Virus record (IMG/VR): IMGVR_UViG_3300047547_000318
Span: 1-29,767 of that record
Length of the DNA: 29,767 nt
Strand: one strand, 5' to 3'
Origin: a virus
A program made the position numbers and the translations under genes. Shown in pieces: positions 1 to 29,767 of the stretch; the stretch's first letter is position 1; every line of letters begins with the position of its first letter. The notes under the pieces are model-generated. The model searched no databases and was not told the origin of the DNA. It was given only the letters and a program-made list of their open reading frames with translations.

Positions 1-127
1 GTAATTATAGCCCAGGCAATAAATGATGGATGGGAGCCAGACTGGAGTAATGATGACCAGTGGAAATATTACCCATGGTTTTATGTAGATGCAAGTGCAG
101 ATAAACCTTCGGGCTCCGGCCTGTCGT
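1..127 (+). repeat. 127-bp perfect direct repeat, copy 1 (upstream part of target 1)
   Basis: Bases 1-127 are identical to 378-504 by base-by-base comparison. The repeat may continue left of the window. Identity stops exactly where adenine-templated differences begin inside the variable repeats. Confidence 0.97.
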
Positions 128-258
128 GCAGCGGCTGCGCTTACGAGTACTCGTGCACGATTGTCGGCTCCCGCCTTTGCTTTAAAACAAGTGAATTGGC
201 TAGGTATGCGGGCACACAATTCATCGATTTGTACAACGACTATTTTTTAATAAAATGA
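1..258 (+). CDS. DGR variable target protein 1 (5' end outside window)
   Basis: This is the C-terminal 85 residues of a diversity-generating retroelement target, read in frame 1 to a TGA at 256-258. It is a paralogue of the next gene: both share the stretch around KYYPWFYVDASADKPSGSG and both end in a pattern of GSRLCF, then RYAG, then LYxDYFLI. The variable repeat (108-180) encodes a Cys/Tyr-rich surface patch here (SCSGCAYEYSCTI). Its codons match the template repeat except where the template has adenine. The stop codon overlaps the start of the second target by 4 nt, implying translational coupling. In known DGRs such targets usually display the variable residues on a C-type-lectin-like fold. 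The fold and ligand of this small protein are unknown, and no signal peptide can be assessed because the N-terminus is missing. Confidence 0.9.
   Translation, partial: VIIAQAINDGWEPDWSNDDQWKYYPWFYVDASADKPSGSGLSCSGCAYEYSCTIVGSRLCFKTSELARYAGTQFIDLYNDYFLIK
108..180 (+). repeat. DGR variable repeat VR1
   Basis: Aligns without gaps to the template repeat at 685-757. I count 15 substitutions, all at template adenines (to G, T or C). The 3' end (GGCTCCCGCCTTTGC) is GC-rich, as expected for the site where mutagenic homing initiates. Confidence 0.95.
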
Positions 259-635
259 ATACCATACAGACATTCGAAGAGGCTGCAGAAAAATTGGGAA
301 TTGATCCTAAAGCTCTGCCAGAGGTTTCTGCACTACCAGAAAAACACCAAAAAGCAATTATTGCGCATTACAAACTGGTAATTATAGCCCAGGCAATAAA
401 TGATGGATGGGAGCCAGACTGGAGTAATGATGACCAGTGGAAATATTACCCATGGTTTTATGTAGATGCAAGTGCAGATAAACCTTCGGGCTCCGGCCTG
501 TCGTACCACGACTACGATAGCGTGCGCTCGCGCACGGATGTCGGCTCCCGCCTTTGCTTCGATAGCAGAGAAGCTGCCAGATATGCCGGTGAGAAATTCA
601 AAGAACTGTACGAGGATTATTTTCTAATAAACTAA
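255..635 (+). CDS. DGR variable target protein 2
   Basis: Complete 126-aa target of the diversity-generating retroelement. Residues 1-40 are a charged helical N-terminus starting MNTIQTFEEAAEKLGIDP. Residues 42-83 are identical to the first target. Residues 78-101 are encoded by the variable repeat (485-557), and residues 102-126 are a conserved tail with RLCF, ARYAG and ELYEDYF. The ATG lies within the stop of the first target (ATGA overlap). No signal peptide, transmembrane span or structural-protein repeat is visible, so it is probably a small soluble protein. The presumed role is to present hypervariable residues for binding. The partner could be a host surface structure if the protein is attached to the virion, or something intracellular; the sequence does not decide. 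Confidence 0.92.
   Translation: MNTIQTFEEAAEKLGIDPKALPEVSALPEKHQKAIIAHYKLVIIAQAINDGWEPDWSNDDQWKYYPWFYVDASADKPSGSGLSYHDYDSVRSRTDVGSRLCFDSREAARYAGEKFKELYEDYFLIN
378..504 (+). repeat. 127-bp perfect direct repeat, copy 2 (inside target 2)
   Basis: Identical to bases 1-127 (offset 377). It covers the constant domain just before the variable codons of target 2, plus the first 20 bases of the variable repeat. The region 3' of the variable repeats is much more diverged between the two genes. Confidence 0.97.
485..557 (+). repeat. DGR variable repeat VR2
   Basis: Aligns without gaps to the template repeat, exactly 200 bp upstream of it. I count 13 substitutions, all at template adenines. Most changes fall on AAC/AAT codons of the template, giving H, S, R, R and D in this copy. 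Confidence 0.95.
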
Positions 636-684
636 AAGGCTTTGGTTGTGCACTGTATGAGTTGGCCCACTGGTTGGTACGGGT

Positions 685-757
685 TTCAGGCTCCAGCCTG
701 TCGTACAACGACTACGATAACGAGAACTCGAACACGAATGTCAGCTCCCACCTATGC
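685..757 (+). repeat. DGR template repeat TR
   Basis: A 73-bp non-coding template lying 49 bp after the second target's stop and 100 bp before the reverse transcriptase start. It holds 21 adenines arranged largely in AAC and AAT triplets, the codon choice that gives the widest amino-acid range under adenine mutagenesis. It matches both VRs at all 52 non-adenine positions. Homology stops abruptly at 684 on the left. On the right it ends at 757, or possibly 760, where AAA in the TR faces TTC or TTT in the VRs. Confidence 0.95.
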
Positions 758-857
758 AAAGAGATTGACAGTGCAGACCCTGCCCACATGGCAAAAAACG
801 ACCTTAAAAACTGGGGCGCTGGTAGCAATAGCGAACGCGACTCTTAAAAGCAAAGGC

Positions 858-1814
858 ATGAAAAGAAAAAACAACCTATACACAAGCATTTGCAGTATTG
901 ATAATCTGATACTGGCAGACAACAACGCCATGAAAGGCAAGGCTAAGCAATATGGTGTAATTCAGCATTTGAAAAATCGTGAACTGAATTTGAAAAATCT
1001 GCAGCAGATGCTGATTGAGAAAACTTACACCACAAGTGCTTATACAACATTTAAAATAAGGGATCCGAAAGAAAGGGAAATATACCAGCTCCCTTATTAC
1101 CCGGATAGAATTACCCACCATGCTGTGATGAATGTATTGGAGCCAGTGTTTGTAAGCAGCTTTATATCCCACACATACAGCTGTATAAAAGGCAAGGGAA
1201 TACATGCTGCATCCAGAGCTTTGCGAATTGCCCTAAGTGATGAGAATGCAACCAGATATTGTTTAAAGCTGGATATACGGAAGTTTTATCCAAGCATTGA
1301 CCATGATGTTCTAAAGGCACTATTGAGGCGAAAAATAAAAGACCAGGATTTACTGTGGTTGCTGGATAACATTATTGACAGTGCACCCGGATTGCCAATA
1401 GGAAACTACCTGAGCCAGTACCTGGCTAATTTCTACCTTACATACTTTGATCACTGGCTGAAAGAGACCAAAAAGGCCACCTACTTTAGGTATGCCGATG
1501 ACATGGTGATTTTGGCAAGAAATAAAGCTGATTTACACCAATTGCTTGCAGACATTAAGCAATACCTGGTAGAGAAGTTGAAGCTTGAAATAAAAGGGAA
1601 TTACCAGATATTTCCAGTAGAGGCCAGAGGTATTGACTTTGTTGGATATGTGTTTTACCACAGCCATACTTTACTGAGAAAACGTATTAAAAAGAAATTC
1701 GCCCGGGCCATGGCAAAAGGCAACAACAGGGCTTCCATGGCTGCATACAACGGATGGGCGAAGCATTGTGACAGCAAAAATTTAATAAAAAAACTGAATA
1801 ATGAAAAACTTTAA
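858..1814 (+). CDS. DGR reverse transcriptase
   Basis: A 318-aa retroelement reverse transcriptase that copies TR RNA into adenine-mutagenised cDNA for replacement of VR sequence. Visible motifs: LDIRKFYPSID with the first catalytic Asp near residue 139; GLPIGNYLSQ at 178-187, the IGxxxSQ signature of DGR-type enzymes; the catalytic YADD at 212-215; and GIDFVGYVFY near 258-267. The length is normal for a stand-alone DGR RT without fused domains. The ATG at 858 (MKRKNN) is preferred: the frame is open upstream from 642, but that extension only reads through the TR and gives a low-complexity Thr/Arg run. The 3' end overlaps the next gene by 14 nt, tying it to the replication operon. No accessory avd gene is visible here; it may lie left of the window. 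Confidence 0.96.
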   Translation: MKRKNNLYTSICSIDNLILADNNAMKGKAKQYGVIQHLKNRELNLKNLQQMLIEKTYTTSAYTTFKIRDPKEREIYQLPYYPDRITHHAVMNVLEPVFVSSFISHTYSCIKGKGIHAASRALRIALSDENATRYCLKLDIRKFYPSIDHDVLKALLRRKIKDQDLLWLLDNIIDSAPGLPIGNYLSQYLANFYLTYFDHWLKETKKATYFRYADDMVILARNKADLHQLLADIKQYLVEKLKLEIKGNYQIFPVEARGIDFVGYVFYHSHTLLRKRIKKKFARAMAKGNNRASMAAYNGWAKHCDSKNLIKKLNNEKL

Positions 1815-2103
1815 AGACTTTGGGATTAAACCCACACAACCGGGATTGGTGGGTGACAAAATAAAAATTGACCGGATATTAAACCGCGAAATTGTGGTGC
1901 ATGATTTTAGAATTGTACCCTCGAAATATGCAGATAAAGGTAATGGCAGATGCCTACACCTAGGAATAATGCTTGGCGACACAAAGCACGTGGTATTTAC
2001 CGGATCCGCCGGGCTGATGGATACTATTGAGCAGGTGCCAAAATCAGACTTCCCGTTTACCACAACCATTGTAAAGGACAATGACCGATTTGAATTTAGC
2101 TAA
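1801..2103 (+). CDS. Putative phage single-stranded DNA-binding (OB-fold-like) protein
   Basis: A 100-aa protein without catalytic motifs. It reads as a small beta-rich protein: alternating hydrophobic strands (KIKIDRIL, EIVVHDFRIV, CLHLGIML, KHVVFTGSAG) and an F-rich C-terminus (FPFTTTIVKDNDRFEFS). This resembles small OB-fold ssDNA-binding proteins of phages, and the position directly before the primase/helicase supports a replication role. The assignment is inferred from context and strand pattern, not from a decisive motif. The ATG at 1801 lies inside the RT gene (14-nt overlap), and the gene is separated from the next start only by its own stop codon. Confidence 0.55.
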   Translation: MKNFKDFGIKPTQPGLVGDKIKIDRILNREIVVHDFRIVPSKYADKGNGRCLHLGIMLGDTKHVVFTGSAGLMDTIEQVPKSDFPFTTTIVKDNDRFEFS

Positions 2104-4302
2104 ATGGGTGACTCTTTAATAACTTTTGTAGACGGTATTTATTGGAAAAGCAGCGAGCTGTGGCAGGCTGCGGGGAGTGATATGGTTAAACGAGACCAGG
2201 CGATTACTTCTATAAGCCACACGCTGGCTAAGGTACCCACTGAGTATATGCGTGGGGAATACATTAAGCAGCTGAGTAAGAATATGAGTGTGACCCGGAA
2301 GGATTTGGAGAATAGGGTGAAATTTCATCTTGCTCACATCGACGGGCTCAGTGAGCAGGATGAAAGTGACAGGCTGTACAAATTGCCGGAGGGTGTGGAC
2401 AGTGCTTTTGTGGATGAATGGGGTTTTTATGAGCTGGCAAATGGCAAACGTAAAACCGGATACTGGTTTGACCAGGGCAGGGACAAGCGCCCGATGGAGG
2501 CCAGCAACTTTGTGGTGAGGCCACTTTTTCACCTATACAGCCCTATTAAAGACTTTAACAAGCGGATGATTGAGATTGACAATGGCTACGCTTCGAAGAC
2601 CATTGAAATACAAAGCTCGAAAATGATTAGTGTGGAGCAGTTTAGCGGTGAGCTTACCATGGAAGGACACTTTTTGTTCCATGGTGCGAAACCCCACCTG
2701 CTGCGGTTGAATGACTTTTGGGGTGATAAGTTCCCGATTTGCTTCGAACTGACAAACCTGGGCTGGCAAAAGGAGGGATTTTTTGCCTTTAGTGACAGGA
2801 TCTACAACGGTGAGCTCCTACCCTACAATGAGTACGGAATAATTCTGCACAACCAGCAACACTTTTACAGCCCGGGTGCTAATACCAAGCGCAGCCAAAA
2901 ACGTGCTGATGCCGGAAAGTTTGATGCTGACCACCAGCTGAAATATGCTGCGCCACAAGCAAGCTGGGAACAGTGGACCCAGAAAATGGCTGAGGTATAC
3001 CCGGAGCATTTTATTACTGCAGTGGCTGTGGTATGTATGGCGCTATGCAGGGATATGGTGCTGGAGTTTACAAACAACTTTCCGCTGCTGTATTGCTACG
3101 GAGAAAGGCAAAGCGGTAAGAGTGAATTTGCGCTGAGCATTATGCACGTATTTATTAACGATGCCAAAATGTTTAACCTGAACAGTGGCACGGATGCGGC
3201 ATTTTTTACCTTTATAAGCAGGTACACCAACTGCTTTGTGGGGCTGAATGAGTTTGATGATAAAGACATAAGACCGGAGTGGTTTCAGGCGATTAAAGGT
3301 TTTTTTGACATTGAGGGCCGGAAACGGAATATTGATAAGTACAAGATGGAGGAACAGCCCATTAACTGTATGGCCGGGCTGTGCGGACAATACCTGAGTA
3401 CCAGGGATGACAACAGTGTGGTAAGCCGGAGTTTGCTATGCCAGTTTTTAGCCAAACCCAACAGGGAACAGAAGGAGATGCGCAAGTTCCAGGAACTTGT
3501 GGATTTGCAAAAAGCCGGCATGAACGGCATACTCTGTGAGATACTGCAGCGCAGGTACGAGACTCTTGCCAAAGGTGAACTGAAAGATTTGTACGACCAG
3601 ACCCTTGCTGAGCTTAGGGCGGTGGTGAAGGAACGCGAGCTGCGCTGGGAGGACCGGGTGGGCAGAAACTATGCGCTTTTGATAACCATGGGGAAATGGG
3701 CGCTGCAGAACTGGAAGATGCCATACACTGAAGCACAGCTGCGCGAGTATGCTATGGGCAGAATGATGGATGTGGTGAACATTATGCACACTACTGATGT
3801 GCTGATGGAATGGTGGATGACTTTGAGCATGCTGGCTGACCAGGGTGAAATTGTACAAGGTTGGCACTACAAAATAAAAGTTGCCAGTGGCCTGAGCATG
3901 CGCGGAAAAGATGGCAGGGACATAAACCTGGGTGAAGATGCTCCGCGCCGGATTGTGGCTTTGAGGTTGGATTACTGCACCCGATTGGTACAGAAAGCGA
4001 TGAAGCAAACCCAATACACTACTGTAAACAAGAGTAATGTGGCCGGGTATTTTAAAAACCGCGAGTACTGGCTGGGTACCAGGGATGGTGAGAAATTTAA
4101 GCACAAGGACCAGCACGGAAAATTGAAGGAGAGCAATACCAGTGTATATGTTTTTGACTACGATATGCTGGAAAAAATGGGTGTGTACCTGAACTACGAT
4201 CCGGATGAGGTGGTGAAGGAGAACGCGGAACCCAAAACTGATAGTGTACATGACCCCAACGCATTTACTGAGAGAGGAGACAGTGACGAACTACCTTTTT
4301 GA
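2104..4302 (+). CDS. Phage replicative primase/helicase-like ATPase
   Basis: A 732-aa protein. A Walker A motif, GERQSGKS, lies near residues 332-339, and an acidic Walker B-like segment, CFVGLNEFDD, near 376-385. These are followed by a sensor/arginine region (CGQYLSTRDDNSVVSRSLL) near 425-443. This is the architecture of phage and plasmid helicases of the DUF927/primase-associated kind. The N-terminal 90 residues (IKQLSKNMSVTRKDLENRV) recall the helicase-binding region seen at the C-terminus of DnaG primases. No zinc finger or TOPRIM signature is evident, so primase activity is uncertain. It probably unwinds DNA at the phage origin with the preceding ssDNA-binding candidate. The acidic tail (ERGDSDELPF) resembles C-termini of replication and SSB proteins. 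A hairpin repeat is embedded in its coding sequence at 2331-2357. Confidence 0.78.
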   Translation: MGDSLITFVDGIYWKSSELWQAAGSDMVKRDQAITSISHTLAKVPTEYMRGEYIKQLSKNMSVTRKDLENRVKFHLAHIDGLSEQDESDRLYKLPEGVDSAFVDEWGFYELANGKRKTGYWFDQGRDKRPMEASNFVVRPLFHLYSPIKDFNKRMIEIDNGYASKTIEIQSSKMISVEQFSGELTMEGHFLFHGAKPHLLRLNDFWGDKFPICFELTNLGWQKEGFFAFSDRIYNGELLPYNEYGIILHNQQHFYSPGANTKRSQKRADAGKFDADHQLKYAAPQASWEQWTQKMAEVYPEHFITAVAVVCMALCRDMVLEFTNNFPLLYCYGERQSGKSEFALSIMHVFINDAKMFNLNSGTDAAFFTFISRYTNCFVGLNEFDDKDIRPEWFQAIKGFFDIEGRKRNIDKYKMEEQPINCMAGLCGQYLSTRDDNSVVSRSLLCQFLAKPNREQKEMRKFQELVDLQKAGMNGILCEILQRRYETLAKGELKDLYDQTLAELRAVVKERELRWEDRVGRNYALLITMGKWALQNWKMPYTEAQLREYAMGRMMDVVNIMHTTDVLMEWWMTLSMLADQGEIVQGWHYKIKVASGLSMRGKDGRDINLGEDAPRRIVALRLDYCTRLVQKAMKQTQYTTVNKSNVAGYFKNREYWLGTRDGEKFKHKDQHGKLKESNTSVYVFDYDMLEKMGVYLNYDPDEVVKENAEPKTDSVHDPNAFTERGDSDELPF
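2331..2357. repeat. Constant-loop hairpin repeat inside helicase gene
   Basis: Seven-bp perfect stem TGCTCAC/GTGAGCA around the core ATCGACGGGCTCA, a variant of the TTCGACAAGCTCA loop found elsewhere in the window. It is read in frame as part of the helicase (AHIDGLSEQ). Confidence 0.6.
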
Positions 4303-4304
4303 TT

Positions 4305-4553
4305 ATGCCAATGATTAGCTGGATAACGTACAAGAACCTGGCGGGAATAAAGAGCCAGAATGGAGTTTACTGGAAGCGTGGAGATGCTACCAGCACCAAC
4401 GATGGCTGGCCGGCCTACTACTTTACCAATCCGGAGCACATTGGAAAGGTGAAAATAGGATGCCTGGAGCTGAGCCGGAAACTGGACAAAGGTGAATATA
4501 CTGCGGTGTGGAGGAGCCCTTCGACAAGCTCAGGGCTCGGGAATGAACAATAA
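4305..4553 (+). CDS. Hypothetical small protein
   Basis: An 82-aa protein of unknown function. The ATG at 4305 is chosen over the TTG at 4299, which would overlap the helicase stop; a second ATG at 4311 is also possible. Residues 1-70 are rich in Trp, Tyr and Lys (ISWITYKNLAGI, NDGWPAYYFTNPEHIGKVKIG) and could form a small beta domain. The last 13 residues (SPSTSSGLGNEQ) are encoded by a hairpin repeat at 4514-4538, so the C-terminus may have been created or lengthened by insertion of that repeat. It belongs to the early operon downstream of the helicase. Confidence 0.6.
   Translation: MPMISWITYKNLAGIKSQNGVYWKRGDATSTNDGWPAYYFTNPEHIGKVKIGCLELSRKLDKGEYTAVWRSPSTSSGLGNEQ
4514..4538. repeat. Constant-loop hairpin repeat (GAGCCC/GGGCTC stem)
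   Basis: Perfect 6-bp stem GAGCCC/GGGCTC around the loop TTCGACAAGCTCA, at the 3' end of the preceding small gene. Confidence 0.75.
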
Positions 4554-4577
4554 AACCAAACGATAAATAAAAACAAT

Positions 4578-4994
4578 ATGGAAGACCAACAGAATTACCA
4601 CCTCGACGGGCTCGGTGGTCAAACAGGAAAAGCTCATGAATGGCGAATGAAAAAGCTGGCGCCATTCAGTAACGACTTTGAAAACCGGCTTTATAACGAT
4701 TTGGAGCAAATTGCCGATGACACAAGGATTGCACCGCTGGACAGTGATAAAATGGGCACGGTGTTTCGACTGGCTCCGATGGTGTACAAGTGCCAGATGC
4801 TGGGGTATTTTTTAACAGAAATACACGGACCGGGAAACTACCGGGCTTATGGTGTGGCAACAACGCCATACATAGTGCCGCTGATGCTGATTGAATATAA
4901 TCCGGATAAGTTGCAGGCTTTGACAGGCTCAGGGGTCGAGGAGACGACAGCTTCGACAAGCTCAGCCGTCGATGTGGATTGGGAAGATAAGTAA
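4578..4994 (+). CDS. Hypothetical early protein with repeat-derived termini
   Basis: A 138-aa protein of unknown function. The central part (residues about 20-118) looks like a folded domain, with segments such as FENRLYNDLEQIADDT, VYKCQMLGYFLTEIHGPGNYRAYGV and YIVPLMLIEYNPDKL. The N-terminal HLDGLGG is encoded by one hairpin repeat (4597-4619) and the C-terminal TTASTSSAVD by another (4945-4971), so both ends carry repeat-derived sequence. The ATG at 4578 is the first in frame; an A-rich stretch precedes it. It is in line with the early operon. Confidence 0.65.
   Translation: MEDQQNYHLDGLGGQTGKAHEWRMKKLAPFSNDFENRLYNDLEQIADDTRIAPLDSDKMGTVFRLAPMVYKCQMLGYFLTEIHGPGNYRAYGVATTPYIVPLMLIEYNPDKLQALTGSGVEETTASTSSAVDVDWEDK
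4597..4619. repeat. Constant-loop hairpin repeat (ACCACC/GGTGGT stem)
   Basis: Perfect 6-bp stem ACCACC/GGTGGT around TCGACGGGCTC, close to the 5' end of the 138-aa gene and in frame. Confidence 0.6.
4945..4971. repeat. Constant-loop hairpin repeat (CGACAGC/GCCGTCG stem)
   Basis: Seven-bp stem with one G-T wobble around the loop TTCGACAAGCTCA, near the 3' end of the 138-aa gene. A degenerate partner (TTTGACAGGCTCAGGGG) lies about 30 bp upstream, near 4919-4935. Confidence 0.65.
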
Positions 4995-5008
4995 GGAGAT
5001 GTGCACGC

Positions 5009-5317
5009 ATGAAATACTTTGTGAACCTGAAGGATGATTATTGGACAGCGAAGAATGGGCTGGACAGGGATTTGAAAAAGATTGCCAGGGCTGCGCATGG
5101 CACTTTGATTGATGGCAAGATTGCATTGGAAAGTTTTGAGAGGGAATTCCGGGCATCGATGAATGATGCTGAATACGACAACAAAAGTTGTAAACCCAAG
5201 GAACTGGTGAAAGACACCACCGGTTTAAAAAATTCAGGATCTGAAACAATACGGTGGTATGTGAGCAACGTATTTGAGCTGGAGATTATACCGGTACAAA
5301 GGGAGGTAAAGCTATGA
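5009..5317 (+). CDS. Hypothetical early protein
   Basis: A 102-aa lysine-rich protein of unknown function. It starts MKYFVNLKDDYWTAKNGL and contains a helical stretch (DRDLKKIARAAHGTLIDGKIALESFEREFRASM). No cofactor motif is seen. The ATG at 5009 is preceded by AAGGAGATG, one of the clearer Shine-Dalgarno-like sequences in the window. The gene overlaps the next by 4 nt. Confidence 0.65.
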   Translation: MKYFVNLKDDYWTAKNGLDRDLKKIARAAHGTLIDGKIALESFEREFRASMNDAEYDNKSCKPKELVKDTTGLKNSGSETIRWYVSNVFELEIIPVQREVKL

Positions 5318-5544
5318 ACCCGATTTACTGGATACCGATTGCGTGGGTGGTACTTGGATTTTTAACTACTGCCATTGGCCTTATATGCTACCCTTTTATT
5401 GCCTGGCATGAGAAGGGAGACCAAGCCTGGGAATTTGTGCTGGTGATAACCATTGCCATAATTATTTGGCCGCGGTTGCTGCAGCAAATGCTTAGGGATG
5501 TGGAAGAATGGTGGAAGCTTAGGAAAGAAAGGAGGCAGCAATGA
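5314..5544 (+). CDS. Small two-span membrane protein
   Basis: A 76-aa protein with two hydrophobic segments, residues about 5-30 (WIPIAWVVLGFLTTAIGLIC) and 39-54 (WEFVLVITIAIIIWP), and a basic C-terminal tail (WWKLRKERRQQ) likely in the cytoplasm. It overlaps the genes on both sides by 4 nt, so it is part of the early operon. Function is unknown. Small early inner-membrane proteins of phages are sometimes superinfection-exclusion factors or holins; nothing here distinguishes these. Confidence 0.7.
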   Translation: MNPIYWIPIAWVVLGFLTTAIGLICYPFIAWHEKGDQAWEFVLVITIAIIIWPRLLQQMLRDVEEWWKLRKERRQQ

Positions 5545-5825
5545 CACGGCGCTTGTTACACACTACCCGCAATACTGAAAAGGAATTGGCGCTAGGCGGC
5601 AACATAATTGAAGATAGTGATTTAGTGCTGTATCATATTATACTTAAGCATTATCTGGCGACCGGTGAAAACGGCGGTAAACCTGCTTTATACACTGCAA
5701 ATCTTCAATTAGCCAGAACTTACCCTGATAGGGAGTATGCAAGATGGGCAAAGAGTACACTGCGCGATAAGAAACATTTAATAGTGGTAACTGTAGAAGA
5801 AGCCAAGAAGGGGTTGCTGTTATGA
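5541..5825 (+). CDS. Hypothetical early protein (helical, possible DNA-binding)
   Basis: A 94-aa protein of unknown function. The segment YTANLQLARTYPDREYARWAKSTLRDKKHLI could form a helix-turn-helix-like bundle, and the N-terminus is basic (MTRRLLHTTRNTEKEL). It is translationally coupled (4-nt overlaps) to the membrane protein before it and the ASCH-like protein after it. The DNA-binding idea is weak inference only. Confidence 0.6.
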   Translation: MTRRLLHTTRNTEKELALGGNIIEDSDLVLYHIILKHYLATGENGGKPALYTANLQLARTYPDREYARWAKSTLRDKKHLIVVTVEEAKKGLLL

Positions 5826-6592
5826 GCCGCAAATTGATATCGCTGCTTTTTAGCACTGAAATGGCAGCTGCTAATATAAATGGCAGAAAAACGGAAACCA
5901 GAAGGCTGAGGGGGTTGGATGGATTAAATGAGTTTGTGGATGATTGGGTGGTTGGTAAAGAATATGTGAGCAAACAATCCGGAAAACTGACATTCCCGTT
6001 TTTTGATAAAACCAGCGACCAAAGTGGTGGCATTGTGTGCCCATATGGCAAACCAGGCGATGTGATTTGGATGAGGGAAAATTTCTGCCCTAATTACTTT
6101 GGTATTGGTGTTCATTGTTATCAAGCAGACTGGAATTATTTAGCTGCAGAATATGTGCCCGAACCGAAATGGAAACCTTCTATTCATATGCCATTACAAG
6201 CCTGCCGGTACTTTGCTGAAATTGTGGAGATACGGCTGGAAAGGTTGTATGACATTACGGAGGAAGGTACAATTGCAGAGGGTATAGAAATTGGATATGC
6301 CCAACAAAACAATGGTCCTGATTTAGTTACTCATAAGAACTACGAATTAGGTAAGCACCAGTTTATAAATGCGCAAGAGAGTTACAATAGCTTATGGAAT
6401 TCAATTAACGGAAGAGAAAGCTGGCTTTTAAACCCCTGGGTGTGGGTGGTGAGATACCGGAGAATTGATGAGCAACTGTACCCGGATTTGAGATTGCGGA
6501 ATTTGGGAGTTTTGGGTAATTGGAACAACCTGGTGCCTAAGATGGAGAAAGACAGCCTTGATAATGTACTGAAAGGAGTGGCGGAGGTATGA
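5822..6592 (+). CDS. ASCH-domain-like phage protein
   Basis: A 256-aa protein with the conserved layout of phage ASCH-like proteins. These features are GRKTETRR at residues 21-28, YGKPGDVIWMRENF near 75-88, KPSIHMP near 118-124, a segment RLERLYDITEEGTIAEGI, and a C-terminal SLWNSING and NPWVWVVRYRRID. ASCH domains are PUA-related beta barrels thought to bind RNA or modified nucleic acid; the role in phages is not firmly known. The final 40 residues after RRID extend beyond the usual end and are less conserved-looking. It lies in a chain of 4-nt overlapping early genes. Confidence 0.75.
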   Translation: MSRKLISLLFSTEMAAANINGRKTETRRLRGLDGLNEFVDDWVVGKEYVSKQSGKLTFPFFDKTSDQSGGIVCPYGKPGDVIWMRENFCPNYFGIGVHCYQADWNYLAAEYVPEPKWKPSIHMPLQACRYFAEIVEIRLERLYDITEEGTIAEGIEIGYAQQNNGPDLVTHKNYELGKHQFINAQESYNSLWNSINGRESWLLNPWVWVVRYRRIDEQLYPDLRLRNLGVLGNWNNLVPKMEKDSLDNVLKGVAEV

Positions 6593-6768
6593 GTGAGCAG
6601 GAAACAAATGACTGGTTCTGTCCGAATTGTAGTGCTGCGTGGGGTTTGGAATGGTTTGCAGACCAAAGCTGTGACAGCTGCGGGTATCCCGATAGCCTCA
6701 TAGATGAATTTGAAGAAGATGACCATGATGATTACTATAATGAGCACATGGAGGAGCCGCCCCTATGA
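6589..6768 (+). CDS. Small zinc-ribbon-like protein
   Basis: A 59-aa protein with two CxxC pairs, C11-C14 (CPNC) and C28-C31 (CDSC), spaced as in a zinc ribbon, followed by a strongly acidic tail (DEFEEDDHDDYYNEHMEE). It overlaps the ASCH-like gene and the following gene by 4 nt each. Continuous frame, two-sided coupling and paired cysteines make it a credible gene despite its size. Likely a nucleic-acid- or protein-binding accessory factor; function unknown. Confidence 0.7.
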   Translation: MSEQETNDWFCPNCSAAWGLEWFADQSCDSCGYPDSLIDEFEEDDHDDYYNEHMEEPPL

Positions 6769-7163
6769 CAACGTGGTTTCAAGACTTTTTTATTTCCAAA
6801 TTTGGAAAACCACAATTTGGCAACCGGGAACAAATAAAACTTCTGCATAATACCCAAGACATAATACTGGGTAAAAAGCCGGTGCAAAGGATAAGCGATT
6901 GGGAAGATGGCTATTTGTACTGGGATGCAGAAAGAGGTGAATGGCCAAAATTTAAGAAGACTATGGATCCACGGTTGCAAACACTAAGCTGGTGCCATTT
7001 AAAGTGCCCGGAATGCCAAAGCAACACAAAATTTGTGGTATGGTTTGATTCTACCCAACAAGAGGATGGTTTTTTAGATTGCGAATGGTGTACACTGGAG
7101 TTTTGCCAGCATGATAATGCAAGCGAGTTTGATGTTTACGTAAAACAGGAGGCAGAGCAATGA
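6765..7163 (+). CDS. Putative zinc-binding early protein
   Basis: A 132-aa protein. Cysteines at residues 77, 81, 84, 106, 109 and 114 include a CPEC (81-84) and CEWC (106-109) pair that could hold one zinc ion. The N-terminal half is Trp/Phe-rich (WFQDFFISKFGKPQFGN, DWEDGYLYWDAERGEW). No catalytic motif is recognised. It overlaps both neighbours by 4 nt and follows another CxxC protein, so the two may act together, but this is inference. Confidence 0.65.
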   Translation: MTTWFQDFFISKFGKPQFGNREQIKLLHNTQDIILGKKPVQRISDWEDGYLYWDAERGEWPKFKKTMDPRLQTLSWCHLKCPECQSNTKFVVWFDSTQQEDGFLDCEWCTLEFCQHDNASEFDVYVKQEAEQ

Positions 7164-7633
7164 GCTGGATTGAAGTACATGAATCTGCTGCTGATACTTT
7201 GCACTGGGTGGTGGGTAAACAGAATTGCCATTTGGATAGGTTTGGAGTGAACCTGCTGTATAAGCTGAAATTTCAGCCGGTGAGTGTGCGGTTGCAACTG
7301 CTGGACCTTTTGGATGAGGATGAGATTGCCAAGGTATTTGCCGACCGCAGCAAGGAGAGATGTGGGCATTTAATGTCGATACTGAACTCTAAACCTGTAT
7401 GGGCTGACAGCGGGGAACCATTTGAATTTAACGACTATGTGTGGATTGATTTGAATATTTCGCCAAGCGGAGCTGCTGATGTTTTGAAGCAACTGAAAAA
7501 AGGAACTTTAAAAGGGATAATGCTGGACAGTTTGGAAAAATTCTTGACCGATCCGCAGCAGGTACGCTACAGTATTGATGAAAACACTCAGTTGAAATTG
7601 ATTGAGGAAGATATGGAGGATGTGGACCTATGA
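7160..7633 (+). CDS. Hypothetical early protein
   Basis: A 157-aa acidic protein of unknown function with short helical segments (SVRLQLLDLLDEDEIAKVF, AADVLKQLKKGTLKGIMLDSL) and an acidic C-terminus (LIEEDMEDVDL). It overlaps its neighbours by 4 nt and lies between a zinc-binding protein and an HNH endonuclease. No motif decides its role. Confidence 0.65.
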   Translation: MSWIEVHESAADTLHWVVGKQNCHLDRFGVNLLYKLKFQPVSVRLQLLDLLDEDEIAKVFADRSKERCGHLMSILNSKPVWADSGEPFEFNDYVWIDLNISPSGAADVLKQLKKGTLKGIMLDSLEKFLTDPQQVRYSIDENTQLKLIEEDMEDVDL

Positions 7634-8262
7634 GAAAGATGTGGACCCAGAGTGAGGTGGACTACCTGATGAACCACTTTGCCAATACGCGCACTTGTGT
7701 GATACAAAAGAACCTGGCACGGAGCTACAGTAGTGTGGCCGGCAAAGCTGCGCTGCTGGGCCTTGTAAAAAGTGCTGAGTTTAAAGCCAGCCATGCCAGT
7801 GGGCGTATGCTGAAAGGTGATATGCGCGGCAAGGAAACTCAGTTTAAAAAGGGAACTGTGCCCGCCAACAAGGGTAAGAAAATGAGTGCGCGGCAGTATG
7901 CGATTGCCAGTGCTACAATGTTTAAGCCCGGGCAGGATCCTAAAAACACTTTGCATGATGGCGCCATAACTGTGCGGACTGACAAACGCGGAGTTAAGCA
8001 CCAGTGGATACGGATTGCAAAAGCCAAATGGGTTCCGCTGCATATGCACAATTACCAGCAGAGCTTTGGGGAAATACCCAAAGGTATGGTGGTGGTTTTT
8101 AAGGACCGGAATACCCTGAATGCCCACCCTAGTAATTTGGCTCTGCTTAGCATGGCGGATAACATGCGCAGAAACACGATACACCAATACCCGGAAGATA
8201 TTAAAAAGGCCATACGGCTTGTAGGAAAACTAAAAAGAACTATTAATGAAAAACAAAATTGA
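7630..8262 (+). CDS. HNH homing-type endonuclease
   Basis: A 210-aa protein with an N-terminal SANT/HTH-like region (WTQSEVDYLMNHF near 5-17, then SSVAGKAALLGLVKS at 34-48) and a C-terminal HNH_3-like nuclease core. The core shows LHMHNYQQSFGEIPKG (H138 and H140), VVVFKDRNTLN (D159, N164) and SNLALLS (N169). This arrangement is typical of free-standing phage HNH enzymes, which nick or cut DNA and spread by homing. The middle section (residues 60-105) is basic and repetitive (QFKKGT...GKK; MFKPGQDPKN), a common linker in this family. It overlaps neighbours on both sides, so it has integrated neatly into the operon. Confidence 0.82.
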   Translation: MRKMWTQSEVDYLMNHFANTRTCVIQKNLARSYSSVAGKAALLGLVKSAEFKASHASGRMLKGDMRGKETQFKKGTVPANKGKKMSARQYAIASATMFKPGQDPKNTLHDGAITVRTDKRGVKHQWIRIAKAKWVPLHMHNYQQSFGEIPKGMVVVFKDRNTLNAHPSNLALLSMADNMRRNTIHQYPEDIKKAIRLVGKLKRTINEKQN

Positions 8263-8491
8263 AGATTTACGAAACCACATGTTTGAGGCGCTGGAACGCC
8301 TTGCAGATGATGATATAATGGATAACCCTGAACTGCGGGAAAAGGAGCTTAAGCGATCCATGGCCATTGCGGAGGTGGGAAAAGTAATTGTAGAAATCGC
8401 TAAAGCTGAGGTTGCATTTATGCGCATTACAGATGCTCCCGGAACCGGATTTATACCCAACAGCAGACAACTGGGAGGTGGGGAAAAATGA
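8246..8491 (+). CDS. Hypothetical helical early protein
   Basis: An 81-aa, mostly alpha-helical, charged protein (IEDLRNHMFEALERLADDDI; ELREKELKRSMAIAEVGKVI; AKAEVAFMRITDA). Function is unknown. The ATG at 8246 lies 17 nt inside the HNH gene, and the end overlaps the next start by 4 nt. Confidence 0.6.
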   Translation: MKNKIEDLRNHMFEALERLADDDIMDNPELREKELKRSMAIAEVGKVIVEIAKAEVAFMRITDAPGTGFIPNSRQLGGGEK

Positions 8492-8742
8492 AGCTCGAAA
8501 CTTTAAAGGCTGCCCTGGGGCACAGGGTGCTTTGGGAAAAATACAACCTGGCAACCGGCAAGGTGGAGCTGCTGCAAGGCACGCTGATCAGCGCGGGTGT
8601 CGCAGAAAATATTGGTAAGGTTGAGTTTGCCGAAATTGAGGAAGCTGCAGGCCGGTGCTGGATTACGACTGCGGAACAAGTGAAAGAAATAGTTCGACAA
8701 GCTCACTATAATAAAGTTGATGGTTCGACAAGCTCACCATAA
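8488..8742 (+). CDS. Hypothetical early protein ending in hairpin repeats
   Basis: An 84-aa protein of unknown function. Residues 1-70 look like a small beta-rich domain (HRVLWEKYNLATGKVELLQGTLISAG). The last residues (VRQAHYNKVDGSTSSP) are encoded by two tandem hairpin repeats (8689-8709 and 8720-8740), so the natural C-terminus may have been altered by the insertions. It is coupled to the preceding gene by a 4-nt overlap. Confidence 0.6.
   Translation: MKLETLKAALGHRVLWEKYNLATGKVELLQGTLISAGVAENIGKVEFAEIEEAAGRCWITTAEQVKEIVRQAHYNKVDGSTSSP
8689..8709. repeat. Constant-loop hairpin repeat (ATAGT/ACTAT stem)
   Basis: Perfect stem ATAGT/ACTAT around TCGACAAGCTC. It is the first of a tandem pair at the 3' end of the 84-aa gene. 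Confidence 0.7.
8720..8740. repeat. Constant-loop hairpin repeat (ATGGT/ACCAT stem)
   Basis: Perfect stem ATGGT/ACCAT around the identical loop TCGACAAGCTC, 10 bp after the previous copy. It shows the same loop with a different stem. Confidence 0.7.
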
Positions 8743-8753
8743 TAAACAAAAAC

Positions 8754-8942
8754 ATGAAAGATAATACTGAGGATCTGTTGCGGAAGATGGCCGCGCTGCA
8801 GGACACGATAGAAATACAAATACCGGTGGAAACTACTGTGGTATTTGGTGAGTTTGAGGACCAGCCCATGCGCAGTGTGTGGAATGATGAAGAGATGGAA
8901 ACTTTAAAAAGCAAGATGCTGGAGCTTGTGGATAGGTTATGA
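8754..8942 (+). CDS. Hypothetical small early protein
   Basis: A 62-aa acidic protein of unknown function (EDLLRKMAALQDTIEIQIPV; NDEEMETLKSKMLELVDRL), with helical ends and a short beta-like centre. It overlaps the next gene by 4 nt (ATGA). Confidence 0.5.
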   Translation: MKDNTEDLLRKMAALQDTIEIQIPVETTVVFGEFEDQPMRSVWNDEEMETLKSKMLELVDRL

Positions 8943-9151
8943 GGTGGAAGGAAAAACCGCGCTTTAATAACGGCGACAGACGTTTGCGCACAGCATTTTT
9001 GTTTTTTCCTAAAACCATTAATGGAGAGACCAGATGGCTAGAAACCGCCAGTTGGATAGAAAAGTATTTTATGTGGGAAGATTTCCCCCGTTTGCCACAT
9101 GAATGGGTGAGTGAGAAATGGCATGAAAATCATGGCGAAAACAAGTATTGA
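8939..9151 (+). CDS. Hypothetical small early protein
   Basis: A 70-aa protein rich in Trp, Arg and Lys (RRLRTAFLFFPKTINGETRW; WIEKYFMWEDFPRLPHEW). Function is unknown. The start overlaps the preceding stop by 4 nt, and its end overlaps the next gene by about 20 nt. Confidence 0.55.
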   Translation: MRWKEKPRFNNGDRRLRTAFLFFPKTINGETRWLETASWIEKYFMWEDFPRLPHEWVSEKWHENHGENKY

Positions 9152-9509
9152 GGCTCCTTTTTATGTTACCATGGACTGGGCCGGGGATCCGATTACTACC
9201 AGAGGTGATGGTTATATTTTTCCGAGGAAAGCTGAAATGATAATTCACGGGCGGTATTACCCTAATGGAAAGATTGGAGAATGGCCTTGTGATCCGGAAA
9301 CAGGGGAACGGCTGCCTGTGTTGCCTATTTCCGTGCAGAAAAAGGTTTTTATAGGTGAATTACTCGTGCGTAAGCTTTGCAAAAGGTTCAATTACTTTGT
9401 GAAATATGACATACTACGAAAAACTAGAGGCAATGACCTCTGCAGACTTATTCGCAATTCGCGCAATTTTATTGGAAGAAAACGTAACTGTAAAACCGGG
9501 AAACACTGA
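9132..9509 (+). CDS. Hypothetical early protein, possibly frameshifted 3' end
   Basis: A 125-aa protein starting MAKTSIEAPFYV; starts at 9111 (GTG) and 9123 (ATG) are also in frame. Residues 1-75 look like a genuine domain (WAGDPITTRGDGYIFPRKAE; GRYYPNGKIGEWPCDPETGE). The tail after about residue 90 is Arg/Lys/Asn-rich and overlaps the next gene by 104 nt in another frame. The true protein may therefore end earlier, or the two frames may be joined by a frameshift. Function is unknown. Confidence 0.45.
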   Translation: MAKTSIEAPFYVTMDWAGDPITTRGDGYIFPRKAEMIIHGRYYPNGKIGEWPCDPETGERLPVLPISVQKKVFIGELLVRKLCKRFNYFVKYDILRKTRGNDLCRLIRNSRNFIGRKRNCKTGKH

Positions 9510-9612
9510 AAACTCAATTCTAAGGCGATTAACTATGAATGGCACAATTATTAATGACATAAATGACATTTTTGAGCAGCGCATTGATGAACTGCGACGA
9601 TTAATGCCATAA
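9406..9612 (+). CDS. Hypothetical small protein, last gene of early operon
   Basis: A 68-aa protein of unknown function (MTYYEKLEAMTSADLFAIRA; DINDIFEQRIDELRRLMP). Its composition is more natural than that of the overlapping frame, supporting it as the real coding frame from about 9406. It is followed by 404 bp without a gene, so it probably ends the early transcription unit. Confidence 0.5.
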   Translation: MTYYEKLEAMTSADLFAIRAILLEENVTVKPGNTENSILRRLTMNGTIINDINDIFEQRIDELRRLMP

Positions 9613-10016
9613 CAAATGCACCAGATGGATTACTTCGAAAAGTAATTGTACATAATGCCAAAATTCCGGGGTGTAAAAAAATTGAAGTAATCGGATCATA
9701 ATGAGGGCTTTAAAATGTAAAAGCCTCATTCGAACTCCAATACAAAGGTCTTATGTTGCAAGGGGTTTGCCAAAAAAGTTAGTTGCTTTTTTACCCTTGG
9801 TTTTGGAAGGGTTGGACAACCAGGATTATCGAGCCATGGGTTGCGTTGTTTTTTATGTGCCATACCCTTAAATGTACCGGCACTTTAAAATATGTAAAGA
9901 TTTTGGGAGAAATGTTTTAAAAGGGCTACATGTGCCAGCTGCGGGGTGTCCTTTTTTTAGAAATGGGGTGAAATGACCTTTGGGCCTACAAACAGTAACA
10001 CTAAAACACAAGACCC
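9613..10016. other. Hairpin-rich non-coding spacer between early and late regions
   Basis: No credible gene is seen. The spacer contains several hairpins: ATTACTT/AAGTAAT with a CGAA loop (9629-9646), AATGAGG...GCCTCATT (9700-9730), AAAAAAG/CTTTTTT (9772-9792), ACCCTT/AAGGGT (9793-9812) and a terminator-like hairpin at 9919-9958. It could hold the end of the early operon, a structured leader or a small RNA. No clear Bacteroidota-type promoter (TTTG, then TAnnTTTG) was found. Confidence 0.5.
9919..9958 (+). terminator. Probable rho-independent terminator
   Basis: Stem AAAAGGGC/GTCCTTTT (one G-T pair) with a 21-nt loop, followed by a run of T. It lies about 60 bp upstream of the secreted-protein gene. 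Confidence 0.5.
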
Positions 10017-10442
10017 ATGAAAAAAATTTATTTTCTGATTGCAGCCCTGGCCTTTGGCCTTGTGGCTACGTTCGCATTTACCGGCGCGGAAAGCACGGCA
10101 AAACACAATGTGCAGGCAAGCTACTACCCTTTTAAAACCGTAACTCCGGTGCTGAAAAGTGGTACAGGAAACGACACGGCAGTAATTACCTGCAGCTACC
10201 TGGCAGAGCAAAATTTTTATATTCCGGTGGATGACAGTACTACCATTACCATAAACACGCCTAAAAACGGTGGCCACTACAGGCTGCTGATTAAAAAAAC
10301 CGTAGCCGGTGTATGCACTTTAACAACCAGTGCCAGCGTAGTAGGTACCACGAGCCCTATAAGCCTTACAGGGAGCACCAACAGCTGGTTTTGGGTGGAC
10401 TTTACCAGTACGGGCAGTGCAACGGTATTGCTGAAACAATAA
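10017..10442 (+). CDS. Small secreted protein (signal peptide)
   Basis: A 141-aa protein with a classical signal peptide: MKK, then a hydrophobic core (IYFLIAALAFGLVATFAF, residues 4-21), then a possible AxS/A cleavage region near TGAESTA. The mature part is Thr/Ser-rich and beta-like (DDSTTITINTPKNGGHYRLL; TGSTNSWFWVDFTSTGSATV), so it is probably exported to the periplasm or cell surface. It is a single-gene unit, with a terminator hairpin before it and another just after it. Function is unknown; a role in host-envelope modification or as an accessory virion protein is possible. Confidence 0.65.
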   Translation: MKKIYFLIAALAFGLVATFAFTGAESTAKHNVQASYYPFKTVTPVLKSGTGNDTAVITCSYLAEQNFYIPVDDSTTITINTPKNGGHYRLLIKKTVAGVCTLTTSASVVGTTSPISLTGSTNSWFWVDFTSTGSATVLLKQ

Positions 10443-10462
10443 CTTTTTAAAAAAACTGATTT

Positions 10463-10494
10463 AAAAATGGCGGCCCTGTGCTGCCATTTTTTAT
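10463..10494 (+). terminator. Rho-independent terminator
   Basis: Stem AAAAATGGCGGC/GCTGCCATTTTT (one G-T pair) with a CCTGT loop and a T-rich tail, 20 bp after the secreted-protein gene. Confidence 0.8.
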
Positions 10495-10598
10495 TTAACT
10501 CAGAAACGGAAATGGGGTGCTGTGCCTTTGCGGAACACGGGTTTTTTATTTAACCCTACAAAGCAATGTGCCTGCAGCTGGGGTGAAAGAATGAAGTG

Positions 10599-10634
10599 AA
10601 AAAAGTGGCTTCGGCAGGCTCAGCCGACTTTTTT
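10599..10634. terminator. Bidirectional terminator built on the constant-loop hairpin repeat
   Basis: A stem of AAAAAAGT, then GGCT, pairs with AGCC, then G, then ACTTTTTT (one bulged base) around TCGGCAGGCTC, a variant of the repeat loop. T-runs follow on both strands, so it can act in both directions. It lies between the secreted-protein and RadC-like units. Confidence 0.6.
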
Positions 10635-10687
10635 CAATTAAATCTTGCACTGGCGCTGTGATACGGCACTAAACGGGGTATGGTAAA

Positions 10688-11170
10688 ATGAAAAAACCTA
10701 ACCATATTCCGCAAATTGAAACACACAACACCCCTGAGATTACGTTGCTGTGTGATGTAAAAAGGCCTGAGTACTACGTGCCCGCCCTTATTAAAAGCAG
10801 CCGCGATGCCTACGAGCAGCTGCAAAAGTTATTTGACCCCAACACCTTTGACATGCAGGAGGAAGCCCTACTGATGGCCCTAAATCGCAGAAACGAGGTG
10901 CTTGCCTTTTTTAGAATGAGCAAGGGCGGCTTAAGTGGCACTGTGATGGACTGCAGGCTAATGTTTACAGCATTGCTGCTTACCCCGAGTGCATGTGCTT
11001 TTATACTCAGCCACAACCACCCCAGCGGCAACCGAAAACCCAGCGATGCCGATATTACCATAACCCGGAAAATAAAACAGGGTGCTGCACTACTGGAACT
11101 TACCCTGCTGGACCACCTGATACTAACCTACGACGGTTACTACAGCTTTGGCGACGAGGGTATGCTGTAG
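10688..11170 (+). CDS. radC: RadC-like JAMM-domain protein
   Basis: A 160-aa protein with the RadC/MPN JAMM signature SHNHPSGNRKPSDAD: metal ligands H109 and H111, with S119 and D122 in the S-x2-D part. An upstream Glu (EEALLMALNRRNEVL, about residue 58 or 59) sits where the family places its catalytic acid. It lacks the N-terminal helix-hairpin-helix region of full-length chromosomal RadC; the core-only length is usual in phages and mobile elements. RadC proteins are predicted metallo-hydrolases whose cellular role is unresolved; a DNA-repair label is traditional rather than proven. It sits in its own unit between terminator hairpins at 10599-10634 and 11187-11221. Confidence 0.85.
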   Translation: MKKPNHIPQIETHNTPEITLLCDVKRPEYYVPALIKSSRDAYEQLQKLFDPNTFDMQEEALLMALNRRNEVLAFFRMSKGGLSGTVMDCRLMFTALLLTPSACAFILSHNHPSGNRKPSDADITITRKIKQGAALLELTLLDHLILTYDGYYSFGDEGML

Positions 11171-11186
11171 CATACAACCTTTGCCT

Positions 11187-11221
11187 AAAAGGGCGCCCGA
11201 AAAAACTGGGTGTCCTTTTTT
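11187..11221 (+). terminator. Rho-independent terminator after radC-like gene
   Basis: Stem AAAAGGGCGCCC/GGGTGTCCTTTT (two G-T pairs), loop GAAAAAACT, followed by T residues. Confidence 0.75.
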
Positions 11222-11254
11222 ATTGCACAAGCGGGAAGGAAGTTTGGAGTAGTA

Positions 11255-11692
11255 ATGAGATGCCTAATTATTGCCATGCTGGCAGCACTTGTGGCCAGCT
11301 GCAACACACAAAAATTTGTAAAACGGCAGCTTGCCCGGCATCCGGAATGGGCGACGGACAGCACTATACTAGTGCAGTGGGATACGGTACATACTGCCAG
11401 CTACCTGCACGATACCACTGTGGTGTGGCGGTTAACGGACAGTACTGATACCCTTACGCTGGACAACGACACGGTGAGGATTACCATAACCCGGTGGCGC
11501 GACAGGGTAAAGGTGGTAACGGTAGTAAAGCCACAGAAAGTACCTTACAGGAAGACCACAACAATTACCCGGAGAGTAACTGTGGCAGAAAAACGCCACT
11601 GGATAAAAGCACTGTGGCAAGAGGGTTGGCAACTGTTTACCCTGCTTGCCGGCACCATAGTTGCCGCGGCAATAATCAGGAATAAGAAATAA
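11255..11692 (+). CDS. Lipoprotein with C-terminal membrane span, candidate unimolecular spanin
   Basis: A 145-aa protein. The ATG at 11255 gives an N-terminal lipoprotein signal: MRC, a hydrophobic stretch (LIIAMLAAL), then lipobox VASC with Cys16. An upstream GTG at 11210 lies in the terminator and is rejected. The periplasmic part is Thr/Asp-rich and beta-like (DTVHTASYLHDTTVVWRL; LTLDNDTVRITITRW) and then basic (YRKTTTITRRVTVAEKRHW). The end is a membrane segment, LFTLLAGTIVAAAII, near residues 127-141, followed by RNKK. A lipid anchor at one end and a transmembrane span at the other is the topology of u-spanins, which join inner and outer membranes during lysis. No endolysin or holin is next to it here, so this is inference from topology. 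It is coupled to the next gene by a 1-nt TAATG overlap. Confidence 0.65.
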   Translation: MRCLIIAMLAALVASCNTQKFVKRQLARHPEWATDSTILVQWDTVHTASYLHDTTVVWRLTDSTDTLTLDNDTVRITITRWRDRVKVVTVVKPQKVPYRKTTTITRRVTVAEKRHWIKALWQEGWQLFTLLAGTIVAAAIIRNKK

Positions 11693-12519
11693 TGCTGGAG
11701 CTGAAGCTAGACAATAATGTATATGAATGCGAGGGCAACTGGAATGAGTTGAGCCGGCGCAAACTTCTGGCATTAATGGAAGTACTGGCAACGCCGGCTA
11801 CTGAAGGAACCCGCATGCTGGGTATTTGCAGCCAAATGCTGCAATTGAAAGGCAACCGGTTGAAAAAGTTTATAAAGCAAACCCCGCCCATATGGATACA
11901 CCACCTATGCACCGATGAACAATGCCTGGGCTGGATTAGAGACCAGGGCGAACTTTTAACAGAATATACCCTCCGCAGCTTTGTACACCGAGGCATACCC
12001 TACCAGGGGCCGCCAAAAAGGATGCTGAGGGTGCCACTGGTGGAAATGATTGCAACCCGAATGGCATTTAAACGGTATTGCGACAACAAAAAAGCCGAAG
12101 CACTGGATGAACTGGTAGCTATACTCTACCGGCCCATAAACCCCTTTTGGTGGTTTAAAATATGGAACAAAAGGTGGACCGGAGACAAAAGGCTGCCATT
12201 GAATGACTGGACACTAAAACGCAGGGTAAAACGATTTGCAAAACTGGCCCCGGCAATAAAGCTGGCCATTTTAAAACAATACACCGGCGCACTGCAGCAA
12301 TTTGAAGACCAGTACCCCATGGTATTTAAAAAAACCGGAGAAGGTGGCGGAGGTGAAGACAAGCGCGGATGGATTAACTTGATGTTTGCCATGAGTGGAG
12401 GCATATTTGGCACACTGGAACAAACTGAAGGCACCGACAGCACCGAAGTATTTATGAAGCTGGAATTTGACATAAAAGAAAGCCTGCGCATAAAAGACCA
12501 AATGAACAAAAAGCGATGA
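11692..12519 (+). CDS. Hypothetical tail-module protein
   Basis: A 275-aa protein opening the tail module. The N-terminal half is helical (ELSRRKLLALMEVLATPATE; MLGICSQMLQLKGNRLKKFI). A Trp/Arg-rich middle follows (INPFWWFKIWNKRWTGDKRL), then a C-terminal section starting at a Gly-rich linker (GEGGGGEDKRGWINLMFAMS). The position before structural genes and tape measure, together with the C-terminal segment WINLMFAMSGG, suggests a tail-assembly or chaperone-like role, but no decisive motif is seen. It overlaps the next gene by 4 nt. Confidence 0.55.
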   Translation: MLELKLDNNVYECEGNWNELSRRKLLALMEVLATPATEGTRMLGICSQMLQLKGNRLKKFIKQTPPIWIHHLCTDEQCLGWIRDQGELLTEYTLRSFVHRGIPYQGPPKRMLRVPLVEMIATRMAFKRYCDNKKAEALDELVAILYRPINPFWWFKIWNKRWTGDKRLPLNDWTLKRRVKRFAKLAPAIKLAILKQYTGALQQFEDQYPMVFKKTGEGGGGEDKRGWINLMFAMSGGIFGTLEQTEGTDSTEVFMKLEFDIKESLRIKDQMNKKR

Positions 12520-13109
12520 TAAACACCTTACCTATAACCCCTGCAGATTACATAAACTTTTTTCGCACTCTGGCGGAATGGCATGTAAACATAGAGCACA
12601 GCGCCGGAGCAGCTGACCGCTTTGTGGTGATAAACGAAGGCATGGTAAACCCATTTAGGGGAATAGACCTGGGCGAGCTGATAAGCAAACAGCGCAGCAC
12701 ACTGCATGTGCGCAAAGCCGGGCAGGATGGAGCCGACGGGCAAAAGCTGCTGATGGTGCTTACAGAATGGGCCAGCGACATGGTGGACAGCAATACCCGG
12801 CCTGCAGAAGCGGTGGACGGAGCATTTTTACTGCTGGGCCGTGTGCAAAGCAAAGACTGGGATGCCCGGAACAATACCTTAAACCTTGCCTACACCACAG
12901 GCCGGGAAATAATGGCATGGATTACAGAATTCTGCGCACTGAACAGCGCCATAATGGAGATAGATACCTTGCAGATAGATCCCATTGGACCCATAACCAC
13001 CGACAACCTCTATGGCTACCGTTTTGATTTTGGATTGAACATAAAGCGGAGCCTGGTTTATAGTAACAGCAACTTTGCAGGTAACGGTCCGGCGAGAGTG
13101 ATAGATTAA
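12516..13109 (+). CDS. Hypothetical tail-module structural protein
   Basis: A 197-aa protein of unknown function in the tail operon. Recognisable segments are ITPADYINFFRTLAEWHVNI at the N-terminus and a C-terminal beta-rich part (LYGYRFDFGLNIKRSLVYSN). The size and position, before the 509-aa protein and the tape measure, fit a tail terminator, tail completion or tail tube-associated protein; this is context only. It overlaps the previous gene by 4 nt and precedes the next start by 10 nt. Confidence 0.5.
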   Translation: MINTLPITPADYINFFRTLAEWHVNIEHSAGAADRFVVINEGMVNPFRGIDLGELISKQRSTLHVRKAGQDGADGQKLLMVLTEWASDMVDSNTRPAEAVDGAFLLLGRVQSKDWDARNNTLNLAYTTGREIMAWITEFCALNSAIMEIDTLQIDPIGPITTDNLYGYRFDFGLNIKRSLVYSNSNFAGNGPARVID

Positions 13110-13119
13110 TTGTAACACC

Positions 13120-14649
13120 ATGAGCATAGTAGCAACCACAGTACCCAAGCAATACAGCGCCGCCAAAAACCCCATGAAACTGGCTCTGAATGTAGATGAA
13201 TACTACATAAGTGCAGGCACATTGCAGGAGGTAGAAGTTACGGATAATACCCCGCTGGTAGGCGGAACAATAACCTTTACCATTGGCACCAGAACCTATG
13301 AAGTAAATTTGGTGGCCTCGCCGGATCCGAACTCACCGGAAATAAGAGCCTACACCAATGCACCCCAACTGGCGGAAGTGGTAACCCAACTACAGAATAT
13401 ACCCGGCATAGGAGAGTTTTTTGACGTGGCCGGCGTATTTGGCACGCCCAGTGTAATAACCTTTACCCAAAAGGTAGCAGACACCGCCAACCAAATGACC
13501 ATAAGCGGCTGGACCGCCGCCACCATTGTTACTACCGATGCCATAGACCCCACTTATAACCCAAATTATAAAAGCATTGTAAAGCTATACGCGCAGGCAG
13601 ACGAAAGCGCCAGCCGCGATTTTACACCCATAGCCACACTGGGAGGAATACCCAATGTGGACAGTGATGTAGTTATTGACCTGCGCAAAGCATTTGGCGG
13701 AGTATTGCAGCCCGATGCACCGGAAGACACAGAAACCAACGGCCCTACCCTATGCAGCCGCATGTTTACCTTTTACTGGCTGAGTTACCAGGACCGGTAT
13801 GGCACCACACCGGAAGAATACAGCCCGGTGATGATTGGGTATGACAGCAACTACAACGGTGCACTGCGCGGCGGAATGAACTGGGAAAGCTGGGATGCAG
13901 ATACAGTAAATGACGACTACTTTACGGCCACCACCAACAAGTTTTTTACCAACACCGGCACCAGAAAAGTAAGTACAGGCCAACCGGAATGGTTATACTT
14001 TTTTAACAAAAGCCAGGCTGCGAATTTGAGGTTGGTAATAACCGCCACATTTACGGACAACACTACCGATACCTTTAGCGCCCAAAGCGGCAGCGGACTG
14101 GCACGGGGAGTATACCGCTACGCTGTGGGCTACACACAACTGGACATTGCCGGCAATGTAACCATACCCACAGGGCACAAGGTAAAGAGCTACACAGTAA
14201 AAGTAGAAAACACCAGCGGACCGGCTGACGTGAGTGAAACCATGACATTTAGCGTAGACCACGGAGCCGGGACACCCAGGTACATAGTATTTGAAAACCA
14301 GTGGAGTGGATTTGACACCCTGCGCTGTATTGGTGAAGCTGTATTTGGCATAGAAGCAGAAGGGCTGGATGCAGTGGGCGCTGATGACCCGGACTATGCA
14401 CCCAACGAAGGACCCATTGGCCAATACCACACACAGGTTCGCGACACCATAGTGCTGGCGACAGGATTTTTAACCGGGCCGGAAATGGAATGGCTGCGAG
14501 AGCTGGCGGAAAGTGATGTAGTTTACCTGGTGGAAGGAACGGCGCTGGCAAAATACACCCTAGACCGCAGCAGCTTTAGTGCCCTGTATGGCAGGCAGCT
14601 GCCCATAGGCGGGCTACAGATAGCGCTTAAAAAAGCCAACTGGAGGTAA
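13120..14649 (+). CDS. Large tail-associated structural protein
   Basis: A 509-aa beta-rich, Thr/Gly/Asn-rich protein without signal peptide. It has alternating strands (GGTITFTIGTRTYEVNLV; LRLVITATFTDNTTDTFSAQ; HKVKSYTVKVENTSGPADVS) typical of tail spike, baseplate or sheath-like virion proteins. The C-terminus (GRQLPIGGLQIALKKANWR) is compact. It is the largest structural protein upstream of the tape measure. No catalytic or lectin signature is seen, and no variable-repeat-like sequence matching the DGR template is present, so it is not a DGR target by eye. Confidence 0.6.
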   Translation: MSIVATTVPKQYSAAKNPMKLALNVDEYYISAGTLQEVEVTDNTPLVGGTITFTIGTRTYEVNLVASPDPNSPEIRAYTNAPQLAEVVTQLQNIPGIGEFFDVAGVFGTPSVITFTQKVADTANQMTISGWTAATIVTTDAIDPTYNPNYKSIVKLYAQADESASRDFTPIATLGGIPNVDSDVVIDLRKAFGGVLQPDAPEDTETNGPTLCSRMFTFYWLSYQDRYGTTPEEYSPVMIGYDSNYNGALRGGMNWESWDADTVNDDYFTATTNKFFTNTGTRKVSTGQPEWLYFFNKSQAANLRLVITATFTDNTTDTFSAQSGSGLARGVYRYAVGYTQLDIAGNVTIPTGHKVKSYTVKVENTSGPADVSETMTFSVDHGAGTPRYIVFENQWSGFDTLRCIGEAVFGIEAEGLDAVGADDPDYAPNEGPIGQYHTQVRDTIVLATGFLTGPEMEWLRELAESDVVYLVEGTALAKYTLDRSSFSALYGRQLPIGGLQIALKKANWR

Positions 14650-14728
14650 AATTTACTTCATATTTTTAGGAATCTTTTATGATTTGGTTAAGTTTTCCGT
14701 TATTGGATAAACTTAAATTCACAAAATC

Positions 14729-14923
14729 ATGGCAGAAAGATTAACTACCCAAAACACCAAAGAACTTAGAGAATTCTTTTTTTACTACACACCAGAAGAA
14801 GCGAAAGCTGAATTAGACCGATGGCTGGAGGAAGCCAACCCGGAGGATCCGGAGCTAATACATTTGAACAGGATGATTAAAAAGCTGATTGATGTTAGCA
14901 GTAGTATTCACGAAAATTTATAA
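14729..14923 (+). CDS. Small helical protein in inserted cassette
   Basis: A 64-aa charged helical protein (LREFFFYYTPEEAKAELDRW; LIHLNRMIKKLIDVSSSI) of unknown function. It begins a two-gene cassette between tail genes. It is preceded by an 80-bp AT-rich gap, unlike the overlapping genes elsewhere in the operon, with a weak promoter-like pair (TTTG at 14683-14686 and TAAACTTA at 14708-14715). It may be an accessory moron gene. Confidence 0.55.
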   Translation: MAERLTTQNTKELREFFFYYTPEEAKAELDRWLEEANPEDPELIHLNRMIKKLIDVSSSIHENL

Positions 14924-14932
14924 TTTTGGAGG

Positions 14933-15382
14933 ATGAGGATACTATTATTTATTGGTGTAGTATTGATTGGGTTGATAATTGTTACCCGAAATTTAAAAAA
15001 CTGCTCAGATCAACCCCAGACTGCAGAGGAATATATGAAAGAGCATGGAGTAAAAAGCCCTTCCAGCCCGAACCCAAACCCTAACGTATCCGATAACATT
15101 GAGTTAAGCAACAAGCCTTTAATGGAAGATTACCAGGTGTGCTATAATGCCAGACAGTTGGTTTTAAACTATGTAAAGAACCCATTGGAAGCAGAAATTA
15201 ATGTTGATTGTACAAATTTGACCTGGGATAATAAGAATGAATGGTGGATAGTTGGCGGAACCGGAAACACAAAAACCGATATGGGAGTAAGAAAAAGGTT
15301 TAAGTGGCTAATGAGAATTACATATACCAAAGATGATGATATGTGGCACAGTAAAGAATGTGGCGTAGTCCCTCTCGATTAG
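14933..15382 (+). CDS. Membrane-anchored small protein in inserted cassette
   Basis: A 149-aa protein with an N-terminal hydrophobic anchor (MRILLFIGVVLIGLIIVTRN). A low-complexity Pro/Asn/Ser linker follows (SPSSPNPNPNVSD), then a C-terminal domain with Trp and Cys residues (VDCTNLTWDNKNEWWIVGGT; WHSKECGVVPLD). The topology suggests a periplasmic or surface domain tethered to the inner membrane. It is separated from the 64-aa gene by only 9 bp, so the two form a unit. In prophages such cassettes often affect the host, for example in superinfection exclusion; no family is recognised here. Confidence 0.6.
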   Translation: MRILLFIGVVLIGLIIVTRNLKNCSDQPQTAEEYMKEHGVKSPSSPNPNPNVSDNIELSNKPLMEDYQVCYNARQLVLNYVKNPLEAEINVDCTNLTWDNKNEWWIVGGTGNTKTDMGVRKRFKWLMRITYTKDDDMWHSKECGVVPLD

Positions 15383-15421
15383 CGCTTTTAGGCTTTGTCC
15401 TTTTGTAAAACTTACCAGCTG

Positions 15422-15433
15422 CCCAAATTTGGG
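15422..15433. promoter_or_regulatory. Perfect 12-bp palindrome before tail gene
   Basis: CCCAAATTTGGG lies 2 bp before the GTG start of the 550-aa tail protein. It could be an operator, or could fold over the start region in the mRNA. No experimental clue is available. Confidence 0.35.
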
Positions 15434-15435
15434 TA

Positions 15436-17088
15436 GTGATTGCGCTGCGCACCCCATACGGAGTATTTGACCTGGGCCCGGATACCCAAATAACCCTAGT
15501 AGAAAAAAACAATGCCCTGGACTGGGATAATGATTTTAACCTGGAACGCAGCTACCCGGTAGATCTGCCGTGGACTGAAAACAATGCCCGCATATGGAAA
15601 CTGGCAGATACACCGGAGAGTACGGATGAGGAATTAAAGCTTCCTTGCGATTTGGAGCTGGATGGCAATACAGAGTTTAGAGGCACCGTGTACCTGCTGG
15701 GCACTATTGAAGGCGCGCGCTACACCATAAGCCTGAGTTACGACCGCGAGCTGCTGGATCCACAGACCCTTATAAGTGAAATTGACTACGGAGATTTGAG
15801 CACCTACGATGCTGAAAATGAAATGCATGTGTGGGATGACGACGTGGACAGCATTGTAAACGGTACTGTAGACACAGTACCTTATGCATTGCCACAAGGC
15901 AAACACCTGCATTTTAGCTACGAATACTTTAACCACTGGAACACAGCACTGCAGGAATACTACCCCGGCAGATACTTTATACCCATGTTTTATTTGGGTT
16001 ATGTATTGGAAAAAATTGCCGCCCAATGGAACCTGCAGCATAGCGGAAGTTTTAAAACAGATCCGGAGCTAAAAAAGCTGGTGGTGTATAATGCATATGT
16101 GAGATATGGAGCTGTATATGTAACCACTACCAATAACATAATGAGTTTTGCGTCGCTGGAAATGAAATACCACCTACCTCCTATAACTATTGGGGCGCTG
16201 ATGGGAATGCTTAGAAAGCGATTTGCAGCCGGAGTGGATATAGATTTAAAAACCGGCAGGCTCCACGTTTACAGCCTGCGCGATGCCATGGCACCGGGTG
16301 AATATGTGGATGTAACAGCCTACATAAAGCAACACCAATACCAGGAGATAAAACCCGCGGAAGAAGCGCCGGTGCTGGTACAAAACTTTGATGAGCATGA
16401 CGAACTGAAGCAGTATATAAAAACAGATGCTCCGGTAAATTTAAAAGGCACAGTGGCCACAGAAGGCGCATTATTTGCCCTTACCGGCATGGTAGCCGGC
16501 GACATATACCTGGTAACTGAAACGGATTACTACTGGGTGTACAACAACAGCACCTGGATACAGCACCAGTACCGGTATTTTAACCACAGACTTGGTGCAG
16601 GCAAGGAAATTGTAGACGACAGCAGCAGTGTAATTACCACCCTGCAGCTGGACAGCTTAAACGGAGAGTACTTAAAAACTACCGAGGCAGATTACGGAAA
16701 GGCGAATTTTGAAAACAATACCATAGATTACAGCCTGCGGTTATTACTGTACCACGGATTACAGCCCAGTTATGGAATTCTGCCACAACAATACCCCTAC
16801 GGAGGTATAGATAACAAAGACAGCAACGGGGCAGTAATTGGAGATTTGGAGCTGCGGGATGATGGCGCTTATGGACAATACGAACGGTATAAACAATACA
16901 GAATACTGGCAGCATCGAGTGCCAAACACCCGCGCATAGTGCTAAAAGATTGCCCACACATAGTATCTGAACTGCAACCCCACAAGGCTATAATGGTACA
17001 CAGCCAGAAATATCTGTGGACCGAAAAGACCCGGACCTACGACATTAATGGTTTGATGGAAGTAGAACTTAGAACCATAAAATTATGA
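15436..17088 (+). CDS. Large tail protein (baseplate or tail-tip type)
   Basis: A 550-aa protein starting at a GTG (MIALRTPYGVFDLGPDTQIT). The N-terminal 140 residues are beta-rich and acidic (FRGTVYLLGTIEGARYTISL), the centre is mixed, and the C-terminus ends HSQKYLWTEKTRTYDINGLM followed by a short beta tail. Its location just before the small 150-aa protein and the tape measure, and its size, fit a distal tail or baseplate component. No peptidase or glycosidase motif was seen. It is coupled to the next gene by a 4-nt overlap. Confidence 0.6.
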   Translation: MIALRTPYGVFDLGPDTQITLVEKNNALDWDNDFNLERSYPVDLPWTENNARIWKLADTPESTDEELKLPCDLELDGNTEFRGTVYLLGTIEGARYTISLSYDRELLDPQTLISEIDYGDLSTYDAENEMHVWDDDVDSIVNGTVDTVPYALPQGKHLHFSYEYFNHWNTALQEYYPGRYFIPMFYLGYVLEKIAAQWNLQHSGSFKTDPELKKLVVYNAYVRYGAVYVTTTNNIMSFASLEMKYHLPPITIGALMGMLRKRFAAGVDIDLKTGRLHVYSLRDAMAPGEYVDVTAYIKQHQYQEIKPAEEAPVLVQNFDEHDELKQYIKTDAPVNLKGTVATEGALFALTGMVAGDIYLVTETDYYWVYNNSTWIQHQYRYFNHRLGAGKEIVDDSSSVITTLQLDSLNGEYLKTTEADYGKANFENNTIDYSLRLLLYHGLQPSYGILPQQYPYGGIDNKDSNGAVIGDLELRDDGAYGQYERYKQYRILAASSAKHPRIVLKDCPHIVSELQPHKAIMVHSQKYLWTEKTRTYDINGLMEVELRTIKL

Positions 17089-17537
17089 AACGACTGCACC
17101 GAAGCCAGGAGATAAACCTTACCATAACGGCCAGAAAAATTAAAAAAGACTGGCTTAGCATTACCCTTAAACGGTTGAAAAACGAGCTCAGCCAGCGCGG
17201 AATAAACGATACCAACACCCTTCTGAACAGTGTGGAAGGCAGCATGGGAACCGATGTGATTTACCTGCAGTATATGATGTACGGAAAATTTGTGGACATG
17301 AACGTAGGAAGAGGCCGCGGGCTGGAACGCAATGCAGAAAAGGTAATGATGGACCGGCTTATGGCCCAAATGATGGGAAAACGCCCCGGGCGCCGGCAAA
17401 AAAAGCACCAGTGGTATAGCCGCCGAATGGGCAAAGAGCAATACAAACTGGGAATACTATTGGCAGATATGTATGGACAAGCCGGAACGGATGCCATACT
17501 GCAAGCCATGCCCAAAGTAATTGAATTAAAAATGTAA
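17085..17537 (+). CDS. Putative tail completion / minor tail protein
   Basis: A 150-aa basic protein. An N-terminal helical part (LSITLKRLKNELSQRGINDT; LLNSVEGSM) is followed by the segment YLQYMMYGKFVDMNVGRGRG. A basic linker rich in Arg and Lys (GKRPGRRQKKHQWYSRRMGK) and a C-terminal helix follow. This layout resembles small phage morphogenesis proteins that carry a short surface loop before a basic linker. The position immediately before the tape measure supports a tail-assembly role. The precise function is inferred. Confidence 0.5.
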   Translation: MKRLHRSQEINLTITARKIKKDWLSITLKRLKNELSQRGINDTNTLLNSVEGSMGTDVIYLQYMMYGKFVDMNVGRGRGLERNAEKVMMDRLMAQMMGKRPGRRQKKHQWYSRRMGKEQYKLGILLADMYGQAGTDAILQAMPKVIELKM

Positions 17538-17539
17538 CC

Positions 17540-20500
17540 ATGGCCAGTAATTACGAAAAACGGAAAGTAGAGATACTTACCAAAGCCGACCAAAGCGAAG
17601 CCAGTATAAACACACTGCGCACAGCAGCCCGCCTCTTGCAGAACGAAATGAACAAACTCGAACGCGGCAGCGATGAGTTTAGGAAAAGCATGCACAAATG
17701 GAAAGAGGTAGATGGCCGCCTGAAAAAAGCACAGGCGGAGGTGCGGGGGCTGGACAATGAGATGGGAAGGCTGAACCGCAGCACCGGAGGTTTTATGAGC
17801 CAGCTAAAACAGATAGCAGGTGGAGTAATGGTAGGCAACTTTTTTAGCTTTTTGGGTAGCCAGATAAGCAGTGGTATAAATGGCATGATCGCCAGCCGAA
17901 AACGCATAAGCGATGAAATGGCCGATATAGCCAAAACCACCAACATGACCACACAGGAAGTGCGCGAGCTGGACAAAGAGCTGGGCAAACTACAAACCCG
18001 AACCAGCAAAAGCGCACTGCGGGAAATTGCCGTGCAGGCCGGAAAACTGGGTATAACCGGAGTGGAAAACGTGCGCAGGTTTGTAGAGGAAATGAACCAG
18101 ATACAGGTGGCACTTGGCGAAGATTTGGGCGAAGAAGCCATACTGCAGATTGGCAAAATGACCAATGTGTACCAGGCAGGTGCCATGCAAATAGGCAGCG
18201 CTATAAACAGCATAGGCGCCAGCAGCGAAGCCAGTGAACAATACCTGGTAGATTTTGCCGCCAGATTGGGTGGAGCTGCACGCACAGCCAAAATAAGTGC
18301 ACCGGATATTATGGGTTACGGAGCAGTGCTAGACCAAATGGGCCTGCAGGTAGAAATGAGTGCCACTGCCCTCAGTAATTTTATAATAGATTTTGTAAAA
18401 GACACAGGCAAATTTGAAAAAGCAGCCGGTATGCAGGCAGGCAGCTTAAAGAAAATAATTGGCGAAGAAGGCACCAACGAAGGTTTACTGGCATTTATAC
18501 GCCATTTAAAAAGCAGTACCTCCGGAGAGGATGAATTTTTGCAAAAACTGGAACAGGTAGGAATTGATGGAAGCCGAGGAGCAGCCGTGTTTTTAACTTT
18601 GAGTAATAACCTGGGCGAAGTGGCAGCACAACAACAGCTGGCCAACGAGGAATTTACCAAAGCCACCAGTATTACAGACGAGTACAATAAGAAGAACTCC
18701 AACTTTGCCGCGCAAATGGAAATGCTGGGCAAACGGCTGTACGAAATATTTGTAGACAGCAGCATAATGCACGGCATTGAAAGCTTAATTGGTTGGTTGT
18801 ATGAAATGACCAAAATACCGGTAAGTGAAACCATGGAAGAAGAAAGGTTGGAATTGCAGAAGCTGGAGTTTCAACTTTTCGACACCAACACCAAACAAGA
18901 AGACCGGGTAAAACTTATAAAAACCCTGCAGGAAAAATACCCGGCATATTTTGGGAACCTGAATGCAGAAAAAGCAAGCTACTACGAGGTAAGCAAAGCT
19001 ATGCGCAGCGTAAACGATGCCATGATTAACCGGATAGTGCTGCAAAAAAAGCAAGAGGAGGTTGACAAAGTTGTAGAAAAAGCCGCCAATGCACGTATAA
19101 ACCTGAATGATGCCAAAGCCACACTTACGGCATACTTTAACAAAGCCAAGGCCAAATATCCGCAATACGACAGTGAGGTAACCGGTGGTGGTGATGTGGT
19201 GGCCAGAAGCAGAATAATGGTAAACCGGGCAGATTCCGAAAAATCTAAATTTTTAGGCAAAAGAGTTACAGAGTTGCCTCCGGAGCTCTTCTACTTAGAA
19301 AAGCAATTAAATCTGGTATATGAATACGAAGAAGCACTGAAAGAATATAACATTGCCCTTACCGGTGTGCAGCGTGAAGCTGACAAACTTAGGGAGCAAC
19401 TGGAAGGCAACTCAGTATTTGGAGACCCAAGTGGATCCGCAGCACCGGGAGGTGGATCCGGAGTAGCCGGCGGCGGAAATATGCTGCTGAGCAACAACCC
19501 AAAAGAAACGGTTGAGGCACACAAAGACGCATTGAAGGAAAAGGTATTTGATGAGAAAGCAGCACTGCGCGAGGTGCTGATGGCAACGGTTGACAACCTG
19601 GAAGCCTGGAAAGATATTGAAGAAACTGTGGTAATGGACCGCTATGCCCAGGGATTGATAAGCAAAGAAGAGCAGATGGCGAAGCTCGATGATATTGAAT
19701 TGAAACACCTTTACTCGCTGCGCGACACCTACATTGCCTATGGCGAAAATGTGGAGGCCATAGATCTGAGGATTGCCACGCACAAGGTAAATATGATGGA
19801 AAAGGTAAAGCGGGCCAGTGAAAAAATGGAAAAGGATGGCACCACAAGGCCCAGAGATTTCTTTTTAGGCAGCCCCGGGCAGCACAGCACAGAAAAACCG
19901 GAGGAGAAGGAAAGCTGGGATACTTATGCCACCAACACCTTAAATGCATACCAGGGAATAATAGATCTGGCGGCTATGCGGGAAGAAGCAGAGCTGCAGG
20001 CTGACCGAAATGTATTGAAAAGCAGGTTGGATAGCATTGAAGCAGCCAGAAACGAGGGAATAATGAGTGAGGAGGCTTATTTGAAAAAGAAAGCAGAGCT
20101 GGAAGAACAATATAACCAAAAAGCCAGAGCTCTGAAACGCAAACAATTTGAAAGAAACCGCGCCGCTGCATTAATTGAAGCTGCTATTAATACCGCCATT
20201 GGAATAACCAAAGCCACCCCTAACCCGGGATTAATGATACTTGCCGGAGTTACCGGAGCATTGCAAGCCGCGGCGATCGCTGCCCAACCTGTGCCGGAAT
20301 ATGCAGGTGGCGGACCTACGGTAGATGTAACCGGACGCAGTGGCCGCAGATACAGGGGCACCAGAAGCAGCTCTCCGGGAGGATATTTTAGCCAACCAAC
20401 CTACATAGTGGGAGAAGCCGGAGGTGAGTTTAACGTGCCCAACTGGCTCTACACCCACCCCAGCGCTGTAAATATGATGCAGGCACTGGAAGCCACTGTG

Positions 20501-20680
20501 GCCAATAAAGACATACGGATGCTGGGAAACACAGGAGGGAATGCAGAAATGGCTGCAGCTATAAACAAACTTAACCAACGGCTTGATGCCGGAATACAAG
20601 CCCATACTAATTGGGATGAGGTAGGTTACAGAAAGTACCTTGAAACCTGGGATAGATCCGAAAGGTTGAGTAGGTTTTAA
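17540..20680 (+). CDS. Tail tape measure protein
   Basis: A 1046-aa protein that sets tail length and is threaded through the tail tube. The N-terminal 100 residues are a charged coiled coil (LRTAARLLQNEMNKLERGSD). Residues about 110-330 carry a TP901-like core (MTTQEVRELDKELGKLQTRT; ALREIAVQAGKLGI). A central helical region follows, with a Gly-rich linker near 634-652 (SAAPGGGSGVAGGG). The distal part has a long coiled coil (LEEQYNQKARALKRKQFERN) and then a hydrophobic Ala/Gly-rich segment (AALIEAAINTAIGITKATPN to AAAIAAQPVPEYAGGGP). The C-terminus reads YIVGEAGGEFNVPN. Length, coiled coils and hydrophobic segment together are diagnostic. A terminator follows. Confidence 0.9.
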   Translation: MASNYEKRKVEILTKADQSEASINTLRTAARLLQNEMNKLERGSDEFRKSMHKWKEVDGRLKKAQAEVRGLDNEMGRLNRSTGGFMSQLKQIAGGVMVGNFFSFLGSQISSGINGMIASRKRISDEMADIAKTTNMTTQEVRELDKELGKLQTRTSKSALREIAVQAGKLGITGVENVRRFVEEMNQIQVALGEDLGEEAILQIGKMTNVYQAGAMQIGSAINSIGASSEASEQYLVDFAARLGGAARTAKISAPDIMGYGAVLDQMGLQVEMSATALSNFIIDFVKDTGKFEKAAGMQAGSLKKIIGEEGTNEGLLAFIRHLKSSTSGEDEFLQKLEQVGIDGSRGAAVFLTLSNNLGEVAAQQQLANEEFTKATSITDEYNKKNSNFAAQMEMLGKRLYEIFVDSSIMHGIESLIGWLYEMTKIPVSETMEEERLELQKLEFQLFDTNTKQEDRVKLIKTLQEKYPAYFGNLNAEKASYYEVSKAMRSVNDAMINRIVLQKKQEEVDKVVEKAANARINLNDAKATLTAYFNKAKAKYPQYDSEVTGGGDVVARSRIMVNRADSEKSKFLGKRVTELPPELFYLEKQLNLVYEYEEALKEYNIALTGVQREADKLREQLEGNSVFGDPSGSAAPGGGSGVAGGGNMLLSNNPKETVEAHKDALKEKVFDEKAALREVLMATVDNLEAWKDIEETVVMDRYAQGLISKEEQMAKLDDIELKHLYSLRDTYIAYGENVEAIDLRIATHKVNMMEKVKRASEKMEKDGTTRPRDFFLGSPGQHSTEKPEEKESWDTYATNTLNAYQGIIDLAAMREEAELQADRNVLKSRLDSIEAARNEGIMSEEAYLKKKAELEEQYNQKARALKRKQFERNRAAALIEAAINTAIGITKATPNPGLMILAGVTGALQAAAIAAQPVPEYAGGGPTVDVTGRSGRRYRGTRSSSPGGYFSQPTYIVGEAGGEFNVPNWLYTHPSAVNMMQALEATVANKDIRMLGNTGGNAEMAAAINKLNQRLDAGIQAHTNWDEVGYRKYLETWDRSERLSRF

Positions 20681-20700
20681 TTTAAACTTAGCATTAATGG

Positions 20701-20730
20701 AAAAGGTGGAGGAAACTCCGCCTTTTTTTT
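20701..20730 (+). terminator. Rho-independent terminator at end of tail operon
   Basis: Stem AAAAGGTGGAG/CTCCGCCTTTT (one G-T pair) with a GAAA loop and a run of eight T, 20 bp after the tape measure stop. Confidence 0.85.
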
Positions 20731-20746
20731 GGTGTGTGATGGTTGT

Positions 20747-20771
20747 GACCCCTTCGGTATGCTCAGTGGTC
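20747..20771. repeat. Constant-loop hairpin repeat (GACCCC/GTGGTC stem)
   Basis: Imperfect 6-bp stem (one mismatch) around TTCGGTATGCTCA, a diverged version of the common loop, in the spacer after the tail operon. Confidence 0.45.
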
Positions 20772-20871
20772 TTGGTTTAACCACCTCAAATTCCCCAAAA
20801 GTTAGACAAAAAATAAAAAAGTGTAAAAAAATAAAGAATTCTACAATTTTAGGAAAAACATAAAAAACACA

Positions 20872-20988
20872 CCTACTTGAACCTACTTAAGCAAAAAACC
20901 AATAATAACAAGGGTTTAATAAGGTAGGACTTAGGTAGGATTATAGAGGATAAACAAGGGCTAGGTAGGACAGGTAGGACGGTAGGAT
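20872..20988. repeat. Cluster of AGGTAGGA direct repeats with inverted copies
   Basis: Direct copies of AGGTAGGA(C/T) start at 20922, 20933, 20963 and 20972, and a fifth, GGTAGGAT, at 20981. Two inverted, slightly altered copies (CCTACTT) lie near 20873 and 20884. The last two copies are tandem with 9-bp spacing. Confidence 0.75.
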
Positions 20989-21105
20989 GACACTTTGCCG
21001 TGGGTAATGGCTGAAAAAAACTTTTTTTTTGAGCTCTTTCTGAAAATTTTGTTTAAGATTTTGCATTTGATGGATAGAATGTGGAATTTTTAATATCGTT
21101 TTTGA

Positions 21106-21136
21106 TAGCATACTCACAAAAGCGGGATTATATTTA
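21106..21136 (+). promoter_or_regulatory. Possible Bacteroidota-type promoter for the 172-aa gene
   Basis: A TTTTTG near 21100-21105 and TATATTTA at 21129-21136 approximate the TTTG and TAnnTTTG elements, with a spacing of about 23 bp. The -7 element ends 5 bp before the ATG, which would give a nearly leaderless mRNA. Confidence 0.3.
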
Positions 21137-21141
21137 CACAC

Positions 21142-21660
21142 ATGGCAGGCCACTCTTTAAAATTTGAGATAGAATGTGAACCTTGGCTTTATAAATACCT
21201 TACCGTAAAGTTGGGACCCAGTCCATGGAAAATAACCATGGAGCACTACGAGGGTAAAGTTCTGTTTGCGAATATGGGAACCAAAAGGAATGTATGTATA
21301 TACAAACCATGGAAACGCGGAGCCGGAGTAATGAGTTATGAAATTATTGTGCCCTGGTATTATATAAACCAATACAGCAAGCATGGATTTACGCAGGATA
21401 ATTTAAACCGATTTTTGAAAGTATTTAAAGGCAGGTTTAAAGATGATCTGATCTTATGGATGGAATGCAGGGAGCAAATGAACCGCGAGCTCCCATTTAA
21501 ACCCGGTGAAAAGAGGAAGTTTTCTACCAAACAAACGATACTGGGTTTTTGTACGAAATTTGGCATTACTGAAGATGATATGCCATATGAAACAATGAAA
21601 AAAATAGTGTATCGGTATTTTACCGAAAAAAATAAGCCTATAACCCTGATAGAAGCGTAA
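21142..21660 (+). CDS. Hypothetical protein, possible regulator
   Basis: A 172-aa basic protein of unknown function. The N-terminal 90 residues are aromatic and beta-rich (MAGHSLKFEIECEPWLYKYL; MSYEIIVPWYYINQYSKHG). The C-terminal part (LNRFLKVFKGRFKDDLILWM; KFSTKQTILGFCTKFGITED; DMPYETMKKIVYRYF) is helical and could contain a helix-turn-helix. It is a single-gene unit with a non-coding region full of repeats before it and a hairpin after it. That isolation would fit a regulator binding the AGGTAGGA cluster, but this is speculative. Confidence 0.6.
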   Translation: MAGHSLKFEIECEPWLYKYLTVKLGPSPWKITMEHYEGKVLFANMGTKRNVCIYKPWKRGAGVMSYEIIVPWYYINQYSKHGFTQDNLNRFLKVFKGRFKDDLILWMECREQMNRELPFKPGEKRKFSTKQTILGFCTKFGITEDDMPYETMKKIVYRYFTEKNKPITLIEA

Positions 21661-21674
21661 AATACCAAGCAAAA

Positions 21675-21703
21675 AAACCCAAATAAAAAGGCAGTTTGGG
21701 TTT
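21675..21703 (+). terminator. Hairpin after the 172-aa gene
   Basis: Perfect 9-bp stem AAACCCAAA/TTTGGGTTT with an 11-nt loop, 14 bp after the stop. Only a weak T-tail follows, so termination is likely but not certain. Confidence 0.55.
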
Positions 21704-21794
21704 GTAAAAGTGCAAAACATGGGTTAAAACCTGCCATAGCGGACAGTATTACAGTCCTTTTTACAGGCAATAATGAGCAGGAATTTTGCGCTGT

Positions 21795-22769
21795 ATGGAT
21801 CAATTCCGCACACTTAGCGCAATTTTAAGAGGTAGTTGGGCACTGAACGCCCAGGAGGCCGCCGGCCTTTTGCCTATTGTGGTGAGTATGCTGAAGGGAA
21901 ACGGAGTAAGCACAACTCCGAAAAATGACATAAAAGCCGGCAGCTACGATGAGGAGTTTAAGGCGCTTGAAGAAAAATACCACTTTAACAAGGAGCACAA
22001 AATACTGGTGGCAGAACCCAATGCCCAGGTAACCGGCACTTACCAGGTAAAATACTACGACGGATTTAAAGATGCTCCACGGGGCAGTATTGGCATTATA
22101 CCTATACAGGGTGTAATGATGAAGCACGATTACTGTGGAGATGCCGGAAGTATGACTAATGCAGCAAGGGTTGCAGAGGCCAACAACAACCCCAACATTG
22201 AGGCCATAGTTTTAAAGATCGACAGCCCGGGTGGAATGGTGAACGGCCTACCCACTTTGTATGATGCTATAAAGAATAGCAAAAAACCGGTACTGGCATT
22301 TATAGACGATGGTGGTATGTATAGCGCCGCCTACTATGTAGCCAGTGCAGCCGATGAGATATACAGCTCCAACACCGTTAATGGAGTAGGTAGCATTGGT
22401 ACCATGCAGAGCATAATGGATTACCGCGAATACCTAGCAAAAGAAGGTATAAAGCAAATTGACATTTACGCACCGCAGAGCACCGAAAAGAACAAGGAAT
22501 ACCGGGAATTGATGGACAAAGAGAACCAGGCTCCATTAAAATCCATACTTAAAGTATATGCCCAGGATTTTATAGACCGGGTTATTGAAGGCCGGGGCGA
22601 CCGGTTGAATGTAGGATCTGATCACTCAGCATTTAAGGGAGCAGTTTACCGCGCTACAGAAGCAGTGGAAATGGGCCTTATTGATGGCATTATGCCATTG
22701 GCACAGGTACTGCAAAGAGCCGCTGAGCTAGCGCAAAGCACCCAAAAACAGGAAGGACTATACGTATGA
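21795..22769 (+). CDS. S49-family head maturation protease
   Basis: A 324-aa serine peptidase of the SppA/S49 type, which in phages trims scaffold and capsid proteins during head maturation. The ATG at 21795 (MDQFRTLSAILRGSWALN) is preferred over an in-frame TTG at 21786. Family features: IGIIPIQGVMMKHDY, AIVLKIDSPGGMVNGL, and DGGMYSAAYYVASAADEIYS with the nucleophile Ser near residue 177, followed by NGVGSIGTM. The C-terminal region has RVIEGRGDRLNVGSDHSAFKG, also usual in this family. It overlaps the scaffold-like gene by 4 nt, as expected for a protease-scaffold pair. Confidence 0.9.
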   Translation: MDQFRTLSAILRGSWALNAQEAAGLLPIVVSMLKGNGVSTTPKNDIKAGSYDEEFKALEEKYHFNKEHKILVAEPNAQVTGTYQVKYYDGFKDAPRGSIGIIPIQGVMMKHDYCGDAGSMTNAARVAEANNNPNIEAIVLKIDSPGGMVNGLPTLYDAIKNSKKPVLAFIDDGGMYSAAYYVASAADEIYSSNTVNGVGSIGTMQSIMDYREYLAKEGIKQIDIYAPQSTEKNKEYRELMDKENQAPLKSILKVYAQDFIDRVIEGRGDRLNVGSDHSAFKGAVYRATEAVEMGLIDGIMPLAQVLQRAAELAQSTQKQEGLYV

Positions 22770-23212
22770 GCTTACTAAATTTCAATAAAAACAATATGAA
22801 ACAATTACAAGCATTGGCAGCGCTTAAAGGCAAAGCCGCGGCAGAAATTACACCGGCAGAGCTGGCAGCTGTAAATACAGAGCTGAAAGAAACCGGAATT
22901 GAAGGTGTAAATGTGGTTACAGCCGGTGCTGTAGAAGCACTTGAAACCACCATTGCCGAAAACACCACCACCCTTGCTGAGGTTACCGAACGTGCAGAAA
23001 CCGCAGAGGCTGCGCTGGTAACTGCAAACGAAAGTGTTGCAACCCTGGAAGCAGAAGTGGCAGCACTTAAACCCGCTGAAACAACTTCAGCATCGCACAG
23101 CAACCCCGATCCTGAAGATGAGGATGACGAAACCCCGGCAGAAGACCCTGATAAAGCAGAAGCCAGAGTGGCCAAAATGCAGGAAGAAGTGCTGGAAAAA
23201 TTTGGATTTTAA
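22766..23212 (+). CDS. Scaffold-like head protein
   Basis: A 148-aa acidic protein with heavy Ala/Glu content. It has a coiled-coil-prone middle (TLAEVTERAETAEAALVTAN; SVATLEAEVAAL), a disordered acidic linker (HSNPDPEDEDDETPAEDPDK) and a C-terminal helix (RVAKMQEEVLEKFGF). Sitting between the S49 protease and the capsid protein, with this composition, it is probably the scaffolding protein. The 4-nt overlap with the protease supports paired expression. An internal ATG at 22797 (MKQLQALAALKG) is an alternative start. Confidence 0.65.
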   Translation: MSLLNFNKNNMKQLQALAALKGKAAAEITPAELAAVNTELKETGIEGVNVVTAGAVEALETTIAENTTTLAEVTERAETAEAALVTANESVATLEAEVAALKPAETTSASHSNPDPEDEDDETPAEDPDKAEARVAKMQEEVLEKFGF

Positions 23213-23236
23213 AATAAAAAATAACACCGATAAACC

Positions 23237-24238
23237 ATGATTACCGCAACCGACTTAAAAACCGACTGGGGCAACTACTTCCGCAACGAAGGACAAGGCG
23301 CCAAAGACATCATGAAGGCCTTTTTAGTGCCTTCTACCACCGACCTCGAATGGGCTGGTAGGATTGTACCTACTACCCAAACCCAAGAACGCAAAATAAA
23401 AAGCTCGTTGAGCAATGTTTTGCAGCCATTTCAAACAGGTGCCAGCCCTGCAGGTGATTTAACACTCGCCCCATTGGTTTGTAACCTCACAAAAATGAAG
23501 TTTGAAACCGACATAGACCCCGATACCATTGAGGTGAGCTATGCCGGATTTTTGGCAAACCTGGACACGAACGACCGCAAACAGTGGCCTATTACCCGCT
23601 ACATTGTAGAGGAAATGATTGCAAAAGGCAACGAAAACTGGGAGCTTGAAGTAGTTTACAAAGGCGAATATGCTGCGCCTACCCCTGGAACAGCCGGAGC
23701 TGTTGCTACTACACACGACGGTTTAAAAACCCAAATTGCAGATGCGATTACTGCAGGTGACATTACCGCAGTAAACAGCAATGCAAGCTGGGACAGTGAT
23801 CCTGAAGCAATGCTGGTAGAAATTGAAACCTGGATTGAAGCAGTTGCTGCTGTAAGCGCTATCAACCGCCACATTGTAGAAAACTATTGCGATAAGCTGT
23901 TTATTTCTAAAACCCTTGCTAACCGCATGGCCAAAGGAATATTTAAAACCTACAACAGCAACTACAACGCCAGTGACCAAAATATTAAAACAGCACCTAC
24001 CAAATTTATGTTACCATTTGCTAACATAGAAGTAATAGGACTGCCAAGTATGAATGGACAAAACAGGGTAATTATGACCCCGGCCGTAAACCGCAACGGA
24101 TACATTAAACGCCCCACTAGCTCAAAAGTGGCAGAGCTGTACCAAAGCGGACCACGCGAATTATTGGCCTTTGCAGATTTCCACAAGCAAGTGAGCTTTT
24201 GGGATCCTGCATACATGTTTGTTAACCAACTCGCATAA
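23237..24238 (+). CDS. Major capsid protein
   Basis: A 333-aa protein following protease and scaffold, where the major capsid protein is expected. It has no signal peptide. Segments: MITATDLKTDWGNYFRNEGQ; QKERKIKSS-like region near residue 52 (TQERKIKSSLSNVLQPFQTG); IDPDTIEVSYAGFLANLDTN; a long helix around DKLFISKTLANRMAKGIFKT; and a C-terminal beta part ending HKQVSFWDPAYMFVNQLA. The length is normal for HK97-fold capsid proteins of siphoviruses and myoviruses. Fold assignment rests on context and length. Confidence 0.75.
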   Translation: MITATDLKTDWGNYFRNEGQGAKDIMKAFLVPSTTDLEWAGRIVPTTQTQERKIKSSLSNVLQPFQTGASPAGDLTLAPLVCNLTKMKFETDIDPDTIEVSYAGFLANLDTNDRKQWPITRYIVEEMIAKGNENWELEVVYKGEYAAPTPGTAGAVATTHDGLKTQIADAITAGDITAVNSNASWDSDPEAMLVEIETWIEAVAAVSAINRHIVENYCDKLFISKTLANRMAKGIFKTYNSNYNASDQNIKTAPTKFMLPFANIEVIGLPSMNGQNRVIMTPAVNRNGYIKRPTSSKVAELYQSGPRELLAFADFHKQVSFWDPAYMFVNQLA

Positions 24239-24252
24239 AGAGGTACAACGCC

Positions 24253-24600
24253 ATGAGTGAAACTAAAAAGAATGTAACCCCACCCGCAGCAGAAACACCT
24301 GCTGCGGATGTGGAGGCTCTGCAGAACCGCATTGCGGAACTTGAAGAGAAAAACGGTGTTTTGGAAAAAACCATTGAGGAATTGATGGCTGCCAACCAAA
24401 GCACTGTGGTTGAGAAACCAACCGGCAACACTTTAAAACACGATGGTGTGGAGTACAAGGTGCTCACCCCTAAGTTTTATGTAAAAGCCGGTGATCAGCA
24501 AATGGTGCTGGTAACTGTTACAGAATTAAAGAAAAACAAAGCCCTGGTAGCTGCCGCAATTGAAGCCGGTAACCTGGTGCCAGTGGAGGGAAAAAATTAA
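24253..24600 (+). CDS. Small head-associated protein with coiled coil
   Basis: A 115-aa protein. A Pro/Ala-rich start (NVTPPAAETPAADV) leads into a coiled coil (EALQNRIAELEEKNGVLEKT) and then a small beta domain (LKHDGVEYKVLTPKFYVKAG; QMVLVTVTEL). It lies 14 bp after the capsid gene. Function is unknown; the size and place suit a head decoration, head-completion or capsid-associated protein. Confidence 0.6.
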   Translation: MSETKKNVTPPAAETPAADVEALQNRIAELEEKNGVLEKTIEELMAANQSTVVEKPTGNTLKHDGVEYKVLTPKFYVKAGDQQMVLVTVTELKKNKALVAAAIEAGNLVPVEGKN

Positions 24601-24602
24601 CC

Positions 24603-25205
24603 ATGAAACACGCATTATCATACGCAGCCCTCGCATTTGCCTTTGCGGGCTTTGCCAAAGGGCCACAATTCGCTATTGATTACGGAGACGTAACAGTGGT
24701 AGATCCGGAAGAACTGAACGCACCCGGCACAGAAAGGGTGATATACTTTTGCCCCCGTGCAGACTTTTTGGTTTTGCAAGATGTGGGAGCTGTAACCAAT
24801 ATTGAGGACTGGGGAGTGGTAGCCGCGGCTCACACATTTACCAGCCCTGCAGGTTGGCATAAGCTTACATGTTTTGTACCGGACCAAAATGCTGTGCAGC
24901 ATGAGTTTGGAATGTATGGTGGAGGTGTGAAAAACACTGCCAGAATTTTCCTTAAAGGCAATGCGGCTGAGGTACGTGGAATTATTCAACAGTTGAACAA
25001 TGATGATTGCATCTTTATTATTCCGCTGAAGGATGGCAACCGCGCCCAAATTGGTAGCAAATTTTGCACTGCCACTGTAAAACCTGCCTTTAACTCAAAT
25101 ACCGACAGCAGCCAGGATCCACGTGGCTGGGCACTGGATATTGAGTGCAACGACAGGCACTGCGTGTACTACGACAGCGCACTGGCACTTACACTTCATA
25201 GCTAA
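24603..25205 (+). CDS. Hypothetical head-module structural protein
   Basis: A 200-aa protein with a mildly hydrophobic N-terminus (MKHALSYAALAFAFAGFAKG) and a beta-rich body (TERVIYFCPRADFLVLQDVG; GWHKLTCFVPDQNAVQHEFG; DDCIFIIPLKDGNRAQIGSK). Several cysteines occur. It starts 3 bp after the previous stop. Possibly a minor head or capsid-decoration protein. The N-terminus is not a convincing signal peptide, since the following region lacks a clear cleavage site, but it deserves a check. Confidence 0.55.
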   Translation: MKHALSYAALAFAFAGFAKGPQFAIDYGDVTVVDPEELNAPGTERVIYFCPRADFLVLQDVGAVTNIEDWGVVAAAHTFTSPAGWHKLTCFVPDQNAVQHEFGMYGGGVKNTARIFLKGNAAEVRGIIQQLNNDDCIFIIPLKDGNRAQIGSKFCTATVKPAFNSNTDSSQDPRGWALDIECNDRHCVYYDSALALTLHS

Positions 25206-25210
25206 GCCAT

Positions 25211-25411
25211 ATGGAAACCGTAATTGAAACCTGGGTAAAAGTTGGCAACAAGTGGGAACACAACCTGCCCGATGGAACCCATGTGATTTATGGCCGGGAG
25301 TACACCACCCCATTAACTACTGCGCAGTTGGAGGAATTGGGGAATAAAGGTTGCCCGCATGTGCGCAAAGCTGCCAAGAAAGAAACCAAAGAAACACCCT
25401 CCGAAGTCTGA
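25211..25411 (+). CDS. Small hypothetical protein at end of capsid unit
   Basis: A 66-aa protein of unknown function (METVIETWVKVGNKWEHNLP; TTPLTTAQLEELGNKGCPHV) with a lysine-rich tail (RKAAKKETKETPSEV). It is the last gene before a strong terminator, so it closes the protease-capsid transcription unit. Confidence 0.6.
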   Translation: METVIETWVKVGNKWEHNLPDGTHVIYGREYTTPLTTAQLEELGNKGCPHVRKAAKKETKETPSEV

Positions 25412-25429
25412 TTGGATTTATTTATGTAG

Positions 25430-25462
25430 AAAGCCCCTGTTGCCAGCAGGGGCTTTTTGTTT
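25430..25462 (+). terminator. Strong rho-independent terminator
   Basis: Perfect 10-bp stem AAAGCCCCTG/CAGGGGCTTT with a 7-nt loop and a long T-run, 18 bp after the 66-aa gene. Confidence 0.9.
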
Positions 25463-25505
25463 TTTTGTCCTTTAAAATATTGCCGGCTAAATAGTACTTG
25501 CAAGA

Positions 25506-26195
25506 GTGAATGAGACAAAACTGAGGGCATGGCTGCAAAACCCGGAAAACTACCAGGAAGGAATAATGCTTTTTGAAGCCGCCGGTGGCAATGAACACCA
25601 GCTGGAGCTATTTAAAAAATTCGATGCCCCATTTACCAGGGAAAAATTATACACCGAGCTGGAAGCTATTGCTGAAACCATTAAACAGCCTGAGTTAAAA
25701 CCAGAAGCACCGGCACCGGATTACTTTGATTTACCCCAGGTATTAAAGAATGCACAGAAAGAAAAGGCACAGCTATACAGAGAGTGTTTTCCGTACAGAA
25801 AAGAACTTAAGGAAATTTACAAAAAACAGCTGGCCAAAATAATTACCAGCAAACAGCGGGTAACCATTGCAGAGGCCTGCTCCCTTATGAATAGCACCAA
25901 CCGCGCCGGAAGAAACAAACCCTTTAGCATTGCATTTGTAACCTACAACCGGGAAAGCGGAGCTGCCGGCCAGCTGGTTTACTACGAACATGCTACTCTT
26001 ACGCACCCCAACAACAGTGGAAGCCGCAGCTATAGTGGCACAGCTGCGGAAAAAAGGGCAACCAAAGACCCGAGGCACTGGGCGAACAGCACCAGGAACA
26101 TTCTGCCACTGGCCAGCCGCGACCCCAGAAAACTGCACATTTGGCTTTTGATGATGTACGATGGGATGGAAGTAACACTTGGAGATCCCGGATAA
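25506..26195 (+). CDS. Hypothetical head/packaging-module protein
   Basis: A 229-aa protein starting at a GTG (MNETKLRAWLQNPENYQEGI). The first half is helical and charged (LFKKFDAPFTREKLYTELEA; VLKNAQKEKAQLYRECFPYR; LKEIYKKQLAKII). The second half carries a basic segment (TNRAGRNKPFSIAFVTYNRE; RKLHIWLLMMYDGMEV). Function is unknown. It opens a new unit after the strong terminator and is coupled to the next gene by a 1-nt TAATG overlap. Confidence 0.6.
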   Translation: MNETKLRAWLQNPENYQEGIMLFEAAGGNEHQLELFKKFDAPFTREKLYTELEAIAETIKQPELKPEAPAPDYFDLPQVLKNAQKEKAQLYRECFPYRKELKEIYKKQLAKIITSKQRVTIAEACSLMNSTNRAGRNKPFSIAFVTYNRESGAAGQLVYYEHATLTHPNNSGSRSYSGTAAEKRATKDPRHWANSTRNILPLASRDPRKLHIWLLMMYDGMEVTLGDPG

Positions 26196-26527
26196 TGAAC
26201 CAGATTGAAGAACAAAAAGCGCAAACTGCAGCTACTGCAATTATGGTGAGGATGAACCGTGTTACAGAACTGTGGGAAATGCTGGACAGGTATGCAGAAA
26301 CCGGAGTGATTGAGGTAAAAACTAATGGACCGGTGCGCAGAAGAATTGATGAAATGAGCCGCGGAGATCTGATTAGGTTTTGTTTTACCATACACCCTAC
26401 CATTACCAAATTAAAAAAAAGGCTTGCAGCTGCAAAAGACGAAGCAAAAAAAGCGGAACTGCAGGCTGAATTAATGATGCGACAGGCAGAGCTGGAAGAA
26501 CTATATAAAATACGCGATGGAGAGTAA
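26195..26527 (+). CDS. Hypothetical coiled-coil protein
   Basis: A 110-aa helical protein. The ATG at 26195 (MNQIEEQKAQTAATAIMVRM) shares a base with the preceding stop and is preferred over an in-frame TTG at 26141 inside the previous gene. Residues about 70-105 form a coiled coil (LKKRLAAAKDEAKKAELQAE; LMMRQAELEELYKI). Function is unknown; it lies in the packaging module. Confidence 0.6.
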   Translation: MNQIEEQKAQTAATAIMVRMNRVTELWEMLDRYAETGVIEVKTNGPVRRRIDEMSRGDLIRFCFTIHPTITKLKKRLAAAKDEAKKAELQAELMMRQAELEELYKIRDGE

Positions 26528-27125
26528 ATTGCTGTTTGACATATCGGCGCTGATCAGCGAGGGTGACAAAAATACAAAATCCGGAAACACCAGTAATAGC
26601 TATGGTTTGCAGCAAACTGATTTTTTTAGGTCAGGAGCATTAGAATCGCTGGAAAACACCCTGCCCCTCCCCCTTAAACAGGATGCTTTTTATACTTATG
26701 TGAGCCGAGGAGAATGGAGCCACTGGGAACTTGTTGCATACCTGCTGCAGCAATATGCTCCCTGCACCATTTGTTTTTGCACCTGGAGTATTAGCGAGCT
26801 GAGTGCAAGAAAGCTCGCTGAATGGCTGGAGAACGGGTTACTTACACAAATTACTGCCCTGGTTGATTACCGAAGTAAAAACCGGCACCCGGCAGCTTAC
26901 CACCTGGCGAGCCAGCACATTGCCAGAATGCGTGTAACAAATTGCCATGCAAAGGTTACGGTGCTGCACAGCTCCACCACCGGATACATTACCATTATAG
27001 GATCCGCGAACTGGACAGAAAACCCCAGAATAGAATGCGGGACCATAATTACCCGGGAGGAGGTTGGTGTGCAGCACACACTTTGGATTGAAGAAACTAT
27101 TGAAAATGGAACTTATGAATTATAG
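26517..27125 (+). CDS. PLD-like domain protein
   Basis: A 202-aa protein with a phospholipase D-type HxK motif, CHAKVTVLHSSTTGYITIIG, followed by GSANWTENPRIECG (H near residue 143). The family's usual reaction is phosphodiester transfer or hydrolysis, acting on phospholipid or on nucleic acid. A single HKD half-motif implies action as a dimer. The N-terminal part (YTYVSRGEWSHWELVAYLLQ; ICFCTWSISELSARKLAEWL) also suits a PLD-like fold. Its place beside terminase genes suggests a DNA-related role, but the substrate cannot be told. It overlaps both neighbours. Confidence 0.75.
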   Translation: MESKLLFDISALISEGDKNTKSGNTSNSYGLQQTDFFRSGALESLENTLPLPLKQDAFYTYVSRGEWSHWELVAYLLQQYAPCTICFCTWSISELSARKLAEWLENGLLTQITALVDYRSKNRHPAAYHLASQHIARMRVTNCHAKVTVLHSSTTGYITIIGSANWTENPRIECGTIITREEVGVQHTLWIEETIENGTYEL

Positions 27126-27393
27126 TGAAGAATTGATTTTACAGGTTACGGAGCTAGCGAAAATACCGGATTATACACCGGGTAAAGTGGCACGTATTTT
27201 AGGAATTGAAACCCCAATTATGGAAGATGAAACGCTTAGAGATGCATTTGAAGCCGGCAAATTAATTGCCTCAGGAGAGCTGGGAAAAAAAGTACAGCAG
27301 CTGAGTAACCAGGGCAGCGGTCCTGCGCAGTTTTTGCTGAGTAAAATGATGAAAGAAAACGAAGTAAACACAATAAGAGAATATTATGGGTAG
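27106..27393 (+). CDS. Putative small terminase-type or helix-turn-helix protein
   Basis: A 95-aa protein; the ATG at 27115 is an alternative start. It contains YTPGKVARILGIETPIMEDE, a helix-turn-helix-like pattern, followed by ETLRDAFEAGKLIASGELGK and a C-terminal helix (AQFLLSKMMKENEVNTI). It overlaps the PLD-like gene's 3' end by about 20 nt and the next gene by 8 nt. Its location two genes before the large terminase suggests a DNA-recognition subunit. Confidence 0.55.
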   Translation: MELMNYSEELILQVTELAKIPDYTPGKVARILGIETPIMEDETLRDAFEAGKLIASGELGKKVQQLSNQGSGPAQFLLSKMMKENEVNTIREYYG

Positions 27394-28027
27394 AAGACCG
27401 GATGATGGTTTTCAGTACGGCAGAAAGCCGCTGATAGACCGAATAATGGAAGAATACACAAAAATGCCCGGCGCGGATCCGGGCGACCTTAACCTTAATG
27501 ATGCTGAAAGGCTGATTTTAGAACGCTGGGTATTTATTGATGGGCTGATGCGCAAACATCGCCCCAAGCTTAAAATGAAAGACATTGAGGCGATGACCCG
27601 CAGGCGGTACGACATTTCGAACGGCCAGTTTTGGATTGACTGGAAAAATACCGACCGGTTGTTTGGAACTACATTTTGCCGCAGTAAGGAATATACCCGT
27701 GCGATCTACATTGAACATTTAGAACAAATTGCCAGTCTTGCAGAAGCCAGAGGAGATTACAAAAGCCAAATTAACGCACTCGAGTTGGCTGCTAAACTCC
27801 AGGGATTGATGGATAAGGATGTAACAGAATTGCCAGAGGAAGAACCACGCGTATTTGTGATGCCAATAATGATTGGAGAAGGAGATATGCAACCGCAAAT
27901 AATTAACCTGGACGAATTGCATAAAATGAAACCGGATCTGTTTAAATCAGTAATTCAAATGGCAGACCAGCCCAATGTTGGAGCCAACAAAATGCAGATG
28001 CTTTTGGGAGATGTAGAAGATGCATGA
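27386..28027 (+). CDS. Putative terminase small subunit or packaging cofactor
   Basis: A 213-aa protein directly before, and overlapping by 8 nt, the large terminase gene. The N-terminus is basic (MGRRPDDGFQYGRKPLIDRI). The central region has KHRPKLKMKDIEAMTRRRYD and SNGQFWIDWKNTDRLFGTTF, compatible with a helical DNA-binding arrangement. A following helix (YIEHLEQIASLAEARGDYKS; LELAAKLQGLMD) could mediate oligomerisation. The acidic C-terminus (MLLGDVEDA) is typical of a partner-binding tail. Two candidates for the small terminase (this gene and the one before) remain. Confidence 0.55.
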   Translation: MGRRPDDGFQYGRKPLIDRIMEEYTKMPGADPGDLNLNDAERLILERWVFIDGLMRKHRPKLKMKDIEAMTRRRYDISNGQFWIDWKNTDRLFGTTFCRSKEYTRAIYIEHLEQIASLAEARGDYKSQINALELAAKLQGLMDKDVTELPEEEPRVFVMPIMIGEGDMQPQIINLDELHKMKPDLFKSVIQMADQPNVGANKMQMLLGDVEDA

Positions 28028-29681
28028 TAAATCACTTGGGCACTTAAGTTTAAATTGGCCACAGCGAAACTTTTTTTTTCACCTGCAGGCAGGATTGATA
28101 AAAGATGCAAACCTGATTTGGGGACGTGGTACAGCCAAAAGTAGCAGCATTGCACTGCTTATTCGAAGGATAGTGATGCAAATGCCAAGAAGCAACTGGA
28201 TTATCCAGGGCGCCACATTTCAGCAGCTTCTTACCCGGACATTACCAGGAACATTTGCTTTTATTGAAAAACTGGGTTTCAAACGCGACCGGGATTACTT
28301 TATAAATAAGTTTCCGCCCAAAGGTTACGATCTACCTTTTGAGTGTCCGCTAAAGCCGGAGAACGTGGTATTTTTTGTAAACCACCGCAAAAAATACAGC
28401 GTGGCGTTTACACTTTTTAGTCAGGACAGATCCAGTGGCCGTGGACCAAACAGAGATGGTATTATTTGCGACGAAAGTCTATTACTGGATTATGATAAGT
28501 TTAGCGCAGAAACTCTTGCCACGAATAGAGGTAATGATCAATACTACAGAAATGAGCCCCTGCATCATGGTGTATTTCACTTTAGCTCCATGCCATCCGG
28601 AGTTCACTGGCTGCTCGATGGTGGTGATTATTACCCCAGCGATTTCGATTACATTGATATTAGATCCAGGATTATTGACTTGGAACTGGATTTTTGCAGG
28701 GATAAGGACAAGAAGACCAGAATTGAAATCTGGGAAGAAAGGACAGAGCTTGCAAAGAAGCTGAAATATCATCCCTCATCCGGTGGCCGTTTTTACAGCG
28801 AATTTGATTCTTTTGACAATATTGAAAACCTTGGAATTCGATATATCGATGATCTTTTTAGAGATACTCCGGAGCTCCTGTTTTTGATCGAGATTTTAAA
28901 CAAGAGAACTACCAAGATAGAAGACAGTTTTTACCCCAATTTATCCCGAGAAATACACTGCTACAAAGGTCATTACGACTACAGTTTTATTGATAATCTG
29001 GATTATAACTTTGAGCAGTTACAATCAGTGGACAGCAGACAAGACAGGGACTGTGATCCTAACTTACCGCTTGATATTGGTATGGACTTCGGTGTGCATA
29101 TTAACTGGCTCATTGTAGGGCAAGAATTAAAACAGCAGAGGCAGTACAACTTCATTAAGAACTTCTATGTAAAGACACCACAGAACATTGATGATGTGGT
29201 AAAGGAATTCTGTGAGTACTACAGACATCACAAAAAGAGAATAATATATTTATATCCAGATGCGGAGGGTAATGTTCGTCGCCCGAATATGAAGGCCCAA
29301 GCCACATATGTAGAACAAATAATCAAACTACTTCGCCAAAATGATTGGCAGGTTGTCAATCAGAACAAGATAAAAAGGAATGTGCTTACCAGGGAACACT
29401 ACATCACCTGGTCACGTTGTTTATCGGAACAAAATAGTGCGTATCCGAAAATACGATTTAATCTAATCAACTGTAAAGAGTTGATTTACTCAATGGAGCA
29501 AACCCCGGCAATTGACTTTGGATCTGGGGACATTCGAAAGAACAAAGGCAGCGAGAAAAGTATGAAGAGTAATAGGGAGCAGGCCACAGATGCAGGGGAT
29601 GCAGCTGATAAAATCATTTTTGGAAAGTACCATTATTTGAATTTAAACCAGAGTACAGGGGTGGTTCCGATAGGTAGCTAA
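28020..29681 (+). CDS. terL: Terminase large subunit
   Basis: A 553-aa DNA-packaging motor and nuclease. The N-terminal ATPase has a Walker A variant, GRGTAKSS, at residues 35-42. A Walker B, GIICDES, follows at 147-153 with D151 and E152. The C-terminal nuclease region has DIGMDFGVHINWLIVG near residue 352, an acidic LYPDAEGN near 411, and ATDAGDAADKIIFGKY near 523, giving the three acidic metal-binding positions of the RNase H-like fold. The length is normal. It would pump DNA through the portal into the prohead and cut the concatemer. The portal gene is expected next but lies beyond the window. Confidence 0.9.
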   Translation: MHDKSLGHLSLNWPQRNFFFHLQAGLIKDANLIWGRGTAKSSSIALLIRRIVMQMPRSNWIIQGATFQQLLTRTLPGTFAFIEKLGFKRDRDYFINKFPPKGYDLPFECPLKPENVVFFVNHRKKYSVAFTLFSQDRSSGRGPNRDGIICDESLLLDYDKFSAETLATNRGNDQYYRNEPLHHGVFHFSSMPSGVHWLLDGGDYYPSDFDYIDIRSRIIDLELDFCRDKDKKTRIEIWEERTELAKKLKYHPSSGGRFYSEFDSFDNIENLGIRYIDDLFRDTPELLFLIEILNKRTTKIEDSFYPNLSREIHCYKGHYDYSFIDNLDYNFEQLQSVDSRQDRDCDPNLPLDIGMDFGVHINWLIVGQELKQQRQYNFIKNFYVKTPQNIDDVVKEFCEYYRHHKKRIIYLYPDAEGNVRRPNMKAQATYVEQIIKLLRQNDWQVVNQNKIKRNVLTREHYITWSRCLSEQNSAYPKIRFNLINCKELIYSMEQTPAIDFGSGDIRKNKGSEKSMKSNREQATDAGDAADKIIFGKYHYLNLNQSTGVVPIGS

Positions 29682-29705
29682 AGCTGAAGTTTGTTGATAC
29701 ACAGG

Positions 29706-29726
29706 GGTATGTACTGATAACATACC
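29706..29726 (+). other. Hairpin after terL
   Basis: Perfect 7-bp stem GGTATGT/ACATACC with a 7-nt loop, about 25 bp after the terL stop. There is no immediate T-run, so termination is uncertain. Bases 29682-29767 otherwise hold no visible gene. Confidence 0.4.
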
Positions 29727-29767
29727 GATTTCATATTTCGTTTTGTGTGTATGCAAGTACTTTCAAC

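Follow-up and report, generated by a model that had tools for sequence, protein, structure and literature searches.

A Bacteroidota phage contig carries at its start a cassette that is a genuine diversity-generating retroelement (DGR) of a known type, one without the accessory gene avd. In the reading we favor, held at a probability of roughly 80%, the template repeat (TR) of this DGR would be bracketed by an RNA stem (P1), only the core of the template would be renewed in the variable repeats (VRs) of its two target genes, and a small gene coupled to the reverse transcriptase (RT), here called X, is proposed as accessory factor. A broader proposal, to which we give somewhat less than even odds, is that Bacteroidota phages and archaeal viruses share a DGR subfamily in which an RT-coupled small OB-like protein replaces Avd, with a template-closing stem and two-sided marks added in the Bacteroidota members and with small early-gene targets that may not be tail receptor-binding proteins. 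What we add to the known type is X with its linkage to the RT, the stem around the template and the marks on both sides, and earlier mention of X or P1 in the RT-17 or lineage literature is possible.

The window, by which we mean the whole 29,767-base IMG/VR contig, encodes tape measure, head maturation protease and terminase-like genes according to PHROG search. Recomputed from sequence, target 1, target 2, TR and RT follow one another on the plus strand (Table 1), the VRs lying inside protein-coding genes and the TR outside the target genes, close to the RT. Together with the adenine-only pattern described below, the matches of the RT to PF00078 and to the Bordetella phage enzyme (8ub7) and the phage structural genes bear out the preliminary description of a phage-borne DGR with two tandem targets. 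Its limits, 1–1814, took in the RT and targets and left out the coupled gene at 1801–2103, and it overlooked the fixed marks in the flanks, the RNA stem around the TR, the absence of Avd and the status of tandem targets as the norm.

The TR contains 21 adenines among 73 bases, and recomputation over these 73 positions agrees that the other 52 are unchanged in both VRs. With an equal number of substitutions placed at random over the TR, the observed confinement to adenines has a hypergeometric p of 3.7e-11 for VR1 and 2.4e-9 for VR2. In the three-way alignment of VR1, VR2 and TR, all VR differences fall on TR adenines, including the 14 positions at which VR1 and VR2 differ from each other. No third TR/VR copy was found in the window.

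Table 1. Features of the DGR cassette and its template RNA, in window coordinates.
Feature	Position	Strand	Evidence or remarks
Target gene 1, 3' part, 85 codons	1..258	+	ORF open at 5' end, cut by contig start
VR1	108..180	+	15 substitutions vs TR, every one at a TR adenine
Target gene 2, 126 aa, PHROG_11581 (function unknown), no Pfam family	255..635	+	ORF, profile searches
VR2	485..557	+	13 substitutions vs TR, every one at a TR adenine
IMH-like VR2 3' end, GGCTCCCGCCTTTGC, protein GSRLC	543..557	+	Near-invariant VR bases across lineage
P1 5' arm, GGUUG-UGCACUG, upstream of TR	644..655	+	Covariation, 53 loci; host-genome check
TR	685..757	+	Repeat alignment with VR1 and VR2
5' fixed marks, TR A / VR G	688, 695 (688..695)	+	44/44, 50/50 viral; 53/55, 63/64 host-genome
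Mutagenic core of TR, 16 adenines	698..742	+	Alignment with relatives
IMH*-like TR 3' end, fixed marks A743, A750, A754 (VR G, G, T)	743..757	+	85/86, 84/84, 73/73
P1 3' arm, CAGUGCA-GACC, downstream of TR	769..779	+	Covariation
Spacer RNA, Rfam RT-17 (RF03020)	776..854	+	30.1 bits, E 4e-4
Spacer hairpins P2, P3, P4	P2 781-784/790-793; P3 814-819/837-842; P4 825-826/831-832	+	Covariation
DGR RT, 318 aa, ATG start, IGNYLSQ and YADD	858..1814	+	PF00078, PHROG_1423, PDB, motifs
Gene X, 100 aa, PHROG_19665 (function unknown), OB-like prediction	1801..2103	+	Overlaps RT stop by 14 nt; candidate accessory factor

The RT matches PF00078 (3e-18) and PHROG_1423 (7e-121), with the Bordetella phage DGR RT (bRT, 8ub7) as best PDB match (6e-42), and the two motifs named in the preliminary description are present, IGNYLSQ at residues 181–187 and YADD at 212–215. 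The cassette would fit the avd-less lineage 3/CLec3, an assignment made from published descriptions and a motif rather than from a tree: it is avd-less, follows the order target–TR–RT and carries an SRLC motif at the VR end (VGSRLC in the protein). Lineage-3 VRs with SRLC have been assigned to the CLec3 class (PMC7290462, describing Wu et al.). The RT of crAssphage LMMB is placed in lineage 3 (PMC7290462); that of the window is 51% identical to it. A sister group of gut Bacteroidales RTs (L129–L156), mostly 53–62% identical, mostly has a single longer VR and a different coupled gene directly after the RT (MKLNSIEANAHYD...).

Avd was sought through family PF22296, identified by means of a BPP-1 Avd sequence and confirmed against PDB 4dwl. 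No bAvd (PF22296) was found among 84 neighbouring ORFs, beside the RT of window type in 35 virus records (which yielded one occurrence, some 12 kb from the RT) or beside the RT of the window lineage in 37 whole genomes, while the family does adjoin some more distant DGR RTs (e.g. G262 and G300). Although the contig end truncates target 1 in the window, relatives likewise carry no Avd nearby. About a quarter of DGRs reportedly have no accessory-gene homologue (PMC7290462); homing of BPP-1 requires Avd (PMC12875486). The far end of the 32-kb record to which L062 belongs, about 12 kb from the X-type RT, carries a bAvd gene and the apparent end of another DGR target (L244, 366–677), possibly two DGR types on one contig, or host flank.

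Directly after the RT, 120 of 128 related loci carry X, and in 60 of them the two genes share the 14-nt overlap; given this overlap with the RT stop, X is probably translationally coupled to the RT. A full X is missing in the remaining 8 loci, so the gene may be dispensable in some. X was also searched on its own, free of the bias that an RT-based start would bring. This yielded 283 relatives in IMG/VR, and among the best 80 of these 283 an RT lies immediately upstream in 79 and about 350 nt upstream in the remaining contig (L238). Across 395 sampled Bacteroidota genomes, RTs at least 49% identical occur in six, five of them with X; all five genomes with X have a window-type RT upstream on the same contig, from immediately adjacent to about 340 nt away, and X was found in none of the sampled genomes having only more distant RTs. 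In 12 host genomes the number of X genes equals that of DGRs, one each except in Emticicia sp. BO119, where two X genes accompany two such DGRs. X forms one family (103/104), while the gene after it varies, the largest cluster comprising 10/103. Homologues of X also follow the DGR RT in the archaeal viruses ANMV-1 and vir525.

Apart from the PHROG in Table 1, no Pfam or other profile match was obtained for X. Its AlphaFold2 model (pLDDT 92.7) has a beta-beta-beta-alpha-beta-beta topology, from which an OB-like fold is predicted; the top PDB matches in Foldseek include OB-domain proteins (RuvB-like, HIN-200, and RPA), none of them significant (best E 0.11). We propose that X is an accessory factor that takes the place of Avd, where it would probably bind template RNA or single-stranded cDNA. 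X could instead stand outside the DGR mechanism, as a phage DNA-metabolism gene (e.g. SSB-like) merely placed after the RT, which would suit both a predicted topology common in SSBs and the early genes that surround it in that part of the genome. Such a bystander, however, would have to keep its place after the RT in 120/128 loci while the next gene varies freely, to turn up only beside or near window-type RTs among the best 80 of 283 relatives found with X, to match the DGR count in 12 host genomes, and to follow the RT in archaeal viruses as well, and we consider it unlikely, though with a chance worth keeping in mind. Counting against the accessory role, what follows the RT in crAss LMMB and cr55_1, likewise avd-less DGRs, is unrelated to X, and no homology was found between X and post-RT genes of crAss phages. 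The role proposed for X is the most testable of the new claims and could be tested in a reconstituted cassette; associated with avd-less RTs in Bacteroidota phages and in archaeal viruses alike, X is a concrete candidate for the missing factor.

The region from upstream of the TR to the RT start was aligned across 53 loci without regard to structure, and an RNAalifold consensus of this alignment gave P1, P2, P3, and P4. In that same alignment, from which the structure itself was derived, 97.2% of cells in P1–P4 are paired, both sides change in 17 of 22 pairs, and double-change cells number 188 against 52.5 after shuffling, with 0/500 shuffles as high. Sliding the partners lowers pairing to 33–45%. 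P1, an 11-bp stem, encloses the whole TR. Among host-genome loci its inner segment is paired 7/7 in 26 of 40 testable cases, several of the failures arising where the search pattern had matched another motif first. When P1 arms are exchanged between loci the mean is 4.7 (maximum 5.05), compared with the 5.6 of own pairs; the contrast is modest because the arms are alike between loci. Single-sequence duplex energies for P1 in other DGR lineages were uninformative, even for loci of the window lineage.

The position of P1 is the one expected of a 5' boundary signal, and we infer a boundary role for it; a covarying stem around the template suggests a simple hypothesis of how the copied stretch is bounded. 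Downstream, the window spacer scores below the RT-17 gathering cut-off (40.4 bits), which two relatives, L022 and L075, exceed at 43 bits. By eye, the 3' marks seemed well able to pair with the spacer in the window (CAGC-UCCCA with UGGGGCGCUG), but the consensus structure does not contain this pairing.

Fixed differences between template and target emerged when 97 target genes of viral relatives were aligned with their own templates, an analysis that was repeated in host-genome loci. On this comparison, positions 688, 695, 743, 750, and 754 appear as lineage-wide fixed TR/VR differences, unlike products of random mutagenesis; beyond the counts in Table 1, the three 3' marks hold in 95/95, 103/103, and 73/79 VRs of host-genome loci, and the IMH-like VR end thus differs from the TR at fixed sites. 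Within the core (codons 83–95), adenines are retained in roughly 45% of cases overall and are otherwise replaced by G, T, or C. Fifteen of the 16 core adenines of the window are altered in at least one VR, and the core allows 3.1e9 possible protein variants with no stop codon reachable. The earlier figure of 20/21 template adenines altered in at least one VR is correct as a count, but as a measure of mutagenesis it overstates the mutagenised set, since five of the positions are the fixed marks and the live fraction is 15/16.

Random adenine mutation followed by protein selection, with only the G (Gly/Arg) or T variants surviving, might seem to explain the flanks without any further process, given that three of the five marks change an amino acid and that the resulting VR residues Gly81, Gly97, and Arg99 are conserved. 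Marks 688 (TCA to TCG, position 3 of the Ser78 codon) and 754 (CTA to CTT, position 3 of the Leu100 codon) are, however, silent in the target, so protein selection cannot account for their fixation, seen in 44/44 and 73/73 viral VRs and in 53/55 and 73/79 VRs of host-genome loci, and selection as the sole cause is improbable. We prefer a reading in which either transfer leaves out the flanks or the VR allele is re-established in them, such that renewal would be confined to the core; the marks would persist for this reason. The five flank positions would then keep template and target distinct, by IMH/IMH* logic on the 3' side, where marks 743, 750, and 754 correspond to the BPP-1 IMH/IMH* mismatches, and by two marks on the 5' side. 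Comparable to the 3' marks, a G/A pair (TGGGGT vs TGGAAT) is reported in nanoarchaeal DGRs (PMC4372165). No published description of the 5' mark pair was found. In the viral set a single VR, that of target 1 in L030, keeps the template A at mark 743 (Ser for Gly in the Gly97 codon), possibly a fresh full-length transfer.

Recent or ongoing activity had been claimed for the cassette; it is unreadable from this contig alone, but comparison of near-identical relatives speaks for it in the lineage. Most differences between near-identical contigs lie in the VR. Across 5,900 aligned bp, L068 and L076 differ 12 times in the VR, at TR adenines without exception, and once outside it; across 2,167 bp L018 and L019 show nine VR differences, again all at TR adenines, with none in the TR and 11 elsewhere. 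A few near-identical pairs, such as L068/L069, include two to four VR differences off TR adenines. These comparisons support recent homing, directly in the relatives and indirectly in the window, and adenine-only VR differences between near-identical relatives lend indirect support to RT-dependent mutagenic retrohoming. The suggested search of related phages recovered RTs of the same type (421 IMG/VR relatives) and no other copy of the window TR in IMG/VR, even with adenines as wildcards. That absence would agree with a decayed DGR, silent in this phage and with VRs that merely record old homing, but the RT is open with intact motifs, the TR has no reachable stops, and the adenine-only VR differences between near-identical relatives are fresh, and we give this possibility little credence.

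Of the 421 relatives, 80 were examined, and most of the sufficiently complete loci have two, sometimes three, VR genes followed by TR and RT. Among 80 loci from genomes, of which nearly all belong to Bacteroidota (Pedobacter, Flavobacterium, Elizabethkingia, Chitinophagaceae, and others), two VR–TR matches were detected in 44 and three in 10. A tandem of two or three small targets is thus a trait of the lineage and ordinary in it. Bases 1–127 of the window equal 378–504 exactly, with the first mismatch, at 128, coinciding with the first VR difference, which suggests that the contig break lies at a k=127 repeat common to both target genes and that the 5' end of target 1 is absent for this reason; target 1 would then be a 3' fragment. 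Although such a start, as at a k-mer break, could also mean that a single target gene was assembled twice from strain variants, the two genes diverge after the VR, and isolate genomes and other contigs repeatedly show two or three targets in tandem, so an assembly artefact is highly improbable. One cassette in Dysgonomonas sp. PH5-45 (L157, 3950–5263) has two TR-like copies and several VR matches, and its template is possibly duplicated.

The two targets belong to one family and are paralogues, the first being about 150–160 aa at full length in relatives. No Pfam family was matched by either, and a search of IMG/VR with the target protein alone gave one relative, a low return because the scan relies on exact peptide patterns. 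Examined for a C-type lectin fold, the AlphaFold2 target model (pLDDT 83 overall) is confident except in the VR, most of which scores below 50, and no fold match was found in the PDB. Genes neighbouring the DGR encode antirepressors, HNH nucleases, a ParB-like protein, and a single-strand DNA-binding protein. The targets, small and encoded in an early-gene neighbourhood, may thus be something other than tail receptor-binding proteins; for this DGR the usual tail-fibre assumption is unwarranted. Genes of the target family also occur in the Bacteroides phages LoVEphage (L292, 4875–5459) and Versailles (L293, 4866–5447), where their neighbours are genes for DNA modification or for recombination and replication and no DGR lies immediately next to them; a VR-like segment is retained, with GSRL or GFRL at its end. 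Elsewhere in the window, an ORF at 26517–27125 with HCHAKVTVL...GSANWTENPR resembles a phospholipase D-type HxK motif.

In the mechanism that we propose, the TR–spacer transcript would fold so that P1 brackets the template, and the RT-17-type hairpins would probably recruit the RT. The RT would copy the template with errors at adenines, and the cDNA would replace the middle of the VR in either of the two tandem paralogous small genes, with only the core between the marks being renewed.

Among known systems, the lineage 3/CLec3 DGRs of Wu et al. (PMC7290462) share with the window the target–TR–RT order, the lack of avd and SRLC at the VR end, whereas the window lineage differs from published members by its two or three small tandem targets amid early genes and by the coupled X. 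The crAss members of lineage 3 have one target, a tail-collar fibre or tail protein, and a different gene after the RT. The spacer hairpins between TR and RT are also found in Rfam RF03020 (RT-17), a family that begins at window position 776 and is without the TR-enclosing P1 stem of the window lineage.

With the BPP-1 DGR the window has in common the RT family, adenine mutagenesis, IMH/IMH* mismatches, and a structured spacer RNA. The BPP-1 spacer recruits bRT–Avd and contains the adenine that primes at IMH*, while cDNA synthesis is brought to a stop by a motif in the 3' end of avd (PMC12875486). Unlike BPP-1, the window lacks Avd and a clear hairpin downstream of the VR, bears fixed marks on the 5' side as well, and has two small targets. 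When a BPP-1-type GC-rich hairpin with a 4-nt GRNA loop was sought after the VR, stems were barely above shuffled sequence, with none longer than 4 bp in the window.

Tentaclins (PMC10743442) resemble the window in having two VR-bearing targets per cassette, but those targets differ in topology, one being long with a C-lectin domain plus Ig domains, whereas targets of the window lineage are paralogues of about 126–160 aa. The DGR of archaeal virus ANMV-1 (PMC4372165) has a single long target, adtA, in contrast to the two small targets of the window. The figure in PMC4372165 draws an Avd ORF, for which no matching gene was identified in the record, and, as in the window, a homologue of X comes directly after the RT.
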